The notes under the pieces: model-generated
Databases searched by the model: none
Seen by the model: only the letters and a program-made list of their open reading frames with translations
What the model was told of the DNA's origin: nothing
Shown here: piece by piece, positions 1 through 64,000 of the stretch
How the letters are laid out: each line of letters begins with the position of its first letter
How positions within the stretch are numbered: position 1 is the first letter of the stretch
Source of the DNA: a bacterium
Lineage (GTDB): Bacteria; Hinthialibacterota; Hinthialibacteria; OLB16
Length of the DNA: 64,000 nt
NCBI GenBank assembly: GCA_022072055.1
Contig: JAJVIK010000010.1
Location: 124,001-188,000, forward strand
Direction of reading: 5' to 3'
Made by a program: the position numbers and the translations under genes

Positions 1-2
1 CT

Positions 3-1406
3 TTGGTCCTACGAGGGTTTCACAGCTTTCTGGACGCGTTCTGGTCGCCGACGACCGCGCTCAGGGTCTTGCTTCCGGCGGTGGACTGGATGTCGAGGGC
101 GAGCGATCCCCTGGTCGCTCTGTCCCCCTTCTGGATGATCGGCTCCTGGGAGGCGGCCTTTGGCGATCTGAGCGGGCCTGTCGCCTTTGCGGGATTCTGG
201 AACCTGGCGCTCTCGTACTCGCGCACGGACTATCTGGCGATTTTCTCCGACTGCCCGGCGCTCCTTTCGTGGCTGATGCATTGCGCGCTTCAAGTTCTGC
301 TTCTAATAAGCACGGTCCACCTCCTTCGCCGTGGCAAGCACGGTTCCCCGGGGGAGCGGCTCGCGCTCAAGTCGGAAACCCCTTACGGGAGACTTCGAGC
401 GTGGCTGGATTCCCCACCCCGCCGTCGCCGGCGGTTCGCTGCTTTGTGGATCGCTCATTTCCAACTGGAGGACCGCGAGGTTTTTCTCAAGGGCTGGAAA
501 ACCAAGGCTCCGCTGGTCCTCCTCTTCGCGTTGCCGTGGCTGGTTTTCATGCTCTTCCTGATTCCAACGGGCGAGAAAGGGCTGGGGCGAGTGACCGGCG
601 GGGTGAGCTGCTTCCTCGGTTACACCACCGCCTTGGTTCTCTCCGGCGCGTCGTTCCGGCGACAGCGCGACCGAAACACCGCGGTCTTCTTGCTGCTTGC
701 GCCCGGAACCGCTTGGAGGCTCCTCCTGGGCCGGTGGCTGTACTATCAGACCATCGGGGTTGTGGTTTTCGTCACCGGCTTTCTTGCCTCCATCGGGAGC
801 GACATTCTCAGCCGAGGGGTCCTGACTCTATTCGGGTATGGGTACTGGGCGAGATATTCCACCGATGGCTTCTTCACCGTCCTCTGGTTCACCATCGGTT
901 TCCTCCCCTTGGTGACCTTGGTGGGGCTGTATTGCGGTCTCAAGGGACGTTCCCCTTTGCTGATCGCGGGGCTTTTCCCGGTCCTATTCCTCGGGAACGC
1001 GATCCTTCGAGATGTCTTGTACGACCTCGACCGTGACTTGGGTTACGTCTATTCGATCGCGGTCTGGTTGTTGTTTCCGATCGTGGTCTTGGGAGCCGCC
1101 GCTATTTCCCTCAACATCGGAGAAAAGGAGGTCCTGCGAAAGAGCTGGTGGGTCATCCTCACGCGGATCGGGGTGATGACCGTCCTCTTCTGCATTGTCC
1201 TTGTGGACCTGGCGAATTGGAGGCTGGAGACCATTGCATGGGGAAGCGTGGATTATCGGACGCGGACCGCCTACTGGCTGGCGGATGCCGCCATCTTGGC
1301 GCATTGGACAGGCATCCCGGCGTGCCTAGCGTGGCTCCTCTGGGTCTGGCTGGCAAGCCGCAAGCGAGGCTGGTGGCTCTCGCATCTTGTCCCCGACCAC
1401 CTGTAA
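3..1406 (+). CDS. ABC-2 type transporter permease (5' truncated by window edge)
   Basis: The frame is open from the window edge, so the true start probably lies upstream; the TTG at position 3 is only the first possible start. The visible 467 residues hold about ten hydrophobic segments. Near residue 215 a cytoplasmic segment (SFRRQRDRNTAVFLLLAP) followed by LLLGRW resembles the 'ERE-GT-LLL-TP-LLGK' loop of ABC-2 permeases that pair with a separate ATPase. Two membrane-rich halves suggest a large or duplicated permease. The substrate cannot be read from the sequence. The partner ATPase is not in view and is presumably upstream. The next gene is convergent, so this is the end of its operon. 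Confidence 0.6.
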   Translation: MVLRGFHSFLDAFWSPTTALRVLLPAVDWMSRASDPLVALSPFWMIGSWEAAFGDLSGPVAFAGFWNLALSYSRTDYLAIFSDCPALLSWLMHCALQVLLLISTVHLLRRGKHGSPGERLALKSETPYGRLRAWLDSPPRRRRRFAALWIAHFQLEDREVFLKGWKTKAPLVLLFALPWLVFMLFLIPTGEKGLGRVTGGVSCFLGYTTALVLSGASFRRQRDRNTAVFLLLAPGTAWRLLLGRWLYYQTIGVVVFVTGFLASIGSDILSRGVLTLFGYGYWARYSTDGFFTVLWFTIGFLPLVTLVGLYCGLKGRSPLLIAGLFPVLFLGNAILRDVLYDLDRDLGYVYSIAVWLLFPIVVLGAAAISLNIGEKEVLRKSWWVILTRIGVMTVLFCIVLVDLANWRLETIAWGSVDYRTRTAYWLADAAILAHWTGIPACLAWLLWVWLASRKRGWWLSHLVPDHL

Positions 1407-1412
1407 AGCCAC

Positions 1413-4400
1413 TCAATCCTTCCCTTCCATCAACCGGCCTCTCAACGCGATCGTGAGCCGCGCGGTCTCTTTGCGGATTGCGGAGAGTTCCGCAAGATCG
1501 ATCTCGTAATCGATCAAATGGCGGGCGATGTCATCCTGCTCCCACTGTTTGCGGATCAAGTGATGAAGCCGGGAGTCGCACAACTCCTCCGCCTCGCCGA
1601 TCTCGGGCGCCTCAATTCCGCGCCGTTTGGCCTCGGCGGCGGTGGCCTTGAGGAGCAGCAGAAAGCGCGCATCCTCGGCCCCTTCCAGATACGCCAGCCA
1701 GCGGCGGCTCTGAACCAGGTTCGCGCCGTCGCAATACATGTCGCCGTACTCGGAGGAACCGGACTTCTTCCAGAGGTCATCACCCCCCGTGTACCCGAAT
1801 ACCCAGTGACCGGTTCCGGTCATCCCCATCCAGAACGCGGTGAGGCTCAGCGCGCGGTAGTAACCGAGCGGGAGCAGAGTCTTGACCTCACCCGGCGCTT
1901 CGTAGGACCAGAGTCTGTCTCCGGTTTCCCGGAAGAACTCGGCCAAGTCGCTGTCACGGCGCAGCATGGCCAGCTCCGGGGCCCAGACATCAATGTCGTC
2001 CACGAGGCCCCCAAAGTTCTCACGGCTCACCCCTCCCGCCGGGTTGGCATAGACCGGGATTTCCGGCGCGGCGGCCTTGATGGTCTCGACCATCTCGGTG
2101 AACTCCTCGACTCCCCCGAATAGGCCGGGTTCGTCCATCGGGTAGTAGGCCCATCGATCCAGTCCCCAACCCCTGGCCGCAAGGCAGGCGGCCAGTTCCC
2201 GCATCGAGCTCGCCAGTCCCAACTTCCAGATGTCGCTCCCCCTCTCCACCGTGGGCGGCGCGGAAAGCGATGGGCCACTCAGGAGCAGAAAGGTCTTCTC
2301 CGGGTCCAGGTGACCAACCTGACTGTCCAGGCCCGACCAATCCTGGGGGCCGACCAGCCCCCCTTGTTCGTCACATTTCCTCCCGGGTGCGCCCAGCACC
2401 CAGACATTCATCCCTTGGTGGACCACCTCGGAAACCGCGTTCGGATCGGCGGTCATCGACGCCACGGAATCGGGGCGCGCCCAGTTGCAGAGGAAGAACT
2501 CCGGTGCATCCCGCAGATGGATCGGTTCGGCCTCGATCCTCACCGTGAGGTTCATCTCATCTCGATCCTCGCCGATCGGCAAAATGACGACTTTCACCGA
2601 GGTCTCGCCGGGAGCAAGCCCCTCCGTGGAGACCTCAAGCCACACCTGGCGCACCTCGCCGGGCGCGAGATGGAGACTGCTCGACTGGTTCATGCGCGGG
2701 AGCGCATCCGGAATCCAGGATCCATCCCGGCGGGGGACCTGGACCACCTCGCGACCACTGAGGGGACCTCGAAGAGGTAGGCGGAACTGCACATCAAGAG
2801 GGCCGGAGCGCAGATTCGCGACATTCACAACACGATGCTCGACCTCGCCAAGGCAGGCCCAAACTGCAATCCGAGGTTGGTCCGAAAGCTCAGCCGGGGG
2901 TTCCTCCAGGGGGTGAGTTTCATCCCAGGGATTGGAGTCCTCCCAGATCGCCAAGTTGCGATTGGGTGATCGCGCGGCGAGGGCGCCGAGGGACTGAAGC
3001 CGTTCGATGGAGGTCCGGTAAACGTCAATCTCCTTGGCGAAGGCGATCCGCGCGGGGGAGTCATCCTCAGCAAGTTGGGCTGACCGTTGCACCAAGCCAT
3101 CCAAGCCGCCTTCAATCTGGGATGCCTTTTCGAGCAGCATCCGGCCCGCTTCGGGGCGGCTCGCGAGAAGGTCCGAGGCGGATTCTCGAACCGCGCCAAG
3201 CTTCCGGTCGGTCCAGGTTTTCAGACTCTCGACCCCGGGGAGGTTGACCCGGAGACTTCCCTTGGCAAGGCAGCGCGCGGGTGCGCTGCCCTCATCCCAC
3301 AATGAAACCTCGATCAAATGGTCGCCCGGTTTGTCCACGACAAAGGGGAGTCGGGCAAGGGGATGCTCGGCATCCACGCTGAGTATCCTCGATGTGTGGA
3401 CCCCGGTTGGATCGCTGACCCTGATCCGGACGAATCCGCGTTCCGGCGTGCCGGCTGGAGTTGTGGCCAAGGCATGGTTTGTCCCCCAAAGGACCGGTTC
3501 CTCCACCTTGAGACTCAGGCTCTCGGGGGAACCCAAATCGAGAGTGGGAACCTCCTTCGGTTTCACCGTGGAGGGGATATATCCTGTACGCGACGAGTTC
3601 GCGCGCTTGACCGGCCAGGGGGCGGCGGCCCGCGCCTCCGCGCCGAAGCGGTAAACTTCGACCTTGTTGTGCTCCCATGTGGCCAGGATCAGCTCCTGTT
3701 TTCCATCCTGGTCCCAATCCGCCACCAGGGGAGGGTAGCTGTTACGTCCCTCATGCGGGTATGCGGCGCGAATCCCTCCGGTTGCGGCATCCAGGATGAA
3801 GAAAGCCTTGCCCTTTTCGCTCGAATCCCGGCAGACCGCGAGGATTTCGAGCGAGCCATCGCCATCAATGTCCGCGATGGTATGCGGGTGCATGTACCCA
3901 CGCCCGCCTGTCGTGGTTCGCCACAGTTCTTTACCGGAATGGTCGAATGCATAGAGCGTGTTGGCGCGCTCGCAGTAAGTCACTTCGAGGTCGCCGTCCG
4001 AGTCGATGTCCGCGACAGAACAGGAGCCATAGCCGTGGAGAATGGTCCGCGCCGACCAGAGCGGCGCGCCATCCCAGGCGCGGGCGGCATAGAGGACCGG
4101 GGCGGTCTCATTGAAGCTCTGGGACCAGACTGCCTCATGGAGCCCATCCTGATCGAGATCGGCCAGGGCCACATATGATCTTCCGAACTTGCCGCGCGCG
4201 CGGTGAAGCCAGCGCAGATCTCCGCTCGCATTCAGGCAAATCAGGCGATTGTTCTCTGTTCCGAAGACAATCTCCGGCGTTCCATCCCCATCCACATCCC
4301 CCACCGAGGGCTGCCCGATGCGAAAACTATCGGGATGTATTCGCCAGCAGAGCTTGCCATTTCCGGAAAGGCAGGTGAGCCAACCCCCGTCATCCGAGAC

Positions 4401-4865
4401 CAGGACTTCCGTCGCGCCATCGCCATCGAGGTCCGCGCAGGTGGGGCCGCGCCATCCCCCGACCTCGCCCTCCAAGGTGTAACGCCAGAGTTCCCTTCCC
4501 TCCCAGTCGAGCGCCACAACCCGGACAAGGTCCGCGACCACCAGCAATTCCTCGCTCCCTTGGCCATCAAGGTTCCCCACCGCCGCCGGAGACAGAACCG
4601 AGTCGCCGACCCGGGTGGTCCAAAGGGTGTCTCCCTTGCCTGAAAGGAACAGGACCTCCCCGTTCACCAGCGGGACCGCCAGCCCCCGCGCGTCCGAGGT
4701 AGAAGGAAACAGCGCGGCGGGTCCGCCGATCTTGGACGGTAGAGTGTAGGTGGCCACCGGTGCGAGAGTCTCCGGGACCTCCGAGGCCGCGACTTGAGCA
4801 AGAGCTCCCACCAGGCCGACGATTCCCAGCGTTCTAAGGCGTGGACGGAAGTGAAATCGCGCCAT
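1413..4865 (-). CDS. Secreted FG-GAP/VCBS propeller protein with C-terminal DUF4091-like domain
   Basis: 1150 residues with an N-terminal signal-type segment (residues 8-28). Residues about 45-420 carry repeated calcium-binding-type aspartate motifs (DLDGDG near 145, DVDGDG near 190, DLDQDG near 236, DIDSDG near 286, DIDGDG near 332, DWDQDG near 383), typical of integrin-like FG-GAP beta-propellers. Two beta-rich segments and a helical segment follow (about 430-790). The last 350 residues contain YPMDEPG (D911 E912 P913) and aromatic-rich strands, as in DUF4091/GH123-like domains. A role in binding and cleaving polysaccharide outside the cell is inferred, not shown. GGAGG lies 5 nt before the ATG, which directly follows the stop of the upstream gene, so the two are probably co-transcribed. 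Confidence 0.7.
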   Translation of the reverse strand: MARFHFRPRLRTLGIVGLVGALAQVAASEVPETLAPVATYTLPSKIGGPAALFPSTSDARGLAVPLVNGEVLFLSGKGDTLWTTRVGDSVLSPAAVGNLDGQGSEELLVVADLVRVVALDWEGRELWRYTLEGEVGGWRGPTCADLDGDGATEVLVSDDGGWLTCLSGNGKLCWRIHPDSFRIGQPSVGDVDGDGTPEIVFGTENNRLICLNASGDLRWLHRARGKFGRSYVALADLDQDGLHEAVWSQSFNETAPVLYAARAWDGAPLWSARTILHGYGSCSVADIDSDGDLEVTYCERANTLYAFDHSGKELWRTTTGGRGYMHPHTIADIDGDGSLEILAVCRDSSEKGKAFFILDAATGGIRAAYPHEGRNSYPPLVADWDQDGKQELILATWEHNKVEVYRFGAEARAAAPWPVKRANSSRTGYIPSTVKPKEVPTLDLGSPESLSLKVEEPVLWGTNHALATTPAGTPERGFVRIRVSDPTGVHTSRILSVDAEHPLARLPFVVDKPGDHLIEVSLWDEGSAPARCLAKGSLRVNLPGVESLKTWTDRKLGAVRESASDLLASRPEAGRMLLEKASQIEGGLDGLVQRSAQLAEDDSPARIAFAKEIDVYRTSIERLQSLGALAARSPNRNLAIWEDSNPWDETHPLEEPPAELSDQPRIAVWACLGEVEHRVVNVANLRSGPLDVQFRLPLRGPLSGREVVQVPRRDGSWIPDALPRMNQSSSLHLAPGEVRQVWLEVSTEGLAPGETSVKVVILPIGEDRDEMNLTVRIEAEPIHLRDAPEFFLCNWARPDSVASMTADPNAVSEVVHQGMNVWVLGAPGRKCDEQGGLVGPQDWSGLDSQVGHLDPEKTFLLLSGPSLSAPPTVERGSDIWKLGLASSMRELAACLAARGWGLDRWAYYPMDEPGLFGGVEEFTEMVETIKAAAPEIPVYANPAGGVSRENFGGLVDDIDVWAPELAMLRRDSDLAEFFRETGDRLWSYEAPGEVKTLLPLGYYRALSLTAFWMGMTGTGHWVFGYTGGDDLWKKSGSSEYGDMYCDGANLVQSRRWLAYLEGAEDARFLLLLKATAAEAKRRGIEAPEIGEAEELCDSRLHHLIRKQWEQDDIARHLIDYEIDLAELSAIRKETARLTIALRGRLMEGKD

Positions 4866-6023
4866 CTAAGCCTCCAAAAGTTTGTCCAATGCCGTCCAGA
4901 AGGCCGAGAGCCAATGGCGGCCGGCGTGGACAAAGCCATGCTCCAGTTCGTCCAGCCAGAATTGGATCCAAGCATCCCTCCGCCATTGGGCATAGGTCTC
5001 AAAGGCGGTGGCCCACCGCTCAGGTGAAGTGGGGAGAGGGAGTCCAAGCGGACGAAGCGCGGCCCGATACAGGATCTCCGCCTCCGGGCCCGCGCTGAGG
5101 CACTGCGCGTGCCACACCTTTCGGGTGGGGGCATGGTGGATGACCGCGAGGGCGACCAGAGTTCCGCCATCAATGGCGCCATTGCGCATCGGGAACACGA
5201 CATAGCAGAAGCCATCCCGCATTTGCTTCAGAATCACCGGCCTCGCGGAGGTGTGGAAACCGCCGCGCAGGGCATACTCGGTTTCAACACGCCAGATTTC
5301 GGAGGCCAGGATGTCTTGTGTCACCTGCTCCTCGGCAGGGGCGAGTTCGATGGCGGGCGCGGGGAGTTCAGGAAGAGTCCACTTGCAGGTTTCATTTCCA
5401 GGCAAGGGAACATCATAGAACGGCGAGCCCCAATCGCAGGGTTTGCACCAAGCGCAAAAGTACAGGCGACGGAGCGCCCAGAAATAACCGTTCCGCCAGC
5501 GACGAGAGGCCTCGGCGGCTCCAAGCGTTTCCCGCTCCTGCTGGAACCGGCTCCAGAGGGCCTTCTTGTGCTCCACCATCCGACGTGTGGCGCGGTCGCC
5601 ATCAGCGCCGTTCTGAGCCTTGGGCGCGGCCATTGGGCCATCCAGGTGGGCAAGCAGCGGATTCACCCCCGGCCCGGCGTGCATCGGGTGCGCATACAGG
5701 GTCTTGAGCGGGTCGAGGCTCGATAGGGTCACCACCGCGACCACCGAGCCATCCTCTAGCGCGCCGCCGCGAACCGGGAAGATCACCCTCAGGTGTGGGC
5801 CGGGCATTCGTTTCCAGAGCACGGGGGGATCTTCGACAATCTCTTGTCCCAACGGTTTCAGGAGGGTGCGGAGCGCCTGAACCGGGGGGCTGTCCAACAC
5901 CGAACCAAACTGCCTCCCCAGAAGCGATCCCGGCGCGGGGGGAGCCGTCGGGTCCTCCTCCAGCCAAACTGGGTAACAGGGGGCGGATGAGAAAGCTGGT
6001 TGTCGGATAGGAATTGCAGTTGT
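4866..6023 (-). CDS. Uncharacterised protein with a tandem-duplicated domain
   Basis: 385 residues from the ATG at 6023, chosen because AGGGGG precedes it; an ATG 27 nt upstream is also in frame. No signal peptide is obvious and no family is recognised. Two stretches align by eye: residues about 63-126 (LWKRMPGPHLRVIFPVRGGA, then AHPMHAGPG) and about 259-326 (ILKQMRDGFCYVVFPMRNGA, then AQCLSAGPE). A linker holds CAWCKPC (about 190-196), which could be a metal or redox site, and Trp/Arg-rich helices follow each copy. Its stop codon abuts the start of the propeller/DUF4091 gene, which suggests a shared task. It may also be read through from clpB, 66 nt upstream. Confidence 0.6.
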   Translation of the reverse strand, partial: TTAIPIRQPAFSSAPCYPVWLEEDPTAPPAPGSLLGRQFGSVLDSPPVQALRTLLKPLGQEIVEDPPVLWKRMPGPHLRVIFPVRGGALEDGSVVAVVTLSSLDPLKTLYAHPMHAGPGVNPLLAHLDGPMAAPKAQNGADGDRATRRMVEHKKALWSRFQQERETLGAAEASRRWRNGYFWALRRLYFCAWCKPCDWGSPFYDVPLPGNETCKWTLPELPAPAIELAPAEEQVTQDILASEIWRVETEYALRGGFHTSARPVILKQMRDGFCYVVFPMRNGAIDGGTLVALAVIHHAPTRKVWHAQCLSAGPEAEILYRAALRPLGLPLPTSPERWATAFETYAQWRRDAWIQFWLDELEHGFVHAGRHWLSAFWTALDKLLEA

Positions 6024-6089
6024 CATTCCCAGGTCCCCCTCGAGATTCATTGTGAGGGTGAACCAGCAGACACACCTTGGGAAGGGGTC

Positions 6090-8735
6090 TCAGGCGGCTT
6101 CCATCGTTCCAACCCTGGGCCCCTCGGGATTCTGGTGTTTAACCAACAGGCCCTCGGGTCCCACGTCCAGCGTGATCACCGCGCCATCCAGGATTTCCCC
6201 CGCCACCAGCGCCCGACCAACGCGGGTCTCGACCTCGCGCTGCAGGAAGCGCTTGAGCGGCCGCGCGCCGTAGACCGGATCGTACCCCTTGTCGGCGATG
6301 AACCCCCGCGCCTGCTCCGAAAGCGCGAAGGTGATTCGGCGGTCCGCGAGACGTTTCCGCAGGTCCGCGATCAGCAGCTCGACAATCCTCTCGATTTCCG
6401 CCTTGGAGAGCGGTCGGAAGAGCACGATGTCGTCGATGCGGTTGAGAAACTCCGGACGGAACCCGCGGCGGAGCTCGCCCATCACCGCCTTTCGCGCAGC
6501 CTCGCTGATCTGGCCATCCGGCCCGATCCCCTCCAGCAGATGGTGCGAGCCGATGTTGCTGGTCAAAATGATGACCGTGTTCTTGAAATCCACCGTGCGC
6601 CCTTGGCTGTCGGTCACTCGACCATCATCCAGAATCTGGAGCAAGACGTTGAAAACATCATGGTGGGCCTTTTCGATCTCATCAAAGAGGATCACCGAAT
6701 AGGGCTTGCGACGGACCGCCTCGGTGAGTTGCCCGCCCTCCTCGTAACCGATGTATCCCGGCGGGGCGCCGATCAGACGAGAGACCGTGTGGCGCTCCAT
6801 GTACTCGGACATGTCGATCCGAACGATGTTCTCCTCGCTGTCGAAGAGCGCCTCGGCGAGCGCCTTGGCCAATTCGGTTTTCCCAACCCCCGTGGGGCCG
6901 AGGAAGATGAATGAACCGATGGGACGGCGCGGGTCCTTGATCCCCGCCCGGGCCCGGATGACGGCGTCCGCCACGAGGGTGACCGCCTCCTCTTGGCCGA
7001 CCACGCGACGGTGCAGGGCTTCATCGAGCTTGAGGAGTTTTTCACGCTCGCCCTCGACCAATCGAGTCACCGGGATGCCGGTCCAGCGGGAGACGATCCG
7101 CGCGATCTCATCCTCGGTCACTTCCTCGCGGAGCAGGCGCGCCCCGGTCTGCTTCTCGGTGAAAGCGCGCTCCGCCTCGGCGAGCTTGGCGACCAGCTCC
7201 GGGAGCTTCCCATGCTTAAGCTCGGCGGCGCGGTTCAGATCGTAGGCCCTCTCGGCCTGCTCGATCTCGTGGCGAACAGCTTCGATCTGCTCGCGCAAAG
7301 CCCGCACCCGGTTGATGCTCTGCTTTTCGTGCTCCCACTGGGCGCGCATGGAGTCCGCCTTGGCCTTAAGGTCGGCCAGTTCCTTGCGTAGGGTCTCCAG
7401 GCGCTCGATGCTGGCCTTGTCTTTCTCCTTCTTGAGCGCGGCCTCCTCGATTTCGAGCTGCATCACGCGCCGAGTGATTTCGTCCAGCTCGGCGGGCATC
7501 GAGTCGATTTCGGTGCGGATGGTGGCGCAGGCTTCATCCACCAGGTCGATGGCCTTGTCCGGCAGGAAACGGTCGGAGATGTAGCGATGCGACAGGACGG
7601 CGGCGGCCACCAGGGCGTTATCCTGGATTCGGACCCCATGGTGCACCTCATAGCGCTCGCGCAGACCCCGCAGAATCGAAACCGTGTCCTCGACACCGGG
7701 TTCCTCCACCAGGACCGGCTGGAAACGGCGCTCCAGGGCGGCATCCTTTTCGACATGCTCGCGATACTCATCCAAGGTGGTCGCGCCGATGCAGTGGAGC
7801 TCGCCCCGCGCCAGCATGGGTTTGAGCATGTTCCCGGCGTCCATGGCTCCTTCGGCCTTCCCCGCCCCGACAATGGTGTGGAGCTCATCGATGAACAGCA
7901 GGATTCGCCCATCGCTTTGTTTGATCTCCTGAAGGACCGCCTTGAGACGCTCCTCGAATTCGCCGCGGTACTTGGCCCCAGCCACCAACGCGCCGAGATC
8001 CAGCGAAAACACACTCTTGTCCTTGAGGCCTTCAGGGACATCCCCGCGAACGATTCGGTGCGCCAAGCCTTCCACAATGGCGGTCTTTCCCACGCCTGGT
8101 TCGCCGATCAGTACCGGGTTGTTCTTGGTCTTTCGGGAGAGGATACGAATCACACGCCGGATCTCGGAGTCCCGTCCGATGACCGGATCGAGCTTGCCGA
8201 GACGCGACTCCTGGGTGAGGTCTCGTCCGTAGCGTTGGAGGGCCTCGTAGGTCGCCTCGGGGTTGGCGCTTTGAACACGCTGGTTTCCCCGAATGTCCGT
8301 GAGCGCCTGAAGGAAGCGGTTACGGTCCACCCCAAACTGCTTGAAGATTCGCTCGCTCGGGGCCCCCGAGCCCTCGTCCAAGAGCGCCAGCATGAGGTGT
8401 TCCACGGAGACATATTCGTCGCGTAGGCGCTGGGCTTCTTTTTCGGCGGCGAGCAGAAGGCGGTTGAGGCGCTGGGTGACATAGACTTTGCCCGGCTCGA
8501 CCCCCGGACCGGACATTCTGGGGCGCTTACCGAGCTCCGCCTCAAGCGCTTCCCGGAACTTGGGCGCGGCGATATCCATCTTCGCCAGGAGTCGGGGGAT
8601 AAGCCCCTCGGGCTGCTCGAGAAGCGCCAACAAGAGGTGCTCCCCATCCACCTCGATATGACCGAAGCGAATGGCGAGCGCCTGGGCCGCTTGAAGGGCT
8701 TCCTGCGATTTTTGGGTCAAACGATTCAGGTCCAT
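6090..8735 (-). CDS. clpB: ATP-dependent disaggregase ClpB
   Basis: Hsp100 chaperone that, with DnaK, pulls aggregated proteins apart in the cytoplasm. The domain order is complete: N-domain (residues 1-150), first AAA module with Walker [14 protein letters not shown] and Walker B LLFIDELH, a long Glu/Lys-rich coiled-coil M domain (about 405-525) that separates ClpB from ClpA and ClpC, a second AAA module with [12 protein letters not shown] and [10 protein letters not shown], and a C-terminal domain. The ATG at 8735 is preferred because GGAGAAGG lies just upstream; a TTG 15 nt earlier would put that ribosome site inside the gene. The length of 881 residues is normal. No CIRCE element or convincing heat-shock promoter was found upstream. 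Confidence 0.97.
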
Positions 8736-8917
8736 CCGAGCCTTCTCCAAATCTGAGGTCTCTGTCCCGGTCGTGAAACACTCAACATCCGTGCCAATAG
8801 ATGCAGATGGGTGGGAGGTGGATGGACACAGGATTTCGGCTCAATAGTGGGGAAAACATGGAAAAGGTTCCGTGGGTCAAAGGCGGGGCCGCGCCATATT
8901 GGCCCATTCCAGTGGCC

Positions 8918-8943
8918 CTTTCGGCTAGCCGATCGTGCGAAAG
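8918..8943. repeat. Imperfect stem-loop between arsC-like gene and clpB
   Basis: CTTTCG at 8918-8923 pairs with CGAAAG at 8938-8943, and the loop contains the short palindrome GGCTAGCC. It lies just past the stop of the minus-strand ArsC-like gene (8994) and far upstream of clpB. It could help end arsC transcription, but there is no T-run, so this is weak. The rest of 8736-8993 shows no gene. Confidence 0.25.
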
Positions 8944-8993
8944 CGGGAAGGTCCGGTGGCCCCCCCACTGACAGGACACCTGACTCGGCTCGC

Positions 8994-9356
8994 TCATGGA
9001 CCCGCGATGAGCTCCCCCACCCTTTCCACCGGTCTGCAGATCGCCGCTCGCTCATCAACCACCACGATCGGGCGCTGAAGCAGGATCGGGTGTTCGGAGA
9101 TCGCTTCGAGAATCTGTCCCTCGGTCACTTTCGGCGCGTCCAGTCCCAGGGCGGAATACTCCTTTTCCTTGGTTCGCAAGAGGTCTCGAACGGGGATTCT
9201 CAGCATCTCTAGGAGCGCCTTCAATTCGGACCGGGTTGGCGGTTGTTTGAGGTATTCAATGACAACCGGTTCGATTCCCTTTTCGCGCAAGAGCGCCAGG
9301 GCATTGCGACTCGTCCCGCACTTCGGATTGTGGTAAATGGTGACCTGCTTCGGCAT
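8994..9356 (-). CDS. ArsC/Spx-family arsenate reductase (glutaredoxin type)
   Basis: 120-residue thioredoxin-fold protein. The N-terminus reads MPKQVTIYHNPKCGTSRNAL with the single catalytic-position cysteine in NPKCGTSR, as in glutaredoxin-dependent ArsC. The C-terminal half has the family motifs LLQRPIVV and an arginine-containing loop after it (ICRPVERV). The start at 9356 is set by AGGAGAT upstream; the longer open frame to 9449 is not needed. No arsenite pump or ArsR regulator is nearby, so the true substrate may be arsenate or another thiol-linked oxyanion. It is transcribed divergently from pyrE. Confidence 0.85.
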   Translation of the reverse strand: MPKQVTIYHNPKCGTSRNALALLREKGIEPVVIEYLKQPPTRSELKALLEMLRIPVRDLLRTKEKEYSALGLDAPKVTEGQILEAISEHPILLQRPIVVVDERAAICRPVERVGELIAGP

Positions 9357-9429
9357 TTTCAAAATCTCCTGTTGGGGGCCAAGAAAATCCGGCGCAATAT
9401 ACCACAGCCTCGAAAGGACCTCAGCGCCG

Positions 9430-10053
9430 ATGCCCACACCGTGGAACACCCAAATGGAATCCCCCTTGCGGGCCGAGGAAGCTCAGACCCTCCTTGGGTT
9501 TCTGCAGTCCTCGGAGGCGCTGCTCTCCGGTCACTTCCGCCTCACCAGCGGCCTCCACAGCCCCAACTACCTCCAGTGCGCTCGTCTGCTCATGGACCCG
9601 GTCCGGGCCGAGTGGTGCGGGCAATGGCTGGGCAAGCTGGTGGCCGAGATTCAGGCTCGCTGGGTGCTTTCGCCCGCGCTGGGAGGACTGATCATCGGCC
9701 ATGAACTGGCCCGTGCGCTGGGGGTTCCCCACCTCTTCGCCGAGCGCAAGGAGGGGATAATGAGCATCCGTCGCGGGTTCCGGGTGCCCCCCGGGGAACC
9801 CTTCATCGCGGTGGAGGATGTGGTAACCACGGGCGGCTCGGTTCAGGAGGCGGCCCGGGTGGCCCAAGAACAGGGCGGGGTGCTGGCGGGCGTGTGCTCG
9901 ATCTTCAATCGGAGCGGAAAGGGAAACCCTTTCGGGGAGGAGGTTCCGTACTTCAGCCTCTTGCGGATGGATTTTCCCACTTACGGCGAGGCGGAATGCC
10001 CGCTCTGCAAGAGTGGACTTGCCATCGACACGCCCGGATCGCGGAAGAACTGA
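9430..10053 (+). CDS. pyrE: Orotate phosphoribosyltransferase
   Basis: Joins orotate and PRPP to give OMP in pyrimidine synthesis (cytoplasm). The key signature is the PRPP loop VEDVVTTGGS at about residues 120-130, with SGHFRLTSGLHSPNYLQC near the N-terminus and a flexible-loop region (FAERKEG). The C-terminus carries CPLCKSG, a two-cysteine tail seen in some PyrE proteins. The start is uncertain: ATG at 9430 is used here, and ATG at 9454 is also possible. With 207 residues it has normal length. The next gene begins 55 nt downstream with its own strong ribosome site. Confidence 0.93.
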   Translation: MPTPWNTQMESPLRAEEAQTLLGFLQSSEALLSGHFRLTSGLHSPNYLQCARLLMDPVRAEWCGQWLGKLVAEIQARWVLSPALGGLIIGHELARALGVPHLFAERKEGIMSIRRGFRVPPGEPFIAVEDVVTTGGSVQEAARVAQEQGGVLAGVCSIFNRSGKGNPFGEEVPYFSLLRMDFPTYGEAECPLCKSGLAIDTPGSRKN

Positions 10054-10108
10054 AGCGGAGTGGAGGACCACTCCGAAGGAAGCCGGATTGAAAGGGAGGA
10101 GCCCCCTC

Positions 10109-12568
10109 ATGAGTCAAACAAGAACTCACCCTCGGCGGCCATCTCGTGGAATCGCATGGATGAGCCGGCTTGTCTTCGCCACCTGCATGGCTCCCTGGGC
10201 ATTGCCGACAGCCGCGGAGGTGATTGACCTTTCCAGGGCGGTGGTGGTTTCTCCCGCCGAATTCACCCCCCACGAACGAAAGGCGGTTCAGGTGCTTGTC
10301 GAGGAGATTGAGGAGCGGACCCTGATCCGTCCCGAAGTGGTCCACGAATGGCCGCAATCCGCCGACTCGGTGATTGCGGTCGGACCGATGGACAAACTCC
10401 AATCGTTTGCCGGACCCTTGGCGGAGGACTCGGGGCTTCGGGAGCAACCCCAGGGCGCCGAGGGATTTCAGATTCGGATCCGCAAGACCCCCCAAGGAAT
10501 TCCCGCGATCGCGGTGATCGGGAACGACTCTCGGGGAGTTTTCCATGGCTGCGGGCGACTGTTGCGGGAACTGCACCTGCGGCGCGGTTCAATCCGGCTC
10601 CCCGATTCCCTCGACCTAGCCACCGCGCCGCGCTACTCGATCCGCGGGCACCAACTCGGTTTTCGGCCCAAGACCAATTCGTATGACGCCTGGACCGTGC
10701 CGATGTGGGAGCAGTACATCCGCGATCTGGCGGTTTTTGGGAACAACGCCATCGAGATCATGCCGCCGCGCACCGATGACGCCGCCGACAGCCCGCATTT
10801 CCCGCTGCCTCAGATCGACATGATGGCGGAGATGTCTCGAATCGCCGATGAGTACGACATGGATGTGTGGATCTGGTATCCCGCCATGGACGAGGATTAC
10901 GCCGATCCCAAAACAGTGGAGGCGGCGCTGGTGGAATGGGGGGAGGTGTTCAAGCGCCTGCCGAGGATCAACGCGGTGTTCGTTCCCGGCGGGGACCCGG
11001 GTCACACCCAGCCGCGCGTGCTCTTCAACCTCCTCGAAAAAGAGACCGAGGTCCTCAAGAGACACCATCCGAAGGCCCAGATGTGGATGTCCCCTCAGAG
11101 TTTCAACGGAGACTCGATGGAGGAATTCTTCAGGCTGATGAATGAAGACCAGCCCAATTGGCTTTCGGGCATTGTCTTCGGCCCTCAGAACCGGGTAAGC
11201 CTACCGGACCTGCGGGGGCGGATTCCGGCCCGGTACCCGATCCGCCACTATCCGGACATCACCCACACCATCCGCTGCCAGTTCGCGGTTCCGGATTGGG
11301 ATTCGGCCTTCGCCTTCACCGAGCACCGTGAGGTCATCAACCCCCGCCCGCGCGGCTACGCCAACATCATCCGCCTCTGGCCGGACGATTACCAAGGATT
11401 CATCACCTACTCCGAGGGCTGCAATGATGATGTCAACAAGGTGGTTTGGAGCGAGCTGGGGTGGGATCCCGCGACCGATGTGTTCGAAACCCTGAGGCGC
11501 TATTCGCGCTACTTCATCGGGGCGGATTACACCGACACCTTCGCGCAAGGGTTGCTGGCTCTGGAACGCAACTGGGAAGGTCCGTTGCTCGCCAACACGG
11601 GAGTGGAGCAGACGCTCCAGCAGTTCCGTCAGATGGAAAAGGAGGCCTCGCCCCAAGTCCTGCTCAACTGGCGTTTCCAGCAGGCGCTCTATCGGGCCTA
11701 CTATGACGCCTATGTGAAGCGCCGCCTGGCGTACGAAACCGAGCTGGAGCAGCAGGCCATGGACACCCTGCGCAAGGCGGGCTCCTTCGGAGCAGAGGCC
11801 GCGGTCGCCCTCGCCGAGGAGATCCTGGACCGGGGCGCGCTTGATCCCGTGGCGACCGACCTCAGGGCGCGCGTGTTTGAGCTTGCCGAGGCCCTTTACC
11901 AGAGCATCCGCATGCAGCTGTCCGTCCCGCGTTACCAGGCCATTCACTGGGGGCGCGGAGGAAACCTCGACCTGATCGACAAACCGCTGAACAACCGGAA
12001 CTGGCTCCTCAGGAAATTCGAGGAAGTTGAAGACCTGGATGTGGAAGAGGACCGACTGAGCAAGATTGAGGAGATCCTCAACTGGACCAACCCGGGGCCG
12101 GGTGGGTTCTACGATGACCTGGGGAGCCTTGCCGCGCAGCCGCGCCTTGTGCGTGAGAAGCCGCCCAGCGAAGACCCTGAGTTCCGCGAATCCCCCTGGG
12201 TGGGATTCGAGTATCAGCCCGAGCGGCGGATCTCGTGGTGCAACCACGCGGAAACGCGTTATGAAACTCCGCTTAAACTCCGCTACACGGGTCTCGATCC
12301 GAGCGCCCGCTACCGGGTTCGGGTGGTCTACGCGGGCGAGGACTTCCGTCCGACCATCCGTCTCCTGGCGGATGAAGTGCATGAAGTTCATGGGTATCGC
12401 CTCAAGGAGAACCCCATTCGACCCGTGGAGTTCGACATTCCCAAGGAGGCCACCGCGGATGGGGAGCTGCTGCTCGCCTGGAACCAGGAGCCGGGCCGCG
12501 GCGGCGCGGGCCGCGGCTGTCAAGTCGGCGAGGTCTGGCTCATCCGGGTCGCCGAAGCGGCGGAGTAG
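10109..12568 (+). CDS. Secreted glycoside-hydrolase-like protein (GH67/GH20-type N-domain plus TIM-barrel-like region)
   Basis: 819 residues. AAAGGGAGGA at 10091-10100 fixes the ATG at 10109. A signal peptide (about residues 10-30, ending PTAAE) is followed by an N-terminal domain of the alpha-glucuronidase/hexosaminidase domain-2 type, with motif GVFHGCGRLLRE. A barrel-like region begins YSIRGHQLGFRPKTNSYDAW and continues with FGNNAIEIMPPR and DVWIWYPAMDED. The last 120 residues look like a beta-sandwich. Catalytic acids cannot be assigned confidently; the acidic cluster in WYPAMDED is one candidate. An exported enzyme acting on uronic-acid- or hexosamine-containing glycans is a plausible inference. 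It is followed 33 nt later by another glycosidase-like gene on the same strand. Confidence 0.65.
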   Translation: MSQTRTHPRRPSRGIAWMSRLVFATCMAPWALPTAAEVIDLSRAVVVSPAEFTPHERKAVQVLVEEIEERTLIRPEVVHEWPQSADSVIAVGPMDKLQSFAGPLAEDSGLREQPQGAEGFQIRIRKTPQGIPAIAVIGNDSRGVFHGCGRLLRELHLRRGSIRLPDSLDLATAPRYSIRGHQLGFRPKTNSYDAWTVPMWEQYIRDLAVFGNNAIEIMPPRTDDAADSPHFPLPQIDMMAEMSRIADEYDMDVWIWYPAMDEDYADPKTVEAALVEWGEVFKRLPRINAVFVPGGDPGHTQPRVLFNLLEKETEVLKRHHPKAQMWMSPQSFNGDSMEEFFRLMNEDQPNWLSGIVFGPQNRVSLPDLRGRIPARYPIRHYPDITHTIRCQFAVPDWDSAFAFTEHREVINPRPRGYANIIRLWPDDYQGFITYSEGCNDDVNKVVWSELGWDPATDVFETLRRYSRYFIGADYTDTFAQGLLALERNWEGPLLANTGVEQTLQQFRQMEKEASPQVLLNWRFQQALYRAYYDAYVKRRLAYETELEQQAMDTLRKAGSFGAEAAVALAEEILDRGALDPVATDLRARVFELAEALYQSIRMQLSVPRYQAIHWGRGGNLDLIDKPLNNRNWLLRKFEEVEDLDVEEDRLSKIEEILNWTNPGPGGFYDDLGSLAAQPRLVREKPPSEDPEFRESPWVGFEYQPERRISWCNHAETRYETPLKLRYTGLDPSARYRVRVVYAGEDFRPTIRLLADEVHEVHGYRLKENPIRPVEFDIPKEATADGELLLAWNQEPGRGGAGRGCQVGEVWLIRVAEAAE

Positions 12569-12601
12569 TCCCGCGTACGATTCGCATGAGGGGGAACGGC
12601 T

Positions 12602-14263
12602 ATGATTCGTCGCAGCTGCATCCTGATCGTGGCCTCGATTCTGTGCTGGCGGGTCGAATCCGGATCGTTCGATGAAGCCGTTTGGAACGGGCGCCGAGCT
12701 CAAGAGGCGTTGGCTCGCAGTCACAAGACGCTCCACGCCTATCTGAAACGGCTCGATCCGGTGACCGGCCTGCTTCCGAGAAGGGGAGGCCAGGACGCCT
12801 GGTACGTCCGAGACTCGGCGGCGGACCTGTACCCCTTCCTGGTGATGGCGGCCTGGTTCACCGACCGACCGGTCTTCGAGCGCGAGATGCACGCCATTCT
12901 CAGGAATGAGATCCGCCACTCCACGCGCCTCGGGATGCTTTCGGACAATGTTCTCCCCGGAGGGATGGGATTTGAGTTCCCAACGCTTGATGTGGACCGC
13001 ATCCTCTTCGGTTCGGCGGAATACATGAAGGATGGGCTCCTGCCGCTCACCGAGCTGCTCGGACACACAGCTTGGTTCGAGCGAATGGTGGGCATGGCCG
13101 ACGACCTGATCCGCCATGCCACGTATGAAACCCGATTCGGACAGGTTCCCTCGCTGGAGGCCGAGGTGAACGGAGATGTGCTCCAGGTGCTGGCGCGTCT
13201 ATCGTGGTTGACATCCAAGCCGGAATACCTCGATCAGGCGCTCCGGATCGCGGATTTCTACTTCAAGGAGGTGATTCCCGGCGCAAACGGTCTTCCGGTT
13301 CAGAAGTGGGATCTGGCCAATCACAGGCCCGCGCTGGACTTCTTCAATTTCGCGGATCACGGCAACGAGATCGCCGGGGGGCTTGCCGAACTGGTTCTGT
13401 TGCTCAAGGAGCGAGGTCATCCGAAGCTCGGGGAGTATCGTGACCCGCTCGTCCATTTCATGGACGAGATTCTTTCTTGCGGACTGAACGAGGATGGGGT
13501 CTGGATCGGAAGCATCGAGGCCGGCACCCGGAAGGTCCGAGACCCTCGTCACGCCCATTGCTGGGGATATCTGTTCAACGCGGTCTACACAACTTACCTC
13601 ATCACCGGAGAGACTCGTTTCCCGGATGCGGTCAGGCGCGCTCTCGACTCGGTCACCGAGAAGCCGACCTATCTCGATGATCCCGAGGGAAGTGGGCGCA
13701 AGTACGGCTCGAACGCTTACTCGGACGCCATCGAAAGCGCGATTGTGTTCCTCAATCGCCTGCCGAGCGAACGGACCTTTGAGGTGCTGGACACCTGCGT
13801 GGAACGCTTCTTGTCTCGTCAGCGGGAGGATGGCCTGATCGAGGACTGGTACGGCGACGGGAATTATGTTCGCACCGCGCTGATGTACGCCCTGATGAAA
13901 TCGGCGGGCTGCTGGATTGAACCCTGGAGGAGTGATGTCGCGCTCGGCGCGGTCCGGGACGTCACGGGGGTCACTTTGGCGCTTTCCGCTGAAACCCCAT
14001 GGAAAGGGAGGATTCGGTTTGACCGTCCGCGCCATCAGCGCCACTTCGGTATGAGCGTGAACTACCCACGCCTCAATGAGTTCCCAGAATGGTTTGTAGT
14101 CCGGGAGGATCGCCTTTACCGGGTGAGGACCTCTGAGGGCGAGGAGATCCGATCAGGCGCGGAGCTGGTCCAGGGGTTTGAGGTGAGGGTGGAGGGAAAT
14201 GATCCGCTGGACATTCACGTCGGTCCCCTGGAAGGGCCTCCCTATGGCGGAAGTGGAGAGTGA
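12602..14263 (+). CDS. Secreted six-hairpin (alpha/alpha)6-barrel glycosidase-like protein
   Basis: 553 residues with a short hydrophobic N-terminus (MIRRSCILIVASILCW), a signal peptide or lipoprotein-like anchor. Repeated helical hairpins with aromatic, Asp and His-rich loops (DAWYVRDSAADLYPF, HCWGYLFNAVYTTYL, NAYSDAIESAIVFLNRL) fit the six-hairpin glycosidase superfamily that includes GH88, GH105 and GH127. A beta-rich tail follows from about residue 450. The exact family is not clear. It starts 33 nt after the preceding glycosidase-like gene, so the two probably form one operon and process the same glycan. The following gene is convergent. Confidence 0.6.
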   Translation: MIRRSCILIVASILCWRVESGSFDEAVWNGRRAQEALARSHKTLHAYLKRLDPVTGLLPRRGGQDAWYVRDSAADLYPFLVMAAWFTDRPVFEREMHAILRNEIRHSTRLGMLSDNVLPGGMGFEFPTLDVDRILFGSAEYMKDGLLPLTELLGHTAWFERMVGMADDLIRHATYETRFGQVPSLEAEVNGDVLQVLARLSWLTSKPEYLDQALRIADFYFKEVIPGANGLPVQKWDLANHRPALDFFNFADHGNEIAGGLAELVLLLKERGHPKLGEYRDPLVHFMDEILSCGLNEDGVWIGSIEAGTRKVRDPRHAHCWGYLFNAVYTTYLITGETRFPDAVRRALDSVTEKPTYLDDPEGSGRKYGSNAYSDAIESAIVFLNRLPSERTFEVLDTCVERFLSRQREDGLIEDWYGDGNYVRTALMYALMKSAGCWIEPWRSDVALGAVRDVTGVTLALSAETPWKGRIRFDRPRHQRHFGMSVNYPRLNEFPEWFVVREDRLYRVRTSEGEEIRSGAELVQGFEVRVEGNDPLDIHVGPLEGPPYGGSGE

Positions 14264-14308
14264 AGTGTTCGCCTGATCCGGGGATTCGACACCCGCGCGG
14301 GCCGTCCT

Positions 14309-16318
14309 TCATCGCCGGATTCTCTGCTCCAGGAGATCGAGTTGGCGCGCGAGGTCGCGTGATGGCCGTGTCTCCCGGAGGCGTTGAATTTCCTCAAGAG
14401 TTTTCTGGTAATCCAGGGCGTAGAGGAGGGTCTGAAGGCGCAGCAGTGAGAGATTCTCACGTTCGGCCTGGGTCAGGTTTGGGTTTTCGGAGAGTTGCTC
14501 GAACAGTCGGCGGGCCTCGGCGTAATCTCCCCGGTTGTACTTGGTCTTGGAGAGGAGGTTCGCGGTGCGGGCATATTCCGGGCTCTTGGGGTCTTGGGAC
14601 TTGAGGAGATTGGAAAGAGTCTCCTCGGCCTTGGGGTAATCCTCGGAGCGGAAATCGAGGGAGGCCGCCTTGAAGAGGGCTTCCGGGTACTCCTCGGTTC
14701 CCGAGGCCTCAAGGGCCAAGGCATGCGCCACCTTGGCCGCGCCCGCGAAGTCGCCTTTGCCCTCGAGGAGCGCCAACAGCTCGCGGCTCGTCGCGAGCGA
14801 TTCCCCGACTCTCTCGGTTTGGCTTGTGTCTCGAAGTTGGAGGATTGCGATGGCTTCCTCAGGGCTGAAGCGTTCCGCACTCCTGGCGAGACGCTCTCTC
14901 TGCTCCCGGTTGGCGCTCTCGGCAAGGTGAAGGAGCAGCCCTTGGGCTTTCTCGCTACCACCCAGACCCTCATACGCCTCCCGGATGGAGAGGGCCAGTT
15001 TCTCGGCCTCCGGGGAGTAACTCGCCTCGCGAATAAAGCCGGATGCCCGCTCCAGACACAGCTCGAGTTCGCCCCGCGCCCGCTCCCGGAGGGGACGCTC
15101 AAGAGGCTCCAGGAGCACTCCCTCGAATCGCTCTCCGGAGATCTCTCCGGTGAGCGCCTGCATCGCTTTCCAGCGTCGGTCCAAGAGGGCGAGTGACTCG
15201 CGCCATGCCCCGGCTGTGACCGCGCTCTCTCTGCGCGGCTGGATTTGGAGGGCTTCAAGGACTGCAAGCGCCTCACGAATCTCATCCCGCGCAATCCGCG
15301 CGCGAGCCACCCACAAGAAGCGAGCCGGAAGGGTCGGGGTTGAGGTGAAGAGCGAGGCCGCGCTCACCAGAAGCGCGGGAAGGTGGTCGAGTGGGGCTTC
15401 TTGAACCGATTGAACGATTCGGTCCTCCGGGGTTGGGTTCCCAAGCGCCACTCGCAGGCGCGAAAGCGCCGGTTCGAGGAGCGCGCTCAGGTTCTTGTGG
15501 TAGTCGTTGGGGTGAGCCTGGAGCTCCTCGCGGAGTCGGGATAGCGCCGCGCTCGCCTGCTCTTTGCGCTCCTCGCGCTCCAAGCGCAACCCGTCTCGGA
15601 GAGACCGCAAGGCGTTCAGGTTCGACTTCGAGGGGACCGAGAGAATCTCGGCCTGAAGCCTTTCTCCGAGGCGATCCGCGAGGGTTGTGCGAAGCGACTC
15701 GATCCGTCTCGGCGTTTCCCACTCGAACGGCCAATCGGCAAGACCTCGGAGGAGCAAGTCCGCCGCCCGCTCCCAATCGGAGGCGGCCATGGCTGGGGAG
15801 ATCTCCTCGAGGTCGATGGCCCGTTCCACGAGGGTCCCGGAGTAAGTCTGCCTCAAAGTCGCAAAGAACCCGGGGCGCTCCCCCTCGGACATCTCAGCCG
15901 CCAGAAGACGCAATGACAGAATCCCGCTGACATCGTTCGGGCGCGCGCGCAGGAGTTGCCGCCAGAGGTCTTCATACTCGCCTGATTGGAGGCTCGGGAG
16001 TGTCGGCGTGGAAGGTTCGCCCGCCATCAGGCGCCTCCACCCCCGAACTCGAGCGGCGAGCGCGGAACTGGGGTGTTCCGTCTCCAGCTCCTCGCTCCAC
16101 TTGTTGAACAGGTGGATCTGGCGGCGCGAGAGGAACTCATGCAGACAGAGGTCCAGCAGGCGCAGGGTGGACACTTCGTTCGGATTAAACTTGCTCAGAG
16201 CGGCGCGGATTTCCCCTTCGCCATGGTCGGCCTTCCAATTGTCCACCTCCTCCAACGAGAGCGCGGAGGCATGAGACAGGCAGGCGACAAGAAGGGGAAC
16301 AACCAGGGGGAATCGCAT
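14309..16318 (-). CDS. Secreted tetratricopeptide-like helical repeat protein
   Basis: 669 residues with a clear signal peptide (FPLVVPLLVACLSHASA). The mature part is almost all amphipathic helix, rich in Leu, Glu, Arg and Ala, with recognisable TPR units near the C-terminus (PEALFKAASLDFRSEDYPKA, then a similar helix pair ending NRGDYAEARRLFEQL). A scaffold or assembly role in the periplasm is inferred; there is no enzymatic motif. It is divergent from the solute-binding/TPR fusion gene, with 98 nt between start codons, so the two may be co-regulated and interact. Confidence 0.6.
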   Translation of the reverse strand: MRFPLVVPLLVACLSHASALSLEEVDNWKADHGEGEIRAALSKFNPNEVSTLRLLDLCLHEFLSRRQIHLFNKWSEELETEHPSSALAARVRGWRRLMAGEPSTPTLPSLQSGEYEDLWRQLLRARPNDVSGILSLRLLAAEMSEGERPGFFATLRQTYSGTLVERAIDLEEISPAMAASDWERAADLLLRGLADWPFEWETPRRIESLRTTLADRLGERLQAEILSVPSKSNLNALRSLRDGLRLEREERKEQASAALSRLREELQAHPNDYHKNLSALLEPALSRLRVALGNPTPEDRIVQSVQEAPLDHLPALLVSAASLFTSTPTLPARFLWVARARIARDEIREALAVLEALQIQPRRESAVTAGAWRESLALLDRRWKAMQALTGEISGERFEGVLLEPLERPLRERARGELELCLERASGFIREASYSPEAEKLALSIREAYEGLGGSEKAQGLLLHLAESANREQRERLARSAERFSPEEAIAILQLRDTSQTERVGESLATSRELLALLEGKGDFAGAAKVAHALALEASGTEEYPEALFKAASLDFRSEDYPKAEETLSNLLKSQDPKSPEYARTANLLSKTKYNRGDYAEARRLFEQLSENPNLTQAERENLSLLRLQTLLYALDYQKTLEEIQRLRETRPSRDLARQLDLLEQRIRR

Positions 16319-16367
16319 GGAATCAACGTACGGGCAGGCGGCTGATCGGTCAATAAGGGTTGAACAG

Positions 16368-16397
16368 GTCCCTCGAATCGCTACCCTGTGGAGGGAC
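16368..16397. promoter_or_regulatory. Inverted repeat in the divergent TPR / binding-protein intergenic region
   Basis: GTCCCTC at 16368-16374 and GAGGGAC at 16391-16397 are perfect 7-nt inverted arms separated by 16 nt. They sit between two divergent start codons (16318 and 16417), just downstream of a weak -35-like TTGAAC at 16360-16365. The position suits an operator or a leader hairpin. The arms are short and chance is possible. Confidence 0.3.
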
Positions 16398-16416
16398 TGT
16401 CCGGAGAGGTCGGGCC

Positions 16417-19314
16417 ATGCAGAGACTCTGTCCAGCCATCGCGATCACCCTGTTGCTCGTTTTCACGCGCGCGGATCCCCAAGCGCGCTCCGAAATCCCC
16501 GTGAGCATCGAGGTGGGCAACCTCAACGCCGAGGATGGAGACATCTGGCTCCGTGGGGAGATCGAAAGTTTTCGCCGCGCGCACCCCAACATCCGGGTTC
16601 GTCTCTCCACCCTTGGTTTTCCCTCACGCAACGACATCCGCATTGAGCACTTGCCCGACCTTGCCTCGAACGTGCTGGGGGTAATCAGCGACCAGGGTTA
16701 CGAGATCACGTATCTGGTTGAACGGGACTTGATCCGTCCCATCGAGAGTTTCTTGCCGGATCCCGATCTGCGTTTGGAGGATTTTATCGGCAACAGTCTG
16801 GACGCTGTCACCTACAAGGGGAGGGTGTGGGGAATCCCATTCCTGGCCGCCTCCGTGTTGTTCCTGATTGATCAAGAGCTCTTCAGGCAGGCTGGGATAT
16901 CGAATCCACCCGCCACTTGGGATGAGGTTCTGGAGTATTCGCGGCGTTTGACTCGAGATTCCGATGGAGATGGGCGCGTGGATCAGTGGGGGTTTCGCCT
17001 GGGGATGCGCGGACGTCACGACACCCACATGTTTTTTCTGTGGCTGACTTTGGCGCTTCAGAAAGGGGCCGAAATCCTTCGCGAAGGGCGCGTGCAGCTC
17101 GATCACCCCGCTCTCCGCGAGGCCTATGATTTTCTGATGGCGCTACAGTCCTCAGGAGGCGCAAGGACCGACAATCGCCGCTTGCGCGAGACTCTCGCCG
17201 ATCAGACCGTTCGCTACGCCATGCAGATTGCCCCCACCTACCAGATCGGCCCGGCGGCCGGGATGATCCATTTTCGGATCATCCCCTGGCCCACATGGGG
17301 CAGGCCGGTCATCCCGGATGAGCGCCGTCACTATCTGGTGATCGGCAAGAGCACCCCCGAGAAGGAGGCGGCATCCTGGGAGTTCGTGAAATGGATGGTT
17401 CGGGCCGAGGCTCCCCATCCTCCGCAGGCCCAGTTCTTCGGGATATCTTGCCGGAAGGACCTGATCGAGCGCCCCGAAGTTCGCGCCAAGATCGACCGTT
17501 GGGCGCGGGGTTTTGATGTGGTCCAGGAGACCAAGGGGTGGAATCTCCGGCACGGGGACCCGGTGATGGGACGGTTTGACGCGCTTGAGCATCTCGAAAC
17601 GATTGTCACCAGGATGTTCCACTCGGAGATCTCCTTCGAGGAGGCGATGCGGATCGCCGAGACGGAGTGCAACGCGATCCTCCGTGATGCTCGCGGGATC
17701 GCGCAGCCTTACGCCTTGTATTTGCCGGACTCCACAGCTTCCAGCCAGACTGTTCAAGACCCCACGCTGGAGGCCCTATTCTCCGACTCAAGGGATATTC
17801 TGAAGACGCTTCCGAATCACCCCGGCGCGGAAGCTCTGCTGGATCGAACGCTCAAGATCTCCTCCGAGCCCTCTCACCGAGCGGGATTGCCCGCGCTGAT
17901 GGCCCAGTTTCCCGATCATCCGATGGGCCTCTTTGCGCTCGAAAAGACATTCATTGAGGCGGCCTCCGAAGGGACAGGGCGGAACCTGTGCGAGCAGGTC
18001 TTGAGGGACCATCAAGGATCATCTCTTTCGCTGCTGGCGTGGGACCTCCGGCTTCGTCTGCTTCCGCCTGATCAGCGTCTGGAGGTCATCCGCGAAGGCG
18101 TGGAGGGAGAGGACGATTCATTGCGGAGGGTGGCGCTGTTTCGACTTGCCGAGGACCTCCGTGAGATAGGAGACTTCGCGGGGGCGGCCGTTGCGTATCT
18201 CCGGTTCTGGGGAGATCATCCGGAGTGTGTTTCAAGGATGGGCCGGGACCGTGCGATCTTGGCTTGTCTCAAGAATGCGGGACACCCGTTGGACGCCGAA
18301 GCCCTGCTCGAGCTTTCGGATCCGGGATGGGTCGCGCGGATACTCCACGAGGCCCATGTGTCGGGTCTGCCTTCGGAGAGCGCGATTTTGATGCCCTTGC
18401 GGGAGTGGTGCGGCGCCGTGATGGATGGAAGCGACACGGAGGCGGACTGGACCGCCCTTGTTTCGGAAACTTCAACCTCCGAGTCAACGACCCGGACTCT
18501 CGAACTGGCGATGGAGGCGATCTACCGCGCCGCATCGATCGATCTGGCGCTTCGAGCGCGCACCGCCACGCTGTCGGAATGGGCGCTTCGAGGGACTTAC
18601 CGGTTGGAGTCCCCGCTGGACCGCGAGCTTGCCCGAAAGCTCGCGCTTCGCGCTTTCCACGCCGGAGTCAACGCCGCGCGCTCCGAAATCAGATGGCGGC
18701 CGCTTGCTTACCGGGTGTTTGAGTGTGCGAGACATCCTCTTGAGCGCCAGGGGGATTTCTCGTTAATCCTCTCGTTGCTCGAAGAGCTTGTGGACAAGGT
18801 TCCCGATGACCGGGAAAGCCCAGTCGCCCTTCAACGACTTGGGGAGCTCGCGCGAGACCGGGGGGAATTCGATCGCGCGCTCGGCGCGCTCGCGCGTGTC
18901 GCCGAGCAGTTCCCCGATTCGGAGGTGGCGGATGAGGCGGTTCTCACCCGAGGAGTCTGGCTTTACAGCGCGGGGCGTTACGCCGAGGCCAAGGAGGCCT
19001 TTGCTCGGTTATCGACCGTCGAGGGCAGGCCCCCCTCCGCGTTCCTCGAGCTCGCTGCCCTTTTTTGCGAAAGCGCGAATGATTCATCCCGCGACCTGGA
19101 AACCGAGCTCCAATCGTTCATACTCCAGCAGCACGACCATCCCCTCGCCAGGCGCGCGAGGCTGCTCCTGTCCGCAATGTATGTGGACCGGCTTGCGTTT
19201 CCCTTAGCCAAGGAAGTCTTGAGGAAGCTGAATCCGCCCGCCTCGGGAGACCCCGTTTGGGATCGATCCGCTCAAGCGCTTAAGGCGCTAAATTTCTCGC
19301 TATCGGAGCCATAG
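16417..19314 (+). CDS. Family 1-type extracellular solute-binding protein fused to C-terminal TPR domain
   Basis: 965 residues from the ATG at 16417 (GGAGAGG upstream). A signal peptide without a lipobox (AIAITLLLVF) is followed by a sugar-type binding domain (about 28-430). It shows SFRRAHPNIRVRLSTLGFPS, the hinge phrase YKGRVWGIPFLAASVLFLID, PPATWDEVLEYSRRLT and ASWEFVKWMV, all typical of MalE/UgpB-like proteins. From about residue 440 to the end the protein is helical repeats, with TPR-like units such as DRGEFDRALGALARVAEQFP. No permease or ATPase genes lie nearby, so it may be a sensor or scaffold rather than a transport component. The fusion is unusual. Confidence 0.75.
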   Translation: MQRLCPAIAITLLLVFTRADPQARSEIPVSIEVGNLNAEDGDIWLRGEIESFRRAHPNIRVRLSTLGFPSRNDIRIEHLPDLASNVLGVISDQGYEITYLVERDLIRPIESFLPDPDLRLEDFIGNSLDAVTYKGRVWGIPFLAASVLFLIDQELFRQAGISNPPATWDEVLEYSRRLTRDSDGDGRVDQWGFRLGMRGRHDTHMFFLWLTLALQKGAEILREGRVQLDHPALREAYDFLMALQSSGGARTDNRRLRETLADQTVRYAMQIAPTYQIGPAAGMIHFRIIPWPTWGRPVIPDERRHYLVIGKSTPEKEAASWEFVKWMVRAEAPHPPQAQFFGISCRKDLIERPEVRAKIDRWARGFDVVQETKGWNLRHGDPVMGRFDALEHLETIVTRMFHSEISFEEAMRIAETECNAILRDARGIAQPYALYLPDSTASSQTVQDPTLEALFSDSRDILKTLPNHPGAEALLDRTLKISSEPSHRAGLPALMAQFPDHPMGLFALEKTFIEAASEGTGRNLCEQVLRDHQGSSLSLLAWDLRLRLLPPDQRLEVIREGVEGEDDSLRRVALFRLAEDLREIGDFAGAAVAYLRFWGDHPECVSRMGRDRAILACLKNAGHPLDAEALLELSDPGWVARILHEAHVSGLPSESAILMPLREWCGAVMDGSDTEADWTALVSETSTSESTTRTLELAMEAIYRAASIDLALRARTATLSEWALRGTYRLESPLDRELARKLALRAFHAGVNAARSEIRWRPLAYRVFECARHPLERQGDFSLILSLLEELVDKVPDDRESPVALQRLGELARDRGEFDRALGALARVAEQFPDSEVADEAVLTRGVWLYSAGRYAEAKEAFARLSTVEGRPPSAFLELAALFCESANDSSRDLETELQSFILQQHDHPLARRARLLLSAMYVDRLAFPLAKEVLRKLNPPASGDPVWDRSAQALKALNFSLSEP

Positions 19315-19455
19315 GGCCCCCGGGGCGGCATAAGGTAGATAAAAGGCGAAAATCTCCCGATCTGTAACCTGCTGAAAAACCAAGAGATAAAAAAATTTTC
19401 GACGCATACCCCCCCTTTCCCGACAAATATAAGTGGAAGGGGAAAGAGAAACTCC
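19315..19455 (+). promoter_or_regulatory. AT-rich promoter region upstream of sigma factor gene
   Basis: This 141-nt gap is much richer in A and T than its surroundings (a run of A and T at 19386-19400). It holds TGTAACCT at 19363-19370, with the AAC core common in ECF -35 elements, and GATAAA about 15 nt later. TATAAG occurs at 19428-19433. GGAAGGGGAAAGAG precedes the ATG. No single promoter is compelling, but autoregulation by the adjacent sigma factor would be expected here. Confidence 0.3.
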
Positions 19456-20052
19456 ATGGGCGGACGGGTTTTTCAGGTGAGCATCTCCGACCTGAAGCGG
19501 TTGGAGGAGAGCGCTTGGAGTCAGGTGTATTCGGCGCTCAAGGACCATGTCTTCAACCTGGCCATGCGCCGGACTGGGGACCGGGACCTTTCGCTCGATG
19601 TGGTCCAACAAACCTTCATCACCGCGATGGCCACGATTGACAAGTTCAATGGAGACGGTCCTCTGCTGGCGGGTTGGATCACGGGCATCGCGCGGAATGT
19701 GGCCTATAGCGCCCGGCGCATGGAGGAATCCTTATCATCCCATCCGGATTACCCTCGCCCACCCATCTTAGATCGAGCGCCCCTTCCCGACATGACCCTG
19801 ATGATGCTTCAGGACCAGGAAGTGTTCGAACTGGCTCTCAGCGGGTTGCCGAAACACTGGGAGGAAGTCTTGCGCTGGCGATATTGCGAAGACCTGTCAC
19901 TCGATGAAATCGGGCGACGTCTCGAACTTTCTCCTCGTTCGGCGGAGTCCCTGGTGCGACGCGCGCGCAACGCGCTCCAGGAGGCGATTCTGGACATTGT
20001 TGGAGGCGAGAAACCGCCTCTTGGCCACCTCAGGGAGGTGCGTGTTCTATGA
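19456..20052 (+). CDS. ECF-like RNA polymerase sigma-70 family factor
   Basis: 198 residues with two conserved blocks. Region 2 (about 30-85) reads HVFNLAMRRTGDRDLSLDVV, then QQTFITAM and a WITGIARNVA segment for core binding and -10 recognition. Region 4 (about 125-180) has ALSGLPKHWEEVLRWRYCED followed by the helix-turn-helix LSLDEIGRRLELSPRSAESL. Domains 1 and 3 are missing, as in ECF sigma factors. The stop overlaps the start of the next gene by 4 nt (ATGA), which implies translational coupling, the usual arrangement for a sigma factor with its membrane anti-sigma partner. The regulon is unknown; the following small secreted genes are the likeliest targets. Confidence 0.88.
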   Translation: MGGRVFQVSISDLKRLEESAWSQVYSALKDHVFNLAMRRTGDRDLSLDVVQQTFITAMATIDKFNGDGPLLAGWITGIARNVAYSARRMEESLSSHPDYPRPPILDRAPLPDMTLMMLQDQEVFELALSGLPKHWEEVLRWRYCEDLSLDEIGRRLELSPRSAESLVRRARNALQEAILDIVGGEKPPLGHLREVRVL

Positions 20053-21914
20053 CCGACCCGCGCGATCGCACACCCCTTGAAGATTCCGATCTCAAGCGCT
20101 TTCTGGAGAAGACCCCGATGCTGGAAAGGCTGACCGAACAGGAGCAGGTTCAAATCGAGCGGCAGTTGATGGCGGAACTTCGCAGGATCAAGCAAGCGCG
20201 GGATATCGTCCCGTGGTGGAAGAGCGTCGACTGGCGCGCGGTGGGGATCGCGGCGGTTGTGCTCCTGAGTTTCGCCGTGGTGTATCTCTATCCGATCTTG
20301 TTCAAACCTCCGGCTCGCCCGCCGGATCCAGACGCTCCCGGTCACGGGATCATGCCTCCGGCTCGCGCGGTGGGTCCGGTTTTTAACCGGTCCGATCCGA
20401 GTGCGGCTGACAGCATCCAAGCGCCGTTTCCGGATGCCCCGACTCCGGCGACCGGGACCTTGGAAGAGCCCACCCGAACCCAGCTCAACTGGCTCCCCAA
20501 GGAGAACTTATGTGGTCCGAACAGCCTCTGGATCGCCGCGCTCCGCCTCGGTGTCCAGGTTGAGCAGGAGCAGGTGGCGAGGGCGGTCGACTCCGAGGAG
20601 GGTGGCGCCACGCTCTGGGACTTGAAACGCGCGGCGGAAGAATTGGGGCTGCAAGCCGAGGGCGTGCGGATGACTTGGGAGGAGTTGCGAGAGTTGGAAG
20701 GGCCGGCGGTGTTGTTCGTCCGCGGGGATCACTTCGTCTGCGTCGATCCCCGAGAACGAGCAGACCCAACGGAATCGATCCGGGTCCATGACCTTCCACG
20801 GCCCGCGGAGTGGGTGACACGCGGTCAGATTGAGACCGAATGGAGCGGGGAGGCGTTGGTCCTTTCGCGCGCCGACACCGGGATTCCGCCAGGCTGTCCG
20901 AGCATTCGCATGGATTCACTCTATGAGGATTTTGGGGTTGAGGAGGGACCGGTCACTCTTTCGTTCCCCTTCCGAAACCTCGGATCTGAGCCGTTGGAAA
21001 TCCTTGAGGTCCGCCCATCGTGCGGGTGTCTCTCGGTGGCGCCGGCGGTCGACCGGATCCCTCCCGGTGGAGAAAGCGCCGTGCTTGTGGATCTCAACCT
21101 TTCGGGCCAGGAAGGCGTCCAGAAACGAACCGTGGAGATCAAGACGAACGATCCGGACCGTCCGACAGTCGAACTGTTCCTCCATGGCTTGGCGCGCAGC
21201 TCAATCCGGGTTTCCGCCGACAAAGTGAACTTCGGCGAATTGGCGGTTGGGGAGCGCGCCACGCGCGGCTTCGCCATTTTTGACCGGTTCGACGGAACCT
21301 TGAAAGTCACCGGAGTGGAACTCTCGCTGGAATCCGCCGTGGAGTCTCCCCCCAAGCTCTCAGTCCACTTCGAGAGGGTGGCCCCGGAGGTGGCGCGGGA
21401 GCGAACACGGAAGTATGCGCTGGGCGAAAACGCGATTGCCTACTGGGTTGAGGTCGAAGCCGAGGTGACCTCCGAGACATCCCAGGAGGGTTTCAGGGGA
21501 CAGGTGCTGGTTAAGACCGATTCCGAGCGACCTCCGGTCATTGCTGTTCCCTTCGAGCTCAACGTTCTGGGCGACTACTACGCTGTTCCGGAGAAGGTCT
21601 ATTTCGGTCTGGTGCGACCGGGCCAAGCGATCTCGAGGGAGATATCGATCCGGCGGAGGTCGGGTGCTCGAGCGGAGATCGAGGCCGCGCGCGCCCTACG
21701 CCGTGGATTGGATTCCGAGAGCGCTGGGGGAATTCATGTCGACTTGGATACCGCCCCCACGACCGAGGGAGAGGCGACCGTTCGCCTGGTGATGGCGCAT
21801 CGCGATGGGGCGCACGCGCCGGCGGGCTTTGAGTCGGGAATCTTGGAAGTAAGAGCCAAGGATGGCGCGATCCTCCGCGTTCCCTGGACTTCAATTCAAT
21901 CGGATGGACAGTGA
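20049..21914 (+). CDS. Membrane protein with extracytoplasmic C39-peptidase-like and DUF1573 domains; possible anti-sigma partner
   Basis: 621 residues. An N-terminal charged helical segment (1-58) is followed by one membrane helix (about 64-84) and a Pro-rich linker. Residues about 145-272 resemble a C39 peptidase: NLCGPNSLW with nucleophile-position C155, then VLFVRGDHFVCVD with H218, and a downstream Asp (D248 in VHDLP). The usual oxyanion Gln six residues before the Cys is not in place. Residues about 285-385 form a DUF1573-like Ig domain with FRNLGSEPLEILEVRPSCGC; more beta domains follow. Topology puts the peptidase outside the cytoplasm. Translational coupling to the sigma gene and the cytoplasmic N-segment suggest an anti-sigma or sensor role, but no known anti-sigma domain was recognised. 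Confidence 0.7.
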   Translation: MTDPRDRTPLEDSDLKRFLEKTPMLERLTEQEQVQIERQLMAELRRIKQARDIVPWWKSVDWRAVGIAAVVLLSFAVVYLYPILFKPPARPPDPDAPGHGIMPPARAVGPVFNRSDPSAADSIQAPFPDAPTPATGTLEEPTRTQLNWLPKENLCGPNSLWIAALRLGVQVEQEQVARAVDSEEGGATLWDLKRAAEELGLQAEGVRMTWEELRELEGPAVLFVRGDHFVCVDPRERADPTESIRVHDLPRPAEWVTRGQIETEWSGEALVLSRADTGIPPGCPSIRMDSLYEDFGVEEGPVTLSFPFRNLGSEPLEILEVRPSCGCLSVAPAVDRIPPGGESAVLVDLNLSGQEGVQKRTVEIKTNDPDRPTVELFLHGLARSSIRVSADKVNFGELAVGERATRGFAIFDRFDGTLKVTGVELSLESAVESPPKLSVHFERVAPEVARERTRKYALGENAIAYWVEVEAEVTSETSQEGFRGQVLVKTDSERPPVIAVPFELNVLGDYYAVPEKVYFGLVRPGQAISREISIRRRSGARAEIEAARALRRGLDSESAGGIHVDLDTAPTTEGEATVRLVMAHRDGAHAPAGFESGILEVRAKDGAILRVPWTSIQSDGQ

Positions 21915-21926
21915 GAGGAGGAAATC

Positions 21927-22418
21927 ATGAGTGGGTGGCTGTATGGGTTTGGGATGGCGTTACTGGTGGCGTTATCCATGAATTATGGGTGGGCGGGTCC
22001 ACGGCCGCTGACGCGCGCGGAAATGGAGTCCGCTCGAGGCGGGCACGGGCCCTCCTGCACGGAGTGCACGGCTGACTTTTGGGTCTTTCATGAATGCAAT
22101 CACTCAACGCCGAGCGACCCCTGCCAGGGGAGTCAGTGCATTGAATTCCAAATCATTGAAGACACCTGCTTCATTCGTGAAAGCGGCATCTGCCTGGCGG
22201 AATTGGACCCGTACAGTATCGCGGCCGTCAAATATTTGCGCGAAGACACCAATTGCACGACCAACAATTCGGGGCCGTCACAAGTGGTCTTCACGCACTA
22301 TTACGGAAGTGAGTGTCTGTCCCGGTATTGGCTTACCCGCTGCCCAAAGACGGGAGGGCCGTGTAACGGGGAATTGATCGACTCGGCCGACCTGTATCTG
22401 GCAATCGCGTGCTATTAA
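21927..22418 (+). CDS. Secreted cysteine-rich protein with double-glycine leader-like motif
   Basis: 163 residues with a strong ribosome site (GAGGAGGAAATC). An N-terminal hydrophobic signal (residues 3-23) is followed by GPRPLTRAEMESARGG, ending in G38-G39, which resembles the L-x2-E(L/M)-x2-(A/V)-x-GG pattern recognised by C39 peptidases. The remaining 124 residues hold exactly 12 cysteines, suggesting six disulfides, and many Asn, Thr and Ser residues. No family is recognised. The gene lies 12 nt after the extracytoplasmic C39-like protein, so proteolytic maturation at Gly-Gly after Sec export is a direct structural prediction. It could be a signalling peptide, a toxin or a surface protein. 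Confidence 0.7.
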   Translation: MSGWLYGFGMALLVALSMNYGWAGPRPLTRAEMESARGGHGPSCTECTADFWVFHECNHSTPSDPCQGSQCIEFQIIEDTCFIRESGICLAELDPYSIAAVKYLREDTNCTTNNSGPSQVVFTHYYGSECLSRYWLTRCPKTGGPCNGELIDSADLYLAIACY

Positions 22419-22437
22419 CAGATTGGAGGAACCGAAG

Positions 22438-23403
22438 ATGAGGATCGAACACAAAGCAGTGGTCGTGGCCGTCCTCGTGGCGGCTGGGATGGTCGCGGCG
22501 GCGCCCGCACAGGACCAGGCCCTTCCGATCCGCGAGATGCTGGACGCCTTCGATCAGGCCTTTTTCTCGTCGTGCACGGTCAGGCTCCGCGCCACGTTGC
22601 CGGCGACAGCCTTTGATTTGAGCCAAGGACTCATCGACGCGGATGTGGTGATGAGCGCCGATGGCGCGGAGCAGGCCCTCTTCGTGGAGCGGCATGAGAT
22701 CGCCAACCCGGTATTCAACGCCAACGAAATTCGACGGACCAATGACCAGGGGGAGAACTACGAGGTGAGCTTGGAAAAGCGGAGTTTTGTGTTGCTTGCC
22801 CGTGACGCCTGGAGTCGACGCGCCGATTTCCAGACCCTTTCGATCACTCCGCAAAGCTCCCTCGCGGGGATTTCCGTGAGCCGTCCACTCGTTGAGGTTC
22901 GCCCAGTAAGACATCCGGACGCCGCCAACCTGTTCTACCGGTATGTCCTCCAACTCGGGCGGGGGTATTCGGGTCTGCTTTCGGAGGTCACCGCGGTGGA
23001 GGAGCAACCGGATGGAACTGTCCGCGTCGAGGGAAGGGGAACCCTCTTTTCCCCGCATGTGGGCGCCTGGGAACTCATCGTGGACCTGACCCAGGGATGC
23101 TTGGTGACTTCCGCCTCCTTCAAACAAGATGACGGCGCCGAAAAGTCACTCATCGGGGGAGAGGATGGCGCGGAGATCGTGGGAACCGAACTCCCGATCC
23201 TCTCGAAGGGAACCTTCCACCTTGCACCGGACTACCCGATTACAGTCGAGGTCCAAGAGTACACCCGCTCGGCCTCGCCCACTCTCATCGCGGATGTACG
23301 CCAAGCGGTCGGTTCTCCGGGCGGTAACTTCACGCTCCTGGATTTCTCAAACGTGGACGGCGCTGGGGCGCCGCTCGTGGTTAAGGGAAGGAAGGCCGAG
23401 TGA
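22438..23403 (+). CDS. Secreted protein of unknown function in the sigma/C39 cluster
   Basis: 321 residues; GGAGGA at 22425-22430 fixes the ATG at 22438. The signal peptide runs to about residue 25 (VLVAAGMVAAAPAQD). The mature protein is rich in beta strands and resembles in outline LolA-like or outer-membrane lipoprotein-sorting folds: an initial helix (IREMLDAFDQAFFSSCTVRL) and then repeated strands, one of which reads GAWELIVDLTQGCLVTSASF. No catalytic motif is evident. It follows the cysteine-rich gene by 19 nt and is almost certainly in the same operon, so it may carry or bind that product. Confidence 0.6.
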   Translation: MRIEHKAVVVAVLVAAGMVAAAPAQDQALPIREMLDAFDQAFFSSCTVRLRATLPATAFDLSQGLIDADVVMSADGAEQALFVERHEIANPVFNANEIRRTNDQGENYEVSLEKRSFVLLARDAWSRRADFQTLSITPQSSLAGISVSRPLVEVRPVRHPDAANLFYRYVLQLGRGYSGLLSEVTAVEEQPDGTVRVEGRGTLFSPHVGAWELIVDLTQGCLVTSASFKQDDGAEKSLIGGEDGAEIVGTELPILSKGTFHLAPDYPITVEVQEYTRSASPTLIADVRQAVGSPGGNFTLLDFSNVDGAGAPLVVKGRKAE

Positions 23404-23434
23404 TTCATTTGCTTGTACTGTAAGGAGCCCAATC

Positions 23435-23656
23435 ATGCTTGCATCAGTCATCCAACTCCGTTTCCAGCAGGACTCTCGCCATGGTGTGCGGGAGGATGCA
23501 TTCAGGGAACGTCCCAGCGAGGAATTCCTGACACGTCTGGAAGACATCCTTGTCCTTGGGAGTCGAACGACGCGAAGCTCGGGCGCCGATGTCCTCACGC
23601 CGGACTTCCCACGCGGCCTTGTGAGGTCGCCCCATGCCACCCTTCGCGAAGAGTAG
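23435..23656 (+). CDS. Small unknown protein at the end of the sigma/C39 cluster
   Basis: 73 residues. AAGGAG lies 6 nt before the ATG, good support for such a short gene. The protein is charged (many Arg, Glu and Asp), has no signal peptide or membrane helix, and begins MLASVIQLRFQQDSRHGVRE. It starts 31 nt after the preceding secreted protein gene. The function is unknown; a cytoplasmic regulator or immunity-type partner is possible. The alternative is that it is a chance frame, because GC-rich DNA often holds frames of this length. Confidence 0.4.
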   Translation: MLASVIQLRFQQDSRHGVREDAFRERPSEEFLTRLEDILVLGSRTTRSSGADVLTPDFPRGLVRSPHATLREE

Positions 23657-23789
23657 ATCCTTTGAGCGACATCCCCCAACGGGGTGGGTCCTCCAATCGG
23701 ACGCGCGCCCGCCGGGAGAGACTCGCGCTTGCGCTCCGGACCCGCGCTCCTCTAAACTGATTGGAAAGCGGAGGGAGGATCAAGTCTTG

Positions 23790-24455
23790 ATGGTCCCGGT
23801 AGAGAGAGGGGAGCGAGTCGGTTTCGGAGGGGGCTTCACGTTGATTGAGCTCCTGGTGGTTTGCTCGATCATTCTGATCTTGGTCTCCATCTCGATGCCC
23901 AACTACATGGAGTCCATGACCCGAGCCAAGGTCGCGAGGGTGACCGCCGACATGCGCTCGCTCTCCGTGGCGATGACCTCCTACGCCTTGGATTTCAAGT
24001 ATTATCCGCCGGATCACCACCCGAGCATTTTCCGCCCCGACCTCAAGGGGCTAAACCAACTCACCACCCCGATTGTGTACATCGATGCGGTTCCGTATGA
24101 CATCTTCAATCCCCCCAACAGCGGGATGAACGCCACGGAGGCCTCGTTTGGGATGGCTTCCACCGGCAAGACCATCACCCAGATGATGCAGTTCGGGGAT
24201 CGACCCAAGGTTCAGGCTTTCGCGATTTACAGCAACGGACCGAGCCTTTTGACCCGGTTTTACGGGATCGAGGAGTGGCCCTGCCATGCCGGAATTGACC
24301 CGTGCCCCAACAAGGTGGGGTTCCTCCGTTACAGCCCCACCAACGGCACCAAATCGCCGGGGGCCATTCTTCAGCTGGGTGGAGAATCCCGGTCAGGGAA
24401 CTACTGTGTCGACCGGATCACACCGGTTCGCGGGTTCAACCCGCCTGGGTGTTGA
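23790..24455 (+). CDS. Type II secretion/type IV pilin-like prepilin
   Basis: 221 residues. The ATG at 23790 follows GGAGGGAGG. The prepilin motif is GGGFTLIELLVVCSIILILV, cleaved before Phe by a PilD-type peptidase, with the conserved Glu at mature position 5. The helical stalk continues MPNYMESMTRAKVARVTADM, and the globular region holds YYPPDHHP and YSPTNGTKSPG, as in GspG-like pseudopilins. It is not accompanied by GspE/F-type genes, so it is an orphan subunit; many environmental phyla have scattered copies. A second prepilin lies at 31546. Confidence 0.88.
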   Translation: MVPVERGERVGFGGGFTLIELLVVCSIILILVSISMPNYMESMTRAKVARVTADMRSLSVAMTSYALDFKYYPPDHHPSIFRPDLKGLNQLTTPIVYIDAVPYDIFNPPNSGMNATEASFGMASTGKTITQMMQFGDRPKVQAFAIYSNGPSLLTRFYGIEEWPCHAGIDPCPNKVGFLRYSPTNGTKSPGAILQLGGESRSGNYCVDRITPVRGFNPPGC

Positions 24456-24545
24456 TCACGGCGTTCGGGCGGGCGTGAGAAAGAGGTTCGCGGAGAGCGC
24501 ACCGGTTCCCGGGACTCGTGAGCGTGGATGCTCGCGCGTTTCGCC

Positions 24546-25232
24546 TCACATGGCCTCCAGCACCCCATCCCTCATCACCAGCCTGCGGTCGGTGTGCCCC
24601 GCGAGATCCATGTTGTGGGTCACCATGATCACGGTGAGGTTCTTCTTCCTTTGAAGGTCGGTGACCATGCGGAAGAGATGGTCGCCGGTCTTGGGATCCA
24701 GGTTGCCCGTGGGCTCATCCATGAGCAGAAGCGCGGGTTCGTGCACCAAGCCCCGTGCAATGGCCACCCGCTGGCGTTCTCCGCCGGAGAGCTGTGCGGG
24801 GAGATGATCGAGTCGCTCTCCAAGGCCGACCTCTGCAAGACGCGCGCGGGCGTCCCCTCGCGCCTTGGATTCCGAGATCCCGGCGATCTTGAGAGGGATG
24901 AGCGTGTTCTCCAGCGCGGTGAACTCCGGAAGGAGATGGTGAAACTGGAAGACGAAACCGATCTCCCTATTTCGACGGGCCGCGACAGCGGCCTCATCCT
25001 CGGAAAGCAGGGACTGGCCCCGAATGCGGATTTCGCCCCGGTCCGGCCGGTCCAGGCCTCCAAGCAGGTGCAGCAGGGTGCTCTTGCCGGTCCCCGAGGC
25101 GCCGAGGATGGAAACGAATTCCCCTTCCCTGACCTCGAGGTTCACCCCGCGAAGGATTTCCAAGGCGGTTCCGCCGAGGTGGTAAGTTTTCCAGAGGTCG
25201 TGGACTGAGAGCACGGCCTGAGAATATCCCAC
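24546..25232 (-). CDS. LolD-like ABC transporter ATP-binding protein
   Basis: 228-residue ATPase of the MacB/LolD class. It carries Walker [13 protein letters not shown], the Q-loop [12 protein letters not shown], the signature [15 protein letters not shown], Walker [13 protein letters not shown] and the switch His in VTHNMDLAG. It would power a FtsX-like permease for lipoprotein release or efflux. No permease gene lies in the neighbourhood, so the partner is elsewhere. GTG at 25232 is the assumed start; internal GTG starts within about 20 nt are possible. Confidence 0.9.
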
Positions 25233-25308
25233 GGATCGAGCGGACCGCTAGAGGCGTGAGAAGGCGCGCGTTCCGCGAACTGCGCGCGACCGGCGGAGGA
25301 ACCGCGCC

Positions 25309-25788
25309 TTAACGGTTTTCCGAGAGAGCCTCCAGCGCCGCCAGCACCTCGCCCTCGTGCCCGGCGGGTTTCACCTTCTCAAAGACCTTGGCGATTTTCC
25401 CGGCACTGTTGATCACAAAGGTGGTTCGCGCGATGCCCATGTATTTCCGGCCATACAGGCTCTTCTCCTGCCACACCCCGTACTTTTCGGCCACGGAGTG
25501 GTCTTCATCGGCGAGAAGGGGAAAGGGGAGACTGTATTCCTTGATGAACTTCTCGTGCTTGGCGAGACTATCCGGGCTGACCCCCAAGAGCATCGCGCCG
25601 AGGTCCGGGAATCGCTTGTAAGCATCCCGAAAACCACAGGCTTCCTGGGTGCATCCCGGGGTGTCATCTTTGGGGTAGAAATACAGCACCACAGGGCGCC
25701 CCTTGAGGTCCTTAAGCGCGATCTTCTTCCCGGTCGAGGACGGGAGACTGAACGCGGGGGCGGGTTTGCCGACAACGGGGACAGGCAT
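25309..25788 (-). CDS. bcp: Peroxiredoxin of the BCP/PrxQ type
   Basis: Thiol peroxidase that reduces hydroperoxides using thioredoxin. It has the signature YPKDDTPGCTQEACGFRD, with the peroxidatic Cys and a resolving Cys five residues later, as in atypical two-cysteine BCP proteins. The length of 159 residues is normal, with no signal peptide. GGGAGGAG precedes the ATG. It starts 15 nt after the pilT stop, so it is probably read from the pilT transcript. Confidence 0.95.
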   Translation of the reverse strand: MPVPVVGKPAPAFSLPSSTGKKIALKDLKGRPVVLYFYPKDDTPGCTQEACGFRDAYKRFPDLGAMLLGVSPDSLAKHEKFIKEYSLPFPLLADEDHSVAEKYGVWQEKSLYGRKYMGIARTTFVINSAGKIAKVFEKVKPAGHEGEVLAALEALSENR

Positions 25789-25803
25789 CTTGGCGCTCCT
25801 CCC

Positions 25804-26925
25804 TTATCCAAGGATGGAGGTCGAATCGCCACCCGAGGAGCCGCCCAGCATCATTCGGCGGAGCGCTCCGGGGTTGTCCGAGGCCGCCATGGCGGTCTGT
25901 TCATCGATCTTTTCCGCGATGAGCAGGTCGAGGAGGGCCTGGTTGAAGGTCTGCATGCCGCCCTCGCGGTTTTGGATGGCTTGGTTGAGGGTCCGGAGTT
26001 GGTTTTCGGCGATCAACTTCTTGACCGTGGAGGTGCCCACCATGATCTCCAGCGCGGGGACCAAGCCCTTTGTACCCTTTTTCGGAAGGAGCCGCTGGCT
26101 GAGGACGCCCTTCAGGTTCTCCGCGAGTAGGGATCGGATGATCGGCTGTTCGGTCGGCGTGAAGAAGCCGAGAATTCGCTCCACCGAGGTGGCCGCCTTG
26201 GTGGTGTGCAGGGTGCTGAACACCAGGTGTCCGGTCTCGGCGGCGTTCACCGCGGTTCGAATCGTTTCCACATCGCGCATCTCACCCACGAGAATGACAT
26301 CCGGGTCCTCTCGGAGGGCGGCGCGGAGGGCGCGCACAAAGCTCTGCGTGTCATAGCCCACCTCGCGCTGGCTGAAGAGCGCCTTCTGGTCGGTGTAGAT
26401 GAATTCAATCGGGTCTTCGATGGTGATGATGTGGCAGGCGCGCCAGGTGTTGATGTAGTTCAGCATCGTGGCGAGGGTGGTGGATTTGCCCGAGCCGGTA
26501 ATCCCGGTCACCATGATCAGACCGCGATGCTGGTGGCACAGATCGCGAGTGACCGGAGGCAGGCCAAGGCGCTCGAAATCGAGGATGTCCGAGCGGTTGA
26601 GGCGGAAGGCCATCGCCACGGTTCCGAGGTTCCAGTAAGCGTTGACGCGGAACCGGCACTCCTTGGTCAAGGAGTAGGCGAAGTCGAGCTCCTTGTTGGT
26701 GGTGAAATCGTGCCATTGGGCTTCGTCCGTGATGGAGCGCAGCATGAACTCGGTGTCTTCGGGGGACATCGGGATGTCGCTGACATTCACAAGATCTCCA
26801 CTGACCCGCAGTTTCGGAGGGGAGGCCGCGCGGACATGCAGGTCGGTGGCCTTTTCGTCCACGACCAACTGGAGTAATTGCTTGTGGTCAAACTGGCTTT
26901 TCTTGGCGGTGGCCAAAGTGGTCAT
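25804..26925 (-). CDS. pilT: Twitching-motility ATPase PilT
   Basis: Hexameric ATPase that retracts type IV pili from the cytoplasmic side. It has an N-terminal PAS-like domain with ATDLHVRAASPPKLRVSG, Walker A GITGSGKSTTLATML, the Asp box IITIEDPIEF, Walker B DVILVGEMRD and the His box STLHTTKAATSVERIL. The PilT-type tail reads NREGGMQTFNQALLDL. 373 residues from the second in-frame ATG, which is better spaced from AGGA than the first, 6 nt upstream. It lies downstream of the M16 peptidase pair. Other pilus genes are absent apart from two orphan prepilins. Confidence 0.95.
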   Translation of the reverse strand: MTTLATAKKSQFDHKQLLQLVVDEKATDLHVRAASPPKLRVSGDLVNVSDIPMSPEDTEFMLRSITDEAQWHDFTTNKELDFAYSLTKECRFRVNAYWNLGTVAMAFRLNRSDILDFERLGLPPVTRDLCHQHRGLIMVTGITGSGKSTTLATMLNYINTWRACHIITIEDPIEFIYTDQKALFSQREVGYDTQSFVRALRAALREDPDVILVGEMRDVETIRTAVNAAETGHLVFSTLHTTKAATSVERILGFFTPTEQPIIRSLLAENLKGVLSQRLLPKKGTKGLVPALEIMVGTSTVKKLIAENQLRTLNQAIQNREGGMQTFNQALLDLLIAEKIDEQTAMAASDNPGALRRMMLGGSSGGDSTSILG

Positions 26926-26998
26926 GGCCATGTCCTCGCTAACAACCGACCGTGTCGGCGAATTCCAGGGCGAAACGCCGCCCTCAAGAAGCTCAATT

Positions 26999-28486
26999 CT
27001 ACGGAACGGACTCTGGGTCCGACAAGTCTTTTCCCTCGGTCAACTCGATCTCGGAAAACTCGCCGAGCTCTTCCAAGCTCCCTCGAACCGAGGGATTCCC
27101 CAGGATGAGGATGGTGAGCTCGCTCGGTTTGAGGTACTCCCGCGCCACGCGCCGCACATCCTGGAGGGTAACACCGGCGAGCCGCTCCCGATAGGTTTCG
27201 AGATAATCCGGCGGTAGACCGAAATACTCGAGTTGAGCGTATTGACGCGCCACATCCGCCGGGGTCTCGAATTTGAACACGAAATCGTTGAGCTTCGATT
27301 CCTTGGCCAGGGCAACCTCCCCCTCGGTCAGGTCATCCCCCTTGGCGACAGTTTCAATGATCTCCTTGGCCAGGGCCGCAGCCTTGACCGTGTTGGCGGT
27401 CTGGGTCTGAAGGAAGGCCAGAAATTGCCCGCGAAGGAGGGACTCCTCAAACTCGGAGACCGCGGTGTAGGCGTATCCGGATTCGTTCCGGACCTTGTTG
27501 AAGAGGCGCGACGAAAATCCCCCGCCACCAAGGATGAAATTGAGAACCTCAATGGGGACCTTATCGGCGCTATTCCGGGGCACTCCGAGGTGCCCGATTC
27601 GCACCGTGGATTGGTTGAGGTCCTTTTCGATGAAGAATCGCTTCCCGAGGTTCGCGGTTGGAGCCACGGGAGGATAGGTCTCCGGGTGATCCGATTTGGC
27701 CCACGCTCCCAATTCCTTTTCCAACAGCGCGAGCATTTCATCTCGGGTAAAATCCCCCGCGACTGAAAAGATGGTGAAATTCGGGCGCCACCAGCGCTCG
27801 TGCCAGCGGACCAGATCCTCGCGGGTGAACGCGAGGAGGGTCTCCGGAGCGCCAAGGGGATCTCTTCCGTAGGGGTGGTCGCCGAACAGGAGCTTGCGGA
27901 ACTCCCGGCGGGTGATTTCGGAAGGATCATCATTCTGGCGGCGGAGCTCCTCCAGGGCCTCGGCGCGCCGCTGGTTCAGCTTGTCTTCCGGGAACGCGGG
28001 ATGAAGCAGGATCTCGCCCAGCAGCCGAATTCCGAGGTCCCGGTCCTTGGAGAGAACCCGAAGCGAAAGGGCCACATAGTCGCGCTGCGCCCCCGCCTCC
28101 AAGTCGGCTCCGGCGTATTCCAGGAGGCGATTCATCTCGGTGGCCGGGGTGATCGTCGATCCGCCAAGGCGCAAGACCTCCGCGGTCAGTCCGGCGAGTC
28201 CGGATTCCTTGGCGGTCTCTCGAAGCGATCCGGCGTGAATCAAGCCCGACAGCCGAATCTGCGGAATCATCGGGTCGGGGAGCAGATACACGACCAAGCC
28301 GTTCTTCAACACCACGCGCTCCGGCTTGGGGGGATGAAACTGCTGTTCGGGGAACCGGATCTGTTCGGGGCGATCGGGGCGAACCGGGTCTTCACCTTGG
28401 GCCAGCGCGAACGCGGGTATCAGGATCCCCAGCGCCATCAATCGCCGTGTCCGGCCACACAAGGATGCGATCAAGCCGTGTTTCAC
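26999..28486 (-). CDS. M16-family peptidase-like protein, inactive subunit
   Basis: 495 residues with a signal peptide (ALGILIPAFALAQGE). The N-terminal half matches M16 (RVVLKNGLVVYLLPDP) but lacks the zinc motif HxxEH; the position reads GLAGLTAEVL. The C-terminal half has the substrate-side Arg-Tyr motif in GGGGFSSRLFNKVRNESGYA. This is the classic non-catalytic partner of a two-subunit M16 peptidase. It starts (GTG, preceded by GGAGGA) 25 nt after the catalytic partner, in the same operon. The pair probably degrades peptides in the periplasm. Confidence 0.88.
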   Translation of the reverse strand: MKHGLIASLCGRTRRLMALGILIPAFALAQGEDPVRPDRPEQIRFPEQQFHPPKPERVVLKNGLVVYLLPDPMIPQIRLSGLIHAGSLRETAKESGLAGLTAEVLRLGGSTITPATEMNRLLEYAGADLEAGAQRDYVALSLRVLSKDRDLGIRLLGEILLHPAFPEDKLNQRRAEALEELRRQNDDPSEITRREFRKLLFGDHPYGRDPLGAPETLLAFTREDLVRWHERWWRPNFTIFSVAGDFTRDEMLALLEKELGAWAKSDHPETYPPVAPTANLGKRFFIEKDLNQSTVRIGHLGVPRNSADKVPIEVLNFILGGGGFSSRLFNKVRNESGYAYTAVSEFEESLLRGQFLAFLQTQTANTVKAAALAKEIIETVAKGDDLTEGEVALAKESKLNDFVFKFETPADVARQYAQLEYFGLPPDYLETYRERLAGVTLQDVRRVAREYLKPSELTILILGNPSVRGSLEELGEFSEIELTEGKDLSDPESVP

Positions 28487-28511
28487 TCGGTTGTGTCCTC
28501 CTTAAAGGATC

Positions 28512-30068
28512 TCAGCGCGTAACCATCGCGCCGGAGGCCTGAGAGACCGCCTTGGATTCCGGCCCCGTGGGTTTGAGCGTCACCACGGTCCGGTTCCGCG
28601 CGGTGAAATACTTCTCAGCCACTCGTCGAATGTCCGCGGCGGTGACCGACTGACGCTTCCGCTCGGATTCCAGAAACATTTCCCAGGAGTGCTTGCACTC
28701 ATAGTCCGCAAGCTCGCGAGCGAGCATGTAATTGGATTCGAGCTGCGCGACAAAGCTCGATTGGAGCTGGTTCTTCACCCGCTGGAGCTCCCAGTCGGAA
28801 ACATCCTCCGAGCGGAGTCGCTCGACCTCTTCGAGAATCACCTGCTCGACTCGCTCCACGGAGACCCCTTGGATCGGATCGGCGGCAACCGCGAAGAGGC
28901 CGGGATACTCGGAACGATCCTGCTCGGCATAGACCTCGGAGGCGAGCTGCTCCTTTTCCCGGAGACGTTGGTAAAGGCGCGAGGTCCTACCCTCGGCCAG
29001 GATGCTCTGGGCCACCTCCAGCGGCTCCTGGTCCGAGCTCCCCAACGCGACCGTGTGCCAGCCCATCACGATCGAAGGGTTGGCGTCAAACTCCAGCACC
29101 GCGCGACGTTCCCCTTTCTGCTCCGGCTCGCGGGTGACCAGGGGGTCAGGCGGTTGCTGTGGCGGAATCGAGCCGAAGTAGCGCTCGATCAGGGCCCGGG
29201 CCTCCTCGGTCTTGAAATCGCCGACCCAGATGATCACGGCGTTGTTGGGGGCGTAATAGCGCTGGAGAAACCGGAGCATGGTTTCGCGGCGGTAATTCTC
29301 AATATCCGAGGTCCAGCCGATGGTCATCCAGCGATAGGGGTGCGCTTGATAGGCGGTGGCCATGAACAGCTCCCACATCGCGCCGGAGGGGCTGGTGTCC
29401 ACCCTCATCCGCCGCTCCTCATGGACCACCTCCTTCTCCGAATAGAACTCGCGGAAAACCGGATTGGTGATCCGGTCCGACTCCAGCCAGCACCAGAGTT
29501 CGAGCTTGTTGCTGGGAAGTTTGATGATGTAATTGGTGTAATCGTTCGCGGTGTAAGCGTTGATCCCGGTTCCGCCGTTCTTCTTGTACAGGTTCGCGAG
29601 CGCCTCGGACTCGATGTATTGGCGCTGCTTTTCGGTGAGCTCCTTCACCCTGGCCAGCCCGGCTTGGACTTTTTCCATGTCGGCTCGGTCGCCCTGGAGA
29701 CGTTCATCGAGGGCTTCGTTGGCGATCCGGTCAATCTCCTCCATGATCGGGATTTCAGCCTCATAGTCCCGGGTGCTCATGATCTTGGTGCCCTTGAACA
29801 TCATGTGCTCCAGCATGTGGGCCGCGCCGGTCACCCCGACTGTTTCATTGTTCGAGCCGACCTTGAAAGCCATGTGGCAGGCCACGCTCGGGGAGTGATG
29901 CCGTTCGAGCAGGAGCAGGGTCAGGCCGTTGTCGAGGACAAACTCTCGAACCGGAAGCTGCGCCAAATCCTCCGCGCGGACAACCGACCCGGCCAGAAGC
30001 GCGAGTAGGCTCAACCAGAGCGGAATGCGGGCCCCTCCGGCGGGGGCTCGGTAGAGGTGGAGCTTCAT
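28512..30068 (-). CDS. M16-family zinc metallopeptidase, catalytic subunit
   Basis: 518 residues from the ATG at 30068, chosen because it overlaps the STAS gene stop (ATGA) and begins a signal peptide (LWLSLLALLAGSVVRAED). The zinc site is H84-M-L-E87-H88, with the third ligand in the segment EKEVVHEERR (about 211-220). About 50 extra residues of Glu/Lys-rich helix (105-160) separate the first motif from GTGINAYTANDYTNY, longer than in compact M16 enzymes. The C-terminal half retains GRTSRLYQRLREKEQLASEV. It probably forms a heterodimer with the downstream inactive subunit. Confidence 0.92.
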   Translation of the reverse strand: MKLHLYRAPAGGARIPLWLSLLALLAGSVVRAEDLAQLPVREFVLDNGLTLLLLERHHSPSVACHMAFKVGSNNETVGVTGAAHMLEHMMFKGTKIMSTRDYEAEIPIMEEIDRIANEALDERLQGDRADMEKVQAGLARVKELTEKQRQYIESEALANLYKKNGGTGINAYTANDYTNYIIKLPSNKLELWCWLESDRITNPVFREFYSEKEVVHEERRMRVDTSPSGAMWELFMATAYQAHPYRWMTIGWTSDIENYRRETMLRFLQRYYAPNNAVIIWVGDFKTEEARALIERYFGSIPPQQPPDPLVTREPEQKGERRAVLEFDANPSIVMGWHTVALGSSDQEPLEVAQSILAEGRTSRLYQRLREKEQLASEVYAEQDRSEYPGLFAVAADPIQGVSVERVEQVILEEVERLRSEDVSDWELQRVKNQLQSSFVAQLESNYMLARELADYECKHSWEMFLESERKRQSVTAADIRRVAEKYFTARNRTVVTLKPTGPESKAVSQASGAMVTR

Positions 30069-30451
30069 TCGGAGGACCTCCGGGGCAGGCCGAGATTCGC
30101 GCCGCCGAAGCTGCGCTTGGCGGTTTCCATGTCGAGGAAGATTTCGAAGATTCGATTCAGCTTGGTGAGTTCCATGAGCGCGGCGAACTGGGCGTTCAGA
30201 TGCACGAACACCACGCGGCCCTCGATCTCGCGCATCGCCTTTTGGATGGAGATCAAGAGGCTCAAGCCGCGGCTGTCGATGGCCTGGAGACCATCGAAGT
30301 CGATGATGAGGTGGCGCTTCCCCGCCCCCACCAAATCCGAAAGTTGCTGTTTCACCTCGGCCGAGTGCTTCTCGCTCAAAACTCCGGACATGCGCCAGAT
30401 GACCAGCTCTTCCGAAAACTCCACCGCTTGATCGAAACCGTTCCTGTCCAT
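30065..30451 (-). CDS. STAS-domain anti-sigma-factor antagonist-like protein
   Basis: 128 residues with the SpoIIAA/RsbV fold. Strand-helix order is conserved and the phospho-acceptor region reads DFDGLQAIDSRGLSLLI, with the target Ser after Asp. Such proteins bind HPK-like anti-sigma kinases in the partner-switching control of sigma factors or other effectors. It lies between argB (15 nt away) and the M16 catalytic gene (4-nt overlap). AAAAGG precedes its start. No kinase or phosphatase partner is in view. Its linkage to periplasmic peptidases is unexplained. Confidence 0.82.
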   Translation of the reverse strand: MDRNGFDQAVEFSEELVIWRMSGVLSEKHSAEVKQQLSDLVGAGKRHLIIDFDGLQAIDSRGLSLLISIQKAMREIEGRVVFVHLNAQFAALMELTKLNRIFEIFLDMETAKRSFGGANLGLPRRSSE

Positions 30452-30466
30452 TCGCGCAACCTTTTC

Positions 30467-31381
30467 TCAGGAGAGTGTAACGAGCGTCCCCACTCCCGCG
30501 TCGGTGAAGATCTCGAGCAGGGCGGCATGGGGAACTCTCCCATCGATGATGTGACACACCTTACACCCGGCCTCCAGAGCCTGTCGACACGCGGCGATCT
30601 TGGGGATCATGCCCCCGGAAAGGACACCCTCGCGGGTGAGGCGTTCGATTTCCGGCAGCGAAAGGCTCGAGATCAGCGTGGCCGGATCCTTGGGGTCGCG
30701 GAGGACTCCCGGGGTGTCGGTCATCAGGATCAGTTTCTCCGCGCGGAGCGCGCCGGCCACCGCCCCGGCGACCGTGTCGGCGTTGATGTTGTAGGTCTCG
30801 CCTTGCGACCCGACCCCGAGCGGGGCCACGACCGGAATGAAGCCGGAGTTGTCCAAGGCCTCCAGAAGCGCCGGGTTGACTCGCGAAACATCCCCGACAA
30901 AGCCGATATCGATCCCATCCTCGGGGCGTGCGGGGTCCTGTCCGGGGCGCGTGGGACGGTGTTTGACCGCCTCGATGAGATTGCCATCCTTCCCCGAAAT
31001 CCCCACGGCCCTGCCGCCTTGACGGTTGATCTCGGCCACGATGCCCTTGTTGATCGCGCCCGCGAGGACCATCTCGGTGATCCCCACAGTTTCCGCGTCG
31101 GTGACCCGCAGCCCCTCGATGAACTCGGTGGTTTTGCCGACCCTCTTGAGCATCGCGGTGATCATCGGTCCGCCGCCATGGACCACCACCGGTTTGATCC
31201 CGACCTGGCGGAGGAGGACCATATCCTGGAAGAACGCGAGGCGGGCCTCGACCTGGTCCATGGCCGCTCCGCCGTACTTGATGACCAGGGTCTTGCCAAA
31301 GAAGCGCTGCAGATAGGGGAGCGCCTCGGAAAGGTGTTGGACAAACGCTCGGGAATCAGGCATGGCGATCGAATCTACCAT
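30467..31381 (-). CDS. argB: Acetylglutamate kinase
   Basis: Phosphorylates N-acetyl-L-glutamate in arginine synthesis (cytoplasm). It has the amino-acid-kinase motifs LVIKYGGAAM, KPVVVHGGGPMITAML, the inner NINADTVAGAVA and LILMTDTPGVL, and a C-terminal GGMIPKIAACRQAL. 304 residues from the ATG at 31381; an ATG 18 nt downstream is equally possible because neither has a strong ribosome site. It is the first gene of a minus-strand run (argB, STAS, two M16 genes, then pilT and bcp). No other arg gene is near. Confidence 0.95.
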   Translation of the reverse strand: MVDSIAMPDSRAFVQHLSEALPYLQRFFGKTLVIKYGGAAMDQVEARLAFFQDMVLLRQVGIKPVVVHGGGPMITAMLKRVGKTTEFIEGLRVTDAETVGITEMVLAGAINKGIVAEINRQGGRAVGISGKDGNLIEAVKHRPTRPGQDPARPEDGIDIGFVGDVSRVNPALLEALDNSGFIPVVAPLGVGSQGETYNINADTVAGAVAGALRAEKLILMTDTPGVLRDPKDPATLISSLSLPEIERLTREGVLSGGMIPKIAACRQALEAGCKVCHIIDGRVPHAALLEIFTDAGVGTLVTLS

Positions 31382-31545
31382 TAAGGCGCGCGTTGGGGGA
31401 GGGAGCGCGAATCGAGGTCGGAATCAGGGGGCGCGGGGGGATCCCAAGTCGCGCGCTCCCCTTGCGGACTAGCCGTTGTCATGGAAAACTGGCACACAAG
31501 GTCTGAAACCAAGCGCCAACCCTGAAAGGAATCTCCAGTCAAATC

Positions 31546-32142
31546 ATGGCACAAACCAAGCCCAAGGGTTTTACCCTGATCGAACTGCTGATTGTCATCG
31601 CCATCATCCTGATCCTGATCGCCATCGCGCTGCCCAACTTTCTTGAGGCCCAAGTGCGGGCGAAGGTGACCAAGGCCCAGGGCGAGATGCGCTCGCTCCG
31701 CACCGCCATCGAGGCCTACCAAACCCAATGGCGGACCTATCCCGCCGATGGGGATGACCTCAGCCCGTTCAACCCGCTCAATTTTGATGTGTACGCGCGA
31801 ATGCTTGTGCTCACCAGTCCGATCAAGCACATCGAGAGCCTGCCGTATGACCCCTTTCACGCCGAGAAGGTCTCATTCTATGGCTCCGATTTGCTCTATC
31901 CGGGCGAGCCGCCTTACACCTACTCTTACAACACCTTCGGAACCCATGACGGAGACCCCAGCAGTTTCCAGCCGGCCAACCAGGGCAAGCCGGACAATTG
32001 GGGGCTCACCTCGCTGGGACCGAACATGCTCTTTGATGCCGGGGTGACCGGTCCGGTGGCTTACAGCCCGACCAACGGGAGCAAGTCGGTCGGGGATATC
32101 ACCGTCCTCGGCGGGCGCCGGACGATTGTCTCGCCTCCCTGA
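31546..32142 (+). CDS. GspG-like orphan prepilin
   Basis: 198 residues. The prepilin peptidase motif is near-perfect: KGFTLIELLIVIAIILILIA, with Glu at mature position 5. The stalk continues ALPNFLEAQVRAKVTKAQGE and then MRSLRTAIEAYQTQWRTYPA, the GspG pattern. The end has YSPTNGSKSVGDI, similar to the prepilin at 23790, so the two are paralogues. No calcium-loop prediction is made. It is divergent from argB and convergent with the DUF2961 gene, again without secretion genes. An AAGGAA 14 nt upstream is a weak ribosome site. Confidence 0.9.
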   Translation: MAQTKPKGFTLIELLIVIAIILILIAIALPNFLEAQVRAKVTKAQGEMRSLRTAIEAYQTQWRTYPADGDDLSPFNPLNFDVYARMLVLTSPIKHIESLPYDPFHAEKVSFYGSDLLYPGEPPYTYSYNTFGTHDGDPSSFQPANQGKPDNWGLTSLGPNMLFDAGVTGPVAYSPTNGSKSVGDITVLGGRRTIVSPP

Positions 32143-32148
32143 TTCCGG

Positions 32149-33288
32149 CTACTTCTTCTTTTTGGCCCACTCGCGCTTGACCTTGCGCATCTCGGGGGTC
32201 AGCGAGACTCTTGTGCTTGTGGTCTGGTGGCGACGGTCGTTCTTCCATTTCCCGCGATTATCCTTGGGGACTCGGAGGCGCTTTTCCACTGGCGGAATCT
32301 TGGCCACCCCGGTCGGGTTTTCCGCGTACCAGTAGGCCACGCTGCTCATCTCGTTACAAAGGTGGTTGGCGTGGCCATGCTCAATGGTCACCCGAATCGA
32401 CTTCTTGAACCGCACCGGGTTCTCCAGGTGGAGAACATAGCTGGTCTGGTACCCGCCGGTGTGGGATTCATGGATGGAGGAGCCGTTGCGCATGAAGGCG
32501 TTGGGCTGCATCCCCCAGGCCTGATTGAGATAGTCCTCGCTTCCGGTGCCGTGCAAGTCGGGCGGCCACTTGTAACCATCCACCCAGATCATGTCGTCCC
32601 CCTCGCCCCACCAGAGCGTGTCGAAATTGGTGACCGAAAGGTTGCAGCCAATGTAGTGCCCGCGCCCCTCGGTTTCGAGGATGGTGTAATTGTTGTTCCA
32701 GGCGACACGTCCCTTGTTGGCCACGTTGGTCTCGGGGGCGTTGACCGGAATTTCGTGGGCCCAGCCGCCGAACGGGTTCTCGCGGCGGAACTCGGCGTGG
32801 AAAAAGAGCTCCGGCTCGTCGGGTTTCCGGTCGAAGGTCTCGTAATCGATATAGAAATACTGGCCGTGCTCCTCCCCGGACTCGTTGACCAGTTCGATCA
32901 GCGCCCGCTCGCGGAAGGGCATGGGGGCGTAGCAGTTCAGCGCGCACCCCTGGTTGACCTGATTGTTGTGGGTGGTGGAGGCGCTGAACAGGAACGACTG
33001 GAATGAATTCACGATGTTGTGGCCGAGGCAGAAGAAGTCTCCCAGGGGGACCACCACGCTGGGCCTTGGGGCGTTGTCCCAGGTGATCCGCAGCACGCAC
33101 TCCCGGTAGTGGTGGTATTGAGTCATCCAGATATGGGTGATTCGACCGGGCCCTTTGAGGTCGGCGAGGACCCGAGTCTCGCCGGGCTTGAGCATCCAGG
33201 CGTCGTGGTTGCGCCCGCTGACATCATAGGATGAGACCCGCCGCGCGCGGCCCACCCCCATCCGGGTGAGGTGATTGAATGGAAACAT
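32149..33288 (-). CDS. DUF2961 protein (GH172-type glycosidase family)
   Basis: 379 residues, all of a DUF2961-type double jelly-roll: DLKGPGRITHIWMTQYHHYR, LGDFFCLGHNIVNSFQS, NCYAPMPFRERALIELVN, and the marker GTGSEDYLNQAWG. Characterised members of family GH172 act on fructofuranosyl and arabinofuranosyl links, so an exo-type furanosidase is a fair inference. There is no signal peptide, so the enzyme looks cytoplasmic. AGGAG precedes the ATG. The C-terminus is unusually basic (REWAKKKK). It lies 27 nt downstream of an SDR gene on the same strand, probably one operon for sugar use. Confidence 0.85.
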   Translation of the reverse strand: MFPFNHLTRMGVGRARRVSSYDVSGRNHDAWMLKPGETRVLADLKGPGRITHIWMTQYHHYRECVLRITWDNAPRPSVVVPLGDFFCLGHNIVNSFQSFLFSASTTHNNQVNQGCALNCYAPMPFRERALIELVNESGEEHGQYFYIDYETFDRKPDEPELFFHAEFRRENPFGGWAHEIPVNAPETNVANKGRVAWNNNYTILETEGRGHYIGCNLSVTNFDTLWWGEGDDMIWVDGYKWPPDLHGTGSEDYLNQAWGMQPNAFMRNGSSIHESHTGGYQTSYVLHLENPVRFKKSIRVTIEHGHANHLCNEMSSVAYWYAENPTGVAKIPPVEKRLRVPKDNRGKWKNDRRHQTTSTRVSLTPEMRKVKREWAKKKK

Positions 33289-33315
33289 GTCGGCTCTCCT
33301 CGTGCAATTCAGATG

Positions 33316-34086
33316 TTATTCGACATAGATCATTTTGACGGTCATGCCGCCATCGATCACCAGATTCTGGCCGGTCAGGAAACCGGATTGCGTGGTGTCG
33401 GCGAGGAACAGGCAAGCCCGCGCGATGTCCTCCGGGACTCCGACACGCCCCACGGGGTGCTGCGAATGGTCGATTTCCCTGCCCTCGAACGGTTTCCGGT
33501 TGGAGTGTTTGCGCCATTCCGAGGTGGCGATCCAGCCGGGGGAGATGCAGTTGACCCGGATGCGCTTGGCAGCCAGGGTCATTGCGAGGGAGTGGGTGAG
33601 TCCAAGGATGCCGCCCTTGGAGGCCGAATAAGGCTCGGTGTTCGGTTCGGACATCAACGCCCGGGTCGAAGAGATGTTCACGATCGCGCCGCCTTCGGAG
33701 ATGTGTGGGGAAAGGTACTTGGCGCACAACCAGGGGCCGCGCAGATTGATGTTGAGAACCCGGTCCCAAAGTTCGAGGGTCTGCTCCTGGAGCGGGATGA
33801 AGCTCCCGATCCCCGCGTTGTTCACCAGGACATCCACTCGCCCTCCAACTTCGAGGGCTTGATCGCGGAGCCGGAGCACATCGACCTCGTGGGCGACATC
33901 GGCCTGGACAAAAGTCGCCGGGCCTCCTTGGGAGCGGAGGCGTTCGACCGCCTCTTCCCCCGCCTCGGAGTCGATATCGACGACAATGACGTTTGCGCCT
34001 TCCTCGCCAAAAGCGACGGAGATCGCCAACCCGATCCCTTGGGCCCCGCCGGTGACCACCACAGCCTTGGATTCAAAAGCCCCCAC
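33316..34086 (-). CDS. Short-chain dehydrogenase/reductase
   Basis: 256-residue classical SDR. It has a cofactor site TGGAQGIGLAIS with acidic VVDID after strand 2, suggesting NAD(H), then NNAGIG, catalytic Ser in NISST, and YSASK with the Tyr and Lys. The C-terminal LTGQNLVIDGGM is typical. Likely a sugar or polyol oxidoreductase because it precedes the DUF2961 gene. It starts with GTG at 34086 and is divergent from larE with 71 nt between start codons. Confidence 0.9.
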   Translation of the reverse strand: MGAFESKAVVVTGGAQGIGLAISVAFGEEGANVIVVDIDSEAGEEAVERLRSQGGPATFVQADVAHEVDVLRLRDQALEVGGRVDVLVNNAGIGSFIPLQEQTLELWDRVLNINLRGPWLCAKYLSPHISEGGAIVNISSTRALMSEPNTEPYSASKGGILGLTHSLAMTLAAKRIRVNCISPGWIATSEWRKHSNRKPFEGREIDHSQHPVGRVGVPEDIARACLFLADTTQSGFLTGQNLVIDGGMTVKMIYVE

Positions 34087-34119
34087 CCAGATCGCCCCCC
34101 TGCCTCGGAGAATCCCGCC

Positions 34120-34148
34120 TTGCCGATGGAACCATGCGCAGCTAGAAT
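34120..34148 (+). promoter_or_regulatory. Sigma-70-like promoter for larE, leaderless arrangement
   Basis: TTGCCG at 34120-34125 and TAGAAT at 34143-34148 are separated by exactly 17 nt (4/6 and 5/6 consensus matches). The expected transcription start is about 34154-34157 and the larE ATG is at 34158. There is no Shine-Dalgarno sequence, so the mRNA would be leaderless or nearly so. Confidence 0.55.
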
Positions 34149-34157
34149 GAATGTATC

Positions 34158-35213
34158 ATGCTCGATCCTCGAAAGAAGGAGGCTTTACGCGCGAAGTTTC
34201 GCGAGTATGGCTCGGTGGTGGTGACCCTTTCCGGGGGCATCGACAGCACGCTTCTCGCGAAGGTGGCTCACGAGGAACTGGGGCAGCGGGCGCTGGCTGT
34301 GACCGGGGTTTCCCCGAGCCTGGCGGAATCGGAGCTCGCGGAGGCGCGCATTGTCGCAACGCAGATCGGCATCGCGCATCTGGAGGTCGAGACCCATGAG
34401 ATGGACCGTCCGGGATATGTTTCCAACCCTGAAAACCGCTGCTATTACTGCAAGACCGAGTTGTTCGAGATCGCCGCGAGGGTGGCTCGAGAGAGGGGTT
34501 TCCGGGTGGTGGTCGAGGGAACGCACGCGGAAGACCTGAGCGGGCATCGTCCCGGTTACCGCGCGGCGGTGGAACAGGAAACCCGCAGTCCGTTTGTGGA
34601 AGTCGGATTCACCAAGGCGGACATTCGCGCGTACGCGCGGGAGCTCGGCTTGTCGATTTGGGACAAACCGGCGCTTGCCTGCCTCTCATCCCGGATCCCG
34701 ACCGGCACCGAGATCACTTTGGACCGTCTGCGGACCGTCGAGTCCGCCGAGCGGGTCATTCGAGAGGCGGGAGCGCGCAGCTTTCGGGCGCGGTTTCATG
34801 GGGAGACTTTGCGGATCGAGCTCGCCGAGGAAGAGCTCAGCCTCATTGCGGATGGCCGTTTTCGAGAACAAGTTCTGGCCGGTTGCCGAGACCTCGGGTT
34901 TCGGCGAGTCACCGTGGACTTGACCCCATACGGAGACCCGCGGCCATCCGCGACGACCGCTTCCGAGGAAGACCTGGAGGAGCTGGAGAGGCAGCTTCGA
35001 GTCCGTGTGGCCGGAACCGTGCGGTGTCGATACGAGGACTCCGTTCTGCGGATTCGGCTTTCCGAGGAGGACCGGACCGTGCTCGGGGACCTGGCCGGGT
35101 TGGCCCGGATTCGACAAGAAGCCCATTGCCATGGGTTCAGGAACGTGGCGCTTGACCTTTCCTTCTTCGGCGGGGAGTATGTCCCGCTCCGGGTCAGGCC
35201 CGCCTTTGTCTGA
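34158..35213 (+). CDS. larE: ATP-dependent sacrificial sulfur transferase LarE with duplicated C-terminal module
   Basis: Adenylates and thiolates the pyridinium dicarboxylate precursor of the nickel-pincer nucleotide. The PP-loop VTLSGGIDSTLLAK (SGGIDS at 25-30), the NPENRCYYCK segment (90-99) and the sacrificial Cys in KPALACLSSRIP (C175, next to the LarE Cys176 position) identify it. Usual LarE is about 270 residues; this one is 351. The extra length looks like a second copy of the C-terminal domain: residues about 208-259 (RARFHGETLRIELAEEELS) and about 287-341 (RCRYEDSVLRIRLSEEDRT) align, and both end near a (V/A)xxDLxxxG pattern. larB and larC are not in the window. Confidence 0.9.
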   Translation: MLDPRKKEALRAKFREYGSVVVTLSGGIDSTLLAKVAHEELGQRALAVTGVSPSLAESELAEARIVATQIGIAHLEVETHEMDRPGYVSNPENRCYYCKTELFEIAARVARERGFRVVVEGTHAEDLSGHRPGYRAAVEQETRSPFVEVGFTKADIRAYARELGLSIWDKPALACLSSRIPTGTEITLDRLRTVESAERVIREAGARSFRARFHGETLRIELAEEELSLIADGRFREQVLAGCRDLGFRRVTVDLTPYGDPRPSATTASEEDLEELERQLRVRVAGTVRCRYEDSVLRIRLSEEDRTVLGDLAGLARIRQEAHCHGFRNVALDLSFFGGEYVPLRVRPAFV

Positions 35214-35237
35214 GCGGCACGACTATCGGAGGCGACA

Positions 35238-35258
35238 CGCGCCGGTTCCCCCGGCGCG
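35238..35258. terminator. GC-rich hairpin between larE and mqnE
   Basis: CGCGCCGG (35238-35245) and CCGGCGCG (35251-35258) form a perfect 8-bp stem around the loop TTCCC. It follows the larE stop by 24 nt. No U-run follows, so it may pause transcription, stabilise the larE mRNA end or control read-through into mqnE rather than act as a simple terminator. Confidence 0.45.
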
Positions 35259-35285
35259 GGGAAATTCGAGGAGCGGGAATTCAGG

Positions 35286-36443
35286 ATGGTCATCAGCGCA
35301 CAGGGCCAGTCGCCCTGCATGGAGTCGATCGCGGCCAAGGTGGAGCGCGGGGAGCGTTTGAGCCCGGAGGACGCGCTCTTCCTTTTGGGGAGTAGCGACC
35401 TTGTGTCCGTCGGAAGGCTCGCGAATCGAGTTCGCGAGGAGCGTTGGGGGAACCGCTGCAGCTACAACATCAACCGGCACATCCACCCCACCAATGTGTG
35501 CGTGTTCCGCTGCACGTTCTGCTCGTTCTATCGCAAGCCGGGCCAGGATGGTGGTTACCTGATCACCCCGGAGGAAGCGGTGGAGCGTGTCCGAGGGATG
35601 GAAGGAACCCCGCCCACCGAACTCCACATGGTTGGGGGTTGCCACCCCACCGCGCGAGTGGACTACTACGCCTCGCTTTATCGAGCGATCAAGGCGGAGT
35701 TTCCGGAGCTCCATATCAAGTCCCTGACCGCGGTGGAGATCGCCTGGCTGGCGCGGGTGAGCAAGAAAGGCTTTCGCGAAGTGCTCTTGGAGCTCAAGCA
35801 GGCCGGCTTGGACTCGCTTCCCGGAGGCGGGGCCGAGATTTTCGCAAAGCGTGTGCGGGACCTGACCTGCGGCGGAAAGGCCACGGCCGAGGAGTGGCTG
35901 GAGGTCCATCGGGTCGCGCATGGCCTCGGGATACCCTCGAACGCCACCATGCTCTATGGCCACATTGAAACCAACGAGGAGATCGTGGATCACTTGTTTC
36001 GCCTGCGGGAACTCCAGGATGAAACCGGTGGGTTTCTGACATTCATCCCGCTGGCTTACCATCCCGAGAACAACGCGATGGAGATCAGCGAGGGGCCGAG
36101 CGGCATGCGCTCCCTCCAAGTCATCGCCACCAGTCGTCTGTTTCTTGACAATTTCCCTCACATTAAGGCGTATTGGGTGATGCTGGGACTCGAGACCGCG
36201 CAGATGGCCCTGTGGTGGGGAGCGGATGATTTGGACGGCACGGTTGTGGATGAGCACATCTACCACGACGCCGGGGCAACCACGCCGGAAGCCCTCACGG
36301 TGTCCCAGATACGCGCTCTGATCGAGGAGGCGGGGCGCGAGCCGATGGAGAGGGACACACTCTATCGGCGAGTGGAACGGCGCCGTGATTTGACTTCGAC
36401 CCCGGGGGTGGGTAGCCCATCCTCGACCCCAACCGCCCCTTGA
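35286..36443 (+). CDS. mqnE: Aminofutalosine synthase MqnE
   Basis: Radical SAM enzyme of the futalosine menaquinone pathway; it joins SAM's adenosyl group to 3-enolpyruvylbenzoate to give aminofutalosine. The [4Fe-4S] motif is CVFRCTFCSFYRKPG, and family phrases are NRHIHPTNVC, LHMVGGCHP, LLELKQAGLDSLPGGGAEIF and TFIPLAYHPENN. 385 residues. ATG at 35286 is used; an ATG 33 nt later is possible. The last 25 residues are Arg-, Thr- and Pro-rich and look non-conserved. Shows that this organism makes menaquinone by the futalosine route; other mqn genes are not nearby. Confidence 0.95.
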   Translation: MVISAQGQSPCMESIAAKVERGERLSPEDALFLLGSSDLVSVGRLANRVREERWGNRCSYNINRHIHPTNVCVFRCTFCSFYRKPGQDGGYLITPEEAVERVRGMEGTPPTELHMVGGCHPTARVDYYASLYRAIKAEFPELHIKSLTAVEIAWLARVSKKGFREVLLELKQAGLDSLPGGGAEIFAKRVRDLTCGGKATAEEWLEVHRVAHGLGIPSNATMLYGHIETNEEIVDHLFRLRELQDETGGFLTFIPLAYHPENNAMEISEGPSGMRSLQVIATSRLFLDNFPHIKAYWVMLGLETAQMALWWGADDLDGTVVDEHIYHDAGATTPEALTVSQIRALIEEAGREPMERDTLYRRVERRRDLTSTPGVGSPSSTPTAP

Positions 36444-36468
36444 CACGGGCTGGATCGATTCATATTTT
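36440..36468 (+). promoter_or_regulatory. Sigma-70-like promoter for the HU-family gene, overlapping the mqnE stop
   Basis: A perfect -35 TTGACA (36440-36445), a 17-nt spacer and TATTTT (36463-36468, 4/6). The -35 hexamer contains the mqnE stop codon. The predicted leader to the ATG at 36506 is about 30 nt and has no clear Shine-Dalgarno sequence. Confidence 0.6.
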
Positions 36469-36505
36469 CCCATCTGGAAAGACTGAACTTACGAATCAAG
36501 ACGCC

Positions 36506-36973
36506 ATGGTGACACAAACGAAAAAGGACTTGGTGAAGGAGGTCGCCACGCGAACCGGATTGGACATCCAGACCGTGAAGGACAACATCCAGTGCATGTT
36601 CGACACGATGTGCGAGGGGTTGGGGAAGGATGGCAATATCGAGGTTCGTAATTTCGGGATATTCAAGGTCAAGGCGACCCCCTCCCGAACGGCGCGGAAT
36701 CCAAAGACCGGCGAGACCATCCATGTTCCCGCGAAGAAACTGATTCACTTCAAGCCCGGGCAACTGATGAAGCAGCGCATCAATGAGCCCCAAGGCGCTG
36801 AGGCAGCTGTGGCGCCGCCCGCCTCCCAGGTTGAAACGCGAATCCCTGAGCGTCCCGCGGCCGCGCCTCAACCGGCCAAGCGAGAGGAGAAACCGCGCCG
36901 TCCCAAGCCGGTTAGCCGCGACAAGGCCCAACCCGCGATTATCCTCATGTCCCCACGCCCACTGAACGATTGA
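36506..36973 (+). CDS. HU/IHF-family DNA-binding protein with basic, Pro/Ala-rich tail
   Basis: 155 residues from the ATG at 36506 (MVTQTKKDLVKEVATRTGLD). Residues 1-95 are a typical HU fold with VEVRNFGIFKVK-type strand (here IEVRNFGIFKVK) and the DNA-binding arm ARNPKTGETIHVPAKKLIHF. The HU domain is followed by about 60 residues rich in Pro, Ala, Arg and Lys, ending in a short hydrophobic stretch. Such tails are found in HU-like proteins of several phyla and would add non-specific DNA contacts. A dedicated promoter lies upstream. The following HDOD gene starts 45 nt later and may be co-transcribed. Confidence 0.9.
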   Translation: MVTQTKKDLVKEVATRTGLDIQTVKDNIQCMFDTMCEGLGKDGNIEVRNFGIFKVKATPSRTARNPKTGETIHVPAKKLIHFKPGQLMKQRINEPQGAEAAVAPPASQVETRIPERPAAAPQPAKREEKPRRPKPVSRDKAQPAIILMSPRPLND

Positions 36974-37018
36974 CCCTAGCGTCCCCGGCCAAGAGCCATT
37001 GGAGAAAGCCCACCACAA

Positions 37019-37879
37019 ATGACCGAATCCAACCTTCTCAAGGCCATCCTCCAGGACATCCGCGAGATCCCTCCGCTTCCGGAGGTCACCACCAAGGTTC
37101 TGCAGATGACCAACGATCCGGATGTCTCGGCGGCGGAACTCAATCGGGTGATTTCCACCGACGAGGCGCTGACCGCCAATGTTCTCAAGCTTTGCAACTC
37201 GGCCTACTACGGACTCCCTCGGGTCATCAGCTCGGTCACCCAGGCCATCATGTACCTCGGTTTTCAGACAGTCCGGAACATGGTGCTTTCCACCGCGGTG
37301 GACCATGTCTACTCCAAAGTGGACCTGTCGGCGTACAACCACACCCAGAATGGGCTATCGGAGCACTCCTTCGCGGTGGCTGTGGCCTCTCAGGTCATCT
37401 CGAAGCGTCTCCGTCCGGGACTCGGCGACACCGCCTTCACCGCGGGGTTGTTGCACGATGTGGGCAAGATTGTCCTGGCCAAGTATGTCCGCGGCAGCAA
37501 GGAGCGCTTGATCGAACTCTCCGGCTCGCCGCACATCACGCGGGACGCGGAACTTGAAATTCTAGGGACGGACCATGCCCAGGTCGGCTCTCAGATCGCC
37601 GACCATTGGAACTTTCCCCAGGAGCTGACCCTCGCGATCGGTTACCACCACAACCCCGAGGACGCGCGTGGGCGGCCCCTGCTCGCGGTCATCACCTATC
37701 TTGCCAACAATGTGGTTCTGCGCCTGGGGAACGGCCTTCTCTCCGGCCCGGTGGTGCTCGCGATTTCGGAGTATTGCGCCGAGGCCACGGGTTACACCGA
37801 GGAGACGGTGGACGCGCTCGGGGAGGAAGTCCGGGGGGCGATCCAATCCATGGCCACCGCCGCGAACAAGGGACGATAG
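37019..37879 (+). CDS. HDOD-domain signalling protein
   Basis: 286 residues made up of an HDOD domain: IREIPPLPEVTTKVLQMTND, then LTANVLKLCNSAYYGLPR and VTQAIMYLGFQTVRNMVLS. An HD-type segment follows with HSFAVAVASQVI, GLLHDVGKIVLAKY, and DHAQVGSQIADHW. HDOD proteins act in signal transduction, often with chemotaxis or cyclic-dinucleotide systems, and usually lack hydrolase activity. No GGDEF or EAL partner is adjacent. Located in the cytoplasm. The next gene is convergent with a 13-nt gap. Confidence 0.92.
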   Translation: MTESNLLKAILQDIREIPPLPEVTTKVLQMTNDPDVSAAELNRVISTDEALTANVLKLCNSAYYGLPRVISSVTQAIMYLGFQTVRNMVLSTAVDHVYSKVDLSAYNHTQNGLSEHSFAVAVASQVISKRLRPGLGDTAFTAGLLHDVGKIVLAKYVRGSKERLIELSGSPHITRDAELEILGTDHAQVGSQIADHWNFPQELTLAIGYHHNPEDARGRPLLAVITYLANNVVLRLGNGLLSGPVVLAISEYCAEATGYTEETVDALGEEVRGAIQSMATAANKGR

Positions 37880-37892
37880 CCTCTTCCCGCCC

Positions 37893-38741
37893 CTACTGCT
37901 TCAGTAGCGCTTTCAGGGTTGCGATGTTTTCCCGGTCCTCGTGGAGGTCCTCGGATTTGGGGGTCTCCAGGGCCATTGGGTGGTTCTTGAATCGCGAGCT
38001 GCGCATCAAGAATCGAAAGACCTCCAGTCCCATCGCCCCCTTCCCGATGTGTTCATGCCTGTCCACACGGCTTCCCAAAGGCTTCTTCGAGTCGTTGAAA
38101 TGAAAGACCTTGAGGCGCGCCAATCCAATCGTGGAGTCGAGATCCTTGAAGGTCGCTTTGACTCCCGCCGGGGTTGAGAGGTTGTAACCGCCCGCGAAAG
38201 CGTGGCAAGTGTCGAAGCAGGTCCCCACGCGTTCGATGTTCTCGACCCCGGCGCGCATCTCCGCGAGCTGCTCGAAGCGATAGCCAAGGTTGCTTCCCTG
38301 CCCCGCGGTGTTCTCCAGCAAGAGCATCGCCTTCCCGTGCTTGTTCCTGTCGAACACCTGGTTGATGCTCTTGGCAATCTCGGAAATCCCCCAGGACTCC
38401 CCTCGACCGAGATGGCTTCCCGGGTGGGCGACCAGATACGGAATTTCGAGCAGGTCGCAGCGCTCGAGTTCCTCCTGGAGCGCCAGCAGTGAACGCTCCC
38501 GAGTGGTCGGATCGGGGGCGCACAGGTTGATCAGGTAGCTGTCATGAGCGAAGACCAAGCGGATTCCGGTTCGCTCGCGCTCGGCGAAATAGCGCTCCAC
38601 GGTCTTCGGTGGGATTGGGTTGGCGCGCCATTGGTTTTGGTTCTTGGTGAAAATTTGCATGACCTCCAGGCCGACCGATTCGGCCCTGGCGAAGGCCGTA
38701 TCGACACCCCCGGAGATCGACATGTGCGAGCCGATTCGCAT
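37893..38741 (-). CDS. nfo: Endonuclease IV (AP endonuclease)
   Basis: Cuts DNA 5' to abasic sites in base-excision repair using three zinc ions. 282 residues of the xylose-isomerase-like TIM barrel. Zinc-ligand motifs occur in order: HDSYLINLC, VAHPGSH, LENTAGQGSNLG, CFDTCHAFAGGYN, VFHFNDSKKPLGSRVDRHEH and the final Glu in ALETPK. The first residues MRIGSHMSISGGVDTAF are typical. It is followed upstream on the same strand by an AMMECR1 gene and a cytidylate-kinase-like gene. Confidence 0.96.
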   Translation of the reverse strand: MRIGSHMSISGGVDTAFARAESVGLEVMQIFTKNQNQWRANPIPPKTVERYFAERERTGIRLVFAHDSYLINLCAPDPTTRERSLLALQEELERCDLLEIPYLVAHPGSHLGRGESWGISEIAKSINQVFDRNKHGKAMLLLENTAGQGSNLGYRFEQLAEMRAGVENIERVGTCFDTCHAFAGGYNLSTPAGVKATFKDLDSTIGLARLKVFHFNDSKKPLGSRVDRHEHIGKGAMGLEVFRFLMRSSRFKNHPMALETPKSEDLHEDRENIATLKALLKQ

Positions 38742-38785
38742 TCCGCGCGCATCCTCCTCAACAACATGGGAACAGCTTGGTCCGG

Positions 38786-39367
38786 TCAGGAGCCATCCGG
38801 GGAGGGCTTCTCCAAATCCTTCTCCCCGAAGACAAAGGCGGTGAAACGATAAACCTTGACCGTGGGTCGTTTCCAGGCCTCGGAGTCGAGCCCGGCCTTG
38901 TGGCAGGTCTGTTCGAGGAAAGTGGCGACATCCCAGCCACGACTCGAGGCCACCTGGGGAAGGAGCAGTCCGCGACGGCCTTCACCCTCGACAATCAGGC
39001 CATCGCGCCCGACCACGATCTCATCCTCGGACTCCACCGGTTCGGGTGGCGTCAGGACGGAAATCTCGACATCGAGATCAGGGAGTTCCTCAAGCGCCAC
39101 CGGCTCAAACCGGGGGTCGTGGAAGGCGGCCTCGTAGGCCATTTTCGCCACGGTTTGGTGAAGGGGGCGGTCGGCCCCCAGATGGCCGATGCACCCGCGC
39201 AGTTTGCCGCGCTTGTGAAGGGTGACAAACGCGGCGCGGGGCGCGCTAAGGCGGCTTTCCGGGGGAACCTCCAGCGATTCCATCCGCGCGCCACGCCCCA
39301 ACGCGCGGATGCTCTCCCGCGCGAGATCCAGAAGGAACCGCTGCTCATCCAGACTGAGGTCATCCAT
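38786..39367 (-). CDS. AMMECR1-domain protein
   Basis: 193 residues. It holds the family signature LRGCIGHL in KRGKLRGCIGHLGADRPLHQ, then AYEAAFHDPRFEPVALEELP and DLDVEISVLTPPEPV. The domain is found with MEMO and a radical SAM protein in the AmmeMemoRadiSam system, but those two partners are not in this window. Its biochemical role is not established. GGGG upstream supports the ATG at 39367. It lies 15 nt downstream of the cytidylate-kinase-like gene, probably in one operon with nfo. Confidence 0.88.
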   Translation of the reverse strand: MDDLSLDEQRFLLDLARESIRALGRGARMESLEVPPESRLSAPRAAFVTLHKRGKLRGCIGHLGADRPLHQTVAKMAYEAAFHDPRFEPVALEELPDLDVEISVLTPPEPVESEDEIVVGRDGLIVEGEGRRGLLLPQVASSRGWDVATFLEQTCHKAGLDSEAWKRPTVKVYRFTAFVFGEKDLEKPSPDGS

Positions 39368-39382
39368 TCCAACTATCGCCCC

Positions 39383-40087
39383 TCAACGGTAAGCCCTCAC
39401 GGTTCGGTCCATCAGGAACCCCATCCCCCGCATCGTCTCCACAAGGATCCGAACCGCGAGTTCGGTTTCCAGATTCGAGAGATTCAAGGTGAGATGGTAG
39501 GCCAGCGGATCATTCAGGTCGCGGTGGAACACGCGATAGGTGAACTTGGCTCGCTCCCGGTCACTCTGATGGATCAAGTCCATCGCCCTTTCCCGCGAGC
39601 AGGACTCGTACTCCATCACATGCCGCACGCGGCGCTCCATCGGAGCCACGAGGCGCACGCAGAAGGCCTCTTTGAGCCCCAAGATGAAAGCGGCGCCGCG
39701 TCCCAGCAGAATCACATCCCCCTGCATCGCGGCGGTTCGCACGACCTTGACCAAGGAAGTCGCATATTCGTCATATTCGATGGGGGAGCCGTGGAGGTAT
39801 CCGTCGACCCAGCGTTGCATGCTCTCTCTCCCGTGTTCATCCAGGGTGTCCACCATCCGGCGCCGGACATGCAGGTCCTCCGCCACATAGTCGATCATGT
39901 CCCTGCCCAGGATGGTGCAGGCGAGCTCCTCCCCGAGACGCCGCGCGATGGCCCGCGCCCCCACTCCAAGGTCACGTGAAATGCAAATGACAGGGCCTTT
40001 AGGTGTTTCGGGGAACTTGTGGTCTCCCGTTCGCGCGATTTCCCACTGTCGGATCTGCTGGTCCACAATGTGAGCGACATGTTTCAT
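39383..40087 (-). CDS. Cytidylate-kinase-like family protein
   Basis: 234 residues; AAGGAGGAGG just upstream fixes the ATG at 40087. VICISRDLGVGARAIARRLG aligns with the P-loop of cytidylate-kinase-like proteins, although the usual GxGxGK is altered (GVGARA). DVILLGRGAAFIL, VRLVAPMERRVRHVMEYESC and RERAKFTYRVFHRDLNDPLAYHLTLNL are typical of this family. A nucleotide kinase function is uncertain because of the changed loop. It is the first gene of the minus-strand set with AMMECR1 and nfo. Confidence 0.82.
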   Translation of the reverse strand: MKHVAHIVDQQIRQWEIARTGDHKFPETPKGPVICISRDLGVGARAIARRLGEELACTILGRDMIDYVAEDLHVRRRMVDTLDEHGRESMQRWVDGYLHGSPIEYDEYATSLVKVVRTAAMQGDVILLGRGAAFILGLKEAFCVRLVAPMERRVRHVMEYESCSRERAMDLIHQSDRERAKFTYRVFHRDLNDPLAYHLTLNLSNLETELAVRILVETMRGMGFLMDRTVRAYR

Positions 40088-40154
40088 GGCAGCCTCCTCC
40101 TTCCAGCGATCGTGCTTTCCAAGCCGGGCGGAGATCCCGTGTTTCCACACCCGT

Positions 40155-40160
40155 ATTATA
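40155..40160 (-). promoter_or_regulatory. Perfect -10 element upstream of the cytidylate-kinase-like gene
   Basis: Read on the minus strand this is TATAAT, 68 nt before the start at 40087. No good -35 hexamer lies 16-18 nt upstream, so an activator or an atypical promoter would be needed. It is the only clear promoter-like element in the 120-nt gap between accD and this gene. Confidence 0.35.
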
Positions 40161-40207
40161 GCGCTTCTTCGGGTCGAGAGGGACCGCCAAGGATGACCGC
40201 GGAGGGG

Positions 40208-41050
40208 TCAGTTGGAGAGGTGCTGGACCAGAAGAGAAAGGGTGGGGCGGAGCTCTTTTCGTGGCACAATCCGATCGATCATGCCGTGCTCCAAGAGGAA
40301 TTCAGATGTCTGAAAGTCATCCGGCAGGCGCTGCCCGATGGTCTGTTCGATGACCCTCGGACCGGCAAACCCGACCAACGCCTTGGGTTCCGCCACGATA
40401 ACATCGCCAAGCGAGGCGAAGGACGCGGCCACTCCACCCATCGTGGGGTGAGTGAGCACCGAGATAAAGGGGACCGAGAGCTCCTTGAGGCGCGCCACCG
40501 CCGCGCTGGTCTTGGCCATCTGGTAGAGGGACAGCATGCCCTCGTGCATCCGCGCGCCGCCTCCCCCCGCCGAGACAATCACTACCGGCTGCCGCTGCTC
40601 CCCGCCGCGCTCCAGGGCCCGGGTAACCTTTTCCCCCACCGCCGACCCCATCGAGCCGGCCATGAAATTGAAGTCGAAAGCTCCGATCTGAATCTTGCAT
40701 CCCGAAAGGGCCGCCTCCCCGCAGATAATCGCCTCCTTTTCCCCGGTTTTCTTGCGGTTCTTGGCTAGGCTGTCGGCGTATCCCTCGAACTTGAGCGGGT
40801 CAACCGAGGCTAGCCCCGCATCCTTCTCGGAGAACGAGCCGGGGTCCACCAGCGAGGCGATCCGCTCCCTGGCGCTCATCACCGAATACAGACCACACTT
40901 GGGGCAGACCTTGAGATTGTCTTCCCACTCCTTCCTGAAGACCATTTCGTCGCACTTTTCGCAGCGCATCCAGAGGCCATCGGGGATCTCGGTCTTCTTG
41001 ACCGGACGGTTGATCTCCGTGTAGCGCGGCGGTTTGCGGAACCAGCTCAT
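40208..41050 (-). CDS. accD: Acetyl-CoA carboxylase carboxyltransferase subunit beta
   Basis: Transfers carboxyl from carboxybiotin to acetyl-CoA in fatty-acid synthesis. An N-terminal zinc ribbon CEKCDEM...CPKCGLY (residues about 31-53) is followed by the carboxyltransferase core with FNFMAGSMGSAVGEKVTRAL, VIVSAGGGGARMHEGMLSLY and PTMGGVAASFASLGDVIVAE, ending in IDRIVPRKEL. 280 residues. The ribosome site GGAGGGG overlaps the trpA stop region, so accD is coupled to trpBA, an order seen in many bacteria. Confidence 0.97.
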   Translation of the reverse strand: MSWFRKPPRYTEINRPVKKTEIPDGLWMRCEKCDEMVFRKEWEDNLKVCPKCGLYSVMSARERIASLVDPGSFSEKDAGLASVDPLKFEGYADSLAKNRKKTGEKEAIICGEAALSGCKIQIGAFDFNFMAGSMGSAVGEKVTRALERGGEQRQPVVIVSAGGGGARMHEGMLSLYQMAKTSAAVARLKELSVPFISVLTHPTMGGVAASFASLGDVIVAEPKALVGFAGPRVIEQTIGQRLPDDFQTSEFLLEHGMIDRIVPRKELRPTLSLLVQHLSN

Positions 41051-41063
41051 GGGGTTTCCCCTC

Positions 41064-41855
41064 CTATCCGAGGACCTTGGAGATTGGCTCCAGGAACTCC
41101 CGGACCGTTTCAGTATAGGCTTCCGGCACGGAGCGTTCCAAGCGGTCGATCAGGGCGCTGGCGATGACAATCCCATCGGTGTGTCCCTTGAGGGAACCGG
41201 CATGCTCCGGAGTGCTGATCCCAAAGCCCACCACCGAAGGGTGGGTCGTGTTCGCACGGTAGCGGTCGAGGGATTTGAGGAGGCCCGCGGGCAAGTCTTG
41301 GCGCGCGCCGGTGATGCCCAACCGGCTGACGTAGTAGAGGATCCCGGTCGAGGCCGAATCGATCCGCCGAATACGCTCCGGACTGGTGGTTGGCGCGATC
41401 AGCGGGACCAGGTCCACTCCGACCTCCCGACAGGCGGAGTCCATTGGCCCGGATTCCTCCAGCGGGAGATCGGGGACAATGAAGCCGGATAGCCCCGCCT
41501 TGGCCGCCAGACTCGCGGTCTCCCTGAGTCCGAGCTGGAGGACCGGGTTGTAATAGGTCATCACCACCACCGGGATGGGGATGGCGCTCTTCTCCTCCCC
41601 AAGGCGATCCAGGAGCTGCCTCAAGGTAAACGGGTTTTGGAGCGCCCGTTGACCCGCGCGTTGAATGGTGGGGCCATCCGCGAGCGGATCGGAAAAGGGC
41701 ATCCCCAGCTCAATCATGTCCGCCCCGCAAGCGCAGGCCGCGCGGATCAACGCGAAGCCCGTGTCGAGATTGGGGTACCCCGCCATGAAGTAGGGGGCAA
41801 GCGCGGTCCTGCCCTTGCCCCGCATGCGTTGAAACGCTTTGAGGAGTTCGCTCAC
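41064..41855 (-). CDS. trpA: Tryptophan synthase alpha subunit
   Basis: Cleaves indole-3-glycerol phosphate to indole and passes it to TrpB. 263 residues; the signature [20 protein letters not shown] holds the catalytic Glu and Asp, and [12 protein letters not shown] and [10 protein letters not shown] are typical. The GTG start at 41855 overlaps the trpB stop (GTGA). The earlier trp genes (trpE, D, C, F) are not in this window. Confidence 0.97.
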
Positions 41856-43072
41856 GATAACGCGCCAAGGTCGTAGCCAATGTGTGTCGCGACACTGTAC
41901 ACATCCTTGTCGCCGCGACCGGAAAGACAGACCACCACCAGGGAGTCCTTCTCGAGCGTGGGCATGAGCCGCTCCAGATAAGCCAGGGCATGGGCCGATT
42001 CGAGCGCGGGCAGAATGCCTTCCAGCCTGGAGAGACGTTGGAAGGCCTCGACCGCCTCCTCATCCCCGGCGGACTCATAGCGCGCGCGCCCGGACTCGCG
42101 CAGGTAACAGTGTTCCGGGCCCACTCCGGGGTAATCCAGACCGGCGGAGATGCTGTGAGCCAAGCGGATCTGGCCGCCATGCTCCTGCAATATCTTGGTC
42201 ATGCTGCCGTGAAAAACGCCCACCGTGCCGTGTGTGAGCGAGGCGGAGTGTTGCCCGGAATCCAGCCCATGTCCGGCCGCCTCGATCCCGATGAGTTCCA
42301 CCTCGCGGTCCGGGATGAAAGGGTGAAACATGCCGATGGCGTTACTCCCGCCGCCCACGCAAGCCAGAACATGAGAGGGTAGTCTTCCGTACCGCTCCAG
42401 GCATTGCTTCCGGGTTTCGCGCCCGATGACGGCGTGGAAATCGCGGACCATCATCGGATAAGGGTGCGGTCCGACCACCGAGCCGATGATGTAGTGGGTG
42501 TCGCGGACATGGGTGACCCAGTCGCGCATGGCCTCGTTGGTGGCATCCTTGAGGGTCTTGGCCCCGCTGGTGACCGGCTCCACCCGGGCGCCGAGCATGT
42601 TCATGCGAAAGACATTGAGGCGCTGGCGGGCGATGTCCTCCTCGCCCATGTAGACCACGCATTCGCAATCCATGAGCGCGGCCACGGTGGCGGTGGCGAC
42701 CCCATGCTGTCCGGCGCCGGTCTCGGCGATGATGCGCTTCTTGCCCATCCGACGGGCCAGGAGAATCTGTCCCAAGGTGTTGTTGATCTTGTGCGCGCCG
42801 GTGTGGAGCAAGTCCTCACGTTTGAGCAGGATGGTTCCGGTTCCGAGGCGCTCGGAGAGACGTTTGGCCTCGTAAAGCGGGGTTTCACGCCCGGCATAAT
42901 CGGCAAGCAGTTGGGCGAGTTCCCGGTGGAAGGCCGGGTCCTGTTTGGCGGACTCATAGGCCTGTTCCAGCTCGGCCAGCGCCGCCATCAGGGTTTCGGG
43001 GACAAACTTCCCGCCAAAAGGGCCGAAATAGCCTCGATCATCGGGGAACGTGTAAGCGGCGGCGGTGGTCAC
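41852..43072 (-). CDS. trpB: Tryptophan synthase beta subunit
   Basis: PLP enzyme joining indole and serine. 406 residues from the GTG at 43072; the frame is open to 43225 but the extra 51 residues are low-complexity and not needed. [20 protein letters not shown] starts the conserved part; the PLP Lys is in [29 protein letters not shown] and [12 protein letters not shown] (phosphate loop) follow. No strong ribosome site precedes either start. It is the first gene of trpB-trpA-accD. Confidence 0.96.
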
Positions 43073-43310
43073 GGGAATCGGCGGTTCGTGTCGGAAGAAA
43101 ACTGGATGAATCGGATTGTAATGGGCAAGATCGGACTGTCCAGGGGGGTGTGGGACGGCTGTTGGCCGACTTCTCGGCCCCCGGATGCCTTGATGAGATG
43201 ATCGCGGACGGTCTCCAGAGGACAACGGAATTCACTCCCCCTGCCTCCGGACGAGGCTGAAGTCTCGACTCAGTCCCCCGCAAACGGCGCACGGCAGATT
43301 CCACGCGGAG

Positions 43311-43676
43311 CTAGCGAAGCGGCAGTATCCTCACGCGGGCGCGCGCCTCCTCAATAACGATCAGCGCGCCAGCTTGCAGTTCTCCCAAGAATTCACGTAG
43401 AGCCCCAAGCAGTATAGGCCCCATCGCGGAAGGCATCACATCTTGCGCCCTCACCTGGATAACGCTTGGGCTCGATGCAAAAGTCGCCGCAAGGATCGCT
43501 CCGAAATCCAAGTCGTGAGTCAATACCACAAACCCATTGTGATGCGCCCATGCGAGAATTATGTCATCCGAAGCCTTGGGATCGCCTACACTCGACCAGT
43601 GGATGCACTCATGTCCTTCACCTTCGAGGACGGGGATCCAAAGGGGAGAAAGATTCATATCGATGAGGATTCTCAC
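43311..43676 (-). CDS. DUF5615/PIN-like toxin
   Basis: 121 residues. MRILIDMNLSPLWIPVLEGE, ASDDIILAWAHHNGFVVLTH and DLDFGAIL show the PIN-like DUF5615 fold, with acidic residues D6, D37-D38 and D53/D55 suited to metal-dependent RNA cleavage. It overlaps the upstream DUF433 gene by GTGA (GTG start at 43676), the standard antitoxin-first order. Ribonuclease toxicity is inferred from the fold. Confidence 0.85.
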   Translation of the reverse strand: MRILIDMNLSPLWIPVLEGEGHECIHWSSVGDPKASDDIILAWAHHNGFVVLTHDLDFGAILAATFASSPSVIQVRAQDVMPSAMGPILLGALREFLGELQAGALIVIEEARARVRILPLR

Positions 43677-43903
43677 GATCCCGGCAGGACAAGTTCAACT
43701 TCCTCCGCCCTCCAGGCCGCGTAGGCAAGGGCTTGTCGAATATCCTCTCGCTCGAGGTATGGATAGGCCTCAAGAATCTCCTCGATTGTCCGGCCCGACG
43801 CCATGAGGCCGACCACTGTCCCTACGGTAACACGTTGGCCACGGAGGCATGGTCGTCCCCCCATGACCCGAGGGTCAAGTGTGATTCGAGACAGGTTTTC
43901 CAT
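43673..43903 (-). CDS. DUF433-family antitoxin
   Basis: 76 residues from the ATG at 43903 (GGAGGGTGGGACC upstream). LDPRVMGGRPCLRGQRVTVG and the helix-turn-helix ASGRTIEEILEAYPYLERED are classic DUF433. Known members neutralise adjacent PIN-like DUF5615 proteins and probably repress their own promoter. The two genes are translationally coupled. Confidence 0.9.
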   Translation of the reverse strand: MENLSRITLDPRVMGGRPCLRGQRVTVGTVVGLMASGRTIEEILEAYPYLEREDIRQALAYAAWRAEEVELVLPGS

Positions 43904-44095
43904 AGCGGTCCCACCCTCCTGCCAACGCCACATCCAAGATCATGCCAGAAGATTCAGATTACACCAAGGGACTGGGGAACGCCGAGATCCGGATCGATTG
44001 AGGGCCTTCCGACACGTGGACAGTTCACGGCGGCGGGAACAGAGGAGCATGTCACCCTTTCCAAGTCCGTTCCCCCCGCTAACATGGAGGCCACC

Positions 44096-44827
44096 ATGAC
44101 GACCATCCACGAGATCGCCCCGGACCTTTTCCGCCTTTCCATCTATTTCCCAGAGCTGGACATGCAGTTCAATCATTTCCTTGCGCGCGACGAGGAGCCC
44201 CTGCTCTTTCACACCGGATTAAAGTCGATGTTCCCCGAACTGCGGGAGGCCGTGGCCGCGTTGGTGGACCCGGCCAAGATCCGGCATATCGCTTGGAGTC
44301 ACTTCGAGTCCGACGAATGTGGCGCGCTCAATGATTGGCTCGCGCTCGCGCCCCACGCCGAACCGGTCTGCACCCTCGTCGGCAAACTGGTGAACGTGGA
44401 TGATTTCTCGATCCGCCCCGCGCGCGGCATGACCGCCGATGAGGTCTTGAACACGGGCAAGTATCGCTACCGATTCCATCGTTCGCCGCACATTCCGCAC
44501 GGATGGGACGCCGGCGTGCTCTTCGAGGAGACCCGCGGGACATTGTTCTGCTCCGACCTGTTTCATCATTTCGGCGATGTCGCGCCGCTTACATCCTCGG
44601 ACCTGGTTGAGCCGACTCGGATGGCCATGCGGCGGATGCAGCAAGGACCCTTGGCCGGATACATGCCCTACACACGGCAGACCGAAGGGATCCTGCGATC
44701 CCTCGCGAACCTGAAGCCGACAACCCTGGCGGTCATGCATGGCTCCTCTTTCAGCGGCCGGGGCGATCATCAACTCATCGATCTGGCCGGAGCGATCAAG
44801 GAAACCTTCGACCTGTCCGAACCATAG
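44096..44827 (+). CDS. MBL-fold protein of the flavodiiron/oxygen-binding diiron type
   Basis: 243 residues. GGAGG at 44088-44092 supports the ATG at 44096 over an ATG 12 nt upstream. The motif HFESDECGALNDW gives the H-x-E-x-D diiron ligands of flavodiiron proteins, followed by PHIPHGWDAGVLF, LFCSDLFHHFGD and a final His in LAVMHGS. The flavodoxin domain is absent, so it resembles stand-alone ODP-like proteins that bind oxygen or nitric oxide. No rubredoxin or flavodoxin gene is adjacent. Confidence 0.82.
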   Translation: MTTIHEIAPDLFRLSIYFPELDMQFNHFLARDEEPLLFHTGLKSMFPELREAVAALVDPAKIRHIAWSHFESDECGALNDWLALAPHAEPVCTLVGKLVNVDDFSIRPARGMTADEVLNTGKYRYRFHRSPHIPHGWDAGVLFEETRGTLFCSDLFHHFGDVAPLTSSDLVEPTRMAMRRMQQGPLAGYMPYTRQTEGILRSLANLKPTTLAVMHGSSFSGRGDHQLIDLAGAIKETFDLSEP

Positions 44828-44896
44828 ACTTTTCCCCCTCTCTGCGAGAAACTTCCGCTTTGCCCAAAAACCCTCGAACGTGGGAGGCCTGAACTC

Positions 44897-45967
44897 GTGC
44901 CGTTGAAGATTGGGATTATCGGAACCGGCGGCATCGCCGAGTTTCACCTGCGCGGGTACCGTCGCGCCAAGGACATCCAGCTGGTTGCTTGCTGCGATGT
45001 CATGGGAGAGCGTGTCAAGGCGTTCGCCGAGCAGCATGGCTTCAAGCGCCACTACACCGACTTCCGGACCATGCTCGCCAAGGAAGATCTGGACGCGGTC
45101 TCCATCTGCACCCCGAATTACGCCCATAAGGACCCGACCATTGAGGCGCTCAAGCGGAATGTGAATGTCCTCTGTGAGAAGCCCACGGCGATGAACGCCA
45201 AGGAAGTCAAGGCCATGATCCAGGCCTCGCGGAAATCGAAGGCGCTCCTCACGATCGGACAGCATTTCCGTTTCGACCCGAAGAACCAGGCGCTCAAGCG
45301 GATGGTGGACGCGGGCGACTTGGGGAGCATCTACTATGGGCGCTCCCACTCCACTCGGCGCGTGGGGATTCCCGGCTGGGGGGCTTTCCACATCAAGGAG
45401 AAATCGGCGGGCGGTCCGATGATCGACATCGGGGTCCACGCCCTCGACCTCACCCTCTGGCTGATGGGCTTTCCCGGAGTGGACTCGGTGACCGGGCAGA
45501 CCTATGTGAAGTTCGGAAAGACCAAGGAGCAATACCACACCTGGGGGAAGATCGATCCGAAGACTTTTACCGTGGAGGACTTCGCTTGCGGCATGGCGCG
45601 TCTGTCGAATGGCGCGACGCTCCTGATTGAATCGGCCTGGGCCTCGCACACCGAGACCGAGTCCCTGCTCCAGGTGGTGCTGGGGGACAAGGGGGGTGTC
45701 ACCGCTTATCCGCACCGCGCCTACACGGTCCGCAATGGAACGCATGTCAACATTGAGTTCACCGAGCTTCCCGAGGTGGAGCCGCATGAGGAAGAGGTCC
45801 TCTGGTTCGTCCACTGCGTCCGCGGCGAAAAGGAGAATGTGGTGCGGGTCGAGGAAACCTACCAGACCATGCAGATCATCGATGCGGTCTACAAGTCGGC
45901 GGAAACCGGGAAAGAGGTGGTGATCAAGGATCATATCCCGGTTCCCTCCAAGGGTTCGAGGAAGTAA
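44897..45967 (+). CDS. Gfo/Idh/MocA-family oxidoreductase
   Basis: 356 residues from the GTG at 44897 (GGGAGG upstream). It has the Rossmann motif IGIIGTGGIAEFHLRGYRRA, then ICTPNYAHKDPTIEAL, CEKPTAMNAKEVKAM for the substrate-side Lys and MIDIGVHALDLTLWLMGFPG. The domain-2 region has GGPMIDIGVHALD. It probably oxidises a sugar or inositol-type substrate with NAD(P). The ftsY gene starts 6 nt after its stop, so they may share a transcript without a functional link. Confidence 0.92.
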   Translation: MPLKIGIIGTGGIAEFHLRGYRRAKDIQLVACCDVMGERVKAFAEQHGFKRHYTDFRTMLAKEDLDAVSICTPNYAHKDPTIEALKRNVNVLCEKPTAMNAKEVKAMIQASRKSKALLTIGQHFRFDPKNQALKRMVDAGDLGSIYYGRSHSTRRVGIPGWGAFHIKEKSAGGPMIDIGVHALDLTLWLMGFPGVDSVTGQTYVKFGKTKEQYHTWGKIDPKTFTVEDFACGMARLSNGATLLIESAWASHTETESLLQVVLGDKGGVTAYPHRAYTVRNGTHVNIEFTELPEVEPHEEEVLWFVHCVRGEKENVVRVEETYQTMQIIDAVYKSAETGKEVVIKDHIPVPSKGSRK

Positions 45968-45973
45968 AGGAAG

Positions 45974-47002
45974 ATGAGTGAGCAACGCGGTTGGTTGCGC
46001 GGCCTTTTCGGCGGGGGTCAGGTCGTGGAGGGCGAATCCTCCGCCTCAAGCGGCGCCGAACCCCAAAAAAAAGGCTTCTTCGCCAAGGTCAGGGACCGTC
46101 TCACCAAGACCAAGACCACTCTCGTTTCCCAGACTCTCTCGATCTTCCGCCGTCGCGGCAAGGTGGACGAGGCGATGCTGGAGGAGCTGGAGGAGGCATT
46201 GATCGGGGCGGATGTGGGAGTGGAGACCTCGATGCACCTGGTGAATTCCATCCGCGACCGGGCGAAAGGCGCGACATCGGAGCAGACCTCCGACTTCAAC
46301 TGGCTTCAGCAGACCTTCCAGGAGCTGGTCCTGGAGGAGATCGGGTCCGAGGCTCCCAGCCTTTCTCTCGGCGAGGGACTCAATGTCATCCTGATTGTGG
46401 GGGTGAACGGCACCGGGAAGACCACGACTATTGGAAAACTCGCCAACCGCTTGCGCGCCGATGGGAAATCGGTGGTGATCGCGGCGGCGGACACTTTCAG
46501 AGCGGCGGCCATTGATCAGCTCACGGTCTGGGCGGAGCGCTCCGGGTGCGAGATTGTCACCGGCGCGGATGGAGCCGATCCCGGCTCGGTGGTTTACACT
46601 GCGATAGCCCGTGGCCGGAGTCGCGAGGCGGATGTCCTGCTGATCGACACGGCGGGGCGACTTCATAACAAGACCAACCTGATGAAGGAGCTTGAGAAGA
46701 TCGGTCGGATCATCGCTCGCGAGGCGCCGGGCGCGCCTCAGGAGACCCTGCTTGTGCTGGATGCCTCCACCGGGCAGAACGGACTTTCGCAGGCAAAGCT
46801 GTTCCAGGAGATTGTTCCGCTCACCGGCATAGTTCTTACCAAGCTCGACGGCACGGCCAAGGGCGGAGTGACCATCGCGGTCCGGAAGAACCTCGGCATT
46901 CCCGTCAAGTTTGTGGGGCTGGGCGAAGGCATCGATGACCTGGAGCCGTTCGATCCAAGGACTTTCGTGGCGGCGCTGTTCGCGGAGGAGGGGGAGGAAT
47001 AG
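45974..47002 (+). CDS. ftsY: Signal recognition particle receptor FtsY
   Basis: GTPase that docks SRP-ribosome complexes at the membrane. 342 residues with a short acidic and basic N-terminal region and the N domain (about 60-130). The G domain carries GVNGTGKTTTIGKLANRL, AADTFRAAAIDQL, LLIDTAGRLHNK and VLTKLDGTAKGGVT, ending in FVGLGEGIDDLEPFDPRTF. It lacks a long A domain, as in many bacteria. ATG at 45974. Confidence 0.97.
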   Translation: MSEQRGWLRGLFGGGQVVEGESSASSGAEPQKKGFFAKVRDRLTKTKTTLVSQTLSIFRRRGKVDEAMLEELEEALIGADVGVETSMHLVNSIRDRAKGATSEQTSDFNWLQQTFQELVLEEIGSEAPSLSLGEGLNVILIVGVNGTGKTTTIGKLANRLRADGKSVVIAAADTFRAAAIDQLTVWAERSGCEIVTGADGADPGSVVYTAIARGRSREADVLLIDTAGRLHNKTNLMKELEKIGRIIAREAPGAPQETLLVLDASTGQNGLSQAKLFQEIVPLTGIVLTKLDGTAKGGVTIAVRKNLGIPVKFVGLGEGIDDLEPFDPRTFVAALFAEEGEE

Positions 47003-47011
47003 CCTGTCGAC

Positions 47012-47026
47012 CCTCCCCATGGGAGG
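47012..47026. terminator. Hairpin between ftsY and the convergent VapC gene
   Basis: CCTCCC (47012-47017), the loop CAT and GGGAGG (47021-47026) form a 6-bp stem. It follows the ftsY stop by 9 nt and lies before the vapC stop at 47057, so it could end both transcripts. The T-rich tail is poor (CCTATTTC). Confidence 0.35.
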
Positions 47027-47056
47027 ACCACTCCTATTTCCCACGCTTGGATGCGG

Positions 47057-47482
47057 CTACGGGATTTCGCCCTCGGGAAGGACTTTCACATTCCCGAACC
47101 GACGGAAATGTTTGTCGAATGTGAAAGCTTGGTGGATGCCCAGTCGATCCATGACCGCCTTGCTGGTGCAATCGGGGAAGCTCCAGTTCTTGTCGGCGTG
47201 AGTGCGGAAAACTCCCCAAGCTTGTTTGAAAATCTCCGGTGTCACCCACTCGATCTCAACAAGATCTCCCAGCAGGATCTCCTTTCCAAAAGCGATCGCG
47301 CTTGGCAGTCCTCCGCGACTCCGGAGCAATGTTAGGGTTTCATCAATGACGTAATCCGTGGTCACAAGGCGCGTGCGAATGGGGCGAATCCACGCCCAGG
47401 CTCTCGCATGATTTGGGGCGGAGTGAACTATCGACGCGAACCAAACGCTTGTATCCACGAAGACTCGATTCAGTTGGATCAT
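47057..47482 (-). CDS. VapC-type PIN-domain ribonuclease toxin
   Basis: 141 residues. VFVDTSVWFASIVHSAPNHA gives the first PIN Asp, TTDYVIDETLTLL the second acid, and WSFPDCTSKAVMDRLGI and AFTFDKHFRRFGNV the C-terminal acids and final strand. VapC proteins cut tRNA or rRNA unless bound by their antitoxin. It overlaps its antitoxin gene by ATGA. Confidence 0.92.
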   Translation of the reverse strand: MIQLNRVFVDTSVWFASIVHSAPNHARAWAWIRPIRTRLVTTDYVIDETLTLLRSRGGLPSAIAFGKEILLGDLVEIEWVTPEIFKQAWGVFRTHADKNWSFPDCTSKAVMDRLGIHQAFTFDKHFRRFGNVKVLPEGEIP

Positions 47483-47703
47483 GGGTACAGGATTCCGTCG
47501 TGGTCCTCTCCGGAGAAACAGCTCGCGTCCGCGCCGGCTGTCAACGTCGCGATCTCCGCGAGGATTTCACCAGGTAGTCGTCGCGGCCTATCCTCCGCTT
47601 CTCCGGAAATCGACACCTCCACCGGCGTCCCTTCTTCCCAGTCCACCGGTTCGGTGGGACGGAACACGCCATGCTCATACATGGCTTTGATGGAAATGGT
47701 CAT
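47479..47703 (-). CDS. DUF104-family antitoxin
   Basis: 74 residues. The first half MTISIKAMYEHGVFRPTEPV is the AF2212/DUF104 motif (Y-E-G-V-F-P), with EEGTPVEVSI next. DUF104 proteins are linked to PIN toxins in archaea and bacteria. It lies upstream of and overlaps the toxin. The C-terminus (about 35-74) is acidic and probably contacts the toxin. Confidence 0.85.
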   Translation of the reverse strand: MTISIKAMYEHGVFRPTEPVDWEEGTPVEVSISGEAEDRPRRLPGEILAEIATLTAGADASCFSGEDHDGILYP

Positions 47704-47780
47704 GGACTCACCTCCGATTAACCGGCTCCGCTCAAGATTATTGCGGGAAGGGCCCTTGCCGCAACCGAGGAATCGGCGGT

Positions 47781-49211
47781 TCAGGTTTCAACCACGGGTC
47801 CCTCGGAGACCGTGGCGCCGGGGGCGGGGGCATGCTCGATCACGCGCATGGAGCGCCAGTGCCCGGCGCGGTAGCGAAGCCAATAAGCCACCGCGAGCAC
47901 CACCACATAAAGGGTCAGGATCGCCCAGGCGGTGTAGATTCCCTTCCCGAGAAGCACGCAAGCCACATACGACGGCCCCACAAGAACCGTGACCGCGAAG
48001 AAGACCATGATCCAGAGGACAAAACGGGTGTCCCCGGCCCCCTTGAGAGCCGAGATAAACACGATATTGGAGGCGTCAATCGTGGAGTAGGCCGCGACAA
48101 AATAGAGCAGGTGAGTGCCGAGCTCGATCACCGCCTGGAAGTCGGCCTCCAGGTCTTTGGGGCGAAACACCTCCAGAAAGGCCGTTGGAAAACAAACCAG
48201 CGCAATGGAAAAAAGGGCCATGTAGGCCACGGTCATTCGGTAAGCGCTGCTGACCGCGCGCGCGGAGAGGTCCGGCTTGTCGGCGCCCAGATAGCGTCCG
48301 ACCAGGACCGAGGTCCCCATGGATAGCCCGATCATCGGCATGAACAGAAGGTGGTTGATCGCGAAGGCGATGTTGCTGGCGGCGAGTTCCTCCACTCCGA
48401 TCCTGCCGATCAGGAGGACAAAGACGGTGAAAGCCGAGACATCCACCATGAATTGAAGCCCGCTTGGGAAGCCGAAGCGCAGGAGGCGGCGGAAGAGCTC
48501 GGGGTCGAACCGAGCGGATTCCAGCGTCTTGAACCGCCGTCTGTTTTCCGGAAGAAGGAAAAGCGCGAGGTAAATCGCGGTCATCGTCCAAGGGGCGATG
48601 ATGGTGGCCAAGCCCGCGCCATAGATGCCCCATTCGGGAAAGCCCCATTTGCCGAAGATCATCACCCAGTCGAGGACCCCATTCACCAGCGCGCCCAAGA
48701 GGTTGACCCACATCACCACCCAGGTCTTTCCGCGACCGCTGTAGAAGCCCGAAAGGGCCGCGGAAACCACAACCCCGCCACCCCCAAGAACCAGGATCTC
48801 AAAATAGACAACCTCGTCCCTTCGAACCGCCTCGGGATGACCTGCGAATTCGAACAGCGGCTTGCCGATTCCCGCGATCAGAACCAGCGCAAGAGCGGCA
48901 ACGAGAGAGAAGAAGACCCCTTGCCAGGTTGAGATTCCGATTCGCTCCGGTCTTCCCGCGCCTTCGTACTGGGAGACGAATGTGCTCACATACCCGGCGG
49001 TTCCCATGAAGAGACAGAGCACGGTCCAAGCGGCGGCGCCTGCGGGAACCGAGGCGGCGATGGCCTCCGGGGAATACCAGGAGAGAAAGATCCGGTCCAC
49101 CAGGTGCATCAAGCTGAAGGAGGAGGTCGACAGGATCAGCGGGAAGGAAATCGCGAAGACTTCCCGATAGCCGCCTGGAGTCGAGCTGGAAGAGGACGTG
49201 GGGGAGGTCAT
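47781..49211 (-). CDS. MATE-family multidrug/metabolite exporter
   Basis: 476 residues from the ATG at 49211, with about 12 membrane helices. The N-terminal half contains FPLILSTSSFSLMHLVDRIF and SWYSPEAIAASVPAG, typical of MATE/NorM proteins. The second half repeats the pattern (GFPSGLQFMVDVSAFTVFVL, ASNIAFAINHLLFMPMIGLS). The transport ion and substrate are not readable. No Shine-Dalgarno sequence lies upstream, but a TATTAT -10-like box is at 49234-49239 on the minus strand. It is divergent from the SPASM radical SAM gene, with 98 nt between start codons; it could export a product of that gene. Confidence 0.93.
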   Translation of the reverse strand: MTSPTSSSSSTPGGYREVFAISFPLILSTSSFSLMHLVDRIFLSWYSPEAIAASVPAGAAAWTVLCLFMGTAGYVSTFVSQYEGAGRPERIGISTWQGVFFSLVAALALVLIAGIGKPLFEFAGHPEAVRRDEVVYFEILVLGGGGVVVSAALSGFYSGRGKTWVVMWVNLLGALVNGVLDWVMIFGKWGFPEWGIYGAGLATIIAPWTMTAIYLALFLLPENRRRFKTLESARFDPELFRRLLRFGFPSGLQFMVDVSAFTVFVLLIGRIGVEELAASNIAFAINHLLFMPMIGLSMGTSVLVGRYLGADKPDLSARAVSSAYRMTVAYMALFSIALVCFPTAFLEVFRPKDLEADFQAVIELGTHLLYFVAAYSTIDASNIVFISALKGAGDTRFVLWIMVFFAVTVLVGPSYVACVLLGKGIYTAWAILTLYVVVLAVAYWLRYRAGHWRSMRVIEHAPAPGATVSEGPVVET

Positions 49212-49282
49212 GGCGAGCTGGGCAGGAGGGGTGATAATAGTCGGTGAGAATCGAAATTGGGAGCCGGGCGCGGGTGTTCGCG

Positions 49283-49311
49283 TTGACACCCCTAAGAACG
49301 ACGCTTAGCAT
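49283..49311 (+). promoter_or_regulatory. Possible sigma-70 promoter overlapping the first ATG of the SPASM radical SAM gene
   Basis: A perfect TTGACA (49283-49288), a 17-nt spacer and TAGCAT (49306-49311, 4/6). The -10 covers the ATG at 49310, so if the promoter is real, translation would start at the ATG at 49319 on a leaderless mRNA. Confidence 0.4.
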
Positions 49312-50770
49312 GAATTCCATGTCCATCGCTGAAGCGATTCGTCCGGACCTGGAACCCCTTTTCGCGGAGGCCGATGCCGCTGTCAGAGTCGGGAATTTTC
49401 CAGCTGGGCGAGAAGGATACGCTCGAATACTCGAAGCGGATCCGGACAGTATTGGCGCGCGGGTGGGACTGGAGTTCGTGGCCTATGTCGAAACCGGTCG
49501 GAAGAGCCGGTTCAACCTCCCGATCGAACCGATCCCCGAACGGCTCCACCTTGCGCGTTTGGAGAATGAGAGGTCAAACGAGGCCGAATACCAGGCCAGG
49601 AGGACCCGCCTTCTGAGCTTCCCAAGCACCCTCACCCTTGAACACACCACCCGCTGCAATTTCTATTGCCGTCATTGCTCCAAGGGATATGAGCCGTATG
49701 TGGGCGCGGACCTTCCTCGTGATCTGCTTGACAAGGTCCTGGATTCTCTTCTGCCGCATGCCATTCGGGCGGACATCACCGGCTTCGGGGAGCCCACTAT
49801 CGGTAGTGAATATGGACACCTCCTCGAGCGACTAGTCGAGGCGGGGGTGGCTCCGAAGTTCAACACCAACGCGTCCACTCTCACACTCCCTCACATTGAG
49901 CTGCTGGTGAGGGCGCAGGGTCAGATCACGCTTTCCATCGATGGGGCGACGCGGGAGACCTTTGAGGGCATCCGGGCGGGAGGGAACTGGGACCGCCTCA
50001 TGTACACCCTCCACGCGGTCCAGCGTGTCCGATCCATCTACCAAACGGCGGGGTGGTGGGGAGTGACGTTTGTGGCCACCCGAAAGAACATTCATGAGCT
50101 CCCGGAAATGGTCCGACTGGTCAAGCGATTCGGCTTCGATCAGCTCCTTGCCCAGGACTACCAACCGTTTGATGTGTCATTTGACACCGAGTCGCTTCGT
50201 GGCGAGCCGGAGCGCGCCAATCGTTTCCTGGATGAATCCGAATCGCTTGCCAGGGAATTGGGAGTCGAGCTGATCACCCCGGTGAGATACATCCGTGGCG
50301 CTCCCTCGCCTGTGGAGGCTCTGATCAAGAAATTGCTCAGCACGAAGCGGGTTCTCCCGAAACGCGGACGTTTTCCCCAGGGCTGTAGCCACCCCTGGCG
50401 GGAGGCGCGAGTAAACTATCGCGGGGAGGTGAATCCCTGCTGCTTCAGCTGGCGTAAGCTCGGAGACATCAAGGAGAGACCCTTCCACAAGATTTGGAAT
50501 GGGTGGCGATACCGTCTTTTTCGTTGGCGAATTCACACCCTCTTCCCGCCTCCTGAGTGCCGTCTGTGCCACGGGTTTGATGGCATCAACCGAGGCAATC
50601 CGGGCAACACAAAACTTCAGGAGGGCATCCTGCTCAAGGTTCTTTACAGGCTCGAGGGGCTGTTGGAGCGGGTGTTCGCGAGGCGCGGCGCCAAGGTAGA
50701 GCGGCCAAACTACTTTCTCGGCAAGCACTGGGACCCGGAAGAAGGAACCGCCCGACCTGTCCCCAAATGA
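49310..50770 (+). CDS. Radical SAM/SPASM-domain protein
   Basis: 486 residues from the ATG at 49310, or 483 from the ATG at 49319. A TPR-like N-terminus (about 1-60) precedes the radical SAM core. The cluster motif is CNFYCRHCSKGYEPYV, followed by DITGFGEPTIGSEY and ITLSIDGATRETFEGIRAGG. The C-terminal SPASM part holds CSHPWREARVNYRGEVNPCC and CRLCHGFDGINRG. SPASM enzymes modify peptides or act as metabolite dehydrogenases; no precursor peptide is seen next to it. The stop overlaps the next gene's start (ATGA), so the methyltransferase is its probable partner. Confidence 0.9.
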   Translation: MNSMSIAEAIRPDLEPLFAEADAAVRVGNFPAGREGYARILEADPDSIGARVGLEFVAYVETGRKSRFNLPIEPIPERLHLARLENERSNEAEYQARRTRLLSFPSTLTLEHTTRCNFYCRHCSKGYEPYVGADLPRDLLDKVLDSLLPHAIRADITGFGEPTIGSEYGHLLERLVEAGVAPKFNTNASTLTLPHIELLVRAQGQITLSIDGATRETFEGIRAGGNWDRLMYTLHAVQRVRSIYQTAGWWGVTFVATRKNIHELPEMVRLVKRFGFDQLLAQDYQPFDVSFDTESLRGEPERANRFLDESESLARELGVELITPVRYIRGAPSPVEALIKKLLSTKRVLPKRGRFPQGCSHPWREARVNYRGEVNPCCFSWRKLGDIKERPFHKIWNGWRYRLFRWRIHTLFPPPECRLCHGFDGINRGNPGNTKLQEGILLKVLYRLEGLLERVFARRGAKVERPNYFLGKHWDPEEGTARPVPK

Positions 50771-51441
50771 ACCCCATTGTCGGCTTGGCGGGTCATCTGT
50801 TCGCGAGGGTTTCACGCTCCCGGCGCGCCTTCGAGTTCGCGGGGAAGTCCTTTCCCTATTTCATTCACCGCTTCAATTGGACTTGGAGCAACGAGCGCTC
50901 GGTGGAAATCCCGCTCGCGCTGGAACCCCTTGGGGCCCACACAGGCCGGAGGGTCCTCGAGGTTGGAAATGTCCTCTCGCACTATGTCAAGGTGGACCAT
51001 GACATCCTCGACAAGTATGAGCGGGCGCCGCACGTCCTCAATGTGGATGCCGTGGACTTCCGAGCGGATCGGCCCTACGACCTCATCCTCAGCATCTCCA
51101 CCCTGGAGCATGTGGGTTGGGATGAACCGGTCCGGGAGCCCGAGAAACCGTTTCGCGCCTGGGAGAACCTGTGCGGTCTGCTCGCGCCGGGGGGACTGCT
51201 GTTCGCCACCGCGCCGCTTGGCTACAACCCTGAATTCGACTGTCTGCTCGCGGAGGGGAGGTTCGTGGGAGCAGCGGTTCGGTATCTGCGACGTGTTTCC
51301 AAATCCAATGAGTGGCGCGAGGCCGCCTTCGCCGAGGTGGCGGGGAGTCGCTACAATTCCCCTTTTCCGGCGGCGAATGCCCTGGCGGTCCTTGAGTATC
51401 GCCATCCCACTTGTTCTACAGACTTGTCAACTGGCCCTTGA
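50767..51441 (+). CDS. SAM-dependent methyltransferase-like protein
   Basis: 224 residues. A Rossmann methyltransferase core has RRVLEVGNVLSHYVKVDHDI as motif I (GN in place of the usual GxG), LNVDAVDFRADRPYDLILSI with the later acidic strand and STLEHVGWDE, then GLLAPGGLLFATAPLGYN. It lacks the classic GCGxG loop, so SAM binding is plausible but not certain. ATGA overlap with the radical SAM gene implies coupled translation. A hairpin covers its stop codon. Confidence 0.7.
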   Translation: MNPIVGLAGHLFARVSRSRRAFEFAGKSFPYFIHRFNWTWSNERSVEIPLALEPLGAHTGRRVLEVGNVLSHYVKVDHDILDKYERAPHVLNVDAVDFRADRPYDLILSISTLEHVGWDEPVREPEKPFRAWENLCGLLAPGGLLFATAPLGYNPEFDCLLAEGRFVGAAVRYLRRVSKSNEWREAAFAEVAGSRYNSPFPAANALAVLEYRHPTCSTDLSTGP

Positions 51442-51450
51442 GAAGGGGCC
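51433..51450. repeat. Bulged hairpin covering the methyltransferase stop and overlapping a -35 box
   Basis: GGCCCTT (51433-51439) pairs with AAGGGGCC (51443-51450) with one bulged G, around a 3-nt loop. The stop TGA (51439-51441) and the -35 TTGAGA of the next promoter lie within it. It may limit read-through between the two radical SAM transcription units. Confidence 0.35.
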
Positions 51451-51466
51451 GGAATGGGGCTATATT
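51438..51466 (+). promoter_or_regulatory. Sigma-70-like promoter for the second radical SAM gene
   Basis: TTGAGA (51438-51443, 5/6) and TATATT (51461-51466, 5/6) with a 17-nt spacer. The predicted start is about 51473, giving a leader of about 60 nt before the ATG at 51535, with an AAGAGG ribosome site. Confidence 0.65.
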
Positions 51467-51534
51467 AAACCCATTGGGGAACGAAGCGGCTGACACCCCG
51501 GATGGTCCGAAGAGAACCGGAAAGAGGCCTTTTC

Positions 51535-53016
51535 ATGCGTATCGCGTTTATTCTGGATAACATCATCCTTGGTCAGGAACCGCTCGGTGTGACCACCATG
51601 GGGGCGATCCTGAAAAAGCACGGCCACACGGTGGATTACTTCGACATCCCACGCGACCGGGCGCATTGGTCCACGGACGCGGTGGCGAAGTTCCAGCCGG
51701 ATGTCGTGGGCTATTCGATTTCCACCGGTCTCCACAACCGCTACATGGCCTATAACCGCCTGCTCAAGAGCAAGCACCCGAATTACCACACTATCGTGGG
51801 GGGACCGCACCCTTCGTACTTCCCCGACTTCCTCAAGACCGACACGATCGATTTTCTGTGCGTGGGGGAAGGCGAGTGGCCGATGCTGGAGCTGGTCGAG
51901 GCGCTGGAACATGGGAAGTCTCCGTATGAAGTGGCCGGGCTGCATGTGAAGATGCCGGATGGGAGCATTCGGGCCAATCCGCCGCGGGCTTATGAGCAGA
52001 ACCTGGACGCCCTTCCCTTCCCGGACCACAGTTTCATCCTCAAGTTCCCGCACCTGCGCGACAGCCCCATCGCCTATCTGATGGCCGGGCGCGGGTGCCC
52101 CTACAATTGCACCTTCTGTTTCAATCATGTGGCCATCGATCTCCAAGCCGGGCGCTACACGCGCTATCGCTCGCCGGAGAATGTCATTGAAGAATGCCTG
52201 GAGCTCCGTGACCGATTCGGTAAGCGTTACATGGCCTTCCAAGATGACACCTTCTCGCTCAACTTCCGATACCTCGAAAAGCTCCTCCCGATTTACAAGG
52301 AACAGGTGGGGCTTCCCTATCTCGCGCACCTGCGCGCGGACAACTTGACCGAGCGCATGGCGGACCTTCTGGCCGAAACTCACTGCAAGCGCGCGGTGAT
52401 CGGCCTTGAGAACGGCACCTTCGACATCCGCCACAAGATCCTCGACAAGAAGATCACCAACGAGGAGTTCATCCGCTGCGCCGAGCTCTTGCATGACCGC
52501 GGGATCGAGCTGGTGACCCAGAACATGTTCGGGGTCCCGGGGGAAACGGTCGAAACCGCGCTCTCGACAATCGAGCTCAACATCCAGTGCAAGACCGACA
52601 TCATGGTGCTGCACTTCTTCCAGCCCTATCCCGGAACCGATCTGGCGCGGATGTCCTCCGAGATGGGACTGTGGGAGGGCACGGTGGATGACATCCCCGA
52701 ATCGAATCACTGGTTTGTGGTCCTCAACCTGCGGGACAAGGAAGTGATCGACCTGGTCGGGAAGCTTTCGTATTTCCTACTGGATTACCCCAAGGTGTTC
52801 GGCTACCTCAAACCGCTCATCGCCCACCCGGTCACGCGGAAAATTGCGCTGCCGCTGCTGAAGCTCTGCCGGGTGGTGGATCAGAAGACTCTGTACAGCA
52901 AGTCGCGCGGGGTGGGTTGCCGCTGGCATCCCCCGAAGGCGGTGATGGCGGCCCCCGAGGCCACCTCCACCGGAGCGGCGCGGATGATGGATTCAGACCT
53001 CTGCACGGTGGCGTGA
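51535..53016 (+). CDS. B12-binding-domain radical SAM protein (BchE/P-methylase-like)
   Basis: 493 residues; start set by AAGAGG. The N-terminal 1-140 resembles a B12-binding Rossmann fold (MRIAFILDNIILGQEPLGVT, QPDVVGYSIST, IVGGPHPSYFPDF, VGEGEWPMLELV) but the cobalamin-ligand motif DxHxxG is missing, as in many members. The radical SAM core has AGRGCPYNCTFCFNHVAID, then MAFQDDTFSLN and RAVIGLENGTFDIRHKILDK. The end of the core has GVPGETVETALSTIELN. Substrate unknown; methyl transfer or ring formation are family options. It has its own promoter and is followed 29 nt later by lipA. Confidence 0.9.
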   Translation: MRIAFILDNIILGQEPLGVTTMGAILKKHGHTVDYFDIPRDRAHWSTDAVAKFQPDVVGYSISTGLHNRYMAYNRLLKSKHPNYHTIVGGPHPSYFPDFLKTDTIDFLCVGEGEWPMLELVEALEHGKSPYEVAGLHVKMPDGSIRANPPRAYEQNLDALPFPDHSFILKFPHLRDSPIAYLMAGRGCPYNCTFCFNHVAIDLQAGRYTRYRSPENVIEECLELRDRFGKRYMAFQDDTFSLNFRYLEKLLPIYKEQVGLPYLAHLRADNLTERMADLLAETHCKRAVIGLENGTFDIRHKILDKKITNEEFIRCAELLHDRGIELVTQNMFGVPGETVETALSTIELNIQCKTDIMVLHFFQPYPGTDLARMSSEMGLWEGTVDDIPESNHWFVVLNLRDKEVIDLVGKLSYFLLDYPKVFGYLKPLIAHPVTRKIALPLLKLCRVVDQKTLYSKSRGVGCRWHPPKAVMAAPEATSTGAARMMDSDLCTVA

Positions 53017-53044
53017 GGCGAGGGTGGCCTGGCCCTGATTTGAA

Positions 53045-53905
53045 ATGGAAATCACAGTTCCCCGCAAACAGCGGACTCCCCTTCCCAAATGGCTGAGAAA
53101 GGAGATTCCGACCTCACCCGAGTATTTCCGCACGAAGGCCCTGCTCAAGGAGCTGCGACTTCAGACCATTTGCGAGGAGGCGCGTTGCCCGAACCAGGGG
53201 GAATGCTGGTCGAAGAACCACGCCACGGTGATGATTTTGGGGCCGAACTGCACGCGCACCTGCGCGTTCTGCTCGGTCCCGAAAGGCCCCACCACTCCGG
53301 TCGATCCGGAGGAGCCGCTCCGTCTCGCGGAGGCCATCGAGCGCCTGGGGTTGCGCTATGTGGTCATCACGAGCGTGAATCGGGATGACCTCCCGGATGG
53401 GGGCGCCTCGCAGTTCGCGGCTTGCATCGCGGCGATCCGTTCACAGCTGCCCGAAACCAAGGTGGAGATCCTCACTCCCGATTTCCAGTTCTCCCTGGAA
53501 CCGAGTTTGGAGGCTTTCGAGGGCCATCTTCCGGATGTGTGGGCCCACAACATCGAGACCGTGGACCGGCTCTCGCGCAAGGCTCGGATCAGGGGGAGCC
53601 ATGACGCCACGCTGGCGTGCCTTAGGGCGATCAAGGCGCGTTATCCGGAGGTCCCCACGAAATCCGGGATCATGCTCGGACTGGGGGAAAGCGAGGAAGA
53701 AGTGGAGGAGACTCTCCTCCGAGTCCGTGAGGCGGGCGCGACGCATGTCACGGTCGGCCAGTACTTGCGCCCGACTCCCCACCACATGCCGGTGAAGGAA
53801 TTCATTCCGCCGGAGCGCTTTGAGAAGTGGCGGGAGTTCTGTTACCGCATCGGATTCGAGGTGGTGGAAAGCCACCCCTACGCGAGGAGCAGTTTCCAGT
53901 CGTAG
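53045..53905 (+). CDS. lipA: Lipoyl synthase
   Basis: Inserts two sulfurs into octanoyl groups on 2-oxoacid dehydrogenase E2 or GcvH. 286 residues; the auxiliary cluster motif CEEARCPNQGEC and the radical SAM motif NCTRTCAFCSVPKG occur in the usual order. The C-terminus has LRPTPHHMPVKEFIPPERFE and the RSSxxS-type ending ARSSFQS. ATG at 53045. The frame stays open for 56 codons past the TAG, which is probably chance. lipB is not in view. Confidence 0.96.
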   Translation: MEITVPRKQRTPLPKWLRKEIPTSPEYFRTKALLKELRLQTICEEARCPNQGECWSKNHATVMILGPNCTRTCAFCSVPKGPTTPVDPEEPLRLAEAIERLGLRYVVITSVNRDDLPDGGASQFAACIAAIRSQLPETKVEILTPDFQFSLEPSLEAFEGHLPDVWAHNIETVDRLSRKARIRGSHDATLACLRAIKARYPEVPTKSGIMLGLGESEEEVEETLLRVREAGATHVTVGQYLRPTPHHMPVKEFIPPERFEKWREFCYRIGFEVVESHPYARSSFQS

Positions 53906-54091
53906 GGGTCCAGCCTGACCTTGCCCCCACGATTCCCATCCGGCACCTTTTCCAAGATGTGCGACAACCTGGGTCACCTGATGACCATTGAAAAGCAGAT
54001 GAAGAGGCTGCGACCGGCGGAGCGGTTTGTGCCGATTGCCCTGCCGGTTGTCCGTCGCGTCGGGAAGCGACCTTAGAAGCGGACCGGCTGA

Positions 54092-54105
54092 CTCATCCGG
54101 ATGAG
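54092..54105. repeat. Perfect 14-nt palindrome
   Basis: CTCATCCGGATGAG, centred on CCGG, lies just before the small frame at 54115. It is long enough to be an operator half-site pair or a short hairpin, but it has no loop or T-run. Confidence 0.35.
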
Positions 54106-54114
54106 GGGACAAAG

Positions 54115-54231
54115 ATGAAAAAGCGGAGATCGGATTGTGCCAAGCTGGCGTTTATGGAAATCCTCGGAAAGCACGGAAAGCCTTTCTTTAGGTATTCAGC
54201 GAAAGACATCGAGGCGGAAACAGTTGCCTGA
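54115..54231 (+). CDS. Small basic ORF of uncertain reality
   Basis: 38 residues starting MKKRRSDCAKLAFMEILGKH, with a GAGGGGAC ribosome-like site 5 nt upstream. The lysine-rich start and its position after a palindrome hint at a small regulator, but no family is recognised and the frame may be chance or a remnant. It ends 6 nt before the convergent glycerate kinase stop. Confidence 0.25.
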   Translation: MKKRRSDCAKLAFMEILGKHGKPFFRYSAKDIEAETVA

Positions 54232-54237
54232 GAGGGC

Positions 54238-55380
54238 CTACGGCCATATCAGCGTCGCTGCTATCCCCCTCCCCCGCACCCTCAAAAACTCCCCCGCGCG
54301 GCGGATGCTCTCCTCCTTGGATACGCCCGACTCGGCAAGCGGGATGATGGTCTCGAATCCGGCCTCATGGAGCTCAAGGGTGGAATCGGAGTCGCGGATT
54401 CCACACACACCGATACAGCGCTTGCCGTGCTTCTTGGCCAGCGCGGCCACCTGACCCGGAAGCTTGCCGTCCAGCGTGGTCCGATCCAGCTTCCCCTCCC
54501 CGGTGATCACAAGGTCCGCTTCCGCAATTCGCTCCTCAAGGCCCACAGCCTCGAACATCCACCGCGCGCCTGGAACCAGATGAGCGTTCAGGTACACCAT
54601 CGCTCCCGCGCCCATGCCACCTGCGGCCCCCGCTCCCGGAACTTCCGCCACCGCCTTTCCCAAGTCACGTTCCCATATTGCCGCGATGTGTCTCAATCCG
54701 CGATCGAGAACGAGGACCTGTTCGGAATCAGCCCCTTTCTGAGGCGCGAAGACCACCGCCGCGCCGCATGGTCCATGAAGCGGGTTGATGACATCGGAAA
54801 GAACAGTCACCCGCAGAGTCTCCGGAACCCGTGAGGGGATCGGCGCAAGAATGCGATCGATCCGCCGGAGGTGTCCCCCAGTGGGCAAGACCGGATTCCC
54901 TTCGCTATCCAGGTGGCCAAAACCCAGCGCCTCGGCCATGCCCACTCCGGCGTCATTGGTGGCGCTGCCCCCGATGCACAGCAGGATGTCCTCCACTCCC
55001 ATCCGGATCACTTGATCGACCAGAAGGCCCAGACCATAAGTGGTGGTGAGAAGCGGGTTGCGTTCCTCCGGGGCAAGCAGCGCGAGGCCGGATGTGGTCG
55101 CCATCTCGATGACCGCCCGTTGGCCGTGGGGATCCAGTCCTACCGGTGCGATGACCCGTCGCCGCAAGGGGTCCTCCGTGGGGAACGTATGGATGCTCCC
55201 TCCCCAGAGGCGAGTCACCGCCGCCAGGGTCCCATCCCCGCCATCCGCCAGCGGAACGGCGTCAACCTCCACCCGCGGGTCGTGCTCTCGGAACGCCGCG
55301 GCAAGGATGTCGCAGAACTCAATGGCGGTGAGGGATTCCTTGAAGGCGTTGGGGGCAAGGAGGACACGCACCGGTCGCAC
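54238..55380 (-). CDS. Glycerate 2-kinase (GlxK/GarK type)
   Basis: Phosphorylates D-glycerate to 2-phosphoglycerate, feeding sugar-acid or glyoxylate catabolism into glycolysis. 380 residues with LLAPNAFKESLTAIEFCDIL, LADGGDGTLAAVT, LCIGGSATNDAGVGMAEALG and LVITGEGKLDRTTLDGKLPG, all diagnostic of the family. The GTG at 55380 is assumed; it lies 9 nt after the HEPN-like gene stop with no ribosome site, so translational coupling is likely. An alternative GTG is 9 nt later. Confidence 0.95.
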   Translation of the reverse strand: MRPVRVLLAPNAFKESLTAIEFCDILAAAFREHDPRVEVDAVPLADGGDGTLAAVTRLWGGSIHTFPTEDPLRRRVIAPVGLDPHGQRAVIEMATTSGLALLAPEERNPLLTTTYGLGLLVDQVIRMGVEDILLCIGGSATNDAGVGMAEALGFGHLDSEGNPVLPTGGHLRRIDRILAPIPSRVPETLRVTVLSDVINPLHGPCGAAVVFAPQKGADSEQVLVLDRGLRHIAAIWERDLGKAVAEVPGAGAAGGMGAGAMVYLNAHLVPGARWMFEAVGLEERIAEADLVITGEGKLDRTTLDGKLPGQVAALAKKHGKRCIGVCGIRDSDSTLELHEAGFETIIPLAESGVSKEESIRRAGEFLRVRGRGIAATLIWP

Positions 55381-55389
55381 CGAAGGGTG

Positions 55390-55896
55390 TCAAGATTTGG
55401 CTTTCCTCAGGAAGTCCGCCAGGATCAGATAGGCTTGCTTTGGGATCACCGAGCTCGCCGGGAGCTTCCCATGTGCAACCTCGTGTCTGAATACTCGAAC
55501 ATCTCCGACTTTTGAAACGCCTTCCTCGGAGACTCGCGGTGCAAACAAAGAGGGGATTCGATCCATCCTCCATCCCTCCACCGTCTCGGCAAGGTGGATG
55601 GACAGGTTACGGGCCAGTTCGGGAGGCTCCGTGGGGTGGCTATCAAACGTACGAATGACCATTTCTAGATGAGCTTTCATTGCGTCCTCAAAAGCCGCGA
55701 AGAAACTCAACACAAAAAGGTCATCCACCACTTCCCGCGCGATTTCGAGAGCCCCAAGGATCTCCTCTCGATCTCGAAGTTCGAAGACCGTGTTCGCAAC
55801 CGGATTGCGGCTTCCGTCCACCACTCGGCGAACAGTCTTGAGGGCCCCAAGGACCGACTCGTAGGCGGCCCACCTCCGGTCCAGTGGAGCACTCAC
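55390..55896 (-). CDS. HEPN-like putative RNase/toxin
   Basis: 168 residues from the GTG at 55896, chosen for its 4-nt GTGA overlap with the upstream gene. The protein is largely helical. Near the C-terminus R137-H138-E-V-A-H142 in VFRHEVAHGKLP matches the HEPN R-x4-6-H RNase motif. The long N-terminal helices (EILGALEIAREVVDDLFVLS) fit the fold. HEPN proteins are common toxins and antiphage effectors paired with a neutralising partner. Activity is inferred from the motif; the family could not be named. Glycerate kinase follows closely downstream. Confidence 0.5.
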   Translation of the reverse strand: MSAPLDRRWAAYESVLGALKTVRRVVDGSRNPVANTVFELRDREEILGALEIAREVVDDLFVLSFFAAFEDAMKAHLEMVIRTFDSHPTEPPELARNLSIHLAETVEGWRMDRIPSLFAPRVSEEGVSKVGDVRVFRHEVAHGKLPASSVIPKQAYLILADFLRKAKS

Positions 55897-56357
55897 TTGG
55901 ATAGGACCGCTAGGAGACGAATAAAGAGGTCTTTGTCGAGGACCGGAAGGTATCCAATCGCAGTATTCTGGACAAAGTGCCACCCCTCAACATGATCGGA
56001 GGGAACTGCCGATTCGCGGGGAATGACTCGGCCTGTCTCAGTGATCTCTTTGAAGGTCAGTGGCGATCCACTTTCCTCTCGCAAGACTAAGGCTTCCGAG
56101 CCGCCAGGCCCTTCCAGGTCCACTCGTCCCTCTGCTCCGAGGATCCGGCATCCACGTGGGACGAGGCTGAACTTGCCCATTCCGGGAATGCAAACCTCGA
56201 GGATGTCTGCTTCATACTGGAAATCCCCCTCGCGGATCGTCCTTGGCACTCGGAGGAATTCCGCCTCCGAGTTCATCTCGCGCACCCATGCGACCACTTT
56301 CGAGTAGAGGTCTTCCAGGCGCTCAAGATAGGTTTCGTGGTCAATAACCGCGCTCAT
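55893..56357 (-). CDS. Putative partner of the HEPN-like protein
   Basis: 154 residues from the ATG at 56357 (GAGAGG upstream; another ATG is 6 nt earlier). The N-terminal 25 residues are helical (TYLERLEDLYSKVVAWVREM). A beta-rich core follows: DILEVCIPGMGKFSLVPRG, then GAEGRVDLEGPGG. No known domain was recognised. The gene precedes and overlaps the HEPN-like gene, the usual antitoxin position. No nucleotidyltransferase motif (GSxxxG) is present, so it is not a MNT/HEPN pair. Confidence 0.5.
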   Translation of the reverse strand: MSAVIDHETYLERLEDLYSKVVAWVREMNSEAEFLRVPRTIREGDFQYEADILEVCIPGMGKFSLVPRGCRILGAEGRVDLEGPGGSEALVLREESGSPLTFKEITETGRVIPRESAVPSDHVEGWHFVQNTAIGYLPVLDKDLFIRLLAVLSK

Positions 56358-56383
56358 CCTCATATCCTCTCAGGTCCAAGAAA

Positions 56384-57319
56384 TCATCGGTTCCCCATGA
56401 GCTGAATCATCTTATTATCATGCATCCACCTCACCCCCCTTTCAAGCGCGGCTTCCGGGGTGTATCGCGGCTCATAGCCGAGGAGCGCGCGCGCCTTGGA
56501 GATGTCGGGGCACATGTGCATTTCGAAGTGAGCGTGCGCCCCCCAGTCGGGGGAGATCCGGGTGGAGTAATCTTCCCAGCCGACTCGGCGCATCGGAATC
56601 CGGGCGCCATATATCTTCGAGTAAGTCTCAATGAACCTGGTGGCCGTGAGCGCGTACGCCGCCCCGACATTGAACATGTGTCCGCGCGCCGCCTCACGGT
56701 GATGAACGGCGAGTGCGAAACAGTGGGCAATATCCTCGGCGTCGCAAGGTCCGATCAAAGCCTCGGGTCCATCCGGAAGCGGAACCTCCTCCCCTTGTTG
56801 GTGCGCGCGGTGGACCTCCAGGCTACGCCCACCCCAGCCCTCCAGCGGGATCTTTGCCGGACCGGCGATGTTGGGAGGCATGATCGCGGTGAACGCGGGG
56901 CCACTCCCGCTCCAACGCTCGAAAAGCGATTGGATTTCCTCATAGCGCCGCGCGTAACTTTCGGCCCGGCATCGGTTGAAGAAACGTTCGGGGGTGGGAA
57001 CCACATTCGGGTAGCCATACATCCACACCGAGCCGCACGCGATGAAATGCTCCACTCCGCTCCCCTCGAAGGCCTCCACCGCGCGCATCAGATGCCCCGG
57101 TAGATCGATCACGACCTCGGGGTCCAGACCCATCTCGCTTGGGAGCATCGGTTCGTCGGCGTAGTTCAAGGTGAACTTTCGCACATGCTCCCAGGGCGGG
57201 GTTTCCGGAGCGGGGGTGCGCCCCGAGAACATCACGCTTACCTCGCAGCCGCTCTCCACCAGCTCGGGAACCAGGAACTTTCCGATGTGACCGGTGCCGC
57301 CGATGACAAGGACCTTCAT
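56384..57319 (-). CDS. NAD-dependent epimerase/dehydratase-like protein
   Basis: 311-residue extended SDR. The cofactor motif VLVIGGTGHIGKFLVPELVE is clear, and CGSVWMYGYPNV resembles the Ser-containing strand. The catalytic position reads YARRYEEIQ in place of YxxxK, so the active-site Lys seems absent, and the enzyme may bind nucleotide-sugars or RNA without standard chemistry. The end has YTPEAALERGVRWM. It lies upstream of the HEPN-like pair on the same strand, with a 26-nt gap. Confidence 0.82.
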   Translation of the reverse strand: MKVLVIGGTGHIGKFLVPELVESGCEVSVMFSGRTPAPETPPWEHVRKFTLNYADEPMLPSEMGLDPEVVIDLPGHLMRAVEAFEGSGVEHFIACGSVWMYGYPNVVPTPERFFNRCRAESYARRYEEIQSLFERWSGSGPAFTAIMPPNIAGPAKIPLEGWGGRSLEVHRAHQQGEEVPLPDGPEALIGPCDAEDIAHCFALAVHHREAARGHMFNVGAAYALTATRFIETYSKIYGARIPMRRVGWEDYSTRISPDWGAHAHFEMHMCPDISKARALLGYEPRYTPEAALERGVRWMHDNKMIQLMGNR

Positions 57320-57338
57320 GTGTGGTCCCTTCCTCCCT

Positions 57339-58274
57339 TCAACGGAAAATGTATCGTCCCCATTTCACGAGGGAATGTGTCTTCTTCAGGATCCGAAAGG
57401 GGGTCTTCACCCCGCCAAGAGACTCTTTGAATTTCTCGATATCCGGGTTTCCCAGGCTGGCCCCAAGATTGGCCCGCTCGATTCCTTCCGCGCAGGCATC
57501 CTCAAGGACTCGAGCATACAGAAGGTTCGTGGCTCCCGGGGGTGGATCCGCGGCGACACGCGCCCCCTGCCAGAAGAAGACCTCGCGGCCACGGGCAAAG
57601 ACCAGGACGGTGACCACCACTCTTCCCTCGTGCTCGGCAAGGTACAGCCTTCCGGCCGAAGTTCGGAGAGCATCCCGAACCAAGTCTGGTGTGGGAGCGG
57701 GATCGAGGCCCCACTCCGGCAGGTGGGAGCGAATAATCTCCCAATGGGCCTGCATCGCGGTTTCGCTGTGGTCACGTCGCGCCACCACGCCCACGGTTTC
57801 GGCCTTGCGGGTCGCGGTGCGCCCACGTTGGAGGAACCGTGCCCACACCGACTCCCAGCCACCCTCCAGGGGAATGAGGTGTGTCGAACCCTCTTCCCAT
57901 TCAAACCAATCCGATGGCGGGGGACTCTCTCCCGGAGGAAAAACCACGGTCAGGGCGGCTGCCCGCAAATCGGAAAGCGCCTGGTAGGCGCGGGTCCAGA
58001 TGGCCTGATCCGCCTCCCGTTCGAGTAGGACTCCCCCGGAGGTCATGAGTGGGAGTCCATAGTAGGAATCCGCAAGTCCCCGCCAGCGCCGCTGACGCAT
58101 GAGTGGGATCAGGAACCCGGAACCGGATATCGGGCAGAGCTCGTATCGCGGGCAATGTCTCGCGATCAGCTCGGCCCATTCGAGGGTCTGAAAGAATGGA
58201 ACCGGTTCTCGGTTTCCCCACTCGCGCCATGCGTCGAGCGGATCACGCTCACCCCTCGGCGGCTCTGGGTTCAT
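57339..58274 (-). CDS. FemAB/GNAT-like acyltransferase
   Basis: 311 residues from the ATG at 58274; the start is uncertain and overlaps the end of the DUF502 gene by 26 nt. PFFQTLEWAELIARHCPRYE at the N-terminus and a C-terminal half with GRLYLAEHEGRVVVTVLVFA and TNLLYARVLEDACAEGIERA resemble two-domain FemAB or lipid II amino-acid transferases. These use aminoacyl-tRNA to modify peptidoglycan, but related proteins act in exopolysaccharide synthesis. The exact substrate is unknown. It starts 20 nt upstream of the epimerase gene. Confidence 0.7.
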   Translation of the reverse strand: MNPEPPRGERDPLDAWREWGNREPVPFFQTLEWAELIARHCPRYELCPISGSGFLIPLMRQRRWRGLADSYYGLPLMTSGGVLLEREADQAIWTRAYQALSDLRAAALTVVFPPGESPPPSDWFEWEEGSTHLIPLEGGWESVWARFLQRGRTATRKAETVGVVARRDHSETAMQAHWEIIRSHLPEWGLDPAPTPDLVRDALRTSAGRLYLAEHEGRVVVTVLVFARGREVFFWQGARVAADPPPGATNLLYARVLEDACAEGIERANLGASLGNPDIEKFKESLGGVKTPFRILKKTHSLVKWGRYIFR

Positions 58275-59025
58275 GCGTGGAAAGCGCGCCCCGTGGGGCG
58301 GTCGTCGAAATGGCTGGGGGAACAATCACTCCCCCGCTGATCACCATCTTCATTCCTTCCTCCACACTCATCGGCGTCTCGAAGAGGTCCCTTTCGGGGA
58401 CGAGCAGAAGGAACCCGGAAGTCGGATTGGGAGTGGTGGGGATGAAGACCGCCGCGCAGGTCCCCTCCCCCGCGCCGGACGGGTGGGCGACCGAGCGGGC
58501 GGTGATGAACCCGATCCCATATATGCCCTTCCGCGGATATTCTACAATGGCCACACCCTGGAAGAGGTTTTTCTTGCGGTTCAAGAGGGCGTGACTGATC
58601 TGAGTGGCCGAACCGTAGATCCAGCTCACTCCGGGAACACGGCGGATGATCCTGTCGAGGATATGCAGGAGACGGCGCCCCAGGAAGTTACTCGCCACCA
58701 TCCCCACGAAACAGATTCCGACAAAGACGACCAGAATACCGAAGCCGAATGGGACAACCGCGTATTCGTGGCCGAAGAGGACAAACTGATAATCGAGGCC
58801 GAACCGTTTAAGGACCGAGGCGAGGAAATGGCGCGCGTTGCCGTCCACCAGGTTCACCAGCCAAGCGACGATCCACAGGGTGAGGCCGAGGGGGGTGACC
58901 ACCAACAGACCGGCAAAGAAATGCCGCCGCAGACGGCCCCAGGAACTCAAGTCCTTGTGGAGCCGCCCCCGAACGAGCGCCTCGGCCAGATGCTCCGGGA
59001 GTTCCTTCTGTTCTTCGTCTGTCAT
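58249..59025 (-). CDS. DUF502-family membrane protein
   Basis: 258 residues with two membrane helices (about 36-60 and 86-112). The C-terminal half has family phrases PGVSWIYGSATQISHALL, VAIVEYPRKGIYGIGFIT and VFIPTTPNPTSGFLLLVPE. DUF502 is a conserved inner-membrane family without a proven function. ATG at 59025. Its stop lies inside the start region of the FemAB-like gene. Confidence 0.92.
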   Translation of the reverse strand: MTDEEQKELPEHLAEALVRGRLHKDLSSWGRLRRHFFAGLLVVTPLGLTLWIVAWLVNLVDGNARHFLASVLKRFGLDYQFVLFGHEYAVVPFGFGILVVFVGICFVGMVASNFLGRRLLHILDRIIRRVPGVSWIYGSATQISHALLNRKKNLFQGVAIVEYPRKGIYGIGFITARSVAHPSGAGEGTCAAVFIPTTPNPTSGFLLLVPERDLFETPMSVEEGMKMVISGGVIVPPAISTTAPRGALSTHEPRAAEG

Positions 59026-59117
59026 GAGGGAAACCTGAGTCCGGCATTAAGAGTGGCCCGTCCGTGACCTGGATTCAAGACCGAGCCGGGGAACGCATTC
59101 CATGCCGCAAGGCCCAT

Positions 59118-59134
59118 CCACCCTTGAATGGTGG
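59118..59134. repeat. First leader hairpin upstream of the molybdate/tungstate operon
   Basis: CCACC (59118-59122) and GGTGG (59130-59134) form a 5-bp stem around CTTGAAT. GTTTTG follows, so it could also serve as a weak terminator or part of a leader. Confidence 0.3.
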
Positions 59135-59166
59135 GGGTGTTTTGTCCAAGTTACAGGGTGGGCACG

Positions 59167-59186
59167 GGCGGATGGGGAGATCCGCC
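59167..59186. promoter_or_regulatory. Second leader hairpin upstream of the molybdate/tungstate operon
   Basis: GGCGGAT (59167-59173) and ATCCGCC (59180-59186) form a perfect 7-bp stem around GGGGAG. It lies 32 nt before the ATG of the binding-protein gene. It could regulate translation or bind a regulator; it does not match the known molybdenum-cofactor riboswitch as far as can be judged by eye. Confidence 0.35.
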
Positions 59187-59218
59187 TGGCCCGACCTCTG
59201 ATCTGATGGAGCCGCCGC

Positions 59219-60715
59219 ATGCGATCAACTAGGATTTGGGCGCTGGCCTCGCTAGCCGCCGTGGTGATGCTCACGGCGCTCCTATTCCTCCTGCGGTCCG
59301 GAAAACCGGAGACTCTCTCGACAGCTCCGATCACCCTTTACTGCGCGGCGGGGATCAAACCCCCGGTGGAGGAGGCCGCGCGGGAGTATGAGAAGCTCCA
59401 CCGAGTCCCCATCCGCATTTCCTATGGAGGCTCCGGGACGCTTCTGAGCAATCTCCGAGTCACGCAAACGGGGGACCTTTTTCTGGCCGCCGAGGAGAGC
59501 TACATCGAGATGGCCCGAACAGAAGGGCTGGTCCGCGAAGCCATCCCGCTCGCCACGATGATCCCGGTGATCGCGGTCGCCAAGGGCAACCCGAAGGGGA
59601 TTCGATCCGTGGAGGATCTCCTCAAGGATGGGACGCGATGCGGGATCGCGAACCCCGACGCCGCCGCCATCGGAAAGGTTACGCGCGACTTGCTCGCCGA
59701 GGCGGGGCTTTGGGAGGGATTTCAGGCCCGGGTCAAGGTGTTCAAACCGACGGTCAACGACTTGGCCAACGATGTGAAGATCGGCGCGATTGACGCCGCG
59801 ATTGTATGGGACGCGGTGGTGGGGCAGTACCCGGAGCTGGAGGCCGTGCACTCCCCGGTTTTTGAAAAGGCGGAGGAAAAGGTGGTGATTGGGGTGCTCT
59901 CAAGCGCCAAGAACCCGAGCGCGGCGCTGCGATTCGCGCGCTACCTTGGGGCCAGGGATCGAGGCCTTCTCGCATTTGAGAAGTGGGGGTATTCCCCGGT
60001 GGAGGGGGACATCTGGGAGGAGCATCCGGAGCTGATCCTATTCTCTGGAGGGGTAAACCGGATCGCTATCGAGGACACCCTCGCGGAATTCGAGCGCCGT
60101 GAAGGGGCTCGAGTCACACGGGTATACAACGGGTGCGGGATCTTGGTGGCGCAGATGCGGGCGGGAGAGAAGCCAGACGCCTATTTCGCGTGCGATAATT
60201 CCTTCGTGAATCAGGTCCAGGAGTTCTTTGAACCGCCGGTGGGGATTTCGGAAACCGACATGGTGATCCTCACGCCCAAAGGCAACCCGAAGGGGATTCA
60301 CGCCTTGGCGGACTTGAGCGCGCCGGACCTCCGCTTGGGCGTGGCCAACGCCGAACAGAGCGCGCTGGGCGCGCTGACCCAGAACCTCTTGGAACGCGAG
60401 GGGCTTCTTGATTCAGTCATGGCGAATGTAAAAACTCAGACTCCAACCGCGGATCTTTTAGTCAATCAGATGCGGGCGGGGGCTTTGGACGCGGTCATTG
60501 TTTACATGGCGAACACTTCGCAAGTTCGTGACAGCTTGGAGATCATCCCCATCACTCTTCCCGGGGCCCGGGCCGCCCAGCCCTATGTGATCGGGAAGAA
60601 CTCGACCCACAAGCAGCTGGCGGGCAGGCTCCTGGAGGCGCTCCGTTCGGCGGAATCGAAGGCGCGCTTCGAGTCCTCGGGATTCTTCTTTGTCGGCGGA
60701 GAAGCCGAACAGTGA
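59219..60715 (+). CDS. Tandem-duplicated molybdate/tungstate-binding protein (ModA-like, two modules)
   Basis: 498 residues, about twice the ModA length. A signal anchor (IWALASLAAVVMLTALLFLL) precedes module 1 (about 38-260: ITLYCAAGIKPPVEEAAREY, YGGSGTLLSNL, GDLFLAAEESYIEMA, VAKGNPKGIRSVEDL, ANPDAAAIGKV, GAIDAAIVWDAV). Module 2 (about 270-490) repeats these: LFSGGVNRIAIEDTLAEFER, YNGCGILVAQM, DAYFACDNSFVNQV, LTPKGNPKGIHALADL, ANAEQSALGAL, GALDAVIVYMA. Both keep oxyanion-contact regions, so two ions may be bound. The stop overlaps the permease start (GTGA). Confidence 0.9.
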   Translation: MRSTRIWALASLAAVVMLTALLFLLRSGKPETLSTAPITLYCAAGIKPPVEEAAREYEKLHRVPIRISYGGSGTLLSNLRVTQTGDLFLAAEESYIEMARTEGLVREAIPLATMIPVIAVAKGNPKGIRSVEDLLKDGTRCGIANPDAAAIGKVTRDLLAEAGLWEGFQARVKVFKPTVNDLANDVKIGAIDAAIVWDAVVGQYPELEAVHSPVFEKAEEKVVIGVLSSAKNPSAALRFARYLGARDRGLLAFEKWGYSPVEGDIWEEHPELILFSGGVNRIAIEDTLAEFERREGARVTRVYNGCGILVAQMRAGEKPDAYFACDNSFVNQVQEFFEPPVGISETDMVILTPKGNPKGIHALADLSAPDLRLGVANAEQSALGALTQNLLEREGLLDSVMANVKTQTPTADLLVNQMRAGALDAVIVYMANTSQVRDSLEIIPITLPGARAAQPYVIGKNSTHKQLAGRLLEALRSAESKARFESSGFFFVGGEAEQ

Positions 60716-61557
60716 ACCCAGCCAGCGGCCCCGGGCCTCAACACGAAGCGCAAGTCCCAAGGGAGAGATCCGATGTTCCGTTCTTTCTCTCCCTCGGACT
60801 GATCAGCGCGCTTTATGTGGCGCTGATCCTGGCCATGCTGGTCGCGGACGCCTCCTTCACCACGCCGAAGCATCTGCTCTCCGCGCTCGACAGCCCATAC
60901 ATCCGTTATTCGATCCAACTCTCCCTGTTGTCCTGCACGATGACCACGATCCTCTCGCTATGGGTCTCCATTCCCATCGGGTACCTTCTCGCTCGCGGGG
61001 ATTTCCGGGGGAAGCACTTGGTGGACGCGATCCTCGACATTCCAATTGTGCTCCCCCCGCTGGTCATCGGGCTATCCCTGTTGATTCTCTTCCAGACCGG
61101 TCTCGGGCGAGCGGTCGAGCGCGTGATCCCGGTCACCTACGAGATTCCAAGCATCATCCTGGCGCAGTTCATGGTGGCGTGCGCCTTCGCGGTGCGAACG
61201 TTGCGCGCGACCTTCGAGAGCATCAATCCCCGCGCCGAACAAGTGGCGTTGGTGCTGGGATGTTCGCGCGCCCAGGCCTTCTGGCTGGTGGTGCTGCCGG
61301 AGGCCAAACGTGGGGTCCTGACCGCGGGGACGCTCGCATGGGCCCGCTCGCTGGGGGAGTTCGGCCCCATCCTGGTCTTCTCCGGAGCGACCCGAATGAA
61401 GACCGAGGTGTTGCCGACAACCGTGTTCCTGGAGCTTTCGGTCGGGAACATCGAGGCGGCGGTGGCGGTTTCCTTGCTGATGGTCGCGGCGGCGGTGGCG
61501 GTTCTCGTGATCGTGCGCGTTTTCGGTTCGGAGGACACGCTCCGTGGGGTGGTTTAG
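60712..61557 (+). CDS. Molybdate/tungstate ABC transporter permease
   Basis: 281 residues, starting GTG with a 4-nt overlap with the binding-protein gene. About six membrane helices. The EAA-type loop for ATPase contact is VALVLGCSRAQAFWLVVLPE, followed by AWARSLGEFGPILVFSGATR, typical of ModB/WtpB permeases. ATPase gene begins 4 nt later. Confidence 0.92.
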   Translation: MNPASGPGPQHEAQVPRERSDVPFFLSLGLISALYVALILAMLVADASFTTPKHLLSALDSPYIRYSIQLSLLSCTMTTILSLWVSIPIGYLLARGDFRGKHLVDAILDIPIVLPPLVIGLSLLILFQTGLGRAVERVIPVTYEIPSIILAQFMVACAFAVRTLRATFESINPRAEQVALVLGCSRAQAFWLVVLPEAKRGVLTAGTLAWARSLGEFGPILVFSGATRMKTEVLPTTVFLELSVGNIEAAVAVSLLMVAAAVAVLVIVRVFGSEDTLRGVV

Positions 61558-61560
61558 GCC

Positions 61561-62214
61561 ATGATTGAAGTCAGCGGATTGGCGGTTCACGCGGGCCAGT
61601 TCCGGCTTTCGGAAATCCGTTTCTCGGTTCCCACCGGGGGGTACGCGGTCCTGATGGGGAGAACGGGCACGGGAAAGACCACGCTTCTGGAGGCCCTCTG
61701 CGGTCTCAAGCATGTGTCTGGGGGGACCATTCGCCTGATGGGACGGGATGTGACCCGGCTCAAACCGGCCCAAAGGGGAATCGGGTTTGTGCCTCAAGAA
61801 GCCGCTCTGTTTTCAACCATGACCGTGCGGGAGCATCTGGCGTTCGCGCTCACCATACGCCGGGCGGACGAAGCGCTGATCCGGGAGCGGGTGTCCGAAA
61901 TGTCCGAGGTGCTTGGGATCGGCCATCTCCTGGATCGAAGACCCTCGGGGCTTTCCGGCGGGGAACGTCAACGCGTTGCCCTCGGCCGTGCGCTCGCCCA
62001 TCATCCGCCTGTGCTTTGCCTCGATGAGCCGCTCAGCGCGTTGGATGAGGAAACCCGAGAGGAGATGTACGCTCTGCTGGAACAAGTTCGCGGGCGCACG
62101 GGAGTGACAACATTGCATGTCACTCACAATCTCTCCGACGCGGAACGCCTCGCGGACAGGATCCTCTTGTTGAGGGATGGCGTGATCATCGAGAAGGATG
62201 GAGTGGTCAAGTGA
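61561..62214 (+). CDS. Molybdate/tungstate ABC transporter ATP-binding protein
   Basis: 217 residues. Walker A MGRTGTGKTTLLEALCG, Q-loop IGFVPQEAALFSTM, signature [15 protein letters not shown], Walker B VLCLDEPLSALD and HVTHNLSDAERLADR. It lacks the extra C-terminal Mop/TOBE domain of classic ModC. Its stop overlaps the HesA-like start (GTGA). Confidence 0.93.
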   Translation: MIEVSGLAVHAGQFRLSEIRFSVPTGGYAVLMGRTGTGKTTLLEALCGLKHVSGGTIRLMGRDVTRLKPAQRGIGFVPQEAALFSTMTVREHLAFALTIRRADEALIRERVSEMSEVLGIGHLLDRRPSGLSGGERQRVALGRALAHHPPVLCLDEPLSALDEETREEMYALLEQVRGRTGVTTLHVTHNLSDAERLADRILLLRDGVIIEKDGVVK

Positions 62215-62966
62215 AAGAACTGACCGCCGAGGAGCGCGAGGTATATGGGTGGCAGATGTGGATTCCCGGGTTTGGAGAGGAGGGGCAAGTCCGACTGCGG
62301 AACGCCTCGGTGCTGATCTCCCGCTGCGGGGGGCTTGGTGGGGTTGTGGCGTATGAACTCGCCGCCGCCGGAATCGGGCGGCTGGTGCTGGCGCACGCCG
62401 GAAACGTTAAACCCAGCGATTTGAACCGTCAGATCCTGATGACCCACGCCGGGATTGGAACCTCGCGAGTTGAATCCGCCTCCCAAAAACTGCGGGAACT
62501 GAATCCTCGCCTGGAAATCGAGGCGGTCGCGGAGAATGTGAAGCAGGAGAATGCCGCTCGACTTGTGGGGAGCGTGGACCTCGTGGTGGACTGCGCGCCG
62601 CTGTTCGAGGAACGTTTTCTCCTCAACCTTGAGGCGGTCCGGCAGGGGAAGCCAATGGTCGAAGCGGCGGTCCATGAGCTGGAGGCGCACCTGACCACCT
62701 TCATTCCGGGTAGAACCCCTTGCCTGCGCTGCCTTTATCCGGACTGGCCCGATTATTGGCGACGCCAATTCCCGGTCTTCGGCGCGGTTTCGGGAACCAT
62801 CGGGTGCATGGCGGCCATGGAGGCCATCAAGGTTCTCGCCCGCCTTGGGGAACCGCTCGTGAGCAGAATGTTATTGATGGACTTGCGCGGGATGGGGTTC
62901 CGGACCGTCAGAATTCATCGGGACCGCTCCTGTCCGGTGTGCGGCCATCTTCCGGATGGAGAATAA
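62211..62966 (+). CDS. HesA/MoeB/ThiF-family protein with altered ATP-site residues
   Basis: 251 residues. The E1-like Rossmann motif is VLISRCGGLGGVVAYELAAA, and SDLNRQILMTHAGIG keeps the arginine loop. The usual acidic pair before it is replaced (LAHAGNVKPSDLNRQ), and the DxN Asp of MoeB is changed (VVDCAPLFEERF). Two CxxC pairs (CLRCLYP and CPVCGH) remain for zinc. PVFGAVSGTIGCMAAMEAIK is diagnostic of the HesA-like subfamily that travels with molybdenum and tungsten transport or enzyme genes. A role in metal or cofactor sulfur handling is likely; adenylation is doubtful. The 3' end overlaps the LolD-like gene by 11 nt. Confidence 0.88.
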   Translation: MKELTAEEREVYGWQMWIPGFGEEGQVRLRNASVLISRCGGLGGVVAYELAAAGIGRLVLAHAGNVKPSDLNRQILMTHAGIGTSRVESASQKLRELNPRLEIEAVAENVKQENAARLVGSVDLVVDCAPLFEERFLLNLEAVRQGKPMVEAAVHELEAHLTTFIPGRTPCLRCLYPDWPDYWRRQFPVFGAVSGTIGCMAAMEAIKVLARLGEPLVSRMLLMDLRGMGFRTVRIHRDRSCPVCGHLPDGE

Positions 62967-63657
62967 GCAGCGCGGAGCAAGCCAGGAGGCCAAGGAAGTG
63001 ATTCGCTTGGAGAATGTGGGCAAAGAGTATCTCACAAAGAACGGCGCGGTTTGGGCGCTGAACGAGGTCAGCGTGGAGATTCCCGCCCATGAGTTTGTGG
63101 TGGTTCGAGGCCCGAGCGGTTGCGGCAAGACCACGCTCCTGCTGGCGGTTGGCGGGATGCTGCGTCCATCCGTGGGGAAGGTCTGGGTGGATGGCGTGGA
63201 TTTGTACGCGATGAGCATCTCCGAACGAGCGTCGTTCCGAGCGGATAAGATTGGGTTTGTGTTCCAAATGTTCCACCTGATCCCCTATCTTTCTGTGTGG
63301 GAAAATGTGGTCATGGGGCTACCTTCCAGGAAGGGGGGCGGTCTCCGCGCTCAAGCGGAGGAGTGGCTTACGCGCCTTGGCCTTTCGCATCGCGTGGGAC
63401 ACAAGCCCTCGGAGCTGAGCGCGGGGGAGCGTCAACGCACGGCGGTGGCCCGGGCGCTGATCAAGAATCCGCAGCTGGTCCTGGCCGATGAGCCGACCGG
63501 AAATCTGGATCCCGAGAACGCCCACCAGGTCTTCCAGGCACTCTCCGAGTATCATCGGCAAGGCGGGATGGTGCTCCTTGTCACGCACGGCGCCGAGGCG
63601 GAGACTTACGCCAGCCGCGTGGTGCGGCTCCAAAAGGGCAGGATAGTCGAGAGCTAA
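62956..63657 (+). CDS. LolD/MacB-type ABC ATP-binding protein
   Basis: 233 residues; ATG at 62956 overlaps the HesA-like gene. Walker A GPSGCGKTTLLLAVGG, Q-loop GFVFQMFHLIPYLSVW, signature LSAGERQRTAVARAL (GG replaced by AG), Walker [15 protein letters not shown] and VTHGAEAETY. It groups with lipoprotein-release or macrolide-type exporters rather than with metal uptake, so its place at the end of the molybdate/tungstate operon is notable. No FtsX-like permease is in the window; it could lie beyond the edge, but the next gene is convergent. Confidence 0.9.
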   Translation: MENKQRGASQEAKEVIRLENVGKEYLTKNGAVWALNEVSVEIPAHEFVVVRGPSGCGKTTLLLAVGGMLRPSVGKVWVDGVDLYAMSISERASFRADKIGFVFQMFHLIPYLSVWENVVMGLPSRKGGGLRAQAEEWLTRLGLSHRVGHKPSELSAGERQRTAVARALIKNPQLVLADEPTGNLDPENAHQVFQALSEYHRQGGMVLLVTHGAEAETYASRVVRLQKGRIVES

Positions 63658-63660
63658 CCG

Positions 63661-64000
63661 CTACAACGTGAACAGGTCGTCCCCCAGGCCGGTGTTCAGC
63701 TGGATATCCCACCACACGACCTCGTTGACCAGAGTGTTCCCCTCAAACTGTTTGCGGCAAAGGATCAGGTTGTTTTCCTTGTCCACATAGATCACATCGC
63801 GAGTCACCGCGGAGTGCGTGTCCTTTCCGGTCATCTCCAGGACTGTGCAAGCGACATTGTTGAAGTTCTCATCGGGAAGGACCTGGTATTTCCAGTCCTT
63901 CTTGGAGCCCTCGAAGAACTCCTTAAGGACCGAGCCCCAGTCGGCGAGATAAAACTTGCGCCCGCGCAGGTTGGTGATGCGCTCGTCATCTTCGCCAAGA
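63661..64000 (-). CDS. LolA-like/outer-membrane lipoprotein-sorting protein (C-terminal fragment)
   Basis: Open on the minus strand from the window edge to a TAG at 63661-63663; the N-terminus lies beyond the window. The visible 112 residues contain RKFYLADWGSVLKEFFEGSK, YVDKENNLILCRKQFEG and, at the C-terminus, VVWWDIQLNTGLGDDLFTL. The last segment resembles the final strands of LolA/lipoprotein-sorting folds (vN-x-g-l-x-d-x-x-F). An assignment to a DUF from such a fragment is tentative. It is convergent with the LolD-like gene. Confidence 0.55.
   Translation of the reverse strand, partial: LGEDDERITNLRGRKFYLADWGSVLKEFFEGSKKDWKYQVLPDENFNNVACTVLEMTGKDTHSAVTRDVIYVDKENNLILCRKQFEGNTLVNEVVWWDIQLNTGLGDDLFTL

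Follow-up and report, generated by a model that had tools for sequence, protein, structure and literature searches.

A candidate route of Sec export and extracytoplasmic C39 leader removal for cysteine-rich peptides in little-known bacterial groups

C39 peptidase domains that belong to exporters usually remove double-glycine leaders at the cytosolic face of the membrane, as described in a section of PMC5557850. A 64,000-nucleotide stretch of DNA from a bacterium of the phylum Hinthialibacterota (hereafter the window) raises the question of whether such a leader may instead be removed outside the cytoplasm. Here, the original prediction had placed five close genes, with a membrane protein coupled to a sigma factor gene by ATGA. 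All five open reading frames (ORFs) were found where predicted, confirming the operon, and the start of the membrane protein gene (20049) and the end of the sigma gene (20052) do overlap in that sequence. The genes that follow the membrane protein, for the precursor, the ‘beta’ protein and a 73-aa ORF, are separated by gaps of 12, 19 and 31 bases, and each is preceded by a Shine-Dalgarno-like sequence. The 73-aa ORF, without a family match in Pfam or NCBIfam, may or may not be an operon member, and a scan of positions 18500-24500 found no sigma-70-type promoter. The features of the locus, in window coordinates, are:

19456..20052, + strand: ECF-type sigma factor, 198 aa (Pfam/NCBIfam matches)
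20049..21914, + strand: membrane-anchored C39 peptidase-DUF1573 protein, 621 aa (Pfam, AlphaFold2 model, structure match)
20049..20237, + strand: N-terminal helical segment, residues 1-63, presumably cytoplasmic (helices 12-53 in the model)
20244..20303, + strand: single transmembrane helix, residues 66-85 (hydropathy 2.47; helix 62-84 in the model)
20499..20879, + strand: C39 peptidase domain, residues 151-277 (PF03412, 6mpz match and 42-locus comparison)
20940..21167, + strand: DUF1573 domain, residues 298-373 (PF07610, 1.9e-15)
21927..22418, + strand: cysteine-rich secreted precursor, 163 aa (ORF reading; without a family match)
22008..22043, + strand: LTRAEMESARGG (residues 28-39), the double-glycine leader, with G39 as the last residue before the predicted cut
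22044..22415, + strand: H40-Y163, the 124-aa mature chain that the putative cleavage would leave (12 Cys; acidic residues 16, basic 6)
22438..23403, + strand: ‘beta’ secreted protein, 321 aa (by gene position)
23435..23656, + strand: 73-aa ORF (AAGGAG upstream; codon-position G+C like that of its neighbours)

The membrane protein matches the C39 family profile PF03412 across residues 152-276 (9.4e-14; 51.8 bits against a cut-off of 22), and a search with the same profile detected only this one C39 domain in the 5.86-Mb genome. In an AlphaFold2 model, the domain aligns with the solved double-glycine protease 6mpz_A at Z 16.9 and an rmsd of 2.0 over 123 residues, the range for ComA, PCAT1 and 6mpz being Z 14.9-16.9. 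These matches were obtained with a second aligner and not with Foldseek, whose listed matches for the whole model were taken up by ciliary, Ig-type and cadherin repeat proteins. In partial answer to the fold check suggested at the outset, the predicted fold is that of C39 and, by sequence comparison, C155, H228 and D248 (codons 20511-20513, 20730-20732 and 20790-20792) occupy the Cys, His and Asp columns of the family. The active-site residues originally named, C155 and H218, were right for the cysteine but wrong for the histidine, as position 218 holds no His and the residue in question is H228; D248 fills the Asp place. Nine residues past the catalytic Cys, where most relatives carry a second Cys, the window protein has Ala. 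Lying after the transmembrane helix, the C39 domain is predicted to be outside the cytoplasm.

The DUF1573 part had been described in the plural; a single curated domain was found, with beta structure extending in the model to residue 617. Within it, C325 and C327 form a CGC motif. When 42 C39-DUF1573 loci were compared, the C325 column held Cys or TGA in 41, including 12 loci in which an in-frame TGA falls exactly at the first DUF1573 Cys, and the site is likely to be a selenoprotein site in some of these relatives. A table in PMC9312934 includes DUF1573, with the motif UGC, among the selenoprotein families. The window protein shares with DUF1573/OS_HP2 (seleno)proteins a DUF1573 domain with a CxC or UxC site, but differs in its fusion to a C39 peptidase, and scores 55.6 bits against the OS_HP2 cut-off of 100.

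The neighbouring cysteine-rich protein was correctly described as having GG at residues 38-39 and 12 later cysteines. It has no family match in Pfam, NCBIfam or PHROGs, the last of which gave no match for any of the four Cys-rich proteins tested. Its start (MSGWLYGFG...) has a hydrophobic stretch, which suggests Sec export, although this start is weak and carries no positive charge. As judged from its sequence, the GG is part of a full double-glycine leader behind this signal-peptide-like start, rather than a chance GG, with L at -12, M at -7, a small A at -4 and GG at -2/-1. For the C39 peptidase LahT150, the review PMC10885120 gives hydrophobics at -12, -7 and -4, with GG or GA at -2/-1. G39-H40 is the predicted cut site. 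A matrix built from 18 leaders, all of other loci, ranked the window leader first among 247,149 ORF positions (17.1 bits; runner-up 15.2). A strict DNA leader pattern, which includes an M taken from the window leader itself, has one match in the 5.86-Mb genome and none in a reversed control; this match adjoins the sole detected C39 gene, whose end lies 12 bases upstream of the precursor gene. In this genome, a looser pattern does not rise above background (8 matches vs 7 in the reversed control). Five of its matches besides the window’s own were translated (L224 and L225 were left out) in a search for further substrates, and in none does the motif come with both a hydrophobic start and a Cys-rich chain; one loose match, L220, has six Cys after the motif and no hydrophobic stretch before it. 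A second site in the same genome weakly resembles the Cys-rich protein (L006; E 0.03) and contains one internal stop.

The pairing recurs in relatives. An automated detector, whose relaxed motif was written after many of the loci had been seen, identified a leader-bearing Cys-rich ORF at 17 of the 42 C39-DUF1573 loci, always on the strand of the C39 gene (17/17), and at none of 20 control regions, all from one phylum; three more read by eye, a procedure applied to the C39-DUF1573 loci and not to the controls, bring the count to 20/42. The original prediction would have been refuted by a lack of linkage with the peptidase or of the GG in homologues, and neither was the case. Linkage of peptidase and precursor, each placed outside the cytoplasm by prediction, is seen in at least five phyla; further pairs were found in Armatimonadetes (L179) and at an unclassified locus (L190). 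Likewise, many relatives keep a GG-type leader, ending in GG in 11/22 cases and in GA, AG, GS, GT, AT or GL in the others. Five leaders are weak by held-out matrices (rank 192 for L080, 122 for L129, 6 for L144, 4 for L179 and 3 for L036), which, like the endings other than GG, counts against maturation by the peptidase. Among the remaining hits, the five viewed from Bacteroidota and Flavobacterium (L194, L195, L199, L201 and L206) have exporter-sized C39 frames, L195 ending with its contig, while two in Poribacteria (L186 and L193) have broken or partial C39 frames, with no precursor among the ORFs shown. Left aside were L082-L084, L191, L192, L196, L198, L203, L204, the other Bacteroidota and Flavobacterium hits and four more full-length matches (G519:C112, G515:C50, G494:C200 and G502:C61).

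We think it likely that the locus encodes a two-step system of export and maturation, in which Sec export is followed by removal of the leader by the C39 domain outside. The leader itself, conservation of the catalytic residues, linkage of the genes and the joint absence of the two elsewhere point to a cut after G39. Some type 1 exporters have C39-like domains that only bind their substrate, and the C39-DUF1573 protein could similarly serve chiefly in the redox folding or chaperoning of Cys-rich proteins, with the leader as an uncut docking site. Such a role would fit the retention of the DUF1573 Cys/Sec site in 14 of 15 loci without the catalytic C39 Cys, and the thioredoxin-like stretches, read by eye from sequence, that are fused in L078 and encoded by the next gene in L079. 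However, leader-bearing loci keep the catalytic His in 20/20 cases and the Cys in 19/20 (L135 is ambiguous), with Asp in 15, Glu in 2, Asn in 2 and Pro in 1 at the Asp place, and precursors occur at 20 of the 27 loci that keep the catalytic Cys and at none of the 15 that have lost it. At one of these, L145 (Cys to Ser), a Cys-rich neighbour is present without a leader. We consider an uncut docking site distinctly unlikely, while noting that the catalytic-Cys losses comprise only 3-4 independent events. Phylogeny-aware analysis yielded three independent contrasts on supported branches (about two as expected, none the other way and about one showing no difference), and the joint loss of Cys and precursor is not significant because the independent events are too few.

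The seven of 27 Cys-keeping loci at which no leader-bearing neighbour was seen in the stretch examined would be expected if the peptidase acted on another protein, the Cys-rich protein being an ordinary secreted one that owes its GG motif to the common ancestry of the gene pair. A contig end was reached at four of these (L127, L128, L132 and L133), but not at L035, L138 or L143. Common ancestry of this kind sits poorly with a 12-residue leader that stays alike across loci with mostly unrelated mature chains, and that ends anywhere from 35 to 75 residues from the protein start, making another substrate very unlikely. A different alternative, compatible with maturation, is a peptide-sensing circuit, in which the membrane protein responds to the product, cut or uncut, by releasing the sigma factor, coupling processing to transcription. 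That the first gene encodes an ECF-like sigma factor is borne out by NCBIfam sigma70-ECF (2.4e-24; 85.8 bits, cut-off 42.9) and by Pfam regions 2 and 4 (Sigma70_r2, 2.1e-11; r4_2, 7.3e-9), Pfam Sigma70_ECF itself scoring 17.4, below its cut-off of 21.1. That the sigma and peptidase genes overlap by ATGA favours such a circuit, as does genome G002, where a relative of the N-terminal segment (E 4.5e-4) adjoins a 198-aa sigma gene in a similar setting, the pair overlapping likewise. The sigma gene is not general: the Latescibacterota loci L079 and L123 have a BlaR1-type M56 gene, accompanied in L079 by a BlaI-type repressor, which gives another regulator pair. Set against this, Pfam and NCBIfam find no known anti-sigma domain in the five genes, G002 holds the one clear relative of the N-terminal segment among 14 searched genomes of the class, and the sigma overlap was seen at no other compared locus (without a systematic count). 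We regard sensing as unlikely; the N-terminal segment is a candidate sigma-binding, anti-sigma-like part.

How does the proposed export-and-maturation system compare with those already known? The window protein has the C39 fold and catalytic residues of the peptidase-containing exporters (PCAT: ComA, PCAT1, LahT), and its putative substrate the -12/-7/-4 hydrophobics and GG of their leaders. It differs in that its 621 residues contain no ABC domain in Pfam, its C39 domain, placed after a transmembrane helix, is predicted to be on the outside, and the leader is not N-terminal but sits behind a Sec-type hydrophobic stretch. Pairing with an exporter elsewhere in this genome was rejected because PF03412 finds a single domain. 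A C39 peptidase outside the cytoplasm is by itself not new, since FapD of the Pseudomonas Fap amyloid system is already one active in the periplasm; the same section of PMC5557850 states that Fap proteins lack a canonical C39 sequence and called the target of FapD unclear in 2017. Placement outside the cytoplasm, for the window protein by prediction, is common to both, but the window protein scores 16.1 bits against the NCBIfam FapD cut-off of 330, and no Fap family is above cut-off in the five genes in Pfam or NCBIfam. TIGR04149, a family of GG-leader RiPP precursors, gives weak matches to the leader stretch in 4 of 10 precursors (14.4-16.8 bits), all under the cut-off of 25, and the window precursor is unmatched; to our knowledge TIGR04149 peptides have no Sec signal. 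No modifying enzyme, as a RiPP system would call for, was found by Pfam and NCBIfam among the five genes, three of which are without matches. In the open-access literature, among the matches listed, we found no paper joining C39 peptidase and DUF1573, none on ‘NVEALA’, and no description of a Sec signal and double-glycine leader paired with a C39-DUF1573 protein.

By gene position, the beta protein is the counterpart of a LolA-like protein at related loci. It has no family match in Pfam or NCBIfam, Pfam LolA_like included, and its structure model is unusable (pLDDT 35.5, poor alignment). LolA_like is above its cut-off of 30 in two of nine counterparts, at 30.7 in L081 and 30.2 in the N-terminal piece of L190, the whole L190 protein falling below at 29.4.

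Taken in order, the ECF sigma factor would probably turn the operon on, with the N-terminal segment of the peptidase perhaps serving as anti-sigma, the weakest step. The Cys-rich precursor would leave the cytoplasm by Sec; outside the inner membrane, the C39 domain of its anchored partner would bind the double-glycine leader and cut after G39, freeing the 12-cysteine chain. The redox-type Cys/Sec site of DUF1573 on the peptidase protein probably helps, by a weaker inference, to form or sort the disulphides of the product, and the beta protein probably chaperones or delivers it. Where the original prediction read sigma-controlled production and maturation of an envelope or secreted peptide, maturation is favoured by the recurring pair of peptidase and GG-precursor genes; sigma control of the operon and the role of the product we infer. 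A bolder version, which we hold to be rather unlikely, gives the membrane protein two heads outside, C39 to cut the leader of the Sec-exported precursor and DUF1573, with its Cys/Sec site, to set the disulphides, and a cytoplasmic end that keeps hold of the sigma factor until the protein meets its substrate. One chain would then be both maturase and sensor, maturation would govern the expression of its own genes, and the pathway, widespread in uncultured phyla, would follow the leader logic of bacteriocins with no ABC exporter involved.

Searches for double-glycine peptides, reportedly those of Dirix in 2004, have started from exporters, and would not be expected to find such precursors. For uncultured phyla, a search rule would be a hydrophobic start, LSxxEMxxLxGG and a Cys-rich chain beside a C39-DUF1573 gene. 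The locus also offers a candidate natural model for the role of periplasmic C39 peptidases. Together, the pairing of leader and peptidase suggests a route of peptide maturation outside the cell in several little-known bacterial groups which, if true, would be a separate route to disulphide-rich peptides, joining a Sec-type start and a double-glycine leader to an outside peptidase fused to a redox domain.

All five genes of the original prediction were found, in the order that it gave: a sigma factor, a membrane C39-DUF1573 protein, a cysteine-rich precursor, a beta protein and a 73-residue ORF, with the first two genes overlapping by ATGA. The GG at residues 38-39 of the cysteine-rich protein and its 12 later cysteines are likewise correct, while the active-site histidine, which had been given as H218, is H228. 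The membrane protein has the following features:

residues 66-85, a single transmembrane helix
residues 152-276, the C39 domain
residues 298-373, DUF1573

The cysteine-rich protein, the beta protein and the 73-residue ORF had no match in Pfam or NCBIfam. Just upstream of the operon (window 16360-19314), one gene joins TPR repeats to a solute-binding-protein domain; what by eye is a TPR-like gene also precedes the sigma gene in G002, a genome of the window's family, and two other loci, L078 and L179, have TPR genes close to the precursor. Just downstream (23790-24455) is a pseudopilin-like protein, which scores 47.9 bits with the GspG model against a cut-off of 88.85.

An AlphaFold2 model of the membrane protein, built from 12 sequences (mean pLDDT 74.0, pTM 0.40), shows pLDDT values of 64-89 for the ten-residue blocks across residues 151-280. 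Structural comparison matched this model to 6mpz, a double-glycine protease with a bound leader peptide (Z 16.9, rmsd 2.0 over 123 residues), followed by ComA and PCAT1 (Z 14.9-16.6). The predicted fold and the catalytic columns (C155, H228 and D248) are computed results.

The consensus of double-glycine leaders is LSxxELxxIxGG, and residues 28-39 of the window precursor, LTRAEMESARGG, have the form of such a leader. For one C39 protease, LahT150, a review describes a requirement for hydrophobic residues at leader positions -4, -7 and -12 (PMC10885120). A strict DNA pattern for L[ST]xxEMxxxxGG has a single match in the 5.86-Mb genome, the window precursor gene, and its reversed control has none in the same genome; a looser leader pattern remains at background level there (8 matches vs 7 for the reversed control). 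The leader's identity was also shown computationally, by scoring with a matrix built from 18 of the 22 leaders read in other loci (L078, L137, L139 and L190b, one of two leaders of L190, were excluded because of unusual length or near-identity). The window leader scored highest, with 17.1 bits against 15.2 for the next, among 247,149 positions in the window and 20 control regions, and was also best of the 78,844 positions in the window alone. A single C39 domain was detected in this genome, encoded by the gene whose end lies 12 bases before the precursor gene, and no C39 exporter was found in the assembly, which is estimated to be 96.6% complete. The double-glycine precursor and the lone C39 peptidase, predicted to lie outside, therefore adjoin.

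Relatives of the C39-DUF1573 protein were sought in 61 genomes and, with a three-row alignment, in 386 genomes, which yielded full-length relatives in G012 (of the window's class), G052, G142, G157, G329 and G127. Phylum-wide searches covering 2, 64 and 84 genomes added more. We compared 42 loci (the window, L035, L036, L078-L081 and 35 stretches, L123-L157); four further full-length relatives from the phylum-wide search of 84 genomes stand outside this set. A detector combining a hydrophobic start, a relaxed leader motif and at least 5 cysteines beyond the motif found a precursor in 17 of the 42 loci, each time encoded in the same direction as the C39 gene, but none in 20 control regions (265 kb), all from the phylum of G329 (10 around DUF1573-only genes and 10 at arbitrary places). 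The strict motif gave 5/42 vs 0/20. Reading by eye, applied to the test loci only, added three precursors, in L036 (LGYKELECVKGG), L078 (LTTNEMKKVIGFGG) and L080 (with a GA ending). As the relaxed motif was composed after many loci had been seen, the matrix ranking of the window leader is the cleaner test; the gene pairing is likewise a computed result. With held-out matrices for the 18 leaders, 11 ranked first in their own locus, that of L130 second and five others 3, 4, 6, 122 and 192, while L190a ranked second, beaten only by the other precursor of L190.

The pairing is present in at least five phyla: the window's own (Hinthialibacterota), Latescibacterota (to which G157 is linked by way of G391 and G392), Poribacteria (to which G329 is linked by way of G459, G488 and others) and those of G142 and G127, which are taken as phyla other than the window's because these genomes are given as sharing its domain only and are absent from the other phylum lists. 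An Armatimonadetes locus, L179, carries genes for TPR, a cysteine-rich precursor with LTPMDQASLSGG, beta and C39-DUF1573 proteins. In L190 (unclassified MAG-56), two precursors lie near a beta-C39 fusion that lacks DUF1573; these are related cysteine-rich proteins with nearly identical leaders (1570-1995 and 4371-4826, + strand), consistent with substrate duplication.

The catalytic cysteine is replaced in 15 of the 42 loci (L140-L142, L145 and L147-L157). Among the stretches compared, none of these 15 has a leader-bearing precursor, vs 20 of the 27 others, counting L135, whose N-terminus is ambiguous; omitting it (19/26 vs 0/15) gives p = 2.7e-6 with relatedness ignored. L145 (Cys to Ser) still has a cysteine-rich secreted neighbour (5619-5975, - strand), which lacks the leader; in L144 and L146, closely related to L145, the catalytic cysteine and a leader-bearing precursor are both retained. 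In L178 (Omnitrophota), where the site reads as Ser by eye, no precursor was found, one flank being just 1.3 kb. On the tree the cysteine was lost only 3-4 times; of 3 usable contrasts about 2 go in the same direction and none goes the other way, a result short of significance. The joint absence of catalytic cysteine and leader-bearing precursor is taken as suggestive.

The first cysteine of the DUF1573 CxC motif is replaced by an in-frame TGA, exactly at that column, in 12 of the 42 loci (L035, L133 and L148-L157); the column holds Cys or TGA in 41, the exception being Gly in L147. DUF1573 is listed as a selenoprotein family with the motif UGC (PMC9312934), and the TGA suggests selenocysteine. 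Ten of the 12 TGA loci have already lost the peptidase cysteine, as if the protein had turned redox-only. The site itself suggests that the chain bearing the peptidase also carries out redox chemistry. The C39-DUF1573 protein of L078 (6181-8847, + strand) is 888 residues long in total and continues, by eye, into a thioredoxin-like part (CxxC) and a membrane part of several helices; this extension matched no Pfam family above cut-off. From the Cys/TGA site, the UGC family and the thioredoxin-like extension, it may fairly be inferred that the protein has a redox role when cysteine-rich products fold.

Near many precursors, as read from ORF lists, is a secreted protein of about 280-390 residues, which is fused to the peptidase N-terminus in L126, L127, L134, L141, L142, L143 and L035. 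Two of nine counterparts of the beta protein reach the LolA_like cut-off; that of the window matches no family and, by gene position, is a candidate counterpart of these LolA-like partners. Regulators vary: an ECF sigma factor in the window and in L138, where no precursor was seen, whereas L079 has BlaI together with an M56 peptidase, and L123 an M56 peptidase. G002 again has a sigma gene that overlaps the gene after it; this second gene, truncated by the contig end, has a related N-terminus (38% identity, E 4.5e-4).

C39 peptidases, double-glycine leaders, DUF1573 selenoproteins and FapD, a periplasmic C39 peptidase (PMC5557850), are known parts; the combination of a Sec-type start, a double-glycine leader and C39-DUF1573 was not found in the open-access literature searched. 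In L043, from a genome of the window's class (G010:C34), ORF 916-1881 (+ strand) encodes a lipoprotein-like C39 protein in whose frame no DUF1573 was seen, possibly a further extracytoplasmic C39 peptidase. L083, from another genome, encodes a stand-alone 177-residue C39 protein with a lipoprotein-like start (5468-6001, - strand), too short to be an exporter.

In the proposed mechanism, the precursor would be exported by Sec, and its leader would then be recognised by the C39 domain outside the membrane and cut at G39-H40. Disulphide formation, probably with redox help, and delivery of the freed chain would follow, and the operon would be under local transcription control, in the window presumably by the sigma factor. 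Most of the 23 mature chains compared, including that of the window, show no relationship to one another, apart from three small groups of similar chains, and they contain 6-16 cysteines; such variety behind a fixed leader would fit envelope or secreted products that are freely chosen.

What the first reader, a model, noticed from the sequence alone, without database searches (positions are those of the whole stretch)
20049..21914. C39-like plus DUF1573 fusion as a possible new anti-sigma class
A gene overlapping a sigma gene and encoding a short cytoplasmic segment, one membrane helix and large external domains is where an anti-sigma factor normally sits. The cytoplasmic 58 residues contain a helical stretch (EQEQVQIERQLMAELRRIKQ) but no zinc-binding or RskA-type motif. 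A peptidase as sensor module would be unusual.
Basis: partly seen in the sequence, partly recalled or inferred. Interest (0 to 1): 0.65.

Follow-up and report, generated by a model that had tools for sequence, protein, structure and literature searches.

The report
Exported double-glycine protease beside sigma factor
The gene makes a membrane-anchored protease that sits outside the inner membrane and probably cuts a matching 'double-glycine' tag on a cysteine-rich exported protein made by the next gene, and its small inner tail may also hold a partner transcription factor in check; this kind of cutting is normally done inside the cell by transporters, so finding a recurring version outside is unusual.

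Summary
In detail: 20049-21914 overlaps an ECF sigma gene by 4 bp and encodes a 58-aa cytoplasmic segment, one membrane helix, a C39 peptidase domain and DUF1573.

In a relative (G002), sigma gene and N-segment are both conserved; the N-segment is predicted as two helices and matches no known anti-sigma family. Sigma binding is untested.

The larger finding is that this peptidase is not primarily a sensor. Exported C39-DUF1573 proteins recur in at least five phylum-level lineages, mostly without an overlapping sigma gene, beside a small Cys-rich exported protein carrying a textbook double-glycine leader after its signal peptide (window: LTRAEMESARGG, 21927-22418). The leader occurs in 17 of 20 such neighbours against 6 of 278 background ORFs. 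Its gene is absent wherever the catalytic Cys is lost (0/5 vs 15/22). In seven giant exported proteins (RHS-repeat in those scanned), the C39 domain is followed directly by its own double-glycine motif. The window C39 is the only one found in its genome.

Best reading: extracytoplasmic double-glycine processing (FapD being the nearest precedent), here tethered by a putative two-helix anti-sigma tail. Cleavage and sigma binding are inferred, not shown.

The parts
16417..19314 (+). Solute-binding-protein-like + TPR protein upstream of the sigma gene; conserved neighbour in G002
   Evidence: SBP_bac_1 E 3.9e-13; G002 homologue 39% over 900 aa, E 1.9e-196, same order before sigma. Membership in the operon is inferred from order only.
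19456..20052 (+). ECF-type sigma factor (198 aa)
   Evidence: Pfam Sigma70_r2 and r4 over cut-off, NCBIfam sigma70-ECF
20049..20228 (+). Residues 1-60: cytoplasmic N-segment, two predicted helices (12-21, 30-53); putative sigma-binding tail
   Evidence: AF2 model m440b557e5d76; conserved in G002; no family match
20229..20300 (+). Membrane helix, about residues 61-84
   Evidence: Hydropathy, AF2 helix 62-84
20502..20876 (+). Extracytoplasmic C39 peptidase domain, residues 152-276; Cys155, His228, Asp248
   Evidence: Pfam E 9.4e-14; fold match to 6mpz, TM 0.75 normalised to target; profile of the family matches PCAT1/ComA chains at 1e-18 to 1e-14; residue positions
20940..21167 (+). DUF1573 domain, residues 298-373, with CGC 325-327; followed by further Ig-like beta domain(s) to about residue 506
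   Evidence: Pfam E 1.9e-15; AF2/Foldseek HYDIN-like Ig folds
21927..22418 (+). 163-aa exported Cys-rich protein (12 Cys), probable substrate of the C39 domain
   Evidence: Ortholog in the same position in G002, 40% identical; no Pfam/NCBIfam match
22008..22043 (+). Double-glycine leader motif LTRAEMESARGG (residues 28-39) after the signal peptide; predicted cut after Gly39
   Evidence: Score 7/7 of the double-glycine consensus, shuffle p 0.0005; motif kept in G002 (MTETAMRELIGG)
22432..23403 (+). 323-aa exported protein in the place of the LolA-like gene of other cassettes; ortholog in G002
   Evidence: 33% identical to G002; LolA homology NOT shown for this copy

Best explanation
The gene encodes a membrane-anchored C39 peptidase whose catalytic domain lies outside the inner membrane. 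Its probable substrate is the next gene's product: a Sec-type exported, Cys-rich protein whose membrane-proximal leader LTRAEMESARGG is a double-glycine site. Cutting after Gly-Gly would release the Cys-rich part from its leader or membrane anchor. DUF1573 (an Ig-like ASH/HYDIN-type domain) and the third exported protein are accessory. In this lineage only, the protease has gained a 58-aa, two-helix cytoplasmic tail, and its gene overlaps an ECF sigma gene. Most likely this tail binds the sigma factor, in the manner of a class II (CnrY-like) anti-sigma segment, tying expression to the state of the processing protease. Shown by sequence: gene order, domains, catalytic residues, leader motif, recurrence, cis-fusions. 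Inferred: topology, cleavage, release, sigma binding and regulation.
For: Protease and leader. (1) Neighbour small exported proteins carry the double-glycine consensus in 17/20 cassettes vs 6/278 background ORFs. (2) The leader gene is absent where the C39 Cys is lost: 0/5 vs 15/22 with Cys, Fisher p 0.0098. (3) In seven exported giant proteins the C39 domain is directly followed by a double-glycine motif (LSEKEMERIRGA, LNLKQMKLISGG, LSKKEMKISWGG, LKPQEMAKIWGG, VSEEGMKTIIGG, IQLALMERIRGG, LSKQRMKEIRGA): 7/7, against 0/4 C39 proteins of the cytosolic transporter-like type. (4) The C39 fold matches 6mpz, a double-glycine protease solved with a leader peptide. (5) It is the only C39 domain found in this genome. 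(6) The cassette occurs in the window's phylum (four of 14 genomes), Poribacteria and three further lineages. Sigma link. Overlapping start; sigma plus N-segment conserved in G002; the tail was found only in sigma-overlapping members; helices 12-21 and 30-53 predicted.
Against: No cleavage or binding experiment exists. The oxyanion-hole Gln of classical C39 peptidases is replaced by Leu149 here and is missing in most cassette members. Seven of 22 Cys-positive loci showed no leader gene within 6 kb, some of them at contig ends. The leader score was set after seeing examples, although it follows the known consensus, and loci within Poribacteria are not independent. The N-segment evidence rests on two genomes, and in G002 the gene is split over two contigs with the C39 part unassembled. 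No anti-sigma profile matches. Topology is predicted, and the AF2 model has mean pLDDT 59.
Confidence: 0.62

Rival explanations
1. Protease only: the N-segment is just a long N-terminal end of a signal anchor, and the 4-bp overlap is ordinary operon packing. The sigma factor is controlled by something else, or turns on the cassette constitutively.
For: C39-DUF1573 occurs without a sigma gene in most lineages. No anti-sigma family match. Several Poribacterial cassettes have a separate sigma protein with its own membrane helix.
Against: Conservation of LEKxPxxERLxExExxQ in G002, and a 58-aa tail found only in sigma-overlapping members, are not needed for an anchor.
Confidence: 0.35
2. One reading: a dedicated anti-sigma factor in which C39 and DUF1573 are catalytically idle sensor modules.
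For: Gene overlap, topology, lost oxyanion Gln.
Against: Cys155-His228-Asp248 intact; co-occurrence with double-glycine substrates across lineages; loss of the leader gene when Cys is lost; cis-fusions.
Confidence: 0.1
3. The C39 domain binds, but does not cut, the double-glycine leader (a chaperone or retention role like the inactive HlyB C39 domain).
For: Oxyanion Gln missing; HlyB-type C39 domains, known not to cut, also match the profile.
Against: Catalytic Cys and His kept in most members, and the leader gene disappears when Cys is lost, which fits catalysis better.
Confidence: 0.15

Closest known systems
FapD (periplasmic C39 protease of the Pseudomonas Fap amyloid operon; PMC5557850)
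   Same: C39 peptidase outside the inner membrane, encoded with an exported substrate system; catalytic Cys needed for FapC secretion
   Different: Not a member by NCBIfam (16.1 vs cut-off 330 bits). FapD's target is unclear, with no canonical leader in Fap proteins; here the partner carries a textbook double-glycine leader, and the protease is joined to DUF1573 and overlaps a sigma gene
PCAT / AMS bacteriocin exporters (PCAT1, ComA, LahT-type C39 domains)
   Same: C39 fold, Cys-His-Asp, double-glycine leader consensus L-S-x-x-E-[LM]-x-x-I-x-G-G
   Different: Cytosolic C39 fused to an ABC transporter that cuts before export; here there is no ABC transporter, the domain is exported and the leader follows a signal peptide; oxyanion Gln absent
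Class II anti-sigma factors (CnrY; described in PMC7406223)
   Same: Short two-helix cytosolic segment before a membrane helix, encoded with an ECF sigma factor
   Different: No detectable sequence relation; the extracytoplasmic part is a protease-DUF1573; binding untested
Membrane-attached ECF sigma proteins of Poribacteria (e.g. L073 181-1467, L078 3252-4592)
   Same: Sigma next to a double-glycine/C39-DUF1573 cassette
   Different: The sigma itself carries the membrane helix and outer part; the C39-DUF1573 protein has no cytoplasmic tail

Membership tests
Peptidase family C39 | Sequence match to the family profile | tested here: met
   PF03412 51.8 bits vs cut-off 22; family profile vs PCAT1/ComA E 1e-18 to 1e-14
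Peptidase family C39 | Catalytic Cys, His, Asp | tested here: met
   Cys155, His228, Asp248 aligned
Peptidase family C39 | Oxyanion-hole Gln six residues before Cys | tested here: not met
   Leu149 in the window; Gln in only 2 of 14 cassette members
Peptidase family C39 | Cuts after a double-glycine leader | not testable with these tools
   Leader present next door; cleavage needs an assay
PCAT exporter | C39 fused to ABC transporter | tested here: not met
   No ABC domain in the 621-aa protein
FapD equivalog (NF058616) | Score over the curated cut-off | tested here: not met
   16.1 vs 330 bits
Anti-sigma factor (operational) | Gene overlapping or adjacent to an ECF sigma gene, conserved | tested here: met
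   4-bp overlap in the window; sigma then ortholog N-terminus in G002
Anti-sigma factor (operational) | Match to a described anti-sigma domain family | tested here: not met
   No Pfam/NCBIfam anti-sigma hit
Class II (CnrY-like) anti-sigma segment | Two helices before the membrane helix | tested here: inconclusive
   Helices 12-21 and 30-53 in a moderate-confidence model
Anti-sigma factor | Binds and inhibits the partner sigma | not testable with these tools
   No complex prediction or experiment available
DUF1573 (PF07610) | Score over the curated cut-off | tested here: met
   57.1 vs 26.1 bits
LolA_like (PF17131) for the 22432-23403 gene | Score over the cut-off or profile match to cassette homologues | tested here: not met
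   No Pfam hit; hhalign probability 0.9%; AF2 pLDDT 34.5. L149's cassette copy does pass

The most novel reading that the evidence does not exclude
An extracytoplasmic double-glycine processing protease doubles as the membrane anti-sigma factor of its own operon: the outer C39 domain cuts the Cys-rich substrate, and its occupancy (substrate present or exhausted) is passed across the membrane to a two-helix tail that holds or frees the sigma factor, so that a maturation enzyme is itself the sensor.
Probability: 0.3. Interest if true: 0.85.

Novelty: new variant of a known kind. Interest (0 to 1): 0.68.

Why it matters
Double-glycine leaders are known as cytosolic tags cut by C39 domains of ABC exporters. 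A recurring set of exported C39 proteases paired in trans (small Cys-rich proteins) or in cis (giant exported RHS-type proteins) with exported double-glycine sites would be a second, post-translocation use of the same code in several little-studied lineages. It gives FapD, whose target is unclear, a wider context with obvious substrates. Joined to a sigma factor, it would be a new kind of anti-sigma sensor. The prediction is exact (cut after Gly39 of the 21927-22418 product) and so directly testable.

Tried and rejected
LolA identity for the third gene: rejected for the window copy, although L149's copy passes PF17131. A shared promoter upstream of sigma in the window and G002: only one 7-mer is shared, at different distances, so nothing usable. 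A paralogous double-glycine protein elsewhere in the genome: the one weak hit, L172, has E 0.03 and no such protein is visible in its ORFs. The broad 10-sequence alignment was too diverse for a collection scan, so a Poribacterial subset was used. Other DUF1573 genes in this genome: L096 and L098 showed no sigma or double-glycine neighbour in the gene lists read; L097 was not examined further. Sigma linkage in Poribacteria: 8 of 24 loci within 4 kb against about 2.4 expected from sigma density, P about 0.003; suggestive only, because loci are related and sigma genes are very many there. Literature: no held paper joins peptidase C39 with DUF1573, double-glycine with Poribacteria, or peptidase C39 with RHS polymorphic toxins; absence from this library is not proof of novelty.

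Full report
What is there. Pfam places Peptidase_C39 at residues 152-276 (E 9.4e-14) and DUF1573 at 298-373 (E 1.9e-15), both over cut-off; the sigma gene is unambiguous. Residues 1-58 match no anti-sigma family. An AlphaFold2 model (mean pLDDT 59; alignment of six) has helices 12-21, 30-53 and the membrane helix 62-84, followed by the C39 and beta domains. Foldseek matches the C39 part to 6mpz, a double-glycine protease domain solved with its leader peptide (TM 0.75 on the target), and the beta domains to HYDIN/ASH-type Ig folds. Cys155, His228 and Asp248 are in place; the oxyanion Gln at -6 is Leu149, and it is missing in most relatives too. A profile of the family finds PCAT1, ComA and HlyB C39 domains among solved structures.

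The neighbour that changes the picture. The next gene, 21927-22418, encodes a 163-aa Cys-rich protein (12 Cys) with an N-terminal hydrophobic segment followed by LTRAEMESARGG|HGPSC. That follows the double-glycine leader consensus position by position (Leu-12, Thr-11, Glu-8, Met-7, Gly-2, Gly-1), but on an exported protein. In the family relative G002 the same order is seen on two contig ends: SBP/TPR gene, sigma, start of the C39 protein (contig C421, L093/L024); and end of the C39 protein, the Cys-rich protein with MTETAMRELIGG, and the third exported protein (contig C465, L019/L094). That the two contig ends belong to one gene is an inference; the middle is not assembled. The C39 domain of the window gene is the only one found in this genome, so no classical C39-ABC exporter was found to serve the leader.

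Recurrence. C39-DUF1573 proteins were sought in the window's phylum (14 genomes), in the phylum of G052 (85 genomes; identified as Candidatus Poribacteria by the named records) and in 386 genomes of wide diversity. The cassette 'double-glycine Cys-rich exported protein, about 300-aa exported (LolA-like) protein, exported C39-DUF1573' appears in L090 (G012) and L151 (G011) of the window's own phylum, in many Poribacteria, and in L148 (G226), L149 (G211) and L150 (G241). Order varies; in some Poribacteria the LolA-like part is fused in front of C39. With a seven-position score following the known leader consensus, 17 of 20 cassette small proteins reach 6 or more against 6 of 278 other ORFs with a hydrophobic start. 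Where the C39 Cys is lost (L088, L091, L092, L102, L103), no leader gene was found within 6 kb (0/5; one spurious Cys-poor match 5.9 kb from L088 was discounted); where it is kept, 15 of 22 have one (Fisher p 0.0098). Loci within Poribacteria are related, so these numbers overstate independence, but the same pairing is seen in several separate lineages.

Cis-fusions. In a different architecture, exported proteins of 1,200-2,500 aa (three were scanned: TPR, C39, then RHS repeats) carry a double-glycine motif immediately after the C39 domain: L168 LSEKEMERIRGA, L155 LNLKQMKLISGG, L163 LSKKEMKISWGG, L157 LKPQEMAKIWGG, L156 VSEEGMKTIIGG, L158 IQLALMERIRGG, L162 LSKQRMKEIRGA: seven of seven, each with a shuffle probability of 0.004-0.033, against none of four C39 proteins of about 1,000 aa that look like cytosolic transporter fusions (L154, L159, L160, L161; that they are C39-ABC proteins is my reading of their starts and lengths, not a family scan). 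An exported C39-only protein in L167 has a small exported neighbour with LSDMEMKGVLGG. A domain fused to its own recognition motif is strong evidence that the two belong together.

How it most likely works. The C39 domain faces outward, held by the helix at 62-84, and cuts the leader of the Cys-rich protein after translocation, releasing it from its leader or anchor. This resembles what is known of FapD in Pseudomonas: a periplasmic C39 enzyme whose catalytic Cys is required for secretion and whose target is not settled (PMC5557850). The window protein is not a FapD by the NCBIfam cut-off.

The sigma question. In most lineages the C39-DUF1573 protein starts directly with a signal peptide or lipoprotein signal, and no sigma gene overlaps it. 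Only the window's lineage has the long cytoplasmic tail, and only there does the gene overlap a sigma gene. The tail keeps LEKxPxxERLxExExxQ between the two genomes. Two helices before a membrane helix is the layout of CnrY, whose first helix binds sigma4 and second binds sigma2 (PMC7406223). I therefore think the tail is a sigma-binding segment (about 0.5-0.6), but nothing here shows contact. In Poribacteria, sigma genes lie within 4 kb of 8 of 24 loci against about 2.4 expected; in L073, L078 and L079 a sigma protein with its own membrane helix heads the cassette. That supports a recurrent but loose link between sigma control and these cassettes.

What is not shown. Cleavage, topology, release and sigma binding are inferred. 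The third gene (22432-23403) occupies the place of LolA-like proteins in other cassettes, but its homology to them was not established. The function of the mature Cys-rich proteins is unknown; their diverse sequences and many cysteines fit either disulphide-rich secreted effectors or surface proteins.

Verdict. Observation confirmed; anti-sigma idea plausible but unproven and restricted to this lineage; the peptidase is better understood as the processing enzyme of an exported double-glycine system that recurs across lineages. New variant of a known kind (C39 double-glycine processing), of clear interest because the predicted cut site and catalytic residue are exact.

Noticed in passing
L168 3873-7661, L155 1776-7277, L163 1132-5832, L156, L157, L158, L162: Giant exported proteins with an internal C39 domain followed directly by a double-glycine motif (RHS repeats confirmed in the three scanned); apparently self-processing, a possible new release mechanism for RHS-type proteins.
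   Followed up: partly
L018 1189-3276 (G052), also L012, L013, L014, L021: DUF1573 proteins with an in-frame TGA; in L018 it lies in the Cys motif (TDTUACTS aligning with PSCGCLS), a probable selenocysteine; the window copy has Cys. NCBIfam OS_HP2 (seleno)protein is a below-cut-off hit for the window protein.
   Followed up: partly
L073 181-1467, L078 3252-4592, L102 8404-11418, L103 3506-6412: Poribacterial ECF sigma factors carry a C-terminal membrane helix and large outer parts (up to about 750 aa, apparently repeat-rich); 37-80 sigma genes were counted in each of five genomes.
   Followed up: no
L075 6231-8807, L077 4053-6704, L080 8369-11047: STT3/PMT-like oligosaccharyltransferase genes directly follow several Poribacterial cassettes (L075 copy: PF02516 E 4.3e-12), hinting that the double-glycine proteins may be glycosylated.
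   Followed up: no
window 14309-16318 (-) and 16417-19314 (+): Divergent TPR gene and SBP+TPR gene; the same arrangement lies upstream of sigma in G002 (L093), so the conserved block is larger than the operon described.
   Followed up: partly
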